From Candidatus Fimimorpha faecalis (GTDB lineage: Bacteria; Bacillota; Clostridia; Lachnospirales; Lachnospiraceae): a stretch of 64,000 nucleotides of DNA. The notes under the pieces are model-generated. The model did not search any database, had not been told where the DNA came from, and saw only the letters and a list, made by a program, of their open reading frames with translations. Positions 1 through 64,000 of the stretch are shown here, piece by piece; positions within the stretch are counted from its first letter, which is position 1, and every line of letters starts with the position of its first letter. The position numbers and the translations under genes are program-made. The stretch is taken from positions 1 to 64,000 of the forward strand of contig DVHN01000101.1 of NCBI GenBank assembly GCA_018712075.1, read 5' to 3'.

Positions 1-80
1 TTGTATATATTTTTATAAGTTGTATTCCATGTTAATGCAGTCTTACAACCATTTTTCTAAATACCAAACAAGATCCCCGA

Positions 81-851
81 TTATTTACAATGTTCTTCTA
101 CATATTGATTTGCAGCTCTTCGTATTTCTTCCATTTTCTTCTGTGTATCTGGGTTTGTATAAGGAACTCGATCAATAATTTTGTTCATATAGTCCTTTTC
201 TTTTATATATTGGAAACTTGCTGGATAATTCAAATCAAAGATATAACCTAAATAAGATATCCACATATCCATATGCGTCTTTCGTTCCGAATTTAAAATT
301 GGAATATGATTCAGGAACTTTTCATAAATTGCCTCTGTAATTGCCTCCGTTCCAAGCTCTTTCTCATCCACATCCACCATTGTAACCATGCTGGATACCT
401 GTTTTACACGAAAATTATCTAGTTTATCTGCATCACGAATAATTTTTGTATGCATATCTCCACGCTTTGGCATATCATCTGGCATTTGATACACGCCATG
501 ATATTTTATTGCCAAATAAATAATTTCATCCCATTGACGTTCTTCCAAAAACTGTTCAATCATATTTTCTTTAAATAAAATATCAATACTGCATTGTGCA
601 TGCGGCATTAAACTATCATCAAAACTATGATAAATACGCAGCTGTTCAAAACGTCCAATATCATGAAGTAAACCAATTAACTCTGCCAGTTTCGCATCTT
701 CTTCTCCTAATCTCATTACACGAGCAATATATTTACAAGCAGATACTACTCCATAAGTATGTGCTATTTTTAAGCGTATCTTATCATCCGTTTTATCATA
801 TTGCTGTAAATAATTTTGAAACACTTCTTGTGCTTTCTTTAAATCAATCAT
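81..851 (-). CDS. HD-domain (HDIG-type) phosphohydrolase
   Basis: Protein MIDLKKAQEVF..., HD motif LIGLLHDIGRFEQ plus later D in IIRDADKLDNFR; ATG at 851 is preceded by a GGGAGG-type RBS, so it is preferred over the longer ORF start at 947. Confidence 0.85.
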   Translation of the reverse strand: MIDLKKAQEVFQNYLQQYDKTDDKIRLKIAHTYGVVSACKYIARVMRLGEEDAKLAELIGLLHDIGRFEQLRIYHSFDDSLMPHAQCSIDILFKENMIEQFLEERQWDEIIYLAIKYHGVYQMPDDMPKRGDMHTKIIRDADKLDNFRVKQVSSMVTMVDVDEKELGTEAITEAIYEKFLNHIPILNSERKTHMDMWISYLGYIFDLNYPASFQYIKEKDYMNKIIDRVPYTNPDTQKKMEEIRRAANQYVEEHCK

Positions 852-986
852 TTTTGCCTCCCATTCAGTGATTTTTATATTATTATAACATCCAACCTCC
901 TGGCTTACAAGTAATATGATAACTTTATATATCACAACAACGAACAAAAAGCCCCTCTACGGAAGCTTCTTTTTGCATATCACAAT

Positions 987-1021
987 AAAAAAAGTTGCTG
1001 GGATTTCCCAACAACTTTTTG
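987..1021 (-). terminator. Rho-independent terminator downstream of the 3D-domain gene
   Basis: Inverted repeat aaaaagttgctggga/tcccaacaacttttt with A/T flanks. Confidence 0.8.
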
Positions 1022-1042
1022 CTATGTATTTCTATTGATCAA

Positions 1043-2473
1043 TTATTTTACTAAATATACATCTGCGTAATACATACCACCAGCGGATGCTACTGCATGA
1101 TTGGTTCCTGTATAAATATCAATACAGTTACTTCCAACGCCAGTATCGGCTGCAATATAAATCTGTCCATTAATCATAACCTTAGAACCATAAGGAATCT
1201 GAGCTGGATTAACCGCAATGGATTGTCCTGGTGTTAAAACCATTCCAGATGCACCAATTACAGTTGATGATCCAGTAGACCATTGTCCACAACAGATTGG
1301 GCAAGAACAATAATGTGTAATACGGAATTTACCGAGATGCTGCTGCTGTTGTGCTGCTTGTTGTGCTGCCGCCTGTGCCGCTGCCTGACGAGCTGCTTCT
1401 TCAGCTGCCGCTTGTGCTGCTGCCTGACGAGCTGCTTCTTCAGCTGCTGCCTGTGCCGCTGCCTGACGAGCTGCTTCTTCGGCTGCCGCCTGGCGGGATG
1501 CTTCCTCGGCTGCCGCCTGTGCTGCTGCCTGACGAGATGCTTCCTCGGCTGCTGCCTGTGCTGCTGCCTGACGGGATGCTTCTTCGGCTGCTGCCTGTGC
1601 TGCTGCCGCTTCGGCTGCTTGACGAGACGCTTCCTCAGCTGCTTCCTTCTGTGCTTTAGATTCTGCTAACCAGCTTTCTTCAGCTGCTTTACTTTCTGCT
1701 GCCTTTTTGGATTCTTCTTCTTTTGCTTTCTTAGCTTCTGCTTCTTTTGATGCCTTCTCCTCGGCTTCTCTACTTTCTTTTTCTGCTTCCGCCTTCTCAG
1801 AAGTCCACTTTAATGTAACATTATTTAATCTTAAATAAGCATTTCCATCATCTGTGCTTACTTTAATCCAATTTTCATTTTTTTCCTTTACTTTATGAGA
1901 AGTTTCTTCTTTTAATGTAGTAACAACTTCAGAATTAATGTCTGCTTCCTTATATGCCTTTGTTTTATTTTCCTGAATCACTACTTTAAACTCTGCATCT
2001 TTTCCAACTTTTTTTGCTGCCTCATCGCCAAAGATAAGATTTTGTGTTCTGACCCAGCCCTTTACAGAACCAGATCTCACTCTTGTCCACTTCTCACCAA
2101 CTTGACTTACTGTTACTACTGTATCAGCATTAATCTTTCCAATTACTACTTCATCTTCTTTATCATCAACGTCAGATTCGTAAACTTTAACATATTTCTT
2201 TACCATATTTGTATCAATAATTGCTTTATCTTCAAAATACTCTTTTAATGCATCTTCTTCTGATTCTTCTGAAGACTTTCCAGCACCTACTGTATTCTTT
2301 TCAGAAATAGCTAACTTTGCTTCACTTTCTTCGATTGTTGTTTCATATGCAATTTCTGAGGAACCGGTAATATCACTGGCCGTATTTCCTGAGATTCCAT
2401 TGGCGGAAATTGTTACAACTGCTGCTGCCGTTGCAACTAAGACCATGCTTCCAATGATATACTTCTTTCTCAT
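1043..2473 (-). CDS. Secreted SH3-domain protein with Ala/Glu-rich repeat linker and C-terminal 3D domain (putative cell-wall hydrolase)
   Basis: Signal-like N-terminus, SH3-like repeats (VVTVSQVGEKWTRVRSGSVKGWV), EEASRQAAAQAAA repeats, C-terminal 3D motif (AVNPAQIPYGSKVMI...AADTG...CIDIY). Confidence 0.85.
   Translation of the reverse strand: MRKKYIIGSMVLVATAAAVVTISANGISGNTASDITGSSEIAYETTIEESEAKLAISEKNTVGAGKSSEESEEDALKEYFEDKAIIDTNMVKKYVKVYESDVDDKEDEVVIGKINADTVVTVSQVGEKWTRVRSGSVKGWVRTQNLIFGDEAAKKVGKDAEFKVVIQENKTKAYKEADINSEVVTTLKEETSHKVKEKNENWIKVSTDDGNAYLRLNNVTLKWTSEKAEAEKESREAEEKASKEAEAKKAKEEESKKAAESKAAEESWLAESKAQKEAAEEASRQAAEAAAAQAAAEEASRQAAAQAAAEEASRQAAAQAAAEEASRQAAAEEAARQAAAQAAAEEAARQAAAQAAAEEAARQAAAQAAAQQAAQQQQHLGKFRITHYCSCPICCGQWSTGSSTVIGASGMVLTPGQSIAVNPAQIPYGSKVMINGQIYIAADTGVGSNCIDIYTGTNHAVASAGGMYYADVYLVK
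1345..1660 (-). repeat. Intragenic tandem repeat, about 39-bp unit encoding EE(A)(S/A)RQAAAQAAA
   Basis: Repeated gctgcttcttcggctgc.gcctg.gc.gctgcctgacg units. Confidence 0.85.
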
Positions 2474-2517
2474 AATATATATACCTCCATAGAATACTGT
2501 ATTATTTATTATTTGTG

Positions 2518-2534
2518 TATACAGTATTGTTACA
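2518..2534 (-). promoter_or_regulatory. Candidate WalR-like box upstream of the 3D-domain gene
   Basis: Minus strand TGTAAC-AATAC-TGTATA, 11/12 match to TGTWAH-N5-TGTWAH with exact N5 spacing. Confidence 0.35.
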
Positions 2535-2984
2535 TTCTTATTTCTTTGTTACAAATTTGTTACGCATTTATAATATCAAATTTAATATCTGCTGTCAACC
2601 CAAACTTCTCTCATCCCCCCTACTTTGTTAATTTTATTTACTCTTTCTTTTGTTATCTCCCCTTATATTTTACTTTATATACTGTTTTTTTGTTATTTTT
2701 TTATTTTTTATGTATAGTTTATACAATTTATCTTCTATGAAATTTTACTTTTTTTGTACTCAATTTTTTATTTTTTTACATACTTTCCTTATTTCTTATT
2801 TTTTTAAGCTTCATTCCTACACTCTTTGTAAAATATATAAGCACAAAAATGCAATTTTTTCTTGAAAAATAAGCATTTTTTCTTTCTCCATTCGTGATGA
2901 AAATATATTACAAAAATATTACATTATGTAATATTTATTTAAAAACATCTTATAACAATTATATCTAGCATTTCCTATAAGAAA

Positions 2985-3047
2985 AAAAGTTGTTCTGAAA
3001 ACATTATGATTTGAAACTAAGTTCAAACTACGTTCTCAGAACAACTC
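2985..3047 (-). terminator. Terminator-like hairpin downstream of the SpoU methyltransferase gene
   Basis: AGTTGTTCTGA...TCAGAACAACT arms followed by T-run on the minus strand. Confidence 0.6.
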
Positions 3048-3063
3048 GTATTCATTTCTTTCA

Positions 3064-3819
3064 TCATTTTCTTCTCTGTCTTGCTGCTTCAAATAATAGT
3101 ACGGAAGCTGCGATCGCTGCATTTAAGGATTCTACCTGACCACACATAGGAATTTTTATATAACTATCTGCCATATCTCCTAATTCTTTGCAGAGTCCCC
3201 TTGATTCATTTCCAATCATAAATCCAGTTCCCCCTTTATAATCTGACTGATCATAGGATAAGCTTCCCTTTAAATGTGCTGCGTATAATCGTATTCCCTG
3301 CGCTTTTACTTTTTTAATATCTTCTGATAACTGGTTGCTATAATAAAATGGAACACGGTATAAAGACCCCATTGTAGAACGAATTACTTTTGGATTATAA
3401 ATATCTACTGTTTCCTGATTCATCAACACTCCTGAAATTCCAGCTGCTTCTCCTGCACGAAACATCGTTCCTAAATTTCCTGGATCCTGAATTGTGTCCA
3501 AAACAAGCAGCAACGGTTCTTTTTTCTGCCATAGGTCTTCCATTTTATATTCATACTGTCTGGCAATTGCTAAAATTCCCTGTGGAGTTTTTGTATCGGA
3601 TAAATCCGCAAATACTGCATCTTTTACAATTTCATATGAAATTCCTTGAAGCAATGATCCATGACTCCTTAAAAAACTTTCCGAAACAAACGTCTGTAAT
3701 AAACGCTCTTTTGGAAGTTCTTGGAACATTTTCATTCCCTCTACAATAAAGACTTTATCTTTTTTTCTTTGTCTCGCTTTTTTTTGCAGTTGTAATACAT
3801 ATTTTTCCTTCTGATTCAT
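3064..3819 (-). CDS. TrmH/SpoU-family RNA 2'-O-methyltransferase
   Basis: LDTIQDPGNLGTMFRAGEAAG, IGNESRGL, IPMCGQVESLNAAIAASVLLFE motifs. Confidence 0.93.
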   Translation of the reverse strand: MNQKEKYVLQLQKKARQRKKDKVFIVEGMKMFQELPKERLLQTFVSESFLRSHGSLLQGISYEIVKDAVFADLSDTKTPQGILAIARQYEYKMEDLWQKKEPLLLVLDTIQDPGNLGTMFRAGEAAGISGVLMNQETVDIYNPKVIRSTMGSLYRVPFYYSNQLSEDIKKVKAQGIRLYAAHLKGSLSYDQSDYKGGTGFMIGNESRGLCKELGDMADSYIKIPMCGQVESLNAAIAASVLLFEAARQRRK

Positions 3820-3999
3820 ACACTCTCCTCACTAATCCAGGAAACGCTTTCATGTAACATCGTATTTCCTATGAGATAAAGAAGGCTGCTGCAAACCAAT
3901 CCCAGGTACTGCAACAACCTTTGTATTTACCCCCATATATTTTACAAGTTTCAGAGCCATGTTTTTTCTATAAACATAACTTTTAATTTTTATATCCTA

Positions 4000-6250
<2,251 letters not shown>

Positions 6251-7680
6251 ATAGTGATAGGTAAGTCTACTGTTTCTTTGTGTTTCCGACTTTTCCCCCA
6301 CTCCACACCGTACATGCACCTTTCAGCGCATACGGCGTTCCATCGATTTTAAAATTAAACCAATATGACTATATTGCGTTGGATACACATTGGTATAGGA
6401 ATTAACGAATCACCTATCTCTGATTTCTTAGCGATTCTTTTGTAATTAACAATAATGTTTATACAACAATTTTGTCATTTCCAGCCATTTCTCTTAGTTT
6501 ATTGACTTTTTCTAGTTCATATAGTGTTAAATTTATTATTTTAAGGTATTTATTTATTGTTTCTTTATTTTTAGCGTGGATTAATTTATGCACTGTTTCT
6601 AACACTAATGTCAGATTGGCATATTCATCTCCTCCACCTTTTTCTTTTGGGTGTTTGTGATGGCAATGAATTTCTCCAGTACTTCTGAATATTCTTTGCG
6701 TCACAGAACATTTTCCCATTTGAGCAGAAAACAACGATAACCTATTATATTTCTATATGCTAACAAAATATTTTCTCTGGACAATATATCATCCATTAGA
6801 TTTTGGAACTTTTTTCCATTGGAACTTCTTTGATATAAATCATCAAATCTATCCTGTAGATTGTAATATTCAGAGTGTCTTAGATTATCTACAACATTCG
6901 TTTTTCCATCATTTCTTGTAGGCACAAGGCATCACCTCCTCCTTTTACAGATTGAGTGACTTTTTGATCATACTCGAAATCCTTGTTGTAGATTCGTTAT
7001 TCCTATTATTTTAAAACCGACTTGTGCCCATTCCTCCACTCTCATTACAAGAGCTTCATAGGTTCGAGCACTGCTTTTCAGCATTGGTTCGGTTGCTTAT
7101 TATTCTTCGCCAACCTATTCCTTTATAGGAACCCAATACCTTTCCTCGTACCGATAATTCTATCTTTACATTTATACCCTTAGGTGCCTAGCTCTGCTCC
7201 TGTTGGCTTGATAAGACCCGCCGACTCTAACTAGTCTTCGTCTTATATGGTTTTTCATAACAAATATTCTTACTAGACCACACCAACGATGCGTTTGCAT
7301 CCCTATGAGTTTCCCCATAGGCTTCATATAGTTGCTTAAATTCGCTGGTTCGTCAGTTGTGTAGGTGCCACAACATTCTCACCATAGGTATTTTATAGAC
7401 TCCCGACATATCATTAACCATGCCTTTCATAATCGATTCACACAGGCGGGCTCTAACCTCTTTTGTACCAATGTTACTATCGGTTATTACTGAGTTTAGG
7501 CTAACTTCTGCCGACTTCACCGAACTTCTGACCACTAATGTTTCCATTTATGTAGCCAGTCGGAGTATTAGAGGTGATGTTTCAAGGCGTTACTCTATCA
7601 TTCCATCACTCGAATTATCAGTTCTCCTCCTGTTTAAGAGTGCTACCTCTTTGTTTATTTAAAGGTAGAACGAGTCGAAC
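6251..7680 (-). mobile_element. Group II intron B in dnaE (about 1430 nt), carrying a deleted reverse transcriptase ORF
   Basis: 5' end GTTCGACTCG (cf. GTGCGAC), domain V-like GGAACGCCGTATGCGCTGAAAGGTGCATGTACGGTGTGGAG near 6300-6345, 3' end ...CCTATCACTAT; removal restores the DnaE frame FNK|SHAAAYA. Confidence 0.9.
6459..6925 (-). pseudogene. Remnant group II intron-encoded protein: RT N-terminus fused out of frame to the C-terminal HNH domain, core RT/maturase missing
   Basis: ORF 6701-6925 (GTG start, PTRNDGKTNVVDNLRHSEYYNLQDRFDDLYQRSSNGKKFQNLMDDILSRENILLAYRNI) and ORF 6459-6734 (SAQMGKCSVT...GEIHCHHKHPKEKGGGDEYANLTLVLETVHKLIHA) overlap in different frames; together far too short for a complete RT. 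Confidence 0.88.
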
Positions 7681-7917
7681 ATTTATTAAACGCATATCTT
7701 GCAAAATCAATCATTTCATCATAAATATGATTTGCTATCGCTTCATCAATTCCATTATTAATACATCCTAAAACGCCCTCTTCTGGATTGCCGTATACAA
7801 AATTTTTCCTTTCCTTTTCCATAACAGCAATCTTCTTTTTTGACATCGCACGTCTTACCAAATCACTTCTTCCAAGCGTATATCCACCCAATTCTCTTAC
7901 AATTTGCATTACTTGCT
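7681..7917 (-). CDS. dnaE: DNA polymerase III alpha subunit, exon 2 of 3 (237 nt)
   Basis: (E)QVMQIVRELGGYTLGRSDLVRRAMSKKKIAVMEKERKNFVYGN...YDEMIDFARYAFNK, conserved DnaE segment between two introns. Confidence 0.92.
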
Positions 7918-8828
7918 ATCGAGATAGGTAACCCTTTGATACTGGAACTTTCCTTCCATATTCTCCAGGTTTTCCCCCTCGTCACACCGTGCATGCTAGT
8001 TTTCCAGCACACGGCGTTCCATCGTTGTAACTTTCATTCATCCTATTCAAATTTTCCCATTTAGTTTTGGAGTTTCCTTTCTTCTGATTTGAAAGTGAGC
8101 CTTTTTAGTCATACACGAAATCCCTATTGTATTTGAATGAATAAATTTACTTTGTTTTAAATCTATAAAAGCTACAACAACTTGTGCCCATTCCTCCATT
8201 CCCATTACAGGAACTTCATTGGTTCGAACACTACTTTTCAACACCGATTCAACTGCTTATTTTTCTTCGTCAGTTTATATCCAACTTATTTCATTTAGAT
8301 ACTCGATATCTTTCCTCGTTCCACAATTTCTATCTGTACATGATTTCCTTAGGTGCTCAATATAGACCTGCTAGCTTGGATGTGCCTGTAACACACCATG
8401 GTATTTCATAACCAAGATTCTTACTTTACCACACTAACGCCGTTTCGAGCGGCTCTGTATGTTTCCATACAGTCATATCTAGATCCTTTAAATTCTTGAG
8501 TTCGTCAGTCGTTATTACATACTCACCATAGAAATTTTATAGACTTCCGACATATCACAAACCATATCTCATACTTTCATCTTTCCTGGCAGGCGGGCTC
8601 TAGCCTCTTTTGTACCAACCCTACTTAATGATTTCTTTAACTTAGGTCTGCTTCTGCCGACTTCACCGAGCTTCTAACACCTACCGTTTCCGTTTATGAT
8701 GCTAGTCGGAGTATTAAAGAGTAAGTTTCAAAGCGTTACCTTATCATTCCTTACTTCGAAATTGCAGTTCTCCATTATTTTCACAATGTGCCTAGCCTTT
8801 GTTTATTTAAACTAGGAACGAGTCGCAC
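7918..8828 (-). mobile_element. Group II intron A in dnaE (about 911 nt), no encoded RT
   Basis: 5' end GTGCGACTCG, domain V-like GGAACGCCGTGTGCTGGAAAACTAGCATGCACGGTGTG near 7980-8025, 3' end ...CCTATCTCGAT; removal restores IIYQ|EQVMQIV; multiple blocks shared with intron B. Confidence 0.9.
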
Positions 8829-10842
8829 CTTGATAAATGATACACCCATAGGTTGACTCTAAAATTGATTTTAACTGTGGACAATCATAGGTAATAGAAG
8901 CTTTATCATTTTTTCCCTTTAAATATTGAGGGATAAAGTTCATTGGACCAGGCCGATACAGTGAGATTCCAGCGATAATGTCTTCTAAGTTTTCTGGCTT
9001 TAATTCTTTCATGAAACTTTTCATTCCACTACTTTCCAGCTGGAACACTCCTTCGCATTTTCCTGTTCCAATAGACTCCAATACTTCTTTATCATCAAAA
9101 TCAATTTTATCAATATCAATTTTAATTCCCCGTGTTTTTTCCACATTATTCACTGCGTTTTGAATTACTGTCAATGTACGCAGCCCTAGAAAATCCATTT
9201 TTAAAAGCCCCAACTCTTCTAATGTTGTCATTGTAAACTGTGTTGTAATCGAACCATCAGATGCCCGGGATAATGGTACATATTCATCAACTGGTTTTTG
9301 ACTAATTACTACTCCTGCTGCATGCATGGAAGTATGACGTGGCAGTCCCTCCAGACGTAATGACATATCAATTAAATATTTTACTTGTTCGTTCGTCTCA
9401 TACATGGACCGCAGCTCTGGATTCATTTTCAACGCCGTTTCAATCGTCATATTCAGATCATTTGGTACCATCTTTGCAATGGAGTCACAAAGAGAATACG
9501 GCAAATCTAAAACACGACCGACATCTCGAATGACACCTTTGGCTGCCAACGTACCAAATGTAACAATTTGTACAACCTGTTCTTTTCCGTACTTTTTTAC
9601 TACATAATCGATAACTTCCTGTCTTCTTTCATAGCAGAAATCAACGTCTATGTCTGGCATAGAAACTCTTTCTGGATTTAAAAAACGTTCAAACAAAAGA
9701 TCATATTTTATTGGATCAATATTTGTAATTTCCAAACAATAAGAAACAATACTTCCAGCTGCGGAACCTCGCCCTGGTCCTACCATAATATGATTTTGTC
9801 TCGCAAAATGGATAAAATCCCAGACGATTAAAAAGTAATCGACGTATCCCATACTATGAATTGTGTCCAGCTCATATTCCAAACGTTCTTTTAACTGTTC
9901 TTGCTGATTCGGATAACGACGTGTTAATCCTTCGTAACAAAGTTTTCTTAAATATTCCCATGACGTATATCCTTCTGGAACTTGAAACTTCGGAAGTTTC
10001 GTTACTCCAAACTCGATTTCCACATTGCATCTCTGTGCAATTTTATGAGTGTTTTCCAGTGCCTGCAATGCATATGGAAATAATTCTTGCATCTGTTGTT
10101 CTGACTTGCAGTAATATTGACCGCCTTCATAACGCATACGATTCTCATCACTGACTTTTTTTCCTGTTTGAATACAGAGCAGAATATCATGCGGAATAGC
10201 ATCTTGCGCATTAATATAATGAATATCATTCGTTGCCACAAGTTCAATTCCCGTCTCCTGGCTCATTCGAAGTAATTCCTGATTTACTCGCTGCTGTTCT
10301 GAAATTCCATGATCCTGTAATTCTAAGAAGAAATTTCCCTTTCCAAAGATACTCTCGTATTCTTTCGCACGCTTTTTTGCTTCTTCATAAAGTCCCTTTG
10401 TAATATAACGTGGCACTTCCCCTGCCAGGCAGGCACTCAAAGCAATAATCCCCTCGTGATACGTTTGTAATATCTCTTTATCCACACGAGGCCGATAATA
10501 AAATCCATCCACAAATCCTTTTGAAACAATCTTCATTAGATTGTGATAACCAATATCATTTTCTGCAAGCAGTACAAGATGATAATATCGGTCTTCTCCT
10601 CCAGTCTGTTCTCTATCAAACCGTGAATTTGGAGCAACATAGATTTCACAGCCAATAATTGGTTTAATTCCAACTTCTCTTGCAGCACGGTAGAAATCAA
10701 TTACCCCATACATTACACCGTGATCCGTTATTGCCATCGAATCCATTCCCAATTCTTTTGCTTTTGCAACGAGTTCTTTTATTTTACAGGAACCATCCAA
10801 TAAACTATACTCTGTATGCACATGTAAATGAGTAAATGCCAT
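8829..10842 (-). CDS. dnaE: DNA polymerase III alpha subunit, exon 1 of 3 (PHP domain and N-terminal polymerase core)
   Basis: MAFTHLHVHTEYSLLDGSCKIKELV ... GRGSAAGSIVSYCL, DIDVDFCYERR ... STYGCIIYQ, then intron 5' end. Confidence 0.95.
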
Positions 10843-10905
10843 TTTTGTCTCCTTTTATTTTTTATTGTGATATTCTAAAAGAAACTTCCGAGGAAGTTCT
10901 CTTGT

Positions 10906-11019
10906 TTATAAAATTGCTTCACAACTCATAATAATGACTGCCGCAATCGTCAGACAAGCCATTATAATAATTGCCAGATAAGGAAACAGAATCCAAAATA
11001 TCGTTTTTTTCTTTTTCAT
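10906..11019 (-). CDS. Small single-pass membrane protein (37 aa)
   Basis: MKKKKTIFWILFPYLAIIIMACLTIAAVIIMSCEAIL with AGGAGG RBS immediately upstream. Confidence 0.5.
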   Translation of the reverse strand: MKKKKTIFWILFPYLAIIIMACLTIAAVIIMSCEAIL

Positions 11020-11027
11020 CGTTCCTC

Positions 11028-11900
11028 CTATTCTTTTTCTCGAAAATATTTTTCCTTTATATGAGCTACGGGCATATCTGTTCCAGTCCAAAGCCGAAAT
11101 GCTTCCGCACCTTGATAGAGTAACATATATAATCCATTAAACGTAGGGCATCCCGCTTCTTTTGCCAATTTCATTAGTTTGGTTTCTCTTGGATTATAAA
11201 TAACATCCGAAACAACCAACTGAGCATGAAACATAGTTGGATCCTCAATAATTGATTGATCTTCATTCGGAGCCATACCTACATTTGTCGCATTGGTTAA
11301 AATTGCACTTTCTGAAATCTCCTTCTTAAGAAGCTCTTTATTGGCAAGATCAAATAACCTTACTTTACAATTTGTCTCTTTATTCAAACGCTGTGTCATT
11401 TCCTGTGCATGATTCCATGACTTTCCATGCCGGCAAAACAGGGAAACTTCTTTTACTCCATCCAATGCCGCCTGCACTAAAATAGCCATGGCTGCACCGC
11501 CTGCGCCAATTAAAGTCATCTTCTTTCCAATAATTTGAAATCCAGCTTCCTGCACGGACATCATATAGCCAACTCCATCTGTATTATATCCATATAATTT
11601 CCCCTCTTCATTCACAACCGTATTTACTGCTCCAATTAATTCCGCTGCTGGTGAAAGGAAATCACATAACTCATACATTCGAATTTTGTCTGGCATTGTA
11701 CAATTCCAACCTCTTGCACCAAGCTGCTTTAATGCCTCTACTTTTTGTTCTAATTCTTCTTCTTTTGCATCAAAACAAAGATATACATAGTTTTTATTTG
11801 TAATTTTAAATGCTTCATTATGCATCAATGGTGAAATACTATGTGCGACTGGATGTCCTAATAAACCAGTTAATTTGGTATATCCATTCATTCTTCCCAT
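11028..11900 (-). CDS. aroE: Shikimate dehydrogenase
   Basis: LTGLLGHPVAHSISPLMHNEAF, NTDGVGY, GAGGAAMAI motifs. Confidence 0.93.
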   Translation of the reverse strand: MGRMNGYTKLTGLLGHPVAHSISPLMHNEAFKITNKNYVYLCFDAKEEELEQKVEALKQLGARGWNCTMPDKIRMYELCDFLSPAAELIGAVNTVVNEEGKLYGYNTDGVGYMMSVQEAGFQIIGKKMTLIGAGGAAMAILVQAALDGVKEVSLFCRHGKSWNHAQEMTQRLNKETNCKVRLFDLANKELLKKEISESAILTNATNVGMAPNEDQSIIEDPTMFHAQLVVSDVIYNPRETKLMKLAKEAGCPTFNGLYMLLYQGAEAFRLWTGTDMPVAHIKEKYFREKE

Positions 11901-12844
11901 ATTTTATATCCTTTCTTTTTTCCTCCGATAATCGAAAATTTTCCAGTCTTCCTAGAAAAACAATAAACCGACGGACTAAGTCGTTCATTCGGTTTTGGAA
12001 TTGTTACATAAGTCCTCTCCGCAATTTCTTGAAAAATTTCCCATCTACCGTATTTTTGAAATGGAACAGCTACTAATTCATGAACACTAAGCGCAGTTAC
12101 AGCCAAGTCACTATGAACTTGTTCTGCTAACTTCTTCCAAATGCTCAAATAACATAAATATACCGCTCCATAATAATTTGCCTTATTTGAAATAAAATAC
12201 ATATCTCTACAATTATTCTTATTCTTTCGTATCTCATCCGTTAAGGAAAATGCCTCCATTTGATCCAACTCCTGAAGATAGTTCACAACATCAAATAGAT
12301 TACTTACCACTGGCGGAAGTATTTGAGGTGTATTTCTCTTTGCACAATAGTATAATTCCGCCTCTGTCTGTTTCCATATTTGCTGAATCTGTTTTGTTAC
12401 AACAATATTGCCCCATTGATTATCTGGATAGGAAACTGCAATATAATAAATAATCGCCATATCAAGGAAATGGCGATGTGGAACACTTGTCAGCCATATT
12501 TTATTCTCTTCATAGTTGACAAGCTGTAGAGCGAGATGTCCTTTTATATGGTCATAACAAAACAGTGGATTCCATAATCCTTTTGTACTATTACAGACCT
12601 GCCTGAAAATCTCTGTGATTTCCATTTGTATTTGAGAAAGACTTACTCCTGCTTTATACCGCCTATAATAAGGCATCACATAAACAGCAGGAGAATTATT
12701 TCCTCCCCTTACAACAAACGCATCTCTTATATAATTATTATTTTTACGAACTGGATAAACTGTGATGAAATAATCACGAGGAAGATTTGCAGTTACGAAC
12801 GTTACGACTGCCTTTATAAATGATTGATATTTCATGAACAACAT
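11888..12844 (-). CDS. DUF5688-like hypothetical protein
   Basis: Uninterrupted 318-aa ORF; general resemblance to Lachnospiraceae DUF5688 proteins. Confidence 0.55.
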   Translation of the reverse strand: MLFMKYQSFIKAVVTFVTANLPRDYFITVYPVRKNNNYIRDAFVVRGGNNSPAVYVMPYYRRYKAGVSLSQIQMEITEIFRQVCNSTKGLWNPLFCYDHIKGHLALQLVNYEENKIWLTSVPHRHFLDMAIIYYIAVSYPDNQWGNIVVTKQIQQIWKQTEAELYYCAKRNTPQILPPVVSNLFDVVNYLQELDQMEAFSLTDEIRKNKNNCRDMYFISNKANYYGAVYLCYLSIWKKLAEQVHSDLAVTALSVHELVAVPFQKYGRWEIFQEIAERTYVTIPKPNERLSPSVYCFSRKTGKFSIIGGKKKGYKIWEE

Positions 12845-12889
12845 TCCTTTCTAATTTTATAAGCTGCGGAATGTTGACTGAGAGAGAAA

Positions 12890-12961
12890 CACACCTGAAG
12901 GGAATCGAACCCCCGCGCGCAGATCCGGATTCTGCCGCTCTATCCACTGAGCTACAGGTGC
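12890..12961 (-). tRNA. tRNA-Arg (anticodon CCG)
   Basis: Minus strand GCACCTGTAGCTCAGTGGATAGAGCGGCAGAATCCGGATCTGCGCGCGGGGGTTCGATTCCCTTCAGGTGT; stem GCAGA/TCTGC with loop ATCCGGA; T-arm GGTTCGATTCC; CCA not encoded. Confidence 0.92.
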
Positions 12962-13086
12962 ACATGATTTAAAACTATTTAACGTATTTAATTTTATTGT
13001 GATCTCACCAGTACTAAACTTTGCATTTCGCAAATCCAGTACTGACGATCACATTATTTCTTAAAAAAACACTTTTCCTGAACCGA

Positions 13087-13641
13087 TTATACTCTGGATA
13101 AATATTCTCCTGTTCTTGTATCAATCTTAATTTTGTCATGCTGATCTACGAATAATGGAACAGAAACGGTTGCACCTGTTTCTACAACAGCTGGCTTTGT
13201 TGCACCTGTTGCAGTATCTCCTTTAAATCCTGGTTCGGTATCTGTAATTTCTAATTCTACAAACAGTGGTGGTTCTACTGCAAATACACTTCCCTTGTAA
13301 GAACAGATCTTACACATTTCGTTTTCCTTTACAAACTTTAAGGAATCTCCTACTACATCTTCTGCAACTGGGAGCTGTTCATATGTTTCCATATCCATGA
13401 AGTAATATAAGCTTCCATCTTCATATAAGTACTGCATATCTTTACGCTCAACAAATGCGTTTTCTAACTTTTCTGTTGGACGGAATGTCTTTTCTACAAC
13501 GCCGCCACTGATAACATTTTTTAACTTTGTTCTAACAAATGCAGCACCCTTTCCTGGTTTTACATGTTGGAACTCAATTACCTGATAAACGTTACCATCC
13601 AATTCGAAGGTATTACCATTTCTGATTTCACCTGCTTGCAT
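13087..13641 (-). CDS. efp: Elongation factor P
   Basis: [43 protein letters not shown]. Confidence 0.96.
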
Positions 13642-13705
13642 TTTATTAATTCCTCCTTCGGATTATATTCCACCGTCCAAATTTATTCGGACATATATGT
13701 TTATT

Positions 13706-14248
13706 TTATAATAGATTTGATTGTTTTTCAAGTATTTTTTTCTTCTTCTTATAAAAAATTAGCACAATTTTTTCCAAATACCGTTTCGCTACAATTTGAA
13801 TTTCTTCTTTCGGATGAATTGGCTTTACAAGTATCGTAGGAATACCAGCTCGATTCGCTCCGTATATATCTGTAAAAATCTGATCTCCTACAAAAACCGT
13901 TGTCTGCCTATCCGTTCCCATTTGTTCCATCGCATAATAATAATTCTTGACCGAAGGCTTATTCGCTTTATAGATATAATTTGATTTAACTGCCTGTGCA
14001 AATGGTTTCACCCGTTCTTCTTTATTATTGGAAATAAGACATGTCTGCCATCCCATCTCATGAAGAGTTTGAAATAATTGTTTTGCACGATCATCCACTG
14101 GTGCATTATGCGGTACTAATGTATTATCAATATCAAATATTACTCCCCGAAATCCTTTTTCATGCAGATGTTGAAAATCAATCTGATAAGTCGAATTTCT
14201 ATACAAGCTCGGATAAAATTTTTCTATCATCGTATCCTCCATTTCCAT
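13706..14248 (-). CDS. YqeG-family HAD IIIA-type phosphatase
   Basis: GVIFDIDNTLVPHNAP, SNNKEERV, VFVGDQIFTDIYGANRAG. Confidence 0.9.
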   Translation of the reverse strand: MEMEDTMIEKFYPSLYRNSTYQIDFQHLHEKGFRGVIFDIDNTLVPHNAPVDDRAKQLFQTLHEMGWQTCLISNNKEERVKPFAQAVKSNYIYKANKPSVKNYYYAMEQMGTDRQTTVFVGDQIFTDIYGANRAGIPTILVKPIHPKEEIQIVAKRYLEKIVLIFYKKKKKILEKQSNLL

Positions 14249-14267
14249 GGTTTATCTATAAAGCAAC

Positions 14268-14528
14268 TTAGAACTTACATTTTTCCAATACTTCTTCTGC
14301 GACAATTTCCACAATAATAATATCAGAACCAACTTGACGTATTTTATTAAATGGAATAATGTACTCCGTATCTCTTCCAAATAAACCACATACTCTTCCA
14401 ATTCCTGGTACAATAATTGCCAATATACAGCCAGTACAGATATCAAAATCGACATCACTCACATATCCAAGTCTTTTGCAGTCACACATATTAATTACTT
14501 CTTTTTGTTTTAGATCACAGATACGCAT
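14268..14528 (-). CDS. YlmC/YmxH-family PRC-barrel sporulation protein
   Basis: MRICDLKQKEVINMCDCKRLGYVSDVDFDICTGCILAIIVPG. Confidence 0.85.
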   Translation of the reverse strand: MRICDLKQKEVINMCDCKRLGYVSDVDFDICTGCILAIIVPGIGRVCGLFGRDTEYIIPFNKIRQVGSDIIIVEIVAEEVLEKCKF

Positions 14529-14649
14529 TCCTCCGCCTCCTGCATTAGTGGCACACCTATTCTCTTTTAAATTATGCACGGATAACTATAAATGTTACCA
14601 ATTACTCCACATTCCTCGTATGAGCCGCAAAAACATAGAACAATTCCTT

Positions 14650-15105
14650 TTATAATTTCTTTTTTTGCAATAGCGATTCCAATTCTTGTACAAATGTACT
14701 AACATCTTTAAATTCTCGATATACACTGGCAAATCGAACATAGGCAACTTCTTCCAAGTCTTTTAATCGCTCCATGACCAACTCCCCAATAAAAGAACTG
14801 GATACTTCATTTTTATCCATCGAAAAAATCTCGTTTTCGACAGAATCAATCAATTGATTAATTTGTTCACTTGAAACTGGACGCTTATGACAGGCACGAA
14901 GAATTCCAGCTTCTACTTTAGAGCGGTCATAAGGTTCTCGCTTATCATCTTTTTTTATAACCATAAGTGGAAATGTCTCCAGTTTCTCATAAGTTGTAAA
15001 CCGTTTCCCACATTTTTCACATTGCCGTCTTCTGCGGATCGCATCTTCCGCCGGTCTGGAGTCAATTACTCTTGAAGAATCATGACCACAAAATGGACAC
15101 TTCAT
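14650..15105 (-). CDS. nrdR: Transcriptional repressor NrdR
   Basis: MKCPFCGHDSSRVIDSRPAEDAIRRRRQCEKCGKRFTTYEKLE, Zn ribbon plus ATP cone. Confidence 0.96.
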   Translation of the reverse strand: MKCPFCGHDSSRVIDSRPAEDAIRRRRQCEKCGKRFTTYEKLETFPLMVIKKDDKREPYDRSKVEAGILRACHKRPVSSEQINQLIDSVENEIFSMDKNEVSSSFIGELVMERLKDLEEVAYVRFASVYREFKDVSTFVQELESLLQKKKL

Positions 15106-15119
15106 GTCTGCCCCTCCTT

Positions 15120-16706
15120 TTACTCTCGCCCAAACTCGGAAAGTTTTAAGTTTGGATTTCTCTCTTCTACCATTCCTACGCTCCAACTATTAATAAAGAG
15201 CAGTAATGGATTTCCCTTTAAGTCCTTTATTCTCTTCATATCCGAAGTTCCCTGAATCTTAGCCGGATCAATTTCTCCTTTATTTTCGATCCAACGGATA
15301 TATTCATATGGAAGTTGTTCCAGTCGAATTTCTACATTATATTCACTTTCCAAACGATACTTTAATACGTCAAACTGTAATACGCCAACCACTCCAACGA
15401 TAATTTCTTCCATACCAGTATTAAACTCCTGGAAAATTTGAATGGCTCCCTCTAATGCAATCTGACTAATTCCTTTGATAAACTGTTTTCTCTTCATGGT
15501 ATCTACCTGACGTACTCTGGCAAAATGTTCTGGTGCAAAAGTAGGAATTCCTTCAAACTGAATTTTCTTTCCTGGTGCACAAAGCGTATCTCCAATCGAG
15601 AAAATACCTGGATCAAACACACCAATAATATCTCCTGCATATGCTTCTTCCACAATTTTACGCTCCTGAGCCATTAACTGCTGCGGCTGTGTTAATCGAA
15701 TCTTTCTGCCTCCCTGTACATGATTCACTTCCATTCCTGCTTCAAATTTTCCTGAACAAATCCGCATAAATGCAATTCGATCTCGATGTGCTTTATTCAT
15801 ATTAGCTTGAATTTTAAATACGAACGCAGAAAAATCGCTGTCAAATGGATCTACAACTCCTTCTACACATTTTCTGGAAAGAGGAGGCGTTGTCATTGTT
15901 AGAAAATGCTGCAAAAAGTTTTCTACGCCAAAATTGGTCAAAGCAGAACCAAAAAATACTGGCGACTGTTTTCCAGTACGAACCAACTCCATATCCAATG
16001 GATCACAGGCTCCATCTAAAAGCTCAATATCTTCTTCTAATTTTTCTTTTGCAAAAAATCCAATTTCATCTTCTGAATCTTCTACTAATAACTGTTTACT
16101 TTCTATTTCATGCATACCAGCATCGGCTGCTACAAATGTTGTAATTTGCTTTGTATTTCGATCATACACTCCTTTGAATGTTTTTCCACATCCAATTGGC
16201 CAATTGATTGGACAAGTTTTTATTCCCAATATTCGCTCAATTTCATCCATCAAATCGAATGGATCATTTGCTTCTCGATCCATCTTATTTATAAACGTAA
16301 ATATTGGAATATTACGCAGCAAGCATACTTTAAATAATTTAATTGTTTGTGCCTCCACACCTTTGGATGCATCAATTACCATTACTGCGGAATCAGCAGC
16401 CATTAACGTACGATACGTATCTTCTGAGAAATCTTGATGACCTGGTGTATCCAGAATATTAATACAATAATTATCATAAAAGAACTGCATAACTGATGAG
16501 GTAACGGAAATACCTCTCTGTTTCTCAATTTCCATCCAGTCAGAAACTGCATGTTTTGCCGTTTTTTTCCCTTTTACAGAACCTGCTTGATTAATGGCTC
16601 CTCCATAAAGCAAAAATTTCTCTGTCAATGTAGTTTTTCCAGCATCTGGATGAGAAATAATTGCAAACGTTCTTCTTCGTTTAATTTCCTGTTCTAAGTC
16701 TGACAT
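15120..16706 (-). CDS. prfC: Peptide chain release factor 3
   Basis: RRRTFAIISHPDAGKTTLTEKFLLYGGAI, DTPGHQDFSEDTYRTL, NKMDRE. Confidence 0.94.
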   Translation of the reverse strand: MSDLEQEIKRRRTFAIISHPDAGKTTLTEKFLLYGGAINQAGSVKGKKTAKHAVSDWMEIEKQRGISVTSSVMQFFYDNYCINILDTPGHQDFSEDTYRTLMAADSAVMVIDASKGVEAQTIKLFKVCLLRNIPIFTFINKMDREANDPFDLMDEIERILGIKTCPINWPIGCGKTFKGVYDRNTKQITTFVAADAGMHEIESKQLLVEDSEDEIGFFAKEKLEEDIELLDGACDPLDMELVRTGKQSPVFFGSALTNFGVENFLQHFLTMTTPPLSRKCVEGVVDPFDSDFSAFVFKIQANMNKAHRDRIAFMRICSGKFEAGMEVNHVQGGRKIRLTQPQQLMAQERKIVEEAYAGDIIGVFDPGIFSIGDTLCAPGKKIQFEGIPTFAPEHFARVRQVDTMKRKQFIKGISQIALEGAIQIFQEFNTGMEEIIVGVVGVLQFDVLKYRLESEYNVEIRLEQLPYEYIRWIENKGEIDPAKIQGTSDMKRIKDLKGNPLLLFINSWSVGMVEERNPNLKLSEFGRE

Positions 16707-16918
16707 AATGTCCTCCAATCAGTAATACATCCTTCATCCCTTATCATTGGGTTTTTCTCTTTTACCATTACCATATGGAAATAGGATTATACATACGCCA
16801 ATCCAGTTTCTCTCATATGGCATATTCTGATTGAGTATAGCATATTTTTTTTCAAAAAATCAATAGTTTCTTGATTTTTTCCTATTAAATTTGACTTTTC
16901 AATCAAACTGACATACCT

Positions 16919-16962
16919 GCAAAAAACCAGCGTGACTCACATCCCGCTGGTTTTTCTTTTTT
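16919..16962 (-). terminator. Terminator after the whiA-HPr operon
   Basis: AAAACCAGCG...CGCTGGTTTTTT hairpin. Confidence 0.85.
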
Positions 16963-16988
16963 ACACGCATTTTTTAAAACTATTCTAT

Positions 16989-17243
16989 CTATTTCCCAGA
17001 TAGATATTCTTCAATTTTACGAATTGCATCACTTTCATCTTTTCCATCTACTGAAACTGTTACTTTCTCTCCTGTATTTAATCCTAGAGTCATCATACCC
17101 ATAATACTCTTCGCATTCACTCTTCTCTGTTCGCTCTGCACATAAATAGCACTCTCATATTGACTTGCCACTTGCACTAACATAGCAACAGGTCTCGCTT
17201 CCAATCCCGAAGGAAGCTGAATCGTAATCGTCTTGGAAATCAT
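16989..17243 (-). CDS. HPr-like / Crh-like protein (Glu15, Ser46)
   Basis: 84-aa HPr fold; SGLEARPVAM (His15 replaced by Glu), NAKSIMGMM (Ser46 kept); downstream of whiA as Crh is in Bacillus. Confidence 0.9.
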   Translation of the reverse strand: MISKTITIQLPSGLEARPVAMLVQVASQYESAIYVQSEQRRVNAKSIMGMMTLGLNTGEKVTVSVDGKDESDAIRKIEEYLSGK

Positions 17244-18202
17244 AATACTCCTCCTTTTTTCTCTCTGTCCATGTCAGCAATCGCTTTTAATTTCCTCAAT
17301 CGATGGTTTACCCCAGACTTTCCAACTGGGGGATTCAACGATGCCCCTAATTCTTTTAGCGATGCCTCTGGCCTTGACAGTCTCGCCAATGCAATTTCTT
17401 CTAAATCATCTGAAAGTTCTTGAAATCCCATATGTTCTTGAATATACAGAATATCTGCAATTTGCTTACGAGAAGCCAATGCAGTCTTCATAATATTAGC
17501 AGTTTCACAATTTACCTTTCGATTCACAGTATTGCGCATTTCTTTCATAATACGAACATTTTCTAATTTCATCATGCCAGAATACGCTTCCATTATTCCC
17601 AGCAAGTCTGAAATTTGGCTACTTTCTTTTATATAGACAATAAAATGATTTTTCCTTACTATAATTTTCGCTTCAATCGTGAAGATACGTAAAATCTCCT
17701 GAATCTGTTTTGCCCACTCCTCCAATGGACATACAAACTCCAAATGATAGGATTTCTCTGGATTTGTAACAGAACCTGCACATAAAAAAGCGCCTCGGAT
17801 AAATGCTTTCTTACAACATTCTCCCATAATTACTTGATGACTTACTAGCGGCTCTTTTGTTGAAAAAGCACCTACTGAATCATCTTTTTTTATTGCATAA
17901 AGCAACCTTTTTATGTCATTTTGATCTGTTACAGAAATGATATAAAATCTGTTTTTTTTCAGATATGCATGGCGCCTAACTAGCACACTCGCTTTTATAT
18001 TAAATGTTTTTTGTAGAATTGTAAAGCATTTTCTTGCAACCACCACATTTTCTGTCTGAAAATCTATCACCTTTTTTCTCGTTTTTGTTTCCCTTACTGT
18101 CCCAATAAAACTTAACATTGCTGCAATTTCTGCAATTTGACAATGCCTTGCACGAGGAATATTGCGAGAAAGCTCTTCTTTTATTTCACTAGAAAATGAC
18201 AT
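17240..18202 (-). CDS. whiA: DNA-binding protein WhiA
   Basis: MSFSSEIKEELSR..., RGAFLCAGSVTNPEKSYHLEF, SLKELGASLNPPVGKSGVNHRLRKL. Confidence 0.95.
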   Translation of the reverse strand: MSFSSEIKEELSRNIPRARHCQIAEIAAMLSFIGTVRETKTRKKVIDFQTENVVVARKCFTILQKTFNIKASVLVRRHAYLKKNRFYIISVTDQNDIKRLLYAIKKDDSVGAFSTKEPLVSHQVIMGECCKKAFIRGAFLCAGSVTNPEKSYHLEFVCPLEEWAKQIQEILRIFTIEAKIIVRKNHFIVYIKESSQISDLLGIMEAYSGMMKLENVRIMKEMRNTVNRKVNCETANIMKTALASRKQIADILYIQEHMGFQELSDDLEEIALARLSRPEASLKELGASLNPPVGKSGVNHRLRKLKAIADMDREKKGGVL

Positions 18203-18226
18203 TTCTACCTCCTAATGCCGTCTCTT

Positions 18227-19096
18227 CTAATGTTTTGCATCTTTTTCAATATCTCTATGTTCTATTTTTACTCCATATTTACTCTTATTACTTAAAATGG
18301 AGAATAATGCATTTGCTATCGTTACCGAACGATGCTTTCCGCCAGTACATCCTATACTAATTACAAGCTGATTTTTTCCTTCTTGAATAAAATTTGGAAT
18401 TAAAAAATGAATCATATCGGATAATTTCGATAAAAACTCTTTTGAGGCATCAAATGCCATGACATAATCCTGTACTTCTTTATCATTTCCCGTTTTATAT
18501 TTTAACTCATCAATATAATACGGATTCGGTAAAAAACGAACATCAAACACTAAATCAGAGTCAATCGGTATTCCATATTTAAAACCAAAAGAAACAATTG
18601 TAATATATAGATTGCTGTATTCCTCTCCTTTGGAAAATATTTTTTCCAATTGACTACGCAATTCTCTTGTCAGAAGTCGAGAAGTGTCCACTACCCAATT
18701 TGCTTGACGCCTTAAAAAGCAAAGCATTTGACGTTCCGTTTGAATTCCGTCTTCTACACGGCCTCCTTCCGCCAGTGGATGGTTGCGCCGTGTCTCCTTA
18801 AAGCGCTTAATTAAGCATTCCTCTGAAGCATCTAAAAATAAAATTTCATATTTAATATGCTTCATTGTAATTCCTTCTAAAATGGACTCCATCATTGCCA
18901 GATTTTTTCCATTTCGAATATCAATCCCAAGTGCTACTCGTTCAATATCTGAGTTTCCATTTAATGTCAACTCAGCAAATTTATCCATTAATGGAATTGG
19001 AAGATTATCGACACAGAAATAGCCAAGATCTTCCAAAACTTTTAACGCCGTTGTCTTACCAGCCCCGCTCATTCCTGTTACAATTATAAATCTCAT
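18227..19096 (-). CDS. rapZ: RNase adapter RapZ
   Basis: MRFIIVTGMSGAGKTTALKVLEDLGYFCVDNLP, FGFKYGIP, IGCTGGKHRSV. Confidence 0.95.
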   Translation of the reverse strand: MRFIIVTGMSGAGKTTALKVLEDLGYFCVDNLPIPLMDKFAELTLNGNSDIERVALGIDIRNGKNLAMMESILEGITMKHIKYEILFLDASEECLIKRFKETRRNHPLAEGGRVEDGIQTERQMLCFLRRQANWVVDTSRLLTRELRSQLEKIFSKGEEYSNLYITIVSFGFKYGIPIDSDLVFDVRFLPNPYYIDELKYKTGNDKEVQDYVMAFDASKEFLSKLSDMIHFLIPNFIQEGKNQLVISIGCTGGKHRSVTIANALFSILSNKSKYGVKIEHRDIEKDAKH

Positions 19097-19097
19097 T

Positions 19098-20015
19098 CTA
19101 CTTTTCTTCCTCAAACTTTCCAAGTCGTCTAACTTCCATTTCTAAATTAACTCCAAACTGTTCATGTACCCGTCTTGACACTTCTTTGCAAAGTTTCATA
19201 ATATCTGCTGCTTTTGCATTACCTCGATTAATAACAAAACCCGCATGTTTTTCTGAAACTTGTGCATCTCCGATAGAAAATCCCTTTAATCCAGCATCTT
19301 GAATTAATTTTCCTGCAAAATATCCATCTGGACGTTTGAATGTACTGCCAGCACTTCCATATTCTAATGGCTGCTTTTGACGCCTTTTTGCATTCATTTC
19401 TTCCATTGTACTCCGAATACAATCAGGATCTCCTGGCTGTAGCTCTATTACGCAGGATAATGCAATATATCCATTTCTTCCAATCGTACTTGTACGGTAC
19501 CCTAACTCTAATTCATCCTTTGAAAGTTCCAATACTGTCCCATTTGAATCCATAACTTTCGCTGACAAAACGACTTGCTTCATTTCTCCACCATAGGCGC
19601 CTGCATTCATTCTCAATCCGCCGCCGATTGTTCCTGGAATTCCAGACGCAAACTCAAACCCTGTCAAACCATTCCGCAATGCTTCTTGGGATACTGCACT
19701 CATCATCGCACCTGCCTGTGCAAAAATACGGTTTTCTTCTGTGTGATAGTGATTCCAATGTTTCTGCATATGAATCACAACTCCATCAAATCCACGGTCA
19801 CTTACAAGCAGATTACTTCCTCTTCCAAGAATAAACCATGGTGTATCTGTCTCTTTACAAAGTTTTAAAACTGATTGCAGCTGTTCTTCCGTTTTCGGTG
19901 TCACAAAAAAATGTGCTGGACCTCCAACTCGAAAAGTAGTATGGTACTTCATTTCTTCCCCGAGAACAACATCCTCTTCTTCTAATAATTGTTTTAATTT
20001 CTGCTCTAGTTCCAT
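19098..20015 (-). CDS. murB: UDP-N-acetylmuramate dehydrogenase
   Basis: TTFRVGGPAHFFVTP, GRGSNLLVSD, GIPGTIGGGLRMNAGAYGGE, GSTFKRP. Confidence 0.95.
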   Translation of the reverse strand: MELEQKLKQLLEEEDVVLGEEMKYHTTFRVGGPAHFFVTPKTEEQLQSVLKLCKETDTPWFILGRGSNLLVSDRGFDGVVIHMQKHWNHYHTEENRIFAQAGAMMSAVSQEALRNGLTGFEFASGIPGTIGGGLRMNAGAYGGEMKQVVLSAKVMDSNGTVLELSKDELELGYRTSTIGRNGYIALSCVIELQPGDPDCIRSTMEEMNAKRRQKQPLEYGSAGSTFKRPDGYFAGKLIQDAGLKGFSIGDAQVSEKHAGFVINRGNAKAADIMKLCKEVSRRVHEQFGVNLEMEVRRLGKFEEEK

Positions 20016-20953
20016 TATTCCTCGTCATCTCTTCTTGCTAGATTTTGCTGAACACGATTATATAACTCTCTTGCCGCATTATATCCCATCTTCTTCTGTC
20101 TGTAATTAACAGCGGCCGATTCTACGATAATAGCTAAATTTCGACCTGGACGAATTGGAATCTGATGGCATACTACTTTATTGCCTAAAAACTCAGTATA
20201 TTGCTCCTCCAAACCAAGGCGATCATATTCTTTATCCCGATTCCAATCCTCCAGTTTGATTACCATATCAATGGACTGTGTATTCTTGACACTTTCTACA
20301 CCAAATAATGTTTTAACATCAATAATACCGATACCACGGAGTTCAATAAAATGTCTTGTAATTCCTGGTGCGCTTCCAACTAATGTGTCATCACTCACTT
20401 TACGTATTTCTACTACATCATCCGATACGAGACGGTGACCTCTCTTGATTAATTCTAGTGCAGCTTCACTCTTTCCAATTCCACTTTCACCCATAATCAA
20501 AACACCTTCACCATAAACATCCACTAATACACCGTGAATCGAAATTGTTGGAGCCAGTTCTACATTCAGCCAACGAATAACCTCGGCCATCAAATCCGAT
20601 GTGGTCTGTGCAGACACTAAAATTGGAACTCCATTTTTAGTTGCTAAATCAATGAATCTTTGCTCTGGTTCCCGGTTTCTACTAAAAATAATACATGGAA
20701 TCTCATGTTCTACCAAACGTTCTAATGTAAAATATTTTTCTTCTTCGCTCAAACTATCTAAGTAGCCCATCTCTACATTACCAATAATTTGTACTCGATC
20801 ATGATCAAAATATTCATAAAAACCACTGAGCTGTAATGCTGGACGGTTTATATCAGGTGTCAACAATTTGATTTTATCTGTATTAATTTGATTGGTCAGG
20901 TTTCTTAAATTAAATTTTTTTGCTAAAGCTGTAATTGATACTCCTTTGCTCAT
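20015..20953 (-). CDS. hprK: HPr kinase/phosphorylase
   Basis: GVLIMGESGIGKSEAALELIKRGHRLVSDDVV, RGIGIIDVKTLFG. Confidence 0.96.
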   Translation of the reverse strand: MSKGVSITALAKKFNLRNLTNQINTDKIKLLTPDINRPALQLSGFYEYFDHDRVQIIGNVEMGYLDSLSEEEKYFTLERLVEHEIPCIIFSRNREPEQRFIDLATKNGVPILVSAQTTSDLMAEVIRWLNVELAPTISIHGVLVDVYGEGVLIMGESGIGKSEAALELIKRGHRLVSDDVVEIRKVSDDTLVGSAPGITRHFIELRGIGIIDVKTLFGVESVKNTQSIDMVIKLEDWNRDKEYDRLGLEEQYTEFLGNKVVCHQIPIRPGRNLAIIVESAAVNYRQKKMGYNAARELYNRVQQNLARRDDEE

Positions 20954-21122
20954 AGTACCCTCCTTTAAACATAATATCGTAATTTCACTGCATAGACAAA
21001 ATTCGTCCTATACAGTCCATGGCAAGAACAGTAAATGATTTATTGTTTTTATTTTATCAGGCAAATGAACTTCTGTAAAGACTTATTCGTTATGAAGATT
21101 TCGATAATTTTATGTCTTTCTT

Positions 21123-22982
21123 TTATTTTTTATGAAAAAATCGGAAAACTTCTTCTGCTGTTTTTTGTGTCATCCCCTCCACACTCGACAATTCTTCGAT
21201 CGATGCTTCTTTTATTTTTTCTAAATCTCCAAACTGCTTCATAAGTGCCTTTCTGCGTTTTGGGCCAATTCCAGTAATATCATCTAAAACGGAATGCAAG
21301 ACTGCCTTTCCTCTTAAACTTCTATGATACTCAATCGCAAATCGGTGCGCTTCATCTTGAATTCTTGTAATCAAATGAAATCCCTCGCTATGTGTATCAA
21401 TTGGTACTTCTTCATTTTGAAAATAAAGTCCTCTTGTGCGGTGATAATCATCTTTCACCATACCACATACAGGTATCGTAAGTCCCAACTCTCTTAGCAC
21501 TTCCAATGCAATATTCACTTGCCCCCTTCCTCCGTCCATCATAATTAAATCAGGAAACTTTGTGAAGCGCCCCATCTCTTTTCCCTGCCTTTTTTCCTCT
21601 ATTCCATGCAGAAATCTTCTCGTCAATACCTCACGCATAGAAGCATAGTCGTCAGGGCCTTTTACAGATTGGATTTTAAATTTCCTATAATCATTTCTTC
21701 TTGGTTTTCCATCTTCAAACACAACCATGGAACCTACTGATTCCAAGCCACTTGTATTAGAAATATCATAGGCTTCCACACGATGAATTCCCTCTATTCC
21801 AATCCATTCTCCAATTTGTTTCAAAGCTCCGCTCGTTCTAAGCTCTTCTCTGCGTATCTTTTCCCGATCTTGCTGCAATACCATTTGAGCATTTTGGGCA
21901 GCTAATTCCACCAGCCGTTCTTTTTCTCCCTTCTTTGGAACAGAAATCGTAACTTTCTTTTCTCTTTTTTCACTTAACCATTGCTCGATTACTTTTTGAT
22001 CTTCGATCTCTTCCTGTAAAACAATTTCCTTTGGTATAAATGGAGTTCCTGCATAAAATTGCTTTACAAAACTTGTTAAAATTTGTGTTTGTGAATCTTC
22101 ATTTGCAACCCGGACATGGAAGTGATCTCTTCCTATCATTTTCCCATCTCTCATAAAAAATACCTGCACGACCGCATCATTTTTATCTAATGCCATTGCA
22201 ATGATATCTTTATCTTCCATAGACTGATCCGTAAGCTTTTGCTTTTGTGCAATCAACTGCACGCTTTTTATTAAATCACGGTAACGTGCAGCCTCTTCAA
22301 ATTCCATTTGTTCTGCTGCCTGGTACATTTTCTGCTCCAATAATTTTTTTACTCCATCATATTTCCCATTCAGGAAATGAATTACCTGATCAATTTGTTT
22401 TTTATATTCCTCCGGTGTTGTATATCCCTGACAAGGAGCAAGGCAGCGTTTCATATGATAATTCAGGCATGCCCTTCCCTTTCCCTGTTCCTTTGGAAGA
22501 TTTCTCGAACAAGTGCGAATACAGAAAATGTGATGGATCAAATCCAACGTATCTTTTGCAGCAGCTACGTTTGGATACGGTCCAAAATAACGTGTCTTAT
22601 CTTTTTTCATCTCTCGAGCCATCATCACTCGTGGATACATTTCATCAATTGTAACCCGAATATAGGGATATCCTTTTCCATCTTTAAGCATCGTATTGTA
22701 GCGTGGACGATGTTCTTTAATTAAATTACACTCTAAGACAAGTGCTTCCACCTCGGAGTCTGTAATAATATATTCAAACCACGCAATATTAGAAATCATT
22801 TCTTTAATTTTCGATGTTTTATTTTTATTACTTTGAAAATATTGGCGCACCCGATTTTTTAATTTTACAGCCTTCCCAATATAAATAATTTCCCCCATCT
22901 TATTATGCATCAAATATACGCCTGGCTTTGCTGGGAGTTTTTTCAATTCTTCTTGAATGTCAAACTCTATCTCTTCTTTCAA
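21123..22982 (-). CDS. uvrC: Excinuclease ABC subunit C
   Basis: [37 protein letters not shown] motif, C-terminal HhH. Confidence 0.96.
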
Positions 22983-23026
22983 ATCACTTACCCCGTTTCT
23001 AAATATTCCTATATTTGCTATAATAC

Positions 23027-23073
23027 GAAAAAATGCATCTGTAACAGCCTTAAAAACTATTACAGACGCATCG
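23027..23073 (-). terminator. Terminator downstream of ftsH
   Basis: GATGCGTCTGTAATAG...CTGTTACAGATGCATTTTTT on the minus strand. Confidence 0.75.
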
Positions 23074-23083
23074 TAAAAACCTT

Positions 23084-25102
23084 TTATTCCTCTATTTGTT
23101 CTTCCTGTTGTTGCTGATTTTGTGCCTGTTTTTCTTCTATTTGCTCGCCTTCTAAATCAATTGGATCTTGGGCAGCAGATTCTACTTCTGACTCTTGTTT
23201 CAATTCTATTTGCTTTTGAGCCAATTCTTCTTGTTTTTTCTGGTCGGCTCTTGCTTCATGGAAAATATTCATAAATTCTTTTCCAGTAATTGTTTCTTGT
23301 TCAATTAAAAATGCTGCAATTCGATCCATAATAGTACGGTTATCTTTTAACAATGCTTTTGCCTTTTCATAAGACTCTTTTAACAGGCGCATTACTTCCT
23401 GATCAATTTGTGCCGCTGTCGCATCTGCACAATTCAACACTCTTCTTCCATCCAAATATTGATTTTCTACAGATTCCAATGCGATTAACCCAAACTTATC
23501 CGACATACCATACATCGTAATCATTGTTCTCGCATAGTTTGTCGCCTGTTCAATGTCATTGGAAGCTCCCGTCGTCACATTTCCAAATACAATTTCTTCT
23601 GCTGCTCGGCCTCCGAGTGCAGAAACAATCATCGCTTCAATTTCACTCTTTGTATTTAAGAACTTCTCTTCCTCCGGTGTATGCATAACATATCCAAGCG
23701 CTCCCATTGTACGTGGTACGATTGTAATTTTCTGAACTGGCTCACTATCTTTTTGAAGTGCACTAATTAACGCATGGCCAACCTCATGGTACGATACAAT
23801 ACGCCGCTCTTCTTGACTCATGATTCGATCTTTTTTCTCTTTACCAACCAATACCACTTCCACAGCTTCTAATAGATCACTCTGACGTACTACGCTGCGT
23901 CCTTGTTTTACTGCATTAATTGCAGCTTCATTAATCATATTGGCTAAATCAGAACCAACCGCTCCACTTGTTGCAAGTGCAATCGCTTCTAAATCAACGG
24001 TATCATCCATATGCACGTCTTTGGAATGAACTTTTAAAATATTGATTCTTCCTCTGAGATCTGGCTTATCCACAATAATACGACGGTCAAAACGGCCTGG
24101 TCTTAACAGTGCTTTATCTAAAATCTCTGGTCGGTTCGTAGCTGCCAGCACAAGCACACCTTTGGAAGCATCAAATCCATCCATTTCTGATAAGAGCTGA
24201 TTTAATGTCTGCTCTCGCTCATCATTTCCTCCGCCAAAACGACTGTCACGACTTTTACCAATTGCATCTATTTCATCAATAAAAATAATACACGGTGCAT
24301 TTTGCTGTGCCTGTTTAAACAAATCTCTAACACGAGAAGCACCAACACCCACGAACATCTCCACAAAGTCGGAACCAGATAATGAGAAGAATGGTACATT
24401 TGCTTCTCCTGCCACTGCTTTTGCTAACAACGTTTTACCCGTTCCAGGAGGTCCCACAAGCAATGCTCCTTTTGGAAGTTTTGCTCCAATCACGGCATAC
24501 TTATGTGGATTATGCAAAAAATCTACAATCTCAGTAAGAGACTCCTTTGCTTCATCTTGACCAGCTACATCTTTAAAAGTAACTCCCGTTTCTTTTTGCA
24601 CATAAACTTTGGCGTTACTCTTTCCAACGCCCATGACGCCGCCTCCGCTGCTGCCCCCCATCATCTTTCTTATCATAAATCCCATTAGTAACCAAAGGAT
24701 AACAAATGGCAATACATACATTAAAAGTAATTCTAAGAACCCAGAGTCATTCTCCTCATAAGTCCATGTCACTCCCTCTGCTGCATCCAAACGATCTACA
24801 AGTTTACTATCTTCATTTGTATATGGTGTATAGTATCGAATCAAACCGCCATTTTTTAATGTTATAACAATACGTGAAGTTTGAATCACTACCTCTTCTA
24901 CATTTCCATTATTCAATTGTTCCAAAAACTCACTATATGGAATTTTTCTTGTTGTTTTGCTGGAAATAAACTGGTTTAATCCCATAATTACCATGAAGGT
25001 AATAATTCCTACAATCACCAATGCTACAATAACTTGGGAATTTTTAGGTGTTTTCTGTCCATTATTATTGTTTTGATTTTGGTTATCCACTTTTTCCTCC
25101 AT
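23084..25102 (-). CDS. ftsH: ATP-dependent zinc metalloprotease FtsH
   Basis: [21 protein letters not shown] region, HEVGH zinc site. Confidence 0.96.
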
Positions 25103-25115
25103 CTCTTATGACAAT

Positions 25116-25139
25116 AAAGCGGTCTTTTTAGGCCGCTTT
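25116..25139 (-). terminator. Terminator-like hairpin downstream of clpX
   Basis: aaagcggtc ttttt ggccgcttt arms. Confidence 0.65.
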
Positions 25140-25259
25140 GCTTTTTGCTTATGAAGCAGAATAATCCTACTTCATCAACTACTCATTATAAAGACAGTTA
25201 TTATAAAAATCAAGAGATTCCATTATCTTTTTTCATCTGTAATTGTGAAAATTCTGTTA

Positions 25260-26627
25260 TCAACCTCTCATTTCGATACGAGGCCCTCCTGTATTTTCGA
25301 TATATTCCCTCGTGATCGTAACTCTTCCAATTGAATCATCTTTTGGAATCTCATACATAATATCTAACATGAAATCTTCTATGATCGCACGTAATGCTCT
25401 AGCTCCCGTATTCTTTTTCAATGCCTTTTCTGCAATCGCTTCCAATGCATCATCATCAAATCGTAAATCAACTTCATCGAGCGCCAAAAGTTTTTGATAC
25501 TGTTTTAAAATAGCATTTCTTGGCTCTTTTAATACTTTTACAAGCATATTTTTATCTAAAGCATCCAGTGTAAAAATAATTGGCAAACGTCCAATAAATT
25601 CTGGAATCATGCCAAATGCACGCAAATCTTCAATCTGCACTTGACGGAGTATGTTTTTATCATTATCATACTTATCTTTCAAGTCTGCCTGAAATCCCAT
25701 GGAAGATTTCTTATTTAAACGTTCCTTAATAATTTCCTCTAAGTCTGGAAATGCTCCGCCGCAAATAAATAAAATATTCTTTGTATTCACTGTCTCTAGT
25801 GGAACCATTGCATTTTTGCTATTTGCTCCAACTGGAACTTCCACTTCTGCACCTTCTAACAGCTTTAATAATCCCTGCTGTACCGATTCTCCACTTACAT
25901 CACGATTTGTTGTATTGCGTTTTTTCGCCAATTTATCAATCTCATCAATAAAAATAATTCCTCGTTCGGCTTTCTCCACATCATTCCCTGCGGCTGCCAA
26001 TAGTTTTGTTACTACGCTTTCGATATCATCACCAATGTAACCAGCTTCTGTCAGCGATGTGGCATCTGCAATCGCAAGCGGCACATCCAACAGTTTCGCT
26101 AAAGTACGAACAAGATATGTCTTACCACTTCCCGTAGGTCCAATCATCAACATATTCGATTTTTCAATCTCAATGTCATCCGTATTACCCGCAGCAATTC
26201 GTTTATAATGATTGTACACCCCTACCGAAATAACTTTCTTTGCATAATCCTGTCCCACAACAAATTCATTCAATTGTGCATTAATTTTATGTGGAGCGGG
26301 AATTGCTTTTATATCAAATACCGCCTCTGCTTTCTTTGGATTTTTTTTCTTTACTCTCTGTCTTTGCGGAATCTGATTCATCATATCATCTAGATTCATA
26401 TTTGCAGGAGGAACCATTGTCATCATATTATTATATGGAAATCCACTTGTACTCATTTGATCAAACGCTTTTTGCATACAATCATTACAAATACACATAT
26501 TGGTGCCTGGCATTGTAATCATTTTTCCAGCTTTACTTTCTGGCCTTCTGCATATATAACAAACTTTTTCGTATTCTTCCTGATTTGTATTTTTATTATT
26601 GGTATCTTTATTATTTGTATCTGACAT
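25260..26627 (-). CDS. clpX: ATP-dependent Clp protease ATP-binding subunit ClpX
   Basis: N-terminal CxxC zinc-binding domain, GPTGSGKTYLVRTLAK, GYIGDDIESVVTKLL, IEDFMLDIMYEIP. Confidence 0.96.
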   Translation of the reverse strand: MSDTNNKDTNNKNTNQEEYEKVCYICRRPESKAGKMITMPGTNMCICNDCMQKAFDQMSTSGFPYNNMMTMVPPANMNLDDMMNQIPQRQRVKKKNPKKAEAVFDIKAIPAPHKINAQLNEFVVGQDYAKKVISVGVYNHYKRIAAGNTDDIEIEKSNMLMIGPTGSGKTYLVRTLAKLLDVPLAIADATSLTEAGYIGDDIESVVTKLLAAAGNDVEKAERGIIFIDEIDKLAKKRNTTNRDVSGESVQQGLLKLLEGAEVEVPVGANSKNAMVPLETVNTKNILFICGGAFPDLEEIIKERLNKKSSMGFQADLKDKYDNDKNILRQVQIEDLRAFGMIPEFIGRLPIIFTLDALDKNMLVKVLKEPRNAILKQYQKLLALDEVDLRFDDDALEAIAEKALKKNTGARALRAIIEDFMLDIMYEIPKDDSIGRVTITREYIENTGGPRIEMRG

Positions 26628-26866
26628 AACGATCCTCTCTCTTTTTTTTAACTTTCATGCCTGCTTCACTTTGAAATCGTGTAAGCTTTGTTAGGATAAT
26701 ATGGCAGTTAACTTTTCCCCATGGAAAAATCACTTTATTATTATACGAGAAAATATTAAAATAGACAAGTAAATATTTTATTAACTATTTCCTAATCTTC
26801 TCTAAAGCTTTTACACAAAACAAAAAGAACCTCCATTGGAGCTTCTTTTTCAGCGATGCAATTATA

Positions 26867-26905
26867 AAAGGAACTGTACGAAAATCTACGTTACAGTTCC
26901 TTTTA
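26867..26905 (-). terminator. Terminator-like hairpin following the 53-aa ORF
   Basis: AAAAGGAACTGTA...TACAGTTCCTTTT inverted repeat. Confidence 0.65.
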
Positions 26906-26946
26906 AAAACGGTTTTTCTTTTGAAATCTGTTCTTCTTTGGATGCA

Positions 26947-27108
26947 CTACTCTTTTCTCTTCCTTTCCACTAGCTTCATATAAGATGTTCTTTCATCTTC
27001 ACTGATAAATCCATATCCACTGAATTTATTAATTAGTGACACTGCTTTTTCTATTTCATCTCTTGAAAATTCTGGCTGTGTTTTAATATATGTTTCTAAT
27101 AACGACAT
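26947..27108 (-). CDS. Small protein (53 aa), divergent from the XRE regulator
   Basis: MSLLETYIKTQPEFSRDEIEKAVSLINKFSGYGFISEDERTSYMKLVERKRKE; strong RBS AAAAGGAGGTGGGCCT before ATG; absent from the supplied ORF list (short). Confidence 0.65.
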   Translation of the reverse strand: MSLLETYIKTQPEFSRDEIEKAVSLINKFSGYGFISEDERTSYMKLVERKRKE

Positions 27109-27224
27109 AGGCCCACCTCCTTTTACTGTGTTGGGCTACAAGTTTACATCAACAAGAGAATCAGGAGAAGCAAGCTAGTCCTTTTTTTCTGTTTGAATAC
27201 AGTATAAAACATTTTTTCTCAATT

Positions 27225-27281
27225 GAAAAGTGAAAATTATACACTTTTCAAAAAAATTTCATGTAAAATTATACACTTTTC
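27225..27281 (+). promoter_or_regulatory. Operator-like repeats upstream of the XRE/S24 regulator
   Basis: Palindrome GAAAAGTG-N9-CACTTTTC (27225-27249) and 17-bp direct repeat aaaattatacacttttc at 27233-27249 and 27265-27281 (32-bp spacing). Confidence 0.65.
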
Positions 27282-27400
27282 TATTGAAATCAGCAAAATT
27301 TCCTATTATAATGATAATATACATTCTTTTATAAAATATCTATTTTTTCTACCGATGCAAATGATATTTATTTTACTTTTTTGAAAGGAGGTTTCTCACG

Positions 27401-28162
27401 ATGACTGATGTTTCTACTGGATTACGCAATATGATGAAACTACGCAAGTTAACAATCTCTGAATTAGCAGATGAATCCAATATTCCAGAAGATACAATTA
27501 AATCAATTCGAAGTGGTAAAACTAGAAATCCAGGAATTCAAACAATCATTCGTCTAGCTGACGCAATGCAATGTAGCATTGATGAACTAATCGGGCATAA
27601 GCTTAACAGTACAGAGGAAATGGAGTTCCTTTCTGCTTGGAAAAAATTAGATCAACATGGTCGCAAACTCGTTCAGGCAATTACAGATATTGAAGTATCT
27701 GACCGTCATCAAATATCATCTTCCAATCGCCTTATTTCTTGTATTGTATCTTCCAACAATTTAGGAGATGGATTTCTCTATGATAGTTTTCATATTCAAA
27801 CAATTGAAATCCCATCCAATAGTTTTCCTAATGCTGATTTTTGTATTTATATTAATACCGATTCGCTGTCTCCTATTTATTTTAAAGGAGATATTTTAGC
27901 AATCGAAAAGCGTTTCCCTCATAATGGTGAAACTGCAATTTTTATTCATCATAATATCGGTTATATACGCAGATATGAAGTTCAAAGAAATCAAGAACAA
28001 TTATTGCCATTGCTGCCAGCTTGTAAGACATTAGAAAATCAGCAATTATCAGATTACATTTGCTTTGGTACCGTCCTCGGAATTGTAAAGTTTTCTTCCA
28101 AAGAAAATTCTCGACGTCACAATGCAGCTTCTATGATACAATATATTAAACCAAATCTATGA
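27401..28162 (+). CDS. XRE-family HTH transcriptional regulator with S24/LexA-like C-terminal domain
   Basis: HTH (LTISELADESNIPEDTIKSIRSGKTRNPGIQTIIRLADAMQCSIDELIG), C-terminal YINTDSLSPIYFKGDILAIEK...; GAAAGGAGG RBS. Confidence 0.88.
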   Translation: MTDVSTGLRNMMKLRKLTISELADESNIPEDTIKSIRSGKTRNPGIQTIIRLADAMQCSIDELIGHKLNSTEEMEFLSAWKKLDQHGRKLVQAITDIEVSDRHQISSSNRLISCIVSSNNLGDGFLYDSFHIQTIEIPSNSFPNADFCIYINTDSLSPIYFKGDILAIEKRFPHNGETAIFIHHNIGYIRRYEVQRNQEQLLPLLPACKTLENQQLSDYICFGTVLGIVKFSSKENSRRHNAASMIQYIKPNL

Positions 28163-28208
28163 AAGGGCAGTCATATTAAGTTATATACTTAATATGGCTG
28201 CCCTTTCT
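28163..28208. terminator. Bidirectional terminator between the XRE regulator and htrA-like gene
   Basis: gaaagggcagtcatattaag...cttaatatggctgccctttc. Confidence 0.85.
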
Positions 28209-28235
28209 AACGCTTATCTCACCGATAATTTTATA

Positions 28236-29897
28236 TTATTCACTTGCCTGTGTTTGATCTTCTTGAACAGTTACACTATCTTTAGAAGCCAACGTTACGG
28301 AAACCGTTCTTTCTTCAAATCCATTTCCGCTTGGATGCTGAACGGTCAATTCTACTGTCTCACCAACTTCATAATAGTTTAATTCTGACCGAAGTGCATT
28401 TTTACCATCTACTGAGTTTCCATTTACTGCTGTAATAATATCATAGATGTTTAATCCTGCCTGATCTGCTGGTGATCCTTCTGTAATTTGCTGAATTGAA
28501 GCACCCTTTGGATAATTATTGTTTTGAACATAAGTATCGGATATATCAATTACTGTAACTCCAAGATATCCTCTCTTCTCTTCTGCTACTTCTGTTCTTA
28601 CTTCTTGATTCATCAATTTTGTAATAATCTCTTCCGCAGAGGTAATTGGAATTGCATAGCCAACTCCTTCTACTTCCTCGGCGCTATACTTAGCTGAATT
28701 GATACCAATTAATTCGCCATTTGTATTAAATAATCCGCCGCCGCTGTTACCTGGATTAATTGCTGCATCTGTCTGAAGCAATGTTCTCTCATATCCATCA
28801 ATCGTAACTTTACGATTCAATGCACTAATATATCCTACTGTCGTAGATGTTCCTTCTCCAAGTGCATTACCAATTGCAATAACACCATTTCCTTCTTGAC
28901 ATGCATCGGAATTTCCGATTGTCGCAACTGCAATATTATTCAATGTACCTTCTTGAATATTTTCCAATGGAACTTGAATAACTGCTAAATCCATTGCTTC
29001 ATCGGTACCCTGTACAATTGCATCTGCTGTTGTACCATCATTAAACTCTACAGAAATGTTTTTGGAAGTTGCACTATAAGTATAAAACCTTAATCCGCTG
29101 CTTTCTTCACCACTATCTGCTGCTGTTACATGGTTGTTTGTAACAATCAAAAGCGCCTCATCCGTTTTTCCGACAATCACACCTGAACCATATGCCTGTG
29201 CTTCTTGTGTCTGTGTTTGCGATTGACCAGCACCAAAGAACTGACTTAGTGGATCGTTACTAATTTCTGTTGTATATTCCAACGTATTTGTAATTGCAAC
29301 GATACTTGGCTTTACTTGTTGAACGATACCAGAAACATCCAGAACTTTCAGTCCACTATCAGAAGCAGAAGCAGTATCGGCAGCAGTATCACCACTCTTT
29401 GTCAATACTACCTGATTATTTGTCGTTGTGGCAACTTGATCTTTTGTTACAAAATTATTTTTCATGTACTGAATTCCAGCAAAGGCTCCGCCCACTGCTG
29501 CACCAACCACAACAAGACCTGCCGCAGCAACTGCTGCTACCCTTTTCATTTTGCTATGATCTTTTTTTCTTTTGTTTTTCTTTCTTTTTACTGGCACATT
29601 GGATGGGGATGCCTCTTGATAATAGTCATTCGAGTTTTGATTCGATGTTCCATTATAAAAGGATGTTTCCTGATATGTATCTCCAGTGGATGTATCATCT
29701 TGTGTAGAATTGGAATAATCCTCTCTTGATACATGAGTATAACGGTAAACACTTCCCTGTGACTCCGAGTTATTTTCTTCGCTTGAAGATTCATTATTAT
29801 TTACCTGATTGTAAGAATACTCGGATGGCTGCTGTTCATTTGATTGTGTATTGTTAAATTCTTCATTATCATTATAACCATTGAACTGATCTGACAT
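28236..29897 (-). CDS. HtrA/DegP-type S1C trypsin-like serine protease with PDZ domain
   Basis: TNNHV, TDAAINPGNSGGGLFN, PDZ GYLGVTVIDISDTYVQ...GSPADQAGL; single TM segment near N-terminus. Confidence 0.93.
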   Translation of the reverse strand: MSDQFNGYNDNEEFNNTQSNEQQPSEYSYNQVNNNESSSEENNSESQGSVYRYTHVSREDYSNSTQDDTSTGDTYQETSFYNGTSNQNSNDYYQEASPSNVPVKRKKNKRKKDHSKMKRVAAVAAAGLVVVGAAVGGAFAGIQYMKNNFVTKDQVATTTNNQVVLTKSGDTAADTASASDSGLKVLDVSGIVQQVKPSIVAITNTLEYTTEISNDPLSQFFGAGQSQTQTQEAQAYGSGVIVGKTDEALLIVTNNHVTAADSGEESSGLRFYTYSATSKNISVEFNDGTTADAIVQGTDEAMDLAVIQVPLENIQEGTLNNIAVATIGNSDACQEGNGVIAIGNALGEGTSTTVGYISALNRKVTIDGYERTLLQTDAAINPGNSGGGLFNTNGELIGINSAKYSAEEVEGVGYAIPITSAEEIITKLMNQEVRTEVAEEKRGYLGVTVIDISDTYVQNNNYPKGASIQQITEGSPADQAGLNIYDIITAVNGNSVDGKNALRSELNYYEVGETVELTVQHPSGNGFEERTVSVTLASKDSVTVQEDQTQASE

Positions 29898-30081
29898 AAT
29901 AATTCCTCCTCATTTACAAACAGTGTGGTTGATCTCCTCACTGTATGAATCTAATCTATAAGGTTAAAATTTACATCGGATGATTCTTTCATCCTTTTGT
30001 GCCTACAGTTTATCAATCATTTGTGATAAAATTGTGTTTTATCGCGTAAAAAACTTTGAACAAATTATGTGTCTTTTATGT

Positions 30082-31155
30082 TCACTGTTTTCTATTTTGT
30101 ATGTATATAAGAACAATTCCTGCTCCTGCAAATACAACAATTAAAACCCAAAAGCTCCATTCATTTTGAACATTTGTTTTGGCTTCTGTATTTTCTAGAC
30201 TTTCTTGTTCTTTCCATTGCTTTGTCGATTGTTTTTCTGACTCTGTTGTTTCTTCTTCTGTTTCTAGCTCACTTTGCTTTGTTTCCTGTGACGGCTTTGC
30301 AGCAGCTAAAATTTGAGCCGATTTAGCCGCTTCTGAATTCTCCACAGCTATTTGTACTTGATGTTGTTCCATAGAAGTTACCTCTGCTGGCATAGTCTGT
30401 TGCAAAACTAGTACAGGGTTTTCTGCTTGAGATGCAATTTCCTGGGATGCTACTGTTTGAGCTGGAACTGCTGGCTGCGAAGCCGCTGGCAGCGGATCGG
30501 CAGCCGATGTAGGATTAACTGGCTGTGAGGGCTGACTTCCTTCCTCCGTACCCGTCTCCTGTACGACTGGGTTCTCTACCAAGGAAAAATCAAACTTGGA
30601 AAAGGCTTCTTCTTGGGAAGTACGACTAATACAGAAAACTACCCTTCTTGGACTCATTACCCAAACCTCTTGCAGCTTCCATTGTCCCGCTGCCATCTCA
30701 TCCGTTGTAACACGCTCTCCTATATAAAGTCCAGGCTGCTGCATATTCATATCTACCAAAAAACTCTCTGAAGGTTGTATCGTACTTTGATAATTCAATG
30801 CTGTTACAACCCAATCACAAAATTCCTCCTTCAATTGCAACGCAATATAAAACGGCGCTCTGCGATTTACCCCTGTAGCAGCCACTCTGGATTTTTCTAA
30901 ATCAAAAACTTCCTCTAAACTCCTTTGCGGTTCTTCCCAAGTGCTTAATTCTGGCGTTGATTCCGTTCCTTCCGAAGTTGGCTCAAGTCCTCCTGAAGTT
31001 GATTCCATTCCCTCCGAAGTTGGCTGCATTACTGCTGTTTCACCAGATGGTTCAACCTGTGCCATTACTACTTTACTTTTCGTTGAAGAACAAACAAGAA
31101 TCACTGCCATAATGATAATAAATAAGCAAATCCATTCTTTCTTCTTATGCATCAT
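30082..31155 (-). CDS. Secreted/membrane-anchored hypothetical protein, Ser/Thr/Glu-rich, C-terminal TM
   Basis: Signal peptide-like start, low-complexity central region, C-terminal WSFWVLIVVFAGAGIVLIYIQNRK. Confidence 0.6.
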   Translation of the reverse strand: MMHKKKEWICLFIIIMAVILVCSSTKSKVVMAQVEPSGETAVMQPTSEGMESTSGGLEPTSEGTESTPELSTWEEPQRSLEEVFDLEKSRVAATGVNRRAPFYIALQLKEEFCDWVVTALNYQSTIQPSESFLVDMNMQQPGLYIGERVTTDEMAAGQWKLQEVWVMSPRRVVFCISRTSQEEAFSKFDFSLVENPVVQETGTEEGSQPSQPVNPTSAADPLPAASQPAVPAQTVASQEIASQAENPVLVLQQTMPAEVTSMEQHQVQIAVENSEAAKSAQILAAAKPSQETKQSELETEEETTESEKQSTKQWKEQESLENTEAKTNVQNEWSFWVLIVVFAGAGIVLIYIQNRKQ

Positions 31156-31416
31156 TTTCCCTCTCCTTTCCTAAATCTCTATGATTACTCTATAAAAATA
31201 TTCCGTTATTCAAGACTCGCAAGCGAATCTTGGCGCAGGATTCAGGTCAGCTCCAGCCGACATAATACTTCTCTGAATCTTTTTGCATTTGATAAATCTC
31301 TTCACTTTATACTATACTATGGAAGTTTTTTTAATGCAACTATATTATTTAATTGCAGTTGTTTAACTTTTTAATAGATTAGGATACCAATTAGCAACAG
31401 TCGTTTTACAGTATAA

Positions 31417-31459
31417 AAAAACAGGTAACACAGTTCTTTCTCCATGCTACCTGTTTCTT
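31417..31459 (-). terminator. Terminator downstream of the PTS/HPr operon
   Basis: AAACAGGTA...TACCTGTTTTTTT hairpin. Confidence 0.8.
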
Positions 31460-31554
31460 TCAAGACTTACAAATGTCTACACCACGATAATCTTATCTTC
31501 TCCAGCAGATCATGAATTTATCCGCCAGAGAAGGTGAGCTGTCATTATAATATT

Positions 31555-31809
31555 TTACATTGTTTCAAAAAATTGAATTAATTTTTCTAAATCTTCTTTT
31601 TCTGTAATTCCGTCACAAACAATCTGTATTTTATCCATATATTTAATGGATGCTGACATCAAATCTAATACCGCTCTTGGATCAATTTCCTTTCCATTTG
31701 CAATTAATGTAATTTTTGAATTACATTGAGAAGCGATCCGTGTCAGCTTTGCCGCAGGACGAGCATGAATTCCCATCTCATCCCTAACCGATACAACTTT
31801 GGATACCAT
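31555..31809 (-). CDS. HPr-family phosphocarrier (His15, Ala46)
   Basis: MGIHARPAAKL (His15 kept), DPRAVLDLM (position 46 Ala). Confidence 0.9.
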   Translation of the reverse strand: MVSKVVSVRDEMGIHARPAAKLTRIASQCNSKITLIANGKEIDPRAVLDLMSASIKYMDKIQIVCDGITEKEDLEKLIQFFETM

Positions 31810-31883
31810 AATACTTCCCCTTTCTTCCTAATCATTCCAGGCAGTTTCTTCTATTGTATCGGTTTTTTTCCAAAATCTCAAGA

Positions 31884-33146
31884 TTATTTTACTCCAAAAT
31901 GTTCAAACAAAATCTTTTCTGCTTCTACATTCCAGAGACCCTTATGAGCTTTACAACAATCTGACAGTTTCTTAAATAAAGGATCTGTCTTTCCAAGTTC
32001 TTCAAAATCATCCAATGCAGTTAATGGCATATTAAACTGTGTATAGGTCAACTTCTTTCCACCTGGAATACTTGGAAGATTTTTAGTTGCTTCTGCAATA
32101 CTGTCAATTCCTCCTACATGGGTAACCATAACTGCCGGTTCAATTGCACCTTTGGCTGCCAAGGTATTTGCTTCAATTAAATCATCTGTATTTCCACCCG
32201 TTGTTCCTAAAATATGTGTACTTGTATAATGTACATTATAAAGGTTAATATCTGCTTTAAATTGATTATCCGTAGGTCCTGCAAAGAAGTTCATACATCC
32301 GTCAAATGCTAATAATTGATCTGCCATTTCCGCAACTTGACGAATTGGTACATAAACAAATACATCATCGTATCCATGACCTTCTGTAATTTCCATCAAT
32401 TCTGCAATTGGATCTTGCATCTTTGCAGTATTGACATAATAAAGTTCTACGCCATTTTCTTTTGCATGTTCTTCTGGAATTACTTCTTTTGCACGTGCAA
32501 TCTTATCATCGCTTACATCCGTTACAACAATTCGTTTTGGCTTATTTTCAAACTGAATTCCGTAGCTAACTGCACCCAATCCCATTGGGCCACAGCCGCC
32601 CATAATTAAAATATTTCCGCCTTCTTTTGTTCCCATTGCATGGTTGTAATTCTTTTTATTTGTATGATAATTTGCATGATATCCACCGATAATACAGCTC
32701 ATTGGTTCTCCAAGAGATGCCTGGAAATAGGCTTCTCCATCATAATTTAATAAGCAGCCCAATTCCATTACTTCATGAGGAATTACACAATAAGTACAAG
32801 CTCCGCCGAAAAATTCATAGGAATATCCTGGAGATGCTAAACTACCCTTATAATTTAAAGCTGGCTGCAATGCAAACTTCTGACCAACTTTAAACTGATC
32901 CTTCCACTTTGCTCCAACTTGAACAATATCTCCAGAAAATTCATGTCCAACAATAATTGGATTTGTATCTATATTTTGAGGTGCACGTTTATGTTTCTTG
33001 CCTTGTTTTACTAATTTATAAGTTGACATACAAATACTGTCACTCATTACCTTTACTAAAATCTCATCCTCTTTTATTTCTGGCAATTCAAACTCTTCTA
33101 AACGTAAATCATCCATTCCATACATTCTAACTGCTTTTGTTTTCAT
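31884..33146 (-). CDS. Zinc-type medium-chain dehydrogenase, L-sorbose-1-phosphate reductase (SorE)-like
   Basis: GHEFSGDIVQVG, GGCGPMGLGAVSYGI Rossmann motif; located with hexitol PTS and a sugar-P kinase. Confidence 0.8.
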   Translation of the reverse strand: MKTKAVRMYGMDDLRLEEFELPEIKEDEILVKVMSDSICMSTYKLVKQGKKHKRAPQNIDTNPIIVGHEFSGDIVQVGAKWKDQFKVGQKFALQPALNYKGSLASPGYSYEFFGGACTYCVIPHEVMELGCLLNYDGEAYFQASLGEPMSCIIGGYHANYHTNKKNYNHAMGTKEGGNILIMGGCGPMGLGAVSYGIQFENKPKRIVVTDVSDDKIARAKEVIPEEHAKENGVELYYVNTAKMQDPIAELMEITEGHGYDDVFVYVPIRQVAEMADQLLAFDGCMNFFAGPTDNQFKADINLYNVHYTSTHILGTTGGNTDDLIEANTLAAKGAIEPAVMVTHVGGIDSIAEATKNLPSIPGGKKLTYTQFNMPLTALDDFEELGKTDPLFKKLSDCCKAHKGLWNVEAEKILFEHFGVK

Positions 33147-33209
33147 TATTTTTACCTCCTAATGAATCTAATTTGTGATATGTTTACTACCCTCTAATTT
33201 TAACCTATA

Positions 33210-34139
33210 TTATAAAACTTCTAATGTTACCTTTTTATATAACTCATCCACCAATTCTCTTGTTGGCGGCTTTGTTCCAATTGTTGTTACAGCTCCTGCC
33301 GAAACCGCAATTCCCATTTTCACTCGCTCTTCCAAGCTCATTTTCTTATCCCATCCATACGATAATGCAGCTACCATCGCATCTCCTGCACCTACGGTAG
33401 AATGTGCTTTTACGGAAAGTCCTGCACAGCGAATTACACGATCTTCCGTTACAAATAACGCTCCCATCTGTCCAAGAGAAACCGCCACAAATGGAATTCC
33501 CTTTTTAATTAATTTCTGTGCCATTGAAATAATTTCTTGCTCGCTTGCACGATAATCCAGTTGGAATAATTCTTCCAATTCTGCACGGTTTGGTTTAATC
33601 ATATCTGGTTTGGCTTCCAACGAATTTACAAATAACTCTCCATCTGCATCTAAAAATACTTTTGCTCCTTTTTTATGTACGGTTTCAATCATTTTTTTAT
33701 AAATTGTCTTATCCATACCAGATGGAATACTTCCTGCCAAAACAAAGAGTGTATCTTCACTTGCGTAATGTTCTAGTTTTTGAATTAATTCATTAATCTT
33801 TTCCTCACTAACAATTGGTCCTGGCTCATTTAGTTCGGTTACTTCTCCAGCAGCTTCTACCACTTTCATATTCGTTCTCGTTTCCCCGTCTACTACTACA
33901 AAATCAGTAGGAATTCCATACTCTTTTAAAACTTTTTCAATTACTTCTCCTGCCGTTCCTCCGATAAAGCCAGTTGCAATTGTATCCAATCCCAATTCTT
34001 TAATTGTTTTTGATACATTAATTCCTTTTCCGCCTGCATCTAAAACAACTCTTTTGATTCGATTTAAACCGCCACGTTCCATCCGTTCAATATCCACTGT
34101 TTTATCAATTGCAGGATTCATTGTTACTGTTACAATCAT
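33210..34139 (-). CDS. PfkB-family 1-phosphofructokinase/hexose-phosphate kinase
   Basis: IVTVTMNPAIDKTVDIE, DAGGKGINVSKTIKELG, STVGAGDAMVAAL. Confidence 0.9.
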   Translation of the reverse strand: MIVTVTMNPAIDKTVDIERMERGGLNRIKRVVLDAGGKGINVSKTIKELGLDTIATGFIGGTAGEVIEKVLKEYGIPTDFVVVDGETRTNMKVVEAAGEVTELNEPGPIVSEEKINELIQKLEHYASEDTLFVLAGSIPSGMDKTIYKKMIETVHKKGAKVFLDADGELFVNSLEAKPDMIKPNRAELEELFQLDYRASEQEIISMAQKLIKKGIPFVAVSLGQMGALFVTEDRVIRCAGLSVKAHSTVGAGDAMVAALSYGWDKKMSLEERVKMGIAVSAGAVTTIGTKPPTRELVDELYKKVTLEVL

Positions 34140-34141
34140 TC

Positions 34142-34594
34142 CTATTCCACTCCTTTTAATGTATCATAAATTTCGTCCACACTACTCTCAACCAACTGGT
34201 CTACAGCTTCTGGAGTGCTCATCTTAATTGCAATATTGGATAAGATGGCCAGATGATCATCTCCTGTTCCTGCAATTCCGATAACTAATTTTACATCTTC
34301 GCCATCCCAATCCGTCCCATCTGGGAAAATCATAACTGCAATTCCAGAAGCTTTAATTTCTTTTTTTGCTTCTTCTACGCCATGTGGAAGTGCAATTCCA
34401 TTTCCAATATTCGTAGCAAATGTTTTCTCTCTTTCAATCATTGCATCCACATAATCTGGTTTTACATATCCACTATCTACTAATATCTGTCCAACAGCAC
34501 GAATTACATCATTTTTCTGCATTCTCTTACAGTTTGTTCTAATATTTTCTTTTAATAATAATGGAAGTTTCTTTGTTGATTTTTTAAAAAACAT
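34142..34594 (-). CDS. PTS mannitol/fructose-type EIIA component
   Basis: ATNIGNGIALPHGVEEAKKEIKASGIAV motif. Confidence 0.92.
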   Translation of the reverse strand: MFFKKSTKKLPLLLKENIRTNCKRMQKNDVIRAVGQILVDSGYVKPDYVDAMIEREKTFATNIGNGIALPHGVEEAKKEIKASGIAVMIFPDGTDWDGEDVKLVIGIAGTGDDHLAILSNIAIKMSTPEAVDQLVESSVDEIYDTLKGVE

Positions 34595-34645
34595 AAATCA
34601 TTCCTCTTTTCTTTCTTTTTTTATTTTCCTGTTCCTTATGTCATT

Positions 34646-34679
34646 ATTATAAGGTCAAAACACTTGTATTTTCAAGCAA
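34646..34679 (-). promoter_or_regulatory. Predicted promoter of EIIA-pfkB-ADH-HPr operon (TTGAAA-N18-TATAAT)
   Basis: Minus strand TTGCTTGAAAATACAAGTGTTTTGACCTTATAAT. Confidence 0.6.
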
Positions 34680-34766
34680 AACAAACCTCTTCTTTGACAC
34701 CATCCAATAGTGACATTTCTTAATTTCTAACACTTAAACTTACCATTCCACCTTTTCTCTTTTTTG

Positions 34767-34815
34767 AAAAAATTTAGGGACAGTTGTGATTTCGTATAAA
34801 ATCACAACTGTCCCT
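34767..34815. repeat. 49-bp hairpin direct repeat, copy 1
   Basis: aaaaaatttagggacagttgtgatttcgtataaaatcacaactgtccct; perfect 17-bp stem, 6-nt loop. Confidence 0.9.
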
Positions 34816-34846
34816 TTGAAATGTAAAAATAATCAGACATAGTATT

Positions 34847-36622
34847 TCAAATAATACTTTCGTATAAAACAATTGCATCATAGGTATTATTAAAATTTAC
34901 AATATCATCATTGGAATCTCCCCCTTTAAATAGACCGCTTTCATCTTGTGATTGACTCAAAGTTCTTATTACTACTTGTTTAAATTCTGATGTAACCGTA
35001 TAGTTACTCTGTTCAAAAACACTGAGTGCCATATTCTGCAACATTATTTTATAACTCACTTCTCTAGATGACAATTGAATGATCATCATTTCTAATCGGC
35101 GGCAATATTCTTGTAAATCATTTGTTTTATCAGGAGACACTAAACAAATAAACTCAATCAATTTAGCTAAATCATATGCCTCTTGTTGAATATTAGAGCT
35201 ATTAGAACTTGTAGAAAAATTTTTTATTACATTATCATAGTATTCTCCAGAAATTTGCGGATTCTCACCCAAAATCCTCAAACCTTTTATACAACTATTA
35301 ATATCAAGTAAATTCACATTATTGGCTGATACGTCACCGAAAACCTCGATGCCAGAAGAGAACTTTTGTATAATTTCTTCACGTTCCTTATCTACAATAT
35401 CTAATAAATTATTTCTTTGCAACAATTCAAGATAACGGTATATATTTCCTACATAAAATACATTACCATCCAGAATCTGCTCTTTATTCTCTATACAATA
35501 TTTGCTAATAGTATTTGATTCTATGCCCAATTTATGAATTAGAGCATCTGCATAATAAGTATTTCCAAGATCCGAGTTCGCATATCTTGGAGACAGATAT
35601 AAATCTTCGCTTAACAAAAAAGAATCAAACTCATCAAATACATTTCTAAAATGAATGCAAGTTTCAAAATCATAATTTGCAAGTTTTAAAGCATAAATCG
35701 TTGCATACAAACCATATGAATCGTATTGAAAAAACGCATCTTCCTTTACACCATTTTCGTCACATAATACAAGTATAATTTTCTCATAATTTTTTGAACT
35801 GTCATACCCCGCAAATCTTGCAAAATCTAAATAATCCATTAAGAATACTGGTACATAAATAACTTTCTCCAGTTTTTCTGCATCGTTCAAAGTATCTTCA
35901 AACATTTGGATAATCGCAGCTATAGATGTTTCTGGCACTTCTATATTGTATTCTTTTGCCAATTCAAAAAACATAGAATACGCACTGGAATTATCCGTAA
36001 TTATATTACCCGAAACAAAAATTTCTTGTACAGCTCTTTTCAGCCAATCATCAATAGGTTTTATCTCTATATTTAGTGAACGTGCAATATGATATGCTAA
36101 ATAATTTGCATATATATTGAATGTATATTCATTACTCTTACCGTTATAAAACAATGCGTAACATTTTAAATCACTGTCGTAAAGTGAATCCAAGTAAGAG
36201 GAAATCCTTTCTTTTGTTTCATCCGACAAATTTGGGCTATTGCCCAATAAAGAAACTGCGCAAAAAACATCTGTGAGGTCCATATCCGAAGAGTTTAAAA
36301 ACGTTTCTTCAATCTCACTTTTTGTTTCTTGAGAGATTGGAGGCTGTGACCAACCAGCGTATTCTTTTGCCATTCTTATATAATATGTAGCATAAACACT
36401 AAACTGCGATTTAAACTCAGCATTTGCAAATCGATATCCACCATCTTCCATAGCACTTTGTTTGATAGCTGTTGCGATGGCTGTTTTATTTATTTCAGGT
36501 AAATCAGTGGAAACATTGGATGTTGCGATATTAGACTTACTACATCCAATGCATAACAACATATTAAAAAACAAAATTAAAACACCAATAGTTATGTTTT
36601 TTCTTATAACCACACGTTTCAA
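34847..36622 (-). CDS. Hypothetical lipoprotein (591 aa)
   Basis: Lipobox-like FFNMLLCIGCSK; helical repeat-like sequence, no confident family. Confidence 0.75.
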   Translation of the reverse strand: MKRVVIRKNITIGVLILFFNMLLCIGCSKSNIATSNVSTDLPEINKTAIATAIKQSAMEDGGYRFANAEFKSQFSVYATYYIRMAKEYAGWSQPPISQETKSEIEETFLNSSDMDLTDVFCAVSLLGNSPNLSDETKERISSYLDSLYDSDLKCYALFYNGKSNEYTFNIYANYLAYHIARSLNIEIKPIDDWLKRAVQEIFVSGNIITDNSSAYSMFFELAKEYNIEVPETSIAAIIQMFEDTLNDAEKLEKVIYVPVFLMDYLDFARFAGYDSSKNYEKIILVLCDENGVKEDAFFQYDSYGLYATIYALKLANYDFETCIHFRNVFDEFDSFLLSEDLYLSPRYANSDLGNTYYADALIHKLGIESNTISKYCIENKEQILDGNVFYVGNIYRYLELLQRNNLLDIVDKEREEIIQKFSSGIEVFGDVSANNVNLLDINSCIKGLRILGENPQISGEYYDNVIKNFSTSSNSSNIQQEAYDLAKLIEFICLVSPDKTNDLQEYCRRLEMMIIQLSSREVSYKIMLQNMALSVFEQSNYTVTSEFKQVVIRTLSQSQDESGLFKGGDSNDDIVNFNNTYDAIVLYESII

Positions 36623-36720
36623 TTACACCACCCGACTTTAAAAATAATATTTTTTATATTTTATCATAAATTTTCTTATTTTCCAATAATGAATTTGTAA
36701 TTTTTGCTATATATTTACAA

Positions 36721-36769
36721 AAAAAATTTAGGGACAGTTGTGATTTCGTATAAAATCACAGCTATCCCT
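36721..36769. repeat. 49-bp hairpin direct repeat, copy 2 (2 mismatches to copy 1)
   Basis: aaaaaatttagggacagttgtgatttcgtataaaatcacagctatccct. Confidence 0.9.
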
Positions 36770-36806
36770 CTACCGATTCTATATTTTCTGATATCTTCTT
36801 TAATTA

Positions 36807-38885
36807 TTATGATGTCTGCTCCAAAAACTGATTAAAATAAGATTTCAGACATCGAGATAATTCGGAGCGAATCGCTCCTTCCTGTCCTTCAAAAATCGTG
36901 TCTATCAGATTTTCATCTTCCACAAGGCTGCTCGTTAAAAATCCTAGCATATCTGAATTTATTTTGGAATGCTCATCTTCTGGCATTAACATTAAAATTA
37001 CGACTCGAATCTCTTTAAAGTAAGGATCTTGAAATGGTTCTAATGTTTTTGTAAAGCAAAATGAAATACTTGGATTTACCGTTCCCTTCGTTTTCGTATG
37101 CAGCAAGGCAAATTCCAATTCTGGAAATACTTGCGTTGCCATATGTTCTCGAGCAGTAACATCTTCCTGAATTTGATACCTACGCTGAGGATAATTGGTA
37201 AGCTTTTCGGTCATGGCTACTAACAGCTCTTCAAATCCAATATACGGATCTACTTTCATACAAAACATTTCTTTTAAAATTCTCTTAATTTGTACCGCCA
37301 AATAATTTATTTGTTCCAATTGCCTTGTAAACACCTCTTCCTGTTTTACTTTTGGAATTCTTTCATAATAACTTACTTTTTCTTCAATCGCCTCAATATC
37401 TTCTTCTAATAAAAGTGGACTTACCTCCAAAATATCGACTCCCTCCAATTCCATTGGAAGACTGGAGAGAAAGAAATCTGTCTTATTTTCAATAAATGGT
37501 GTAATATTTTCTTTTCCATACGGTGTAATTTCCACTCTATCTCGAAATACTTTCGCAAGCTTTGTACACATCAAACGTGAAATTCCAATTCCACTCGCAC
37601 AAACTACTCCAATCCATACCTTTCGCTTCTGTTCTTGCTGATTTTCCATACGAACAATTGCAGCCCCAAAATGAATGGCTAAAAAGCCGATTTCTGCATC
37701 TGGAATTTCGCATCCAACATAGTTTTGAAGAATGACTGCAATTCGTTGACAATTTTGATAAATGACCGCATAGTCCTGTTTAATTTGATCCAATAATGGA
37801 TTTGTAATATTCATTCCATTTTTGAGACGGATCAATGTCGGTTCCATATGTGCCAGAAGCCCCCGAATAAACTCATCATCCTGTTTCAATAGGTATGCAA
37901 TATTTGGATCATAGGCATCAATCAATTCATTTACAAGTGAATTTAATTGATCTTGCTCAGAGGAATTTTCCTTTACATATTGTCGTTTTGCTCCTTTTAA
38001 ATGTAACCAAATATACGCTGTTTCAATAAGAGGAATTTCAATTTCAAATTCCTCTTCCAATGCCCTACTAATTAAACAAGCGTCTTCATATTCTTCGTCT
38101 TTCTTGATTTGGCTTAAAAGTGCTTCATTTTCTTCAATAATTTCCTGTTTTAAAATACGATTAATTGCAATTGTAATATGCAAAATTAATCCAATATAAG
38201 AATCTTCGGTTAAGCAGCTAATATTAGAATTTTTCATACGAACAATACAAGTTAAAACCCTTTTCAAAATATTTTTGTCCAAGATTCGGTACATCGTATT
38301 CTCATTCTTCTTATTAATCAATTGAAGTAGTGAGTTTTCCCTATCTTCATAGAAATCTCGGATCATTTCCGTATCCATATTTTGATCAATAAAGGAACGC
38401 ATTGCACGCCGATAATCTTTTTCGCTCCCTTCTATGCTAACCCCATATCCTTGTTTTCTCAATATTTGAAGATGAAAGCGTTCAAACCATTTTTCAATTG
38501 CATCCATATCGGAACTAATTGTAGCTTCGCTCACTCCAAACATCATGCTGTAATAATAAAGTTTTTTGGCAGTCCGATCTTTTAGCATCTCTAAAATTAA
38601 TCGTTTTCTTCTCTGCGATTTGTCCCCAGTATCAATACTGTCCATTTCTCTTAAATCTTCCAGCAATCTTTCTTTTTCTTCCTTCGCTCCATCCAGCCAT
38701 ACTCCAGTACCAGTTTTTGATTGAAATACAATCGAATAGGGACGTAAAGCTCCATCCATATATTCTAATTCTCTTTGTATCGTACGTTTACTGACCCCGA
38801 TCTGTTCAGCAAGACGTTTAATGGATGTGGTTTCTTCTGTCTCCAACAAAATTAATAAAATTTGCTGTAATCTTGGCGTAAACAT
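36807..38885 (-). CDS. MtlR/BglG-type PRD-containing transcriptional regulator with EIIA domain
   Basis: N-terminal HTH (SIKRLAEQIGVSKRTIQRELEYMD), PRD-like regions, EIIB-like CASGIGISRLMCTKL, C-terminal EIIA-like domain; ATG at 38885 with GGGGAG RBS. Confidence 0.88.
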   Translation of the reverse strand: MFTPRLQQILLILLETEETTSIKRLAEQIGVSKRTIQRELEYMDGALRPYSIVFQSKTGTGVWLDGAKEEKERLLEDLREMDSIDTGDKSQRRKRLILEMLKDRTAKKLYYYSMMFGVSEATISSDMDAIEKWFERFHLQILRKQGYGVSIEGSEKDYRRAMRSFIDQNMDTEMIRDFYEDRENSLLQLINKKNENTMYRILDKNILKRVLTCIVRMKNSNISCLTEDSYIGLILHITIAINRILKQEIIEENEALLSQIKKDEEYEDACLISRALEEEFEIEIPLIETAYIWLHLKGAKRQYVKENSSEQDQLNSLVNELIDAYDPNIAYLLKQDDEFIRGLLAHMEPTLIRLKNGMNITNPLLDQIKQDYAVIYQNCQRIAVILQNYVGCEIPDAEIGFLAIHFGAAIVRMENQQEQKRKVWIGVVCASGIGISRLMCTKLAKVFRDRVEITPYGKENITPFIENKTDFFLSSLPMELEGVDILEVSPLLLEEDIEAIEEKVSYYERIPKVKQEEVFTRQLEQINYLAVQIKRILKEMFCMKVDPYIGFEELLVAMTEKLTNYPQRRYQIQEDVTAREHMATQVFPELEFALLHTKTKGTVNPSISFCFTKTLEPFQDPYFKEIRVVILMLMPEDEHSKINSDMLGFLTSSLVEDENLIDTIFEGQEGAIRSELSRCLKSYFNQFLEQTS

Positions 38886-38907
38886 ACTATATACTCCCCT
38901 TTCTATT

Positions 38908-40425
38908 TTAGCTTTCACCATTTCTTTCTTTCATTAACTCTGAAATCCAACTTTCATATTCTGACGATTGGGATAGGTTTTCCAGATAATGTACTTCTAT
39001 ATTAATATTTTTCTTTTTTATCACTGGCTCAATTTCTTTTTGACAAAAAATTACATTTGCATCTTCTGGAATTTCATCAATTGCAACATTGGAAACTTGA
39101 ATTCCTGTCAAGCCTGAATTTTTTAATTTTTTTCGCAAAATTGCTGCTCCCATTGCACTGGAACCAAATCCTCCCTGACATACAAAGTATACCTTTTTCT
39201 CTTTCCTTACCGATTTTTCCTTTACCATCGATTTTATAGCCCCTTTTTCCTGTTCTTCCCTTGTTAAGTTGTACCAATTGTCTTTGTTCATCATTTCTTT
39301 CTTCTGATCCAATACCAATTTTGACTTGATGTCTTTTTTCTGCTGGATAGAAACGGATTCTTTTTGCTCCGCCGATTTATTTTGAACAGGTAAATTTTCT
39401 AATGCTTTTCTTGTATAATCCTCTTTTTTTAGAATAATTATCGCCGTTAAACAACTTATCATTGCAGATACGATCATTCCAATTAATGTTCCCAGTATAT
39501 TCTGAGATGGACATAAGAGTAAAATCGTTAGAATACTTCCTGGGGAAGGAGGCGCAATCAATCCAGATGGAAACAATAAAAAGCAGAAATTTCCTGCAAT
39601 TCCTCCCGCAATTGCAGCTAAAAATAATTTAGAATTGGACAATATATATGGAAAATATAATTCATGAATTCCTCCAAATAATTGAATTCCCATATTGATT
39701 AACAGATTGCTCTTTTCTTCCCTTTTGAGAAGAAAATAAGCCAATAAAATTCCAAACCCTGGCCCTGGATTTGTTTCTAATAAAAACAGGATGGAACTTC
39801 CTATTTGCTGCACTTGTTCTATACCAAGCGGAACGAGCAGACCATGATTAATCGTATTGTTCAAGAACATTACTTTTCCAGATTCAATAAAAATTCCCAT
39901 AAATGGAATGAAATTATAACGGAATAACTGATCCAGTATCCATGTCAATATCGTTTGAATTTGTTCTAAAATGGGGTTCACCCAATAATAAGTAATGAGA
40001 AATAATAATCCTCCCCCAATAGCGATAAAAAGATTGGAAAAAAGCATTTCAAAACCTGCCGCAGTGTAAGTTTTTATTTTCTCCAATCCTTTTTTCGTAA
40101 CAATCCCCACCACTGGTGCAACGAATAACACTCCCAGCATATGAGAATTGCCTTCTGCACGGAAGAATCCTACACATGTAATTGCCGCAGTTAATCCTCC
40201 AGCAACTCCTCCACCCCGTTCTCCTGCCATATAAGCAATCAATAATGGGATTACCATAGAATAGAACTGTTCCACAACTGTTTCTAATCCTAAGAAAGCA
40301 AACCAGCCTCCAGTAGAAAAAAAAATGGATAGTATTCCATATGTAATAAATAACCCTATACTTTTTAAAATAATACTACTGTAAAATTTACCAACCCGTT
40401 CGATACATTGTTTCATTGCGACCAC
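38908..40425 (-). CDS. PTS mannitol-type EIICB component (second, divergent copy)
   Basis: ETNPGPGFGILLAYFLL, FGGIHELYFPYIL, VYFVCQGGFGSSAMGAAILRKKL. Confidence 0.88.
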   Translation of the reverse strand: MVAMKQCIERVGKFYSSIILKSIGLFITYGILSIFFSTGGWFAFLGLETVVEQFYSMVIPLLIAYMAGERGGGVAGGLTAAITCVGFFRAEGNSHMLGVLFVAPVVGIVTKKGLEKIKTYTAAGFEMLFSNLFIAIGGGLLFLITYYWVNPILEQIQTILTWILDQLFRYNFIPFMGIFIESGKVMFLNNTINHGLLVPLGIEQVQQIGSSILFLLETNPGPGFGILLAYFLLKREEKSNLLINMGIQLFGGIHELYFPYILSNSKLFLAAIAGGIAGNFCFLLFPSGLIAPPSPGSILTILLLCPSQNILGTLIGMIVSAMISCLTAIIILKKEDYTRKALENLPVQNKSAEQKESVSIQQKKDIKSKLVLDQKKEMMNKDNWYNLTREEQEKGAIKSMVKEKSVRKEKKVYFVCQGGFGSSAMGAAILRKKLKNSGLTGIQVSNVAIDEIPEDANVIFCQKEIEPVIKKKNINIEVHYLENLSQSSEYESWISELMKERNGES

Positions 40426-40508
40426 TCTCGTTTTCTTTTATCATATCATCCTGTTTCTCAAAAGACAAGTATTCCTTTATTTATCCCATCTGCTTTGTTA
40501 TTTTATTA

Positions 40509-40553
40509 GGAAACGTCGGTACTAAAAGACTGTGCATTCAGTATCGACGTTTT
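40509..40553 (-). terminator. Hairpin between the two EIICB genes (terminator or attenuator)
   Basis: AAAACGTCGATACT...AGTACCGACGTTT arms. Confidence 0.5.
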
Positions 40554-40572
40554 CTAGATTTATTCCGAATAT

Positions 40573-41967
40573 TTATTTATTATTTTTTAATTCCTGTACA
40601 AGCTGATCATATTCTGGTGCAGCTAAGAAATTTGTAATTAATACTAATTTTGCATTTGGATTACTTGCCGCAGCTCTTGGTCCTAAATCTCTATGTGTTA
40701 CTACGATTTGTGCATCGGCTGGGATCGAAGATACTGGAGAATGAATAACATCAATTCCTGTCAACCCTGCATCGGTTATCTTTTTCTTTAATACAGTTGC
40801 ACCCATTGCACTGGAACCCATACCTGCATCACATGCAAATACAATTTTATGAATTTCTCCAGCAATTGCTGCTGTTTTCTTTTCGGTTGCCTGACCTTTG
40901 GACTGAGCCTTCATATCTTTCATCTGAGATGCGGCAGATTCTAAATCTTCATCCTTTCCAGCAAACCGAATAATTGGCATTGCTACTAAAAATGCTACTA
41001 CTGCTGCTATAATTACACCTGCTAAAATTCCAAAATAACCGCCCTTTGGCGTTAATGCTAAAATAGAAATAATACTTCCTGGAGATGCCGCAGATACCAA
41101 ACCTGCATCTAATAAATTAAATGTAAAGATTCCAGCTGCTCCACCTGCAATTGCTGCGACTAACAACAATGGATTCATCAATATGTATGGGAAGTAAATT
41201 TCATGAATTCCACCAAAGAAGTGAATAATTACTGCACCTGGTGCAGAACTCTTTGCAGAACCTTTTCCAACTAAACAATAAGCCAACAAAATTCCAAGTC
41301 CTGGTCCTGGATTTGCTTCCAATAAGAAAAAGATCGATTTCGATGCTTCTTCTACTTCTTTTAATCCCATCGGTGAGAAAATACCATGATTTAATGCATT
41401 GTTTAAGAATAATACTTTCGCTGGCTCAATTAATACACTTGCCAGTGGAAGCAACCCTCTATCTACAAAGAACTGTACTCCTGCTGCCATTGCATCATTC
41501 ATAATAGAAACAAATGGTCCTACTACAAACAATGCTAAAATTGCTAAAATACCACCTAAAATACCAAGAGAAAAATTATTGACTAACATTTCAAATCCAG
41601 CCTTAATTTTTCCTTCTACTAACTTATCAAACTGTTTAATCACCCATCCGCCTAATGGGCCCATTACCATGGCTCCAATAAACATTGGATTTTTTGGAGC
41701 AGCTGCAATTGCTCCCATCGTTGCGATTGCACCGATTACACCGCCTCTTTGTCCAGCTACCATCGTACCACCTGTATAGGCAATCAACAACGGCAATAAC
41801 ATTTTGGACATTGGACTTACTAACTCTGCAATTGCCGCATTCGGAAACCATCCATCTTCAATAAACAACGCTGCAATCAATCCCCAAGCAATAAATGCAC
41901 CAATATTAGGCATTACCATTCCACTTAGGAAACGTCCAAATAACTGTACTTTTTGTTTCATATTCAT
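40573..41967 (-). CDS. mtlA: PTS mannitol EIICB component
   Basis: QLFGRFLSGMVMPNIGAFIAWGLIAALFI, EANPGPGLGILLAYCL, FFGGIHEIYFPYIL, VFACDAGMGSSAMGATVLKKK. Confidence 0.93.
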   Translation of the reverse strand: MNMKQKVQLFGRFLSGMVMPNIGAFIAWGLIAALFIEDGWFPNAAIAELVSPMSKMLLPLLIAYTGGTMVAGQRGGVIGAIATMGAIAAAPKNPMFIGAMVMGPLGGWVIKQFDKLVEGKIKAGFEMLVNNFSLGILGGILAILALFVVGPFVSIMNDAMAAGVQFFVDRGLLPLASVLIEPAKVLFLNNALNHGIFSPMGLKEVEEASKSIFFLLEANPGPGLGILLAYCLVGKGSAKSSAPGAVIIHFFGGIHEIYFPYILMNPLLLVAAIAGGAAGIFTFNLLDAGLVSAASPGSIISILALTPKGGYFGILAGVIIAAVVAFLVAMPIIRFAGKDEDLESAASQMKDMKAQSKGQATEKKTAAIAGEIHKIVFACDAGMGSSAMGATVLKKKITDAGLTGIDVIHSPVSSIPADAQIVVTHRDLGPRAAASNPNAKLVLITNFLAAPEYDQLVQELKNNK

Positions 41968-42000
41968 ACCTCTTCTCTTTTTTCGTCTTCGGATTAGGTA

Positions 42001-42066
42001 TGATTGGCCAATCAAATCCCTTTGATACATTTATTATAAAGTGAAAATCGATATTTTTTCAAGCAA
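42001..42066 (-). promoter_or_regulatory. mtlA promoter (TTGAAA-N18-TATAAT) with 14-bp palindrome TGATTGGCCAATCA just downstream
   Basis: TTTTGCTTGAAAAAATATCGATTTTCACTTTATAAT on minus strand; tgattggccaatca at 42001-42014. Confidence 0.6.
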
Positions 42067-42110
42067 AAGAAATCTGAATTTGTCATTATCAACTAATGCC
42101 AAAAATAAAA

Positions 42111-42143
42111 AAAGAGTAATCGCATTATTAACACAATTACTCT
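42111..42143 (-). terminator. Terminator downstream of thrC
   Basis: aagagtaat...attactctctt hairpin. Confidence 0.6.
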
Positions 42144-42151
42144 CTTTCTTA

Positions 42152-43648
42152 TTATTCTTTCTTTAATCCTAGAATATCACATACGGTTTCTTTCATTTGC
42201 TCCTTATCACATACCCTATTGTGTAAGATTGGAGCAGTGCGAATTTCTTGGATCGCATTTGGAATTGCTACATTGGAAAGACGATTTAATTCATCCACTA
42301 ATTCAAAATCTCCCTTCTTATCATAAGATGGGTCGATTGCATTCATAACACTTCTCGTGAACTTATATGGACTCGCCGTAGATGCGATCACTGTCTTTGT
42401 ATGATCCCCACTGTCTTTCACATATTTGTCATATACACAGGATGCCACGGCGGTATGCGTATCCATAATATAATGATAGGTTTCATACATTTTTTTGATC
42501 TGATTTGCTGTTTCTTCCTCTGTTGCATAGTTTCCATAAAAGTCTGCTAACTCTGTCTTCATCTCATCTGTAATGACATATTTACCCGTCTGAGCCAAAT
42601 CATTCATAAGAGCAGCATCTTTTTCTGCATCTGCCCCAGCAATTTTATAAATCAAACGTTCCAAATTACTGGAAATTAAAATATCCATTGATGGAGAGGT
42701 TGTCAAAATAAAGTCACGGTTTTTATCATAACATCCTGTTGTAAAGAAATCATACAGTACTTTATTGTCGTTCGATGCACAAATTAATTTATGAATCGGC
42801 ACTCCCATCTGTTTTGCATAATAAGCAGCTAAAATATTGCCAAAGTTACCCGTTGGAACGGTCACATTGATGGATTCCCCATCTTGAATCTCACCAGAAG
42901 CCAAAAGCTGTGCATAAGAATACACATAGTAAACAACCTGCGGAACCAAACGTCCAATATTAATTGAATTCGCAGAAGAAAACTGAAAACCTGCTTGATT
43001 CATCTGCTCTTCCAGTTCTTTATCATTGAATAATGTTTTCACACCCGTTTGTGCATCATCAAAATTACCATGAATTCCTACAACCGATGTATTCTCTCCC
43101 TTTTGTGTTAGCATTTGTTTTTCCTGAATTGGAGAAACGCCTCCCTTTGGATAGAATACAATAATCTTCGTTCCAGGTACATCTGCAAAACCTGCCAATG
43201 CGGCTTTGCCTGTATCTCCGCTCGTTGCTGTCAAAATTACAATTTCATTGCTGCAATGATTTTTTTTAGCAGCAGTTACCATTAAATATGGAAGAATGGA
43301 TAACGCCATATCCTTAAATGCAATCGTTGCACCATGGAATAATTCTAAATAATAGGCATTTCCTTCTTTTACTAAAGGTGCAATCACCTTTGTATCAAAT
43401 TTATCATCATAGGCATGACGAATACAATATTTCAACTCTTCTTCCGTATAATCTGTTAAAAACAGCTTCATTACCTCGTATGCTGTTTCTTGGTAAGAAA
43501 GTCCCGCAAATTCAGAAATTGGACGCTGTAATAACGGGATTTGATCTGGAACAAATAATCCTCCGTCTTTTGCCAGTCCTTGTAACACCGCTTCTGATGC
43601 AGTATATGCCTTTTTTTCTCCTCTTGTACTTCTATAAAGTAATTCCAT
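42152..43648 (-). CDS. thrC: Threonine synthase
   Basis: MELLYRSTRGEKKAYTASEAVLQGLAKDGGLFVP, ELFHGATIAFKDMAL, TATSGDTGKAAL. Confidence 0.95.
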   Translation of the reverse strand: MELLYRSTRGEKKAYTASEAVLQGLAKDGGLFVPDQIPLLQRPISEFAGLSYQETAYEVMKLFLTDYTEEELKYCIRHAYDDKFDTKVIAPLVKEGNAYYLELFHGATIAFKDMALSILPYLMVTAAKKNHCSNEIVILTATSGDTGKAALAGFADVPGTKIIVFYPKGGVSPIQEKQMLTQKGENTSVVGIHGNFDDAQTGVKTLFNDKELEEQMNQAGFQFSSANSINIGRLVPQVVYYVYSYAQLLASGEIQDGESINVTVPTGNFGNILAAYYAKQMGVPIHKLICASNDNKVLYDFFTTGCYDKNRDFILTTSPSMDILISSNLERLIYKIAGADAEKDAALMNDLAQTGKYVITDEMKTELADFYGNYATEEETANQIKKMYETYHYIMDTHTAVASCVYDKYVKDSGDHTKTVIASTASPYKFTRSVMNAIDPSYDKKGDFELVDELNRLSNVAIPNAIQEIRTAPILHNRVCDKEQMKETVCDILGLKKE

Positions 43649-43837
43649 CTCTCCACCAAACCTTTCCTGATCAGCATAGTAATCCAAATTATCAACATTT
43701 CTTATCCGATTGTTCATCTTTGATAAACACAAAAATTGATGCTGTCTTACCATGCTTTATCATAGCATAGAACCTTTTGTTTGTCCAGTAAAACTTACGC
43801 CTTAGAAAGACTTTTGTCTGTCATATACGGACACTTC

Positions 43838-45172
43838 CTACTGTACCATAGAATTTAGCTTTGTCATACTCTCTTTTCCTGAAATTGCTTCAATATTATT
43901 GGCAAATATTACATCCGTAACATGATTTTCTTTCGCAAGCTGAATTAAATTCTCGTTATAATAACGATAATCCACCACGATCACTTTCTGATAATGATCC
44001 ACTAAAAATGGTACAAATGCATTCCCAAACGATTCTTTAATAACAAGACAAGTAGAACCATCACTTATATTCGGATTATCAATTACACTATATGGGTTAT
44101 CTCCTCCAATAAAACAGCTATATTTATTACCAGGCTGATAAGAAGAAACATCATTCACAATTGGCCAATTTAATTGGTTACCACTTTTCTCTGTAATAGA
44201 CATTCGATTCGTGGACAATGGAATGTACGCATCCACTGTCTCTGGATTATTCTTTAATTCATTCGCTTGTGTACTGGAATAATAACTTCCAATAAAGTTT
44301 GGAAAACTCATTTTCTCATATTCATTTAATTCATGTGCTTTTATATCTTTTGCTTTTGCAAACTGCTGGTAACTATAATAAGCTCCCAGTGCTGTCCAAT
44401 GATGGTCCGTTGCAAAGAAAATTTTTTCTTCTCTATGTTCATACAACGCATCAAAAATCAGTACTGGTACTACCTTGTCATCCATGGATTTATAATAATA
44501 ATCAATGGCTGCCCTTTGATCGCTGCCTCCAATTTCCTTTTGTCTGCTTTCAGAAAGCAAAATTCCTGAATTGTCTGGAATCATCATTGCATAAACCGTT
44601 GCCTGATCTTTTAAACCATTTGCCATACGATTTACGGTATCAATAAATAGGTTTGCCGCATCTAGATTAAAATAATAAATACCATATGCTTGTTTTCCAT
44701 CTACATAAATGCTTCCATGAACCTGTGGTGCAGCCGTTTGCTCTGTAGTTGTTTGTGCTGAAGATGACTCCACTACAGTGGTCTCTGGTTCTTTTGACTC
44801 TGCCGTAGTCATCGCTGCGGTTGGAATTTCATCTCCTGTATTATTGCCTCCTCCGTGAATTTGCTGTCCACGAAGTCCATATAACTCTTGTATATCGGAA
44901 TTTACAGCCAACAACTGATCTCTAAATGGAAATGTATCTGCATACCAGGTATCCATATCTTTCAAATAGCTTCCGTCCAAAAACCCTTGCTTTGAAAATT
45001 TAGGGAATTCTGTCAATGTTCTTTTCTCCAAATCAGACACCTTTGGACGAAGCGGCATAAGAAATCCTACTACACATCCACATAGCAAAATACAAAAAAA
45101 TAAAACACATTGAATTATATGATAAATTTTTGAAACTTTTTTTTTCTTTTTTAAAAATCGTTCTTTTTCCAT
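43838..45172 (-). CDS. DHHW-family/AlgJ-like protein (O-acetylation partner)
   Basis: FFATDHHWTALGAYYSYQQFAK; adjacent to MBOAT gene. Confidence 0.88.
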   Translation of the reverse strand: MEKERFLKKKKKVSKIYHIIQCVLFFCILLCGCVVGFLMPLRPKVSDLEKRTLTEFPKFSKQGFLDGSYLKDMDTWYADTFPFRDQLLAVNSDIQELYGLRGQQIHGGGNNTGDEIPTAAMTTAESKEPETTVVESSSAQTTTEQTAAPQVHGSIYVDGKQAYGIYYFNLDAANLFIDTVNRMANGLKDQATVYAMMIPDNSGILLSESRQKEIGGSDQRAAIDYYYKSMDDKVVPVLIFDALYEHREEKIFFATDHHWTALGAYYSYQQFAKAKDIKAHELNEYEKMSFPNFIGSYYSSTQANELKNNPETVDAYIPLSTNRMSITEKSGNQLNWPIVNDVSSYQPGNKYSCFIGGDNPYSVIDNPNISDGSTCLVIKESFGNAFVPFLVDHYQKVIVVDYRYYNENLIQLAKENHVTDVIFANNIEAISGKESMTKLNSMVQ

Positions 45173-45183
45173 CCGCTTTCCCT

Positions 45184-46611
45184 CTAAAATTGAAAATATA
45201 AAAATGGATTGTAGCTATTTCCTACCAATGCCATTACTGATAATAATAACAACACAGCTGGAACAATCATATCAATAAAGTACAATAAGTGTGGACATCG
45301 CATCTTTGCTTCTGCCGATGCGTACCATTTCTTACGAATTATCTTTCCAATTGGCATAACAGCAATTACTGCAATAATGAAAAAGAAAATATTGTTCTGA
45401 ATTAATAGTGTAGTATCCATACTCATCCATTCTCTTCCTGAGAAATCAAACATTCCTTTTAACACTGTAATTAATTCCTGCATATTTTCAAATCGGAATA
45501 TAACCCATCCAAAGTACACAACCAAAATCGTGTAAATCCATCCAAAAATTTTTGGAATACGATCTAATAGTTTTCCTAAAAATAATCGTTCTATCACAAG
45601 AAAAACAAAATAGAATAATCCCCACAAAATATAATTCCAGCTTGCTCCATGCCACATCCCCGTTAAAAACCATACAATAAATAAGTTCCGAAATGTACAA
45701 AGACTTCCTTTTCGATTTCCTCCTAGAGGAATATAAACGTAATCCCGAAAAAATGTACTCAAAGAAATATGCCACCGACGCCAAAAATCTTTTACTGACA
45801 CAGCGATATAAGGATAGTTGAAATTCTCTAAATAATGAAAACCTACCATTCTTCCCATCCCAATTGCCATATCGGAATAAGCAGAGAAATCCAAATAAAT
45901 CTGTAACATATAAAAGAGCATTCCAATCCAAAGCCCAGCAATTGATGCAGTTGCTAATTGACCACTTACAATTAAAGTATCTGCAAGACTCGCACATGTA
46001 TTCGCCAAAACAGCCTTTTTTGCAAGTCCAACACAAAATCGTCTTACTCCTTCCGCCACATCATGAGCAGTTACCGATCGATTTTCAATTTCATCTGCCA
46101 CCGTTTGATAACGCACAATTGGACCAGCAATACATTGATGGAACAAACTACAATAAAGTAATACTTTCCAATATCGCCTCTGCACTGCTACTTCTTCTCG
46201 ATATACATCCACTACATAAGATAATAATTGGAATGTATAAAAGGAAATCCCAATTGGGAGCACAATATTAGGAATTTCTTTTGGTAAACCTGTTAGATAT
46301 TGCAAATTTGTCAGGAAAAATCCCGTATATTTAAAAAATCCAAGTGTTAATAATGCTCCAAAACATTCTAAAAACATCCAGACCTTTTTTCCTCTCTTTG
46401 TTCTAACATCGGCAATACGGCATGCAGTAAACCAGCTCCAAAAACTTAAGCCAATTAACAATACTAAGTATTTTGGTCCGCCCCATGAATAAAACACAAG
46501 CGAAAACAACAATAGTACAACATTTTTTTGTTTGATTGTAGACGCAAAAAAATACGCAATTAAACTAATCGCAAGAAAAGCGAATACAAACAGTAAACTT
46601 GAGAATACCAT
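45184..46611 (-). CDS. MBOAT-family O-acyltransferase (AlgI/DltB-like)
   Basis: YPYIAVSVKDFWRRWHISLSTFFRDYVYIPLGGNRKG, LTGMWHGASWNYILWGL. Confidence 0.94.
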   Translation of the reverse strand: MVFSSLLFVFAFLAISLIAYFFASTIKQKNVVLLLFSLVFYSWGGPKYLVLLIGLSFWSWFTACRIADVRTKRGKKVWMFLECFGALLTLGFFKYTGFFLTNLQYLTGLPKEIPNIVLPIGISFYTFQLLSYVVDVYREEVAVQRRYWKVLLYCSLFHQCIAGPIVRYQTVADEIENRSVTAHDVAEGVRRFCVGLAKKAVLANTCASLADTLIVSGQLATASIAGLWIGMLFYMLQIYLDFSAYSDMAIGMGRMVGFHYLENFNYPYIAVSVKDFWRRWHISLSTFFRDYVYIPLGGNRKGSLCTFRNLFIVWFLTGMWHGASWNYILWGLFYFVFLVIERLFLGKLLDRIPKIFGWIYTILVVYFGWVIFRFENMQELITVLKGMFDFSGREWMSMDTTLLIQNNIFFFIIAVIAVMPIGKIIRKKWYASAEAKMRCPHLLYFIDMIVPAVLLLLSVMALVGNSYNPFLYFQF

Positions 46612-46809
46612 ATTAAACTCTCCATTCTCCTAACATCACAAAATAATTACCCACTTTTTTCATTTACAAGAAATCAGTCCAGGCATCCGATTGATTATAC
46701 CTCATAAGCAATTATATCGCAAGCTTTTTCTCGAGAGAAAAGAGCCATGTCTAGCTTTTCACAAGCCTAAACATAACTCTTTTTCCTCCGTAATTATAAA
46801 ATCTTTTGT

Positions 46810-48489
46810 TTATTTTATTGATAAATCTTCTTCTGAAAAGCATTCTTCAATTGGTGCACCTGGAGCAACCATTGGAAATACCTTATCATCCTTTTCAATC
46901 TGGCATTCAATTACAACTGGAATATTTAACTCAATCGCCTCACGAACTGCTGGTTCAAATTCTTCACATTTTGTAACACGATATGCCTTTGCTCCCATTG
47001 CTTCCGCCAACTTTACAAAGTCTACCTGATCTTCCAATACAGTATGAGAATAACGTTTTCCATAGAATAATGTCTGCCATTGACGTACCATACCTAAAAC
47101 ATGGTTATTTACTACAATCTGAATAACTGGAATATTATAACGAGTTGCTGTAGCAATCTCATTCATATTCATGCGGAAGCATCCATCTCCAGCAATATTA
47201 ATTACTGTTTTATCTTTGCATCCCATCTTCGCACCAATTGCCGCTCCGAGTCCATACCCCATCGTTCCAAGTCCGCCCGAACTAATAAAACTTCTTGGAG
47301 TCTGATACTTATAATATTGCGCTGCCCACATTTGGTGCTGTCCTACTTCTGTTACAATAATTGCATTTCCTTTTGTAATCTCGTTTAACTTTTCCATAAT
47401 ATATGGACCTGTTAATTCACCTTTATGATAAGTCAATGGATAACGTCTCTTTAATTGTTCTACTTCTGTAATCCACTTCTTATGTTCCATTGGTTCTAAA
47501 CGCATATTTAATTCTTGCAGTACGCATTTTACATCCCCAATAATAGAAGCATCTGTTCGTATATTTTTATTAATTTCTGCTGGATCAACATCAATCTGTA
47601 ATACTTTTGCATTGTATGCAAATCTCTTCGCATTTCCAGTAACACGGTCACTGAATCTTGCTCCTACTGCAATAAGTAAATCACACTTCGTTACACCAAA
47701 GTTGGATGCCTTCGTTCCATGCATTCCAAGCATTCCAGAATACAATGGATCTTCTCCATTAAATGCACCTTTTCCCATCAATGTATCGGTAACAGGAGCA
47801 TTAATTTTATGAACAAACTCACGCAATTCTTTTGAAGCTCCCGATGCAATGGCGCCGCCTCCTACAAACACAAATGGTTTTTGGGACTTTTTAATCATGT
47901 CCACTGCTTTTTCCAGATCTTCTTCCTTCATATTTTTTGTAACTGGACGAATTGGTTCTGGTATTACTTTTGTATACTCTGTTTTATTGGCAGTAACATC
48001 TTTCGTTATATCTACAAGTACTGGACCTGGACGTCCTTCTTTTGCAATACGGAATGCAGAACGAATCGTATCAGCTAATTTTGTCACATCTTTTACAATA
48101 TAATTATGTTTTGTAATTGGCATTGTAATACCTGCAATATCTACTTCTTGGAACGTATCTTTTCCAAGCAAGCTCACAGCTACATTAGCAGTAATTGCAA
48201 CAATTGGAATGGAATCCATATAGGCCGTTGCAATTCCAGTTACAAGATTTGTGGCTCCTGGGCCTGAGGTTGCCATACAAACACCAACTTTTCCAGTCGC
48301 ACGTGCATATCCATCTGCTGCATGAGCTGCTCCTTGCTCATGAGAAGTTAAGATATGAGTAATCTCATCTGAATGCTTATATAATGCATCATATACATTT
48401 AGAATAGTACCGCCTGGATAACCAAATACTGTATCTACTCCCTGCTCTTTCAGACATTCAATAATAATTTCTGAACCAGTTAATTGCAT
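46810..48489 (-). CDS. ilvB: Acetolactate synthase large subunit
   Basis: VFGYPGGTILNVYDALYK, SGPGATNLVTGIATAYMDS, GDGCFRMNMNEIATA (ThDP). Confidence 0.95.
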   Translation of the reverse strand: MQLTGSEIIIECLKEQGVDTVFGYPGGTILNVYDALYKHSDEITHILTSHEQGAAHAADGYARATGKVGVCMATSGPGATNLVTGIATAYMDSIPIVAITANVAVSLLGKDTFQEVDIAGITMPITKHNYIVKDVTKLADTIRSAFRIAKEGRPGPVLVDITKDVTANKTEYTKVIPEPIRPVTKNMKEEDLEKAVDMIKKSQKPFVFVGGGAIASGASKELREFVHKINAPVTDTLMGKGAFNGEDPLYSGMLGMHGTKASNFGVTKCDLLIAVGARFSDRVTGNAKRFAYNAKVLQIDVDPAEINKNIRTDASIIGDVKCVLQELNMRLEPMEHKKWITEVEQLKRRYPLTYHKGELTGPYIMEKLNEITKGNAIIVTEVGQHQMWAAQYYKYQTPRSFISSGGLGTMGYGLGAAIGAKMGCKDKTVINIAGDGCFRMNMNEIATATRYNIPVIQIVVNNHVLGMVRQWQTLFYGKRYSHTVLEDQVDFVKLAEAMGAKAYRVTKCEEFEPAVREAIELNIPVVIECQIEKDDKVFPMVAPGAPIEECFSEEDLSIK

Positions 48490-48504
48490 AGTATTCTCTC
48501 CTTT

Positions 48505-50172
48505 TTATTTTTTTATCTCTAAAATTGCGCCACGATTTCCAGAAGTTACCATAGAAGCATATCTTGCTAAATATCCTGTCGTTATTTTTGGTTCTCTTGG
48601 AGTCCATGCTGCTCTTCTTCGTTCCATTTCTTCATCTGAAATATCTACATTTAATGTGTTTTCTGGAATATTAATCTGAATGATATCTCCCTCTTCTACG
48701 AGTGCAATTGGTCCTCCAACTGCTGCTTCTGGAGAAACATGTCCAATACTTGCGCCTCTGGATGCGCCACTAAAGCGTCCATCGGTAATCAACGCAACAC
48801 TTGAACCAAGTCCCATACCTGCAATTGCGGAAGTAGGATTGAGCATTTCTCTCATTCCAGGACCCCCCTTTGGTCCTTCATAACGAATTACCACTACATC
48901 TCCAGCCACAATTTTTCCACCTTTAATCGCTGCAATTGCATCTTCTTCACAGTCAAATACTCTGGCAGGACCTTCGTGTACCATCATTTCTGGAGCAACT
49001 GCGGAACGTTTTACTACACCAGAATCTGGAGCCAAATTTCCTTTTAATACTGCGATACCACCCGTCTGGCTATATGGATTTTCGATTGGTCGGATTACTT
49101 CTGGGTTCTTATTCACACAACCCCTAATATTTTCTGCCACCGTTTTTCCTGTTACAGTAATAAGATCTGTGTATAATAAGTTTTTCTTATTTAGCTCATT
49201 CATAACTGCATACACACCGCCAGCCTCATTTAATTCTTCGATATATGTATGACCTGCTGGTGCCAAATGACAGAGATTTGGAGTTTTACTACTAATTTCA
49301 TTTGCAATATCTACATTTAATTCTACACCTGCTTCATGTGCAATTGCTGGAAGATGAAGCATACTATTGGTAGAACATCCCAATGCCATATCCACCGTTA
49401 ATGCATTTAAAAATGCCTTTTCTGTCATAATATCTCTTGGACAAATATTTAATTCTATTAATTTCATAACTTGCATACCCGCATGTTTTGCAAGTTTTAA
49501 ACGTTCCGAATATACGGCTGGAATTGTACCATTTCCTTTTAATCCCATACCCAATACTTCCGTCAGACAATTCATGGAATTCGCCGTATACATACCAGAA
49601 CAAGAGCCACAAGTTGGGCAAGTCTTATTTTCATATTCTAATACTTCTTCTTCCGTTAAGTTTCCAGCTGCATAAGCCCCCACTGCTTCAAACATGGAAG
49701 AAAGACTCGTCTTACAGCCCTTTACATGTCCTGCCAACATTGGACCGCCACTTACAAAAACAGTTGGAATATTCACTCTGGCCGCTGCCATCAAAAGACC
49801 TGGTACATTTTTATCACAGTTTGGAACCATAACCAATCCATCAAACTGATGAGCCATAGCCAATGCTTCGGTAGAATCTGCAATTAAATCCCTTGTTACA
49901 AGAGAGTATTTCATTCCAACATGTCCCATTGCAATACCGTCACATACCGCAATTGCTGGTACCACAACTGGAACTCCTCCAGCCATCGCAACTCCCATTT
50001 TAACTGCTTCTACAATTTTATCCAAATTCATATGTCCTGGAACAATTTCATTATAGGAGCTTACAACACCAATCAATGGTTTTTTCATTTCTTCTTCTGT
50101 AAATCCAAGTGCATGAAACAAAGAACGATGTGGAGCCTGCTGCATCCCTTTTTTTACTGCGTCACTTCTCAT
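48505..50172 (-). CDS. ilvD: Dihydroxy-acid dehydratase
   Basis: [59 protein letters not shown]. Confidence 0.96.
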
Positions 50173-50201
50173 AATTCATTCCTCCTAAACTTTCTCTCTA
50201 T

Positions 50202-51287
50202 TTATTCAATACGCTCTGCAATCAAATCTCCCATTTCCATGGTTCCAACTTGAGTACAGCCATCTGACATAATATCGACAGTACGATATCCATCTTCCAA
50301 TACTTTTGCTACTGCATGTTCTACTGCTACTGCCTCCTTATCCAAATCAAAGGAATAACGCAACATCATTGCAGCTGATAAAATCGTAGCAATTGGATTG
50401 GCAATGTTTTGACCTGCAATATCTGGTGCAGAACCATGACTTGGCTCATATAGCCCTAGTTTTGTCGCTCCGAGACTTGCAGAAGATAACATACCAATGG
50501 AACCTGTTACCATACTTGCTTCATCCGATAAAATATCACCGAACATATTCTCTGTTAAAACAACATCAAACTGTCCAGGATCTTTTACTAACTGCATTGC
50601 ACAATTATCTACCAGCATATGGGTAACCGTTACTTCTGGATAATCTTTTGCAACTTCGTTTACGACACTTCTCCAAAGACGAGAAGAGTCTAATACATTT
50701 GCTTTATCCACACTAATCAGATTCTTTCTTCTCTTCATCGCAATTTCAAACGCTTTTATTGCAATACGACGAATTTCCCTCTCGTCATATACAAGTGTAT
50801 CCGTTGCTTTTCTCACACCATCCACTACTTCTGTGCTGCGTGCTCCAAAATACAGTCCTCCTGTTAATTCTCTCATAATTACCATATCAAAACCTGCATC
50901 TGCAATCTCTGCACGCAATGGACATGCATCTTTCAATTCTTTATATAAATACGCTGGACGGATGTTTGCAAATAGCTCCAATCCTTTGCGAATCTTTAGC
51001 AAACCTGCTTCTGGACGATCTTTTGGATCAATATCGTACCAACGAGAGTTTCCTACATTACCGCCAACGGCTCCTAACAACACGGAATCACTTGCCTTTG
51101 CACGTTCCAATGTTTCATCTGTTAACGATGTTCCATATGCATCAATGGAACAACCTCCCATCAGTAATTCTTCATATGTAAAATTATGGTCGTATTTTTC
51201 TGCCACTTTATCCAAAATCTTTCTGGCTTCTCTAACAATCTCTGGACCAATTCCATCTCCTGGAATCAATGCGATATGAAATTTCAT
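50202..51287 (-). CDS. leuB: 3-isopropylmalate dehydrogenase
   Basis: [37 protein letters not shown]. Confidence 0.96.
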
Positions 51288-51318
51288 CTTTTACACCAAG
51301 CCTTTCATAATAAACTTC

Positions 51319-51355
51319 CCCCTAACTTTTTGTATTGTTATACAAAAAGTAGGGG
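51319..51355 (-). promoter_or_regulatory. Stem-loop directly upstream of the leuB RBS
   Basis: CCCCTACTTTTTGTAT-AACA-ATACAAAAAGTTAGGGG, one bulge, no U-tract. Confidence 0.5.
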
Positions 51356-51529
51356 ACTGCATCTTATCGCTTTATTGCGTTAGCATATTCGTATTAGTAT
51401 TATGTTAGACTATTTTAGCGATTTTTTCAAGTGTTATCAAAAAATTTATCAATATTTTCTTCCAGTAATTTGGTAAATCACTAAAATCCTTCCAATATTG
51501 GAATATAAACTAGAACGTTTTTCATTTTA

Positions 51530-52789
51530 TTAAGACTCTGCTTTAATAAGAGGAAAAAATTCGGCAGGAATAAAAGCAGTCACTTTTATTCCATCTTCTG
51601 TATAGTTTTCTTCTAATAACTGTCCATACTTTCGGATTAACTGGATTTTTCCTGCCTCTGCATAAGAATAGGTTTGCTGCACATATATTTTTTGTTCTCT
51701 TAAAATTTGTTCCAATAATCGTTTTAAGTCATTCAAACCATCGCCAGTCTTTGCCGAAATTGGCAATACATAATCTGCCTGAAAATCACGGCATACTGCT
51801 GGATGCTCCAAACAATCTTGTTTATTAAATAAGGTAATTCCTATTTTATCTTCTACTCCTAGCTCCCGCAATGTATCATAGACAACATGCATTTGGGTAT
51901 CCATCATCGGATTGGATGCATCTACGACATGAATTAAAATATCACAATACTTTGCTTCTTCCAGCGTACTGCGAAATGCATCAATAAGATGGTGGGGAAG
52001 TTTTCGAATAAAACCAACCGTATCGGTTAGCAAAATTTCTTCTCCTGAATCTAATTTCATCATACGAGTCGTTGGATCTAATGTCGCAAATAATTTATCT
52101 TCTGCCAAAATATCGGCCCCAGTCAGTCGATTCAAAAGAGTGGATTTTCCAGCGTTTGTGTATCCGACAATTGCAGCTACAGGCACATAGTTTCTACTTC
52201 TTCGCTGCCTTGTCACTTCTCGGTGTTTCTTCACCGCTTCCAATTCTTGCTTCAATTGACCAATTCTTTGATGAATCAATCGACGATCTATTTCCAGCTT
52301 TTTCTCACCAGGCCCTCTTGTACCAATCCCACCGCCGAGACGGGAAAGGGAATTGCGAAGTCCAACCAAACGAGCTGCACGGTACCGCAGCTGCGCAAGT
52401 TCTACTTGAATTTTTCCCTCGCTTGTCATCGCATGTGCTGCAAAAATATCTAGGATTACCATAGTACGATCCATAACTTTCGTCTCTAACATGGATTCCA
52501 AGTTCCGAAGCTGAACAGGAGACAACTCATCATCACATACAACCCCTGTTGCATCTAACTCTGATAATAACTCCTTTACTTCCTCTATTTTTCCCTTTCC
52601 AATATAAGTAGCAGGATTTTGATGCTCTAAATTCTGAATTACTTTTGCTAATGTGCTCCCTCCTGCCGTATCAACCAATTCTTCTAATTCATCCAAAGAC
52701 TGTTTTGCATCCTCTCCGCTGGTTTCTGAAACAGCCAATAAAATGACCCTTTCTTCTGCTTCTTTTATTTCAATCATATCATTCCTCAC
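51530..52789 (-). CDS. hflX: GTPase HflX
   Basis: GGIGTRGPGEKKLEIDRRLI, AAIVGYTNAGKSTLLNRLTG, ATLDPTTR. Confidence 0.95.
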   Translation of the reverse strand: MRNDMIEIKEAEERVILLAVSETSGEDAKQSLDELEELVDTAGGSTLAKVIQNLEHQNPATYIGKGKIEEVKELLSELDATGVVCDDELSPVQLRNLESMLETKVMDRTMVILDIFAAHAMTSEGKIQVELAQLRYRAARLVGLRNSLSRLGGGIGTRGPGEKKLEIDRRLIHQRIGQLKQELEAVKKHREVTRQRRSRNYVPVAAIVGYTNAGKSTLLNRLTGADILAEDKLFATLDPTTRMMKLDSGEEILLTDTVGFIRKLPHHLIDAFRSTLEEAKYCDILIHVVDASNPMMDTQMHVVYDTLRELGVEDKIGITLFNKQDCLEHPAVCRDFQADYVLPISAKTGDGLNDLKRLLEQILREQKIYVQQTYSYAEAGKIQLIRKYGQLLEENYTEDGIKVTAFIPAEFFPLIKAES

Positions 52790-52812
52790 TTTTCTATTTC
52801 TAACTTATTTTC

Positions 52813-53379
52813 TTAAGACGAACCTAGAAATTTTCTTGCTGTTTCTCGAAAAACTTCTGCTTCATTCCCATGTTGTTGTGCCTCTAACTGTTGTGCAATT
52901 GTTTCATATACATTTTGGTTATATGGGTCTGCCCTTACCGCATTTTGATAATCGTCAAGCACCTTTGAATATTCCCCCATTTGGTCATATAACAATCCAC
53001 GTTTTATATAAAGTTCTGCTGTATTTTCTCCAGCATTCAATAATCTTGTATAGGTTTCTGCTGCTTCCTCCTGAAAATTTGCCTTTCCCTGTGTTTCTGC
53101 CAGTTCTTTTACAAGTTCAAATTCTTGTTCTCCCACAGTATTTCCGATATACGAAACAGCCTCCTCTAGTTTTTCTACTGCCACAACATAATTTTCTTGC
53201 TCCATTGCCTGTCTTCCCTGAGCCCATAAGCTTTGAAACGCTTCTTTATTTTTCCCATCGGGTATGAAAACTAATACTCCCATTAATAAAAAAATAAAAC
53301 TAAGACAGGTCACCGTATAAAAATATTTACTCTCTTGTATTTTTCTCCATTTTTTCTTCATCTCATAGTCTTCCCACAA
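52813..53379 (-). CDS. TPR-repeat membrane-anchored protein
   Basis: N-terminal TM (FYTVTCLSFIFLLMGVLVFI) and TPR-like repeats. Confidence 0.7.
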   Translation of the reverse strand: MWEDYEMKKKWRKIQESKYFYTVTCLSFIFLLMGVLVFIPDGKNKEAFQSLWAQGRQAMEQENYVVAVEKLEEAVSYIGNTVGEQEFELVKELAETQGKANFQEEAAETYTRLLNAGENTAELYIKRGLLYDQMGEYSKVLDDYQNAVRADPYNQNVYETIAQQLEAQQHGNEAEVFRETARKFLGSS

Positions 53380-53502
53380 TTACTTTTTCTAGCTTTATAA
53401 GTATCATATTTATAATACAATATCTTCAAAAAATAATCTACAATGAAAAGAAAAAAACAGAAAAATTAGTCCATAATCTTAGTTCCAATTTTTTCCAAAA
53501 AT

Positions 53503-53570
53503 AATAAGCTCTCCCATTTTGTAATATATGTCCAAAAGTTTGGATACCTATCAAAATGGAAGAGCTTATT
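53503..53570 (-). terminator. Long hairpin downstream of galT
   Basis: aataagctctcccattttg...caaaatggaagagcttatt, 18/19 paired arms. Confidence 0.7.
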
Positions 53571-53579
53571 TCTTAATCT

Positions 53580-55079
53580 TTATTTTACTTGATTGATAAA
53601 TCTCATAAATGCTTCTTGCCCTGCTTCATCTCTCTTATAGACCCCAGCATGTTCCAATACTTTTGCAAATACTTTTCCGATTTCATCTCTTAAAATGCCA
53701 TCAATGGTATCTGCATTGATCGTTTCATATTGTGGCAAAAACTCATCTACCCAATCAGCATGTTTTTTCAGAGTTTCATTGGAACGAATGTCTTTCCCAG
53801 CCAAAATATATTCACCCAACTGTTTCATTTCATCTTTCAAACGAGCTGGCAAAACAGCCAATCCCATTACTTCAATTAAACCAATGTTTTCCTTTTTAAT
53901 ATGATGTAATTCTGCATGTGGATGATATACTCCAAGTGGATGTTCCTCTGTTGTAATATTATTACGCAATACTAAATCTAATTCATATGTATCGCCTTTC
54001 TTTCTGGCAATTGGAGTAATCGTATTATGAGGCTGGCCATCTGTTTCAGCAAAAACAAACGCTGCCTCGTCGGTATAACCCCTCCAGCTCTTTAAAATCA
54101 TATCTGCCAGTTCAATTAACCGATTTTCATCTTTATGACGAATACGAATGACTGACATTGGCCACTTTACAATACCTGCCTCTACATCTTCATAACCAGC
54201 AAAGCAAATTGTTTTTTCAATTGGAGCCTTTGCCATCGCAAATTCATAATGGCCTCCCTGGAAATGATCATGGGTTAAAATAGATCCTCCTACAATTGGC
54301 AAATCTGCATTGGAACCTAAGAAATAATGAGGAAACAGCTTTACAAAATCGAAGAGTTTGCGGAATGTACTCTTATCAATCTTCATTGGTACATGCTCTC
54401 CACAAAATACAATGCAGTGCTCATTGTAATATACATATGGAGAATACTGGAATCCCCAATCTGCTCCATTAATCGTGATTGGAATAATACGGTGATTTTG
54501 TCTGGCTGGATGATTCACTCTTCCTGCATATCCTTCATTTTCTTTGCAAAGCAAACATTTTGGATAACCGCTCTGCTTCATTAACTTCGCTGCTGCAATT
54601 GCTTTTGGATCTTTTTCTGGCTTAGAAAGATTGATTGTAACATCCAAATCCCCATACTCTGTTGCAGTCAGCCATTTGATATCTTTACATACACGGTATC
54701 TGCGGATATAATCAGAGTCTTGACTTAATTTATAATAGTAGTCTGTTGCTTCTTCTGGAGAAATGCTGTATTTCTCTTTAAATTTTTGAATTACTTGAGA
54801 TGGACGAGGCATAAGACAATTCATCAGTTTTGTATCAAACAGATCTCGGTATACAACACTATTTTCTTTCAGCACGCCTGTTTCATATGCATAATCCATC
54901 AGTTCTTTTAAAGTTTCTTCTAAGTTCACATCACCTAACTCTTGTTCTGGTTCTGCATACTCTTCTAACTGCATTACTTCTAAAATCTGATTTGTCGCAT
55001 AAATCTTTTCCTCCACTGGAAGCAGCCCGCAATCCAAACCATACTTTACTAACTTTGCAACACTTACGTTTACATCCAT
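53580..55079 (-). CDS. galT: UDP-glucose--hexose-1-phosphate uridylyltransferase (Firmicutes-type)
   Basis: KCLLCKENEGYAGR, HFQGGHYEFAMAKAP, paired with galK. Confidence 0.93.
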   Translation of the reverse strand: MDVNVSVAKLVKYGLDCGLLPVEEKIYATNQILEVMQLEEYAEPEQELGDVNLEETLKELMDYAYETGVLKENSVVYRDLFDTKLMNCLMPRPSQVIQKFKEKYSISPEEATDYYYKLSQDSDYIRRYRVCKDIKWLTATEYGDLDVTINLSKPEKDPKAIAAAKLMKQSGYPKCLLCKENEGYAGRVNHPARQNHRIIPITINGADWGFQYSPYVYYNEHCIVFCGEHVPMKIDKSTFRKLFDFVKLFPHYFLGSNADLPIVGGSILTHDHFQGGHYEFAMAKAPIEKTICFAGYEDVEAGIVKWPMSVIRIRHKDENRLIELADMILKSWRGYTDEAAFVFAETDGQPHNTITPIARKKGDTYELDLVLRNNITTEEHPLGVYHPHAELHHIKKENIGLIEVMGLAVLPARLKDEMKQLGEYILAGKDIRSNETLKKHADWVDEFLPQYETINADTIDGILRDEIGKVFAKVLEHAGVYKRDEAGQEAFMRFINQVK

Positions 55080-55097
55080 TATAATTCTCCTTTCTTG

Positions 55098-56270
55098 TTA
55101 TTCTGTTACTTTATGAGCTCCATCCCCAATTTCCACTACATAGAAATCTGCTGCATATCCAATCTTCTCTTTATAAATCTTTCCTGTATTTTCAATAAAA
55201 GCATCAATTTTATCGTTTTCCACAATACTAACGGTACATCCTCCAAATCCTGCACCCGTCATACGAGAACCAATCACGCCTTCTTGTTGCCAAGCTGCTT
55301 CTACTAATGTATCTAATTCGATTCCCGTTACTTCATAATCATCTCTCAAAGAAACATGTGACGCATTCATTAACTGACCAAATAATTGAATATTATTATT
55401 GCAGAGTGCATCCACTGCTTGAATCGTTCTCTGATTTTCATAAACTGCATGTTTTGCTCTCTTGCGATTAATTGGATCCGTAATAGCATCTTTCACTTCT
55501 TCAAATTTCTCTTCGGTAAGATCACCAAGCGTCTTAATATCTACAACCGTTTGAAGCTGTGCAAGTGCTGTTTCACATTGGCTTCTTCTTTCATTATACT
55601 TAGAATCTGCAAGTCCTCTCTTTTTATTACTGCATGCAATTACAATCTTGGCATTGTCGAGTCGAATTGGTGCATATTCATAACTTAAATCAGATGTATC
55701 CAAGAAAATTGCATGATCTTTTTTCCCCATTGCAATTGCAAACTGATCCATAATTCCACAATTTACACCATTGAATTGGTTTTCTGCCATTTGGCTGATT
55801 AAGGAAATTTGAATCATATCCACATCAAATCCAAATGTTTCTTTCAAAATGACTCCAGTTGCCACTTCAATGGATGCGGAAGAGGAAAGTCCTGAACCGT
55901 TTGGAATATTTCCAAAGAACAATAAATCCAGTCCAGATGTAATATGGTATCCTTTTTGTTCAAATGCCCACATTACTCCCTTTGGATAGTTACACCAATT
56001 ATCTTCTTTTTTATAAACAAAATCCTTAGCAGGTACGGTACGTACTCCAAACTTTTCAAAATTCATAGAGTACATTCTCATAACTCCATCGTTATTTTTT
56101 CTCGCTATTGCATAAGTACCAATTGTTAAAGCGCATGGGAAAACATGACCACCATTATAGTCTGTATGTTCTCCAATCAGATTCACACGACCTGGAGAGA
56201 AATAAAATTCTGCCCCTTCTGTAGTTCCATAGATTTTTGCAAATTGCTTCATTAATTGTTCTCTCATCAC
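55098..56270 (-). CDS. galK: Galactokinase
   Basis: SPGRVNLIGEHTDYNGGHVFP, GSGLSSSASIEVATG, RMTGAGFGGCTVSIV. Confidence 0.96.
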   Translation of the reverse strand: MMREQLMKQFAKIYGTTEGAEFYFSPGRVNLIGEHTDYNGGHVFPCALTIGTYAIARKNNDGVMRMYSMNFEKFGVRTVPAKDFVYKKEDNWCNYPKGVMWAFEQKGYHITSGLDLLFFGNIPNGSGLSSSASIEVATGVILKETFGFDVDMIQISLISQMAENQFNGVNCGIMDQFAIAMGKKDHAIFLDTSDLSYEYAPIRLDNAKIVIACSNKKRGLADSKYNERRSQCETALAQLQTVVDIKTLGDLTEEKFEEVKDAITDPINRKRAKHAVYENQRTIQAVDALCNNNIQLFGQLMNASHVSLRDDYEVTGIELDTLVEAAWQQEGVIGSRMTGAGFGGCTVSIVENDKIDAFIENTGKIYKEKIGYAADFYVVEIGDGAHKVTE

Positions 56271-56339
56271 TATTAACTCCTTTTCTTTATTGTCAAACCG
56301 GATTGTTGGAATCCGTTTCGCTGCTAAATTGCTTATTTT

Positions 56340-57266
56340 TTAGTTTTCATAACTAATTTTCATTAAAATATTTTGATGATAATCCCCAAAACATTCTCCA
56401 AATAGATTAATTCCTCCGACGTGAACTGCATCTTCTGCAATTCCAACTCGAACAGTAATATATGGTTCTGAAAATAAATGATAGTCTTTAATTGTTTGAT
56501 TGCTTACCTTCTCTTTATCTAAATAGCTTCCATCTTCTGTTAATTTCCATGTTTTTAATTGTCCATATTGTGTGTTTTTATCTGGCCACCAATCTGGATT
56601 CCATTTTCCTCTTCTTCCACCAAAATCGGATGGGCATGTCCACGTAGCAACTTCGATTCCATTAATCCAAACAGTAATATCGGATGGACAATCCATATTA
56701 TATTCATGATCTTCTGAACAAAGTTCCATAGAAAGCTCTAGTTCCTTTTCCTTTACATTGGCCAGAAAATGATTTGGAAAGCGATATTCCAAATATCCTT
56801 TTCCAAACCAAATCAATTGTGCATCTACTCGATTTGGTTCAAAAAAACAGCGTGGCTCATCTTCTTCTCCAATTCTAGTTTTTTCACTTACAATTCCACA
56901 GGTTGGCTCCACTTTATAATCTACAAAATGTCCAATCGGCATAGAAATCACTTCCGTTTTCCATTCATAAGTCATGTTGGTTTGCATATTTACAACCAAC
57001 TGTTCCGTTGCCACACTGCAAATTTTCATGGAACCTCTTACCGCTGGCTGTAAATGGGTATGGATTAAACCAGCTTCTTCTAAAGCCTTGACATGGGCAG
57101 CAGCAGAGGATGCCGGAATAGAAAGATGTTCTGCAATCTCATTAATATTAAGCGTCTTTTCTTTGAGAAGTTTTAATATTTCAATTCTGACTTCGGAGGA
57201 AAGAGCTCTCCCAATTGACGATAATAATTTTCCATCATCTAAGTTCACTTCAATTGATCGCTCCAT
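56340..57266 (-). CDS. ArsR-type winged-helix transcriptional regulator
   Basis: SIGRALSSEVRIEILKLLKEKTLNINEIAEHLSIPASSAAAHVKALEEAGLI with long C-terminal domain. Confidence 0.85.
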   Translation of the reverse strand: MERSIEVNLDDGKLLSSIGRALSSEVRIEILKLLKEKTLNINEIAEHLSIPASSAAAHVKALEEAGLIHTHLQPAVRGSMKICSVATEQLVVNMQTNMTYEWKTEVISMPIGHFVDYKVEPTCGIVSEKTRIGEEDEPRCFFEPNRVDAQLIWFGKGYLEYRFPNHFLANVKEKELELSMELCSEDHEYNMDCPSDITVWINGIEVATWTCPSDFGGRRGKWNPDWWPDKNTQYGQLKTWKLTEDGSYLDKEKVSNQTIKDYHLFSEPYITVRVGIAEDAVHVGGINLFGECFGDYHQNILMKISYEN

Positions 57267-57418
57267 ATAATCTGTTCCTTTCTTTTTTATTCTATGATTT
57301 TTGTTTTAATCTTTTTTTCTTGTTATAATCAATTTATCATATTCCGACATTCTTGTAAAGTTCTTTTTTATTAATTATTAGACAAATTTATCGAGATAGA
57401 TTTGTATAAAATTTTATG

Positions 57419-57454
57419 CACAAAAAGTAACCTAAATCACCGCTACTTTTTGTG
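57419..57454 (-). terminator. Terminator downstream of mutY
   Basis: cacaaaaagtagc...ggttactttttgtg hairpin. Confidence 0.75.
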
Positions 57455-57472
57455 CATAATAAAGTTATCTTT

Positions 57473-58606
57473 TTATTTTTTCCATGTTTTAAATGCATTT
57501 GGCAATGCATAATTGGTATTTAACTCTTCTTGTGTAACAAAAAAAAGTTCCCCTTCTTGTTCCCTTAATAACTTATTTTGTTCCAAAATTTTTGGAATAA
57601 TAACCCGATAGGCTTGCATATGCCACTCGATATGAGAAAAAATATGCTTTCCATCCTTTAATCTCTCCACAGTTAATGGAAGTTTTAATTTTTCTTCCCA
57701 TATTCGTTTTACTTCTTGTTCTGAATAAAATCCTTCTATATTAGGGAGTTCGTATAAGCCTGCCAATAATCCAGTCGAAGGACGTTTCTTAATCGCAGTT
57801 AAATCTCCATCTTGAATCAAAAAGACCGTTCTCTCTTCTATTTTCCGAACTATTTTTTTCTTTTTGACTGGAATTCTTTCAACTTTCTTTTGTATTCTTG
57901 CAAGACAAATCGACTTCCATGGACATTCCATACAGCATGGCGCTCCATTCGGAATACAGACCAATGCTCCCAATTCCATCAACGCCGCAGTAAATGTTCT
58001 TGGATTGGGATGAACCCGTTTCATCAATTTCAGTAATGCTGCTTCCATTTTTCTTTTTACGGATTGTTTTGTAATATCCTCTTCCCATGCCAATAAACGG
58101 GAAATTACACGCAATACATTTCCATCCACGGCAGGCACTTCCTGTTCATAGGCAATCGAAGCAATCGCTCCTGCCGTATAACTTCCAATTCCAGGAAGTT
58201 TTAACAACTCTTCATATGTTCTCGGCAATTCCCCATGATACTGTTCTACACAAACAATGGCTGCTTTTTTTAAGTTTCTGGCACGAGAATAATATCCAAG
58301 TCCTTCCCAAAGTTTCATTAACTTTTCATCTTCTATATTAGCCAACGATTCTATATTGGGAAGCGCTGCAATAAATCGGTCGAAATAAGCTCTGACTGCT
58401 TCTACTCGTGTCTGCTGCAACATAATTTCAGAAATCCAAACCCAATATGGCTCTGGATTGGATCTCCATGGCATCGTTCTGGCAAATACTTCAAACCATT
58501 CCAGCAATGGCTGTACAGATTGATCCAAGCGCTCTGTTTCGGATAACTGTTTTATTTCTATATTATTCTGATCGAGAAGATAATCCCAAAAATTTAACTG
58601 TTCCAT
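57473..58606 (-). CDS. mutY: A/G-specific adenine glycosylase
   Basis: PWRSNPEPYWVWISEIMLQQTRVEAV, LPGIGSYTAGAIASIAYEQEVPAVDGNVLRV, FeS C-x6-C-x2-C-x5-C. Confidence 0.95.
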   Translation of the reverse strand: MEQLNFWDYLLDQNNIEIKQLSETERLDQSVQPLLEWFEVFARTMPWRSNPEPYWVWISEIMLQQTRVEAVRAYFDRFIAALPNIESLANIEDEKLMKLWEGLGYYSRARNLKKAAIVCVEQYHGELPRTYEELLKLPGIGSYTAGAIASIAYEQEVPAVDGNVLRVISRLLAWEEDITKQSVKRKMEAALLKLMKRVHPNPRTFTAALMELGALVCIPNGAPCCMECPWKSICLARIQKKVERIPVKKKKIVRKIEERTVFLIQDGDLTAIKKRPSTGLLAGLYELPNIEGFYSEQEVKRIWEEKLKLPLTVERLKDGKHIFSHIEWHMQAYRVIIPKILEQNKLLREQEGELFFVTQEELNTNYALPNAFKTWKK

Positions 58607-59331
58607 TCCAATATCTCTCCTTCTTGTTGAATTACTGCAATTCGGTCTTTATAAGCAACAGCACAAGAATGAAATTTCATCTTTTGAATGATGGAGTATT
58701 CTCCCCAACAATGCATTGGAATAATATGATCTACCTCCACTCGTTTGACAAACTCATTGATACCAAGATAAAAATCGTTTTCCTGTCTTGGATCTAATAC
58801 AAGAAATGCAATATTAGCATGTCTTCCATTTAATTTATCAATTTCTTCATAATAGCGGCGTTCCATTTCCTGATTCCACGCCTGTGCTTCCCCTCTCCAA
58901 AACCAAAAATGCAAATCTCCAGCATGATAGATCGTTTTTCCCTCACAAGTAATCCAAAATGCCACTCCTTCATCAGTAGATTGAAATGTCTCTATCTCTA
59001 TTCTATTTTCTTTCTTTTCTATATTATTTTGAAAAAATGTTCTATTTGTAAACTGTTCTCCTGCTCCGACAAATAGAACCTTATCTTTACAATTATCTGG
59101 AACCTTTTTCTCATCAATATCATCAGAAAGAATGTATTGAATTTTTCTATAGGAACTAGCTAGCTCAAATATTTTCTTCGAAAAATGATCTCCATGTGCA
59201 TGGCTTGCAAATACTATAAGAGGTTTTTCTAAATCTATAGCTGGAATATTACCTCTGTAATAATCAAATAAAAGATTTACAAAATCCAATTCTACTAAAA
59301 ATGAACTATGATGAATGTACGTAATTTTCAA
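58594..59331 (-). CDS. Metallo-beta-lactamase-fold hydrolase (UlaG-like)
   Basis: SHAHGDHFSKKI, YHAGDLHFW. Confidence 0.88.
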   Translation of the reverse strand: MKITYIHHSSFLVELDFVNLLFDYYRGNIPAIDLEKPLIVFASHAHGDHFSKKIFELASSYRKIQYILSDDIDEKKVPDNCKDKVLFVGAGEQFTNRTFFQNNIEKKENRIEIETFQSTDEGVAFWITCEGKTIYHAGDLHFWFWRGEAQAWNQEMERRYYEEIDKLNGRHANIAFLVLDPRQENDFYLGINEFVKRVEVDHIIPMHCWGEYSIIQKMKFHSCAVAYKDRIAVIQQEGEILEWNS

Positions 59332-59478
59332 TTTATTTCCTCTTTTTCACACTATTTGTAATTATTAAGTTTTTTAAAGTATAGCATTGTTTTCTTTACC
59401 ATGCAATCTTTAATTATAAAGAGAAGGATTGTTTAATTGCTTGCTGGAGATTTCTTTTTCATATCATGATAAAAATAG

Positions 59479-59514
59479 AGGTCACCGAAAAATAAATATT
59501 TTCAATGACCTCTT
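59479..59514 (-). terminator. Terminator downstream of GH28 gene
   Basis: gaggtca...tgacctc inverted repeat. Confidence 0.6.
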
Positions 59515-59528
59515 ACTACTAAGTTTCA

Positions 59529-60704
59529 TTATTCTAATACATGATCAACATTTTCAATATGAATAGCTTCCCCATCGGCTCCTTCTACTATAACATTTTC
59601 CAATACAAACTTATGAATGTTATTTGCATAAATACCCATTTTACAAATCTCATCTGGAATTCCATCCATCATTGCAGGCTTTCCACTTTTTGCTTCTTGT
59701 GCATAGTTTACATATACATTTTTCATCTCTACTTGTTCAATCTTCTGTTCTGGAAGTCCATAGAAAAATGCCGCTGCCACATGACAATTCTCTGCATGAA
59801 TATTATGGAATGCAAGTGATTTTACAGACGGCGTTCTATCATCAACTGGAAGAGGATCTTTACACTGTACATAATCCGTATGTCCATCTTTATCACAGAA
59901 ATAGAAACTATTAATTACAAACGGAGTCATAACATGATCCATTTTAATATGTTCAAACAAAATTCCGTCAATGACCGCATCTTTTCCTCTTCCTCTGCGA
60001 GTCTTAATTCGCAATCCTCGATCGGTATGTAAAAATACACAATCCAACGCACGCAGATTTTTTACGCCACCTGCCATTTCACTTCCAAGTGTAATGGAAC
60101 CATGACCGTCTCTCATACAGCATTGACGAATTGTAATATTGGAAGATGGAGTTTTATACTTGGCTCCTACTTCAATCTTTCCAGATTTTACTGCAATACA
60201 GTCATCTCCTACCGAAAAATATACTCCTGCAATTTCTACATCATCACAGCTTTCTGGGTCCAATCCATCGGTATTTGGAGAATCTTTCGGTCCTAAAATG
60301 TTCAATCCAATAAATCTTAAATGATTGGAAAAGAATGGATGAATATTCCAGCTAGGACTGTTTTTCACAGTAATCCCAGCAAGCACAATATTTTCACAGT
60401 GATTTAAAAATACCATTCTTGGTCTTGCTGCAATACGAATTACTTTTGGTCTATCCCACCAATTCTCTCTGCTTGCATTTCCATTGATTGTTCCTGGACC
60501 ATATATTACAGCATTTTTTACATTGATTCCTGTAATAATTCCCGCAAACATCGGCATTGCTTCCCCTTCCCAAGTTCCGAGTAAAACTTCGCCCTTTCCA
60601 TCCGTACTTGTATATGCACCCTGTAAAACTGGAAATTTCTCACGTTCTGTCCATGCAGACAGTACGGCTCCTTCTTCTAATTCTAAATTTAAACCATCTT
60701 TCAA
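59529..60704 (-). CDS. Glycoside hydrolase family 28 (polygalacturonase-like), probably 5'-truncated
   Basis: GH28 motifs SPNTDGLDPESCDD, GDDCIAVKSG, DGHGSITLGSE, RIKTRRGRG; N-terminal beta-helix entry missing. Confidence 0.85.
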   Translation of the reverse strand: MKDGLNLELEEGAVLSAWTEREKFPVLQGAYTSTDGKGEVLLGTWEGEAMPMFAGIITGINVKNAVIYGPGTINGNASRENWWDRPKVIRIAARPRMVFLNHCENIVLAGITVKNSPSWNIHPFFSNHLRFIGLNILGPKDSPNTDGLDPESCDDVEIAGVYFSVGDDCIAVKSGKIEVGAKYKTPSSNITIRQCCMRDGHGSITLGSEMAGGVKNLRALDCVFLHTDRGLRIKTRRGRGKDAVIDGILFEHIKMDHVMTPFVINSFYFCDKDGHTDYVQCKDPLPVDDRTPSVKSLAFHNIHAENCHVAAAFFYGLPEQKIEQVEMKNVYVNYAQEAKSGKPAMMDGIPDEICKMGIYANNIHKFVLENVIVEGADGEAIHIENVDHVLE

Positions 60705-60763
60705 AAACAGGTGGAAGATTCTTTTTCAGAATTCCAAGGCTTTATAAATGGTCGTTTGTAAAC

Positions 60764-61582
60764 TTATTTTAATCCATTAATCCATTGTCCAGCCATGTCA
60801 GGCCAACACTGGCAGCGTGGCTGGATATCTTTTTCACAATTCATTCTGGCGGTTTCTTTGTCTCCAAGAGAAATTCCATGCGGACCATGCGGGAAAATAT
60901 GCATTTCTAGAGAAATATTATGTTGTCTTAATTTCATTGCCAATAGCAAGCTATTTTCGACTGGAACCGTATTATCTTCATACGTATGCCATAAAAACAC
61001 TGGTGGGGTATTCTCCGTCACTTGTTCCTCCAAAGAGAGTTTTTCCATCAATGCTGGTTCCATTGTTTGTCCAGTTAACATCTCAAAAGAACCTTTATGA
61101 GCAAATTCTCCACTTGTAATAACTGGATATGCCAAGATCATTCCATTTGGCTGGATCATCTGAGCCGTTGTTCCTAATTCTTCTCGAATCCAATCCTCTT
61201 TCCAAAACATTCCAAGACATCCCGCCAAATGTCCTCCAGCAGAAAAGCCGCATAAAATGATTTTGTTTTGATCCACCTTCCATTCTTTTGCATGTTCTCG
61301 AATTTCCTTCACCGATGCAGCCAATTCCAGCAATGCCTGCGGAAATACTACTTCCGGCCCTACATGATAGTCCAATACACAGGCGTGAAATCCCATTCCC
61401 ATAAACTTTAACGCCACAGGTTCCGCCTCTCGTTCTGAAACATGGTTGTATCCGCCTCCAGGACAAATGACAACCATTGGACGTTTTAAGTTCGGATCTG
61501 CTGATTCTAAATTTTCTAAAAGATAAATCCCCAGTTTTGCTTCCATTCCATTTACTGAAATGATTCTTTTTTCTACCTTCAT
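60764..61582 (-). CDS. Alpha/beta hydrolase (BD-FAE/acetylxylan esterase-like)
   Basis: VICPGGGYNHVSEREAEPVAL, GFSAGGHLAGCLG, WHTYEDNTVPVENS, PHGPHG. Confidence 0.9.
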   Translation of the reverse strand: MKVEKRIISVNGMEAKLGIYLLENLESADPNLKRPMVVICPGGGYNHVSEREAEPVALKFMGMGFHACVLDYHVGPEVVFPQALLELAASVKEIREHAKEWKVDQNKIILCGFSAGGHLAGCLGMFWKEDWIREELGTTAQMIQPNGMILAYPVITSGEFAHKGSFEMLTGQTMEPALMEKLSLEEQVTENTPPVFLWHTYEDNTVPVENSLLLAMKLRQHNISLEMHIFPHGPHGISLGDKETARMNCEKDIQPRCQCWPDMAGQWINGLK

Positions 61583-61736
61583 AATTACCTCCTAAATTTT
61601 ATATTTTTATCATACCGTTTTTTCTTTCATTTTTCAACCATTAGAATTTTACATTATAATGGTTATTTTTCTATCATAGACAAACTTGTCCTATGATACA
61701 CTATAATAAAGGAATGTACTACGGAAAGGATGTTTT

Positions 61737-62525
61737 ATGAAATTATCCCCTGATATTAAATTTCACAAGAGCAAATGGATGGAAAATGGCTTAATTTGGA
61801 TGGCAGCATTTTTTTTAATCCTTGGAGCAGTTTTATACATACCATCTGTTGTTTTTGTCAGCAGTACTGTGGGAGAACGGGAACTTCCAATTTACAGCGT
61901 AGACACACAAAAAAAACAAGTTGCGCTAAGTTTTGATGCCGCTTGGGGAAACGAAGACACTCAAGAGTTACTATCCATTCTAGCTAAGCACAACGTTCAT
62001 GTTACTTTTTTTATGACTGGAGGATGGGTGGAATCCTATCCTGAAGATGTAAAAGCGATTCTGGCAGCTGGACACGATCTTGGAAATCATAGTGAAAATC
62101 ATAAAGAAATGAGTAAGCTTTCCAAAAGTGAAATAAAAAAAGAGCTTATGTCCGTTCATGATAAAGTAAAAGAATTGACTGGATATGATATGTTCCTTTT
62201 CCGTCCTCCATATGGAGATTATAATAATCAACTTATTACAACCGTCAAAAATTGTGGTTATTATACCATTCAGTGGTCCGTGGACAGCCTGGATTGGAAG
62301 GACTACGGGACAGAAAGTATTATAAAAACCGTCACACAACATAAAGCATTGAACAATGGTGCAATTATTTTAATGCACAACGGCGCCAAATATACAAAAG
62401 ATGCACTAGAAACGGTTATCACAACCTTACAGCAAGATGGTTACGAAATCGTTCCAATTTCCCAACTCATTTATAAAGATAACTACCATATGGATCATAC
62501 TGGAAAACAGATCTTAAATCAATAA
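61737..62525 (+). CDS. Polysaccharide deacetylase (CDA1/PdaB-like), N-terminal TM
   Basis: VALSFDAAWGNEDTQELLSILAKHNVHVTFFMTGGWVE, DLGNHSENHKEMSKL, LFRPPYGDYNN. Confidence 0.93.
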   Translation: MKLSPDIKFHKSKWMENGLIWMAAFFLILGAVLYIPSVVFVSSTVGERELPIYSVDTQKKQVALSFDAAWGNEDTQELLSILAKHNVHVTFFMTGGWVESYPEDVKAILAAGHDLGNHSENHKEMSKLSKSEIKKELMSVHDKVKELTGYDMFLFRPPYGDYNNQLITTVKNCGYYTIQWSVDSLDWKDYGTESIIKTVTQHKALNNGAIILMHNGAKYTKDALETVITTLQQDGYEIVPISQLIYKDNYHMDHTGKQILNQ

Positions 62526-62539
62526 AAACACCCTAGTCT

Positions 62540-62588
62540 ATTGATTCTTCTGCCAGTGTAATAGCAAAAAACGCTGGTAGAAGAATTA
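62540..62588 (+). terminator. Terminator-like hairpin downstream of polysaccharide deacetylase
   Basis: attcttctgccagtg...cgctggtagaagaatt arms. Confidence 0.7.
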
Positions 62589-62954
62589 TTATCGCCCTAT
62601 TATTTTCTCTATAATTGAATAATTCTATAAAATTCTCACAAAAAACATGAGAATTTTAAATTTATTTTACTATTTTTCCGATTCATGTTGAATTCTATAT
62701 ATATATATGATATAATTAATCTCATATAGCCTGGATATTTTTATAAAATTTGTACAGTCATCCGACTTGATTTTTTCATTTCCGATATGCAAAACGCAAT
62801 TTCCAAGACTACTGTTACTCAAGACGATTCTAAATAAGTTCCACTGAATCCAATCCCCATTGAACAATCAACAATCCATTTACTTTTATTCACTATTGTT
62901 TCAACCATTATAAAAAGCTGAGACAATAGCTTCTATAGATTGCGAGTGATGCAA

Positions 62955-64000
62955 ATGATTATTTATTCTACCAAAATTCATGTGAAAGATTCTTTCAATA
63001 CAATTACTTTCATTGAACTAGCAATTCAATGGAATCAGAGCAGTTGCTACGACGCCATTCCAAACCTTTCATGGGATGGCAGTAATTCCTATACTGCTGA
63101 ATACAACCACCGAAAATTTTGTATACAAATATTAGAAGAAGACCATATTGTGGCAATCCATTTTGAACGAGAAGAGCAAAATGACGTTCTCTGGAGTCAC
63201 GACTTTATTCTTCATGATAAAGAGGAGCCATATCCAACTATTTCGATACAGATTTTACGGGAAACACGCAGCAACCTGCCATTTGTACCTGACGGAAAAC
63301 CACCTCGTTTCGTCCGTATGTTATTGGACGCTGGATACGGTGCTATGGATTATGATCTTCCTATTTCAAATCAGGCGATCCCAATCACATTTTCTAATTA
63401 TTTCATTGTAAGAGACTTAATTTTTCAAAGGCGCCATTATTATCTTCCAGTTGTTTACGTAACACTGCATTGGGGAAATTATATTATTTCTCCCGATGAA
63501 CTTGCAAAACGACTACAGGGAATTGCACATGTTTTATACGAGACAACCTATGCGATTTCTAAGAAATTACAAAAAGATACTGCTGGTAAAAATCCACATA
63601 CTGGTTTGATTGGACTATATTGTGCCACATCCTCTCAGATTTATCATCCTAAAGATTATGCATCTTCTCAAATCTTTTGCAGGCATCTTTACCATACTAT
63701 TCAACAACATTATCTTATGAATTTTCGTCTCCTGTATAACGAAACCTGGTCAGGTCTTCAAAATATTATTTTACAACGGCGTACGGAACGACTGATGCGA
63801 GAAAAGCAAGATACAGAAATGGAAATGGAACAATACATCAACGATTTTGATGAAGAGATACAAGGCTACAAAAATGCATTAGAAAATATGTACCGAAAAG
63901 TACAGGCGTTAACGATTGAAAACAATCAACTCCGTAACAATCAATCCCAACTAATTCAAGGAACTCCCATTCTTATTAAAGGAAACGAGGAAGATCTTTA
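62955..64000 (+). CDS. Uncharacterised protein with C-terminal coiled coil (partial, runs off window)
   Basis: Open frame from ATG 62949/62955 to window end: MIIYSTKIHVKDSFNTITFIELAIQWNQSSCYDAIPNLSWDG...LMREKQDTEMEMEQYINDFDEEIQGYKNALENMYRKVQALTIENNQL; absent from ORF list because no stop lies within the window. Confidence 0.85.
   Translation, partial: MIIYSTKIHVKDSFNTITFIELAIQWNQSSCYDAIPNLSWDGSNSYTAEYNHRKFCIQILEEDHIVAIHFEREEQNDVLWSHDFILHDKEEPYPTISIQILRETRSNLPFVPDGKPPRFVRMLLDAGYGAMDYDLPISNQAIPITFSNYFIVRDLIFQRRHYYLPVVYVTLHWGNYIISPDELAKRLQGIAHVLYETTYAISKKLQKDTAGKNPHTGLIGLYCATSSQIYHPKDYASSQIFCRHLYHTIQQHYLMNFRLLYNETWSGLQNIILQRRTERLMREKQDTEMEMEQYINDFDEEIQGYKNALENMYRKVQALTIENNQLRNNQSQLIQGTPILIKGNEEDL

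Follow-up and report, generated by a model that had tools for sequence, protein, structure and literature searches.

Can a polymerase gene carry an intron whose own helper gene has been cut out of it, and what becomes of such an intron? The question is raised by dnaE of Candidatus Fimimorpha faecalis (assembly GCA_018712075.1), which lies on the minus strand (10842 to 5031) of the 64,000-nucleotide stretch of contig DVHN01000101.1 analysed here, hereafter the window, and has two interruptions, introns A and B. An earlier note on the same DNA had described intron B as a group II ribozyme with a gutted reverse transcriptase. The assembly comprises 200 contigs and is 99.95% complete; relatives were sampled at one genome per species.

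A polymerase gene with two introns

The exons and RNA elements of the locus, in the direction of the gene, are:

8829..10842, minus strand: dnaE exon 1, codons 1-671 and the first base of codon 672 (open frame 8812-10842; spliced three-exon coding sequence)
7918..8828, minus strand: intron A, 911 nt, GTGCG...CGAT, no open reading frame (RF02004 129.8 bits, RF00029 51.9 bits; ends set by restoring E672)
8411..8416, minus strand: EBS1 of intron A (CTTGGT), pairing with IBS1 ATCAAG at 8829-8834
7681..7917, minus strand: dnaE exon 2, flanked by introns A and B (spliced three-exon coding sequence)
7681..7687, minus strand: IBS1 of intron B (AATAAAT), end of the 5' exon (EBS1/IBS1 pairing)
6251..7680, minus strand: intron B, group II, 1430 nt, GTTCG...ACTAT (Rfam matches; limits identical in L038, introduced below)
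7392..7626, minus strand: ribozyme domains D1-D4 of intron B (RF02004, 140.7 bits; gathering threshold 34.5)
7259..7265, minus strand: EBS1 of intron B (ATTTGTT), 7 of 7 pairs with AATAAAT here and with AACAAGT in L038
6251..6340, minus strand: D5 and D6 of intron B, with the catalytic triad CGC and, at about 6258 (-8), a bulged branch-point A (RF00029 57.8 bits, gathering threshold 40; fold; covariation)
5031..6250, minus strand: dnaE exon 3, codons 751-1156 (open frame; spliced three-exon coding sequence)

In-silico excision of 8828-7918 and 7680-6251 yields a single DnaE of 1,156 amino acids without stops or frameshifts, in which the removal of intron B joins ...FNK to SHAAAY.... Intron B runs from G7680 (GTTCGACTCG) to T6251 (CACTAT), so that the coordinates in the earlier note were exact: they restore the dnaE frame and are also the limits of the intron in L038. 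By analogy with other Firmicutes, DnaE is probably essential in this organism. Selection on codons 3' of intron A is purifying (dN/dS 0.05 in the comparison with G399), and constraint downstream of intron A was found in the window genome (G000), G284 and G398 alike. Because intron B was inserted recently, this says little about the splicing of intron B itself.

By its sequence and predicted fold, intron B has the group II architecture, with D1-D4, D5/D6 and an EBS1/IBS1 pairing. D5 contains one of the expected catalytic triads (AGC or CGC) and a 2-nt bulge, and D6 a bulged branch A at -8 (fold of 6251-6345; z -3.65); the D5/D6 of intron A folds in a similar way (z -5.10). A D5/D6 alignment of 12 related introns, 11 of them lacking an intact protein gene, had standard pairs in 99.4% of the paired cells. 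Compensatory changes were apparent in 12 of 27 pairs, against a mean of 6.4 in shuffled alignments (0 of 500 shuffles as high), and pairing fell to 34-48% when the partner was shifted by 1-3 columns. EBS1 has the same RNA context in each intron and covaries with the exon at three dnaE sites: CTTGGT for ATCAAG or ACCAAG at site A, ATTTGTT for AATAAAT or AACAAGT at site B, and ATTCCA for TGGAAT at site C (G398). The exception is L040, a second site-B relative, which showed no full match under the rule applied. The 5' end of intron B (7676-7680, minus strand) is GUUCG, one position off GUGYG; it is common to the site-B introns of the window, L038, L040 and G680, and intron A begins with GUGCG. 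In structural terms, the ribozyme appears as intact as the earlier note had supposed.

Deletion of the maturase gene

The earlier note had proposed alignment to full-length homologues, and one such homologue defined the end points of the deletion. Using the 60 N-terminal residues as a query, we found the same intron at the same dnaE codon in L038 (CASDVE010000041.1), a contig of uncultured Eubacteriales from another genus, with an open gene for a 641-aa protein. This protein is a group II reverse transcriptase/maturase by NCBIfam TIGR04416 (342 bits; cut-off 300) with Pfam RVT_1 at residues 115-362. Identity between the two introns is 99.4% and extends to the exact splice sites (1,421 of 1,430 aligned bases match, too many for chance); they are told apart by 8 substitutions, a 1-nt indel and a single gap of 1,450 bp with ATAA at both edges. 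In intron B, the remains of the protein gene are:

6746..6925, minus strand: N-terminal remnant, GTG start at 6925, L038 residues 4-63 (95-97% identical)
6745..6748, minus strand: 4-bp ATAA microhomology at the deletion junction, where 1,450 bp present in the L038 intron are absent (alignment to L038)
6459..6749, minus strand: C-terminal HNH remnant in another frame, L038 residues 546-641 and stop (99-100% identical)

What is kept amounts to 60 N-terminal and about 95 C-terminal HNH codons in two different frames, the join being out of frame because 1450 mod 3 = 1. At 21.1 bits the HNH remnant falls just short of the Pfam cut-off (21.4), yet its 95 residues match those of the intact copy at 100%. 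Residues 64-545 are lost, including all of RVT_1 and, by position, the maturase and DNA-binding regions, so that about three quarters of the helper-enzyme gene went in one deletion and the intact reverse transcriptase/maturase of a mobile retroelement is absent. These observations bear out the earlier note on the missing core between N-terminus and HNH end, on the frame of the join and on a recent internal deletion; its estimate of roughly 1 kb or more becomes exactly 1,450 bp. Its view of the intron as immobilised and without its own maturase would follow in cis from the destruction of the gene.

L040 was used as an outgroup; its intron is 77% identical, has a protein gene that is open to the contig end and falls outside the L038/G000 pair (100/99 support). 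With this outgroup, 5 of the 8 substitutions are derived in the window, 2 substitutions and the 1-nt loss are derived in L038, and one substitution is ambiguous. The start region GATGCCTTGTGCC is the same in the window and L040, and L038 has one T fewer. We had considered the extra T as a second lesion of the window intron and rejected this, as L040 has the same T and the change is that of L038; the GTG start is normal, as the earlier note had it.

The dnaE exons of the window and L038 share only 69.0% of nucleotides (68.2% at the protein level), with dS at about 2.4, near saturation. Because the introns are nearly identical and the exons so diverged, intron B is, on this comparison, far younger than the split between the two species. 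The closest relative sampled, G399, has an uninterrupted dnaE with neither intron A nor intron B, although its DnaE is 95.9% identical. Intron B thus most likely arrived after the split from G399 by transfer between genera, in either direction, and then lost its protein; the alignments indicate that the deletion is recent and derived and that the crossing between genera came shortly before. We considered two vehicles and rejected both: plasmids hold relatives well below the identity to L038 (best covering, Enterococcus faecium, about 71% over 56%), and phages and viral contigs give relatives at 54-62% amino acid identity only.

We propose that a site-specific group II intron, from the lineage that L038 also represents, retrohomed recently into a conserved dnaE codon, guided by EBS1/IBS1 pairing. 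The resident intron would then have lost 1,450 bp of its reverse transcriptase/maturase gene by deletion between two ATAA repeats, leaving a folded ribozyme and two out-of-frame protein scraps. It should still splice, unaided or helped by a host or foreign factor, since exon 3 of DnaE requires its removal, and copying itself in cis would no longer be possible. We hold this account, from recent retrohoming through ATAA deletion to a retained and probably still splicing ribozyme, with high confidence, and we read intron B as a fresh conversion of a mobile retroelement into a splicing-only intron within a probably essential gene.

Other stripped introns

A junction pattern search of 392 genomes of the order revealed one further site-B intron, in G680. 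About 1.57 kb has been lost (L038 intron positions about 1144-2720), and the remnant consists of 133 N-terminal codons with no HNH. Because the stretch lost differs from that in the window, the alignment marks this deletion as an independent event at the same site. The dnaE of G680 (L208, minus strand) has two introns; the upstream one ends before codon 551 and contains an open 629-aa frame, the product of which is about 34% identical to the L038 protein.

Site A is occupied in further genomes. Its introns are ORF-less in G284 and in G398, which has another ORF-less intron at site C; in G162 the protein gene has an out-of-frame internal deletion of about 80 codons, and in L084 it is apparently intact. 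We rejected vertical descent of intron A within the genus, as the tree puts G162, from another genus, among the ORF-less A introns of this genus, with moderate support (85-91%). Because G162, with a partly deleted gene, nests there, stripping at site A probably occurred more than once. Upstream of dnaE in G398 there is a RAGATH-18 RNA (L162 7535-7609, minus strand), with no match in the window.

We then surveyed the family for paired RF02004 and RF00029 matches in 397 genomes, adding the two G398 introns from the genus search. At least 50 paired introns were found, and their span is bimodal: among the matches listed, 10 span 620-1,376 nt and 40 span 2,068-3,100 nt, with none between 1,376 and 2,068 nt. 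The short introns come from at least eight genomes (G000, G284, G398, G203, G011, G016, G315 and G119). Their host gene is dnaE in G000, G284 and G398, a DUF815 AAA gene in G016 and, by inspection, an integrase-like gene in G315 and a gene of an apparent conjugative element in G119. In G203 and G011 the hosts are DUF5688 genes, interrupted in both at IPSSIHE; two genera have ORF-less introns of this RNA family there (L169 1118-1893; L170 1097-1771, minus strand). A DUF5688 gene without an intron lies in the window at 11888-12844.

Searches with the L038 protein found no intact HNH-type protein in seven of the eight short-intron genomes listed, which are drafts. Only G016 has a full-length HNH-type relative (44% over L038 residues 16-640); apart from the remnants in the window itself, the others gave no matches, or partial ones at no more than 47% identity and without the C-terminal HNH. 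A close copy of the helper gene elsewhere is thus lacking from most of these genomes, whose stripped introns should have to manage splicing without one. It is a tentative proposal, one we lean slightly against, that introns of dnaE in this clade lose their maturase again and again and are maintained with no cognate protein, spliced autonomously or by a host factor.

Predicted splicing without a close cognate protein

The earlier note had suggested looking for an intact close relative in the same genome, and we found none: the rest of the assembly contains neither the missing 1,450-bp segment nor its protein, and no second copy of the intron. Among its other proteins, the closest of group II type shows 32% identity over L038 residues 58-444, and a second reverse transcriptase match reaches 33% over residues 101-263; a closely related intron protein that could act as a maturase in trans is thus absent from this 99.95% complete assembly. 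An artefact of assembly or binning, with the segment present in the organism and missing from its 200 contigs, would fit so fragmented an assembly. However, the contig that spans the junction is at least 64 kb long, neither segment nor protein occurs elsewhere to form a repeat that could collapse, and G680 has a different deletion of the same kind at the same site; we regard such an artefact as very improbable. An ancestral short form, which the earlier note had named as grounds for abandoning a deletion and which would mean a gain of the protein gene by L038, might be suggested by the ORF-less forms common at dnaE in this genus. Yet the scraps, which lie in two frames, are 97-100% identical to the N- and C-termini of the L038 protein, and L040, outside the L038/G000 pair, is long as far as its contig reaches, which on sequence grounds refutes an ancestral short form unless L038 is a recombinant and leaves it hardly any probability.

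If the deletion is accepted, intron B might remain unspliced, with dnaE broken and the cell relying on other polymerases. The atypical GUUCG end and the two interruptions in one gene point that way, but the spliced gene encodes a complete DnaE with no stop or frameshift, both the EBS1/IBS1 pairing and D5/D6 have been kept, and intron A alone should have killed the gene, the downstream codons of which are nonetheless constrained in three genomes; this reading is very improbable. Intron B could instead depend for its splicing, and perhaps for continued mobility, on the protein of another intron in the cell; such help in trans is the usual rule for ORF-less bacterial introns (PMC4424553). The genome does encode an intact 506-aa group II protein with its own D5/D6 (L001). 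This protein is, however, about 28-32% identical to that of L038 and has RVT_N and GIIM domains, neither of which matches the intact L038 protein, and its intron RNA has no RF02004 match; moreover, G284, G398 and G011 also have ORF-less introns, and no HNH-type family protein was found there. We consider help in trans unlikely, if with a real chance of being right, and prefer the reading of intron B as a splicing-only intron that lost its maturase.

ORF-less bacterial group II introns are described as rare, and in nearly every case the genome also has a gene for a related protein; a single exception is named (PMC4424553). This is C.te.I1 of Clostridium tetani, which has no protein of its own and no related protein gene in the genome (PMC3919590, PMC4424553), as is the case for intron B; the stripped introns described here appear to extend that exception, in draft genomes. 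C.te.I1 lies in a surface-layer gene array, splices alternatively and has no protein remnant (PMC3919590, PMC4424553), whereas intron B is hosted by dnaE, has a fresh remnant and an identified intact parent. O.i.I2 of Oceanobacillus iheyensis (in radC) likewise combines a degenerate protein with a host gene but keeps an open frame and probably maturase function (PMC4424553), and the frame of intron B is destroyed. Protein-less introns in host genes are also known from cyanobacteria, where they use a trans-acting maturase (PMC4424553; PMC8637638 citing Meng 2005, Simon 2008); in contrast, no intact HNH-type family protein was found in the genome of intron B. Large domain deletions are likewise a feature of the 205 short ORFs catalogued as 'non-canonical' intron proteins (PMC8919778); in the available part of that source no single deletion is defined against an intact same-site parent, and dnaE is absent from the main text. 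Full-length HNH-bearing introns of Clostridia (L038; RF02004 D1-D4) share RNA, target codon and protein termini with intron B, which differs in missing the reverse transcriptase, maturase and DNA-binding regions. The kind of element is already known; what is new is a deletion caught beside its intact parent, in a polymerase gene, and recurring.

Conversion of mobile introns into splicing-only introns is central to models of the origin of spliceosomal introns. A single gene here offers for comparison a parent, its deletion product, a second site-B deletion of independent origin and older copies that have been stripped completely, so that matched constructs would allow a direct test of whether splicing depends on the lost maturase. 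If they are splicing-only, these dnaE introns would be a bacterial counterpart to organellar introns, within about 1% divergence of the loss. Two further loci of the same genome contain reverse transcriptases: in L003 (on C132; 1282-3579) the enzyme forms a fusion with a primase domain of archaeo-eukaryotic type (135 bits to NCBIfam PrimPol_Msp, under the cut-off of 200) downstream of a Cas1-like gene, and in L002 (on C46; 20-2211) Cas1-Cas2-like genes, named by eye, adjoin a reverse transcriptase, the frame being open at the contig edge.
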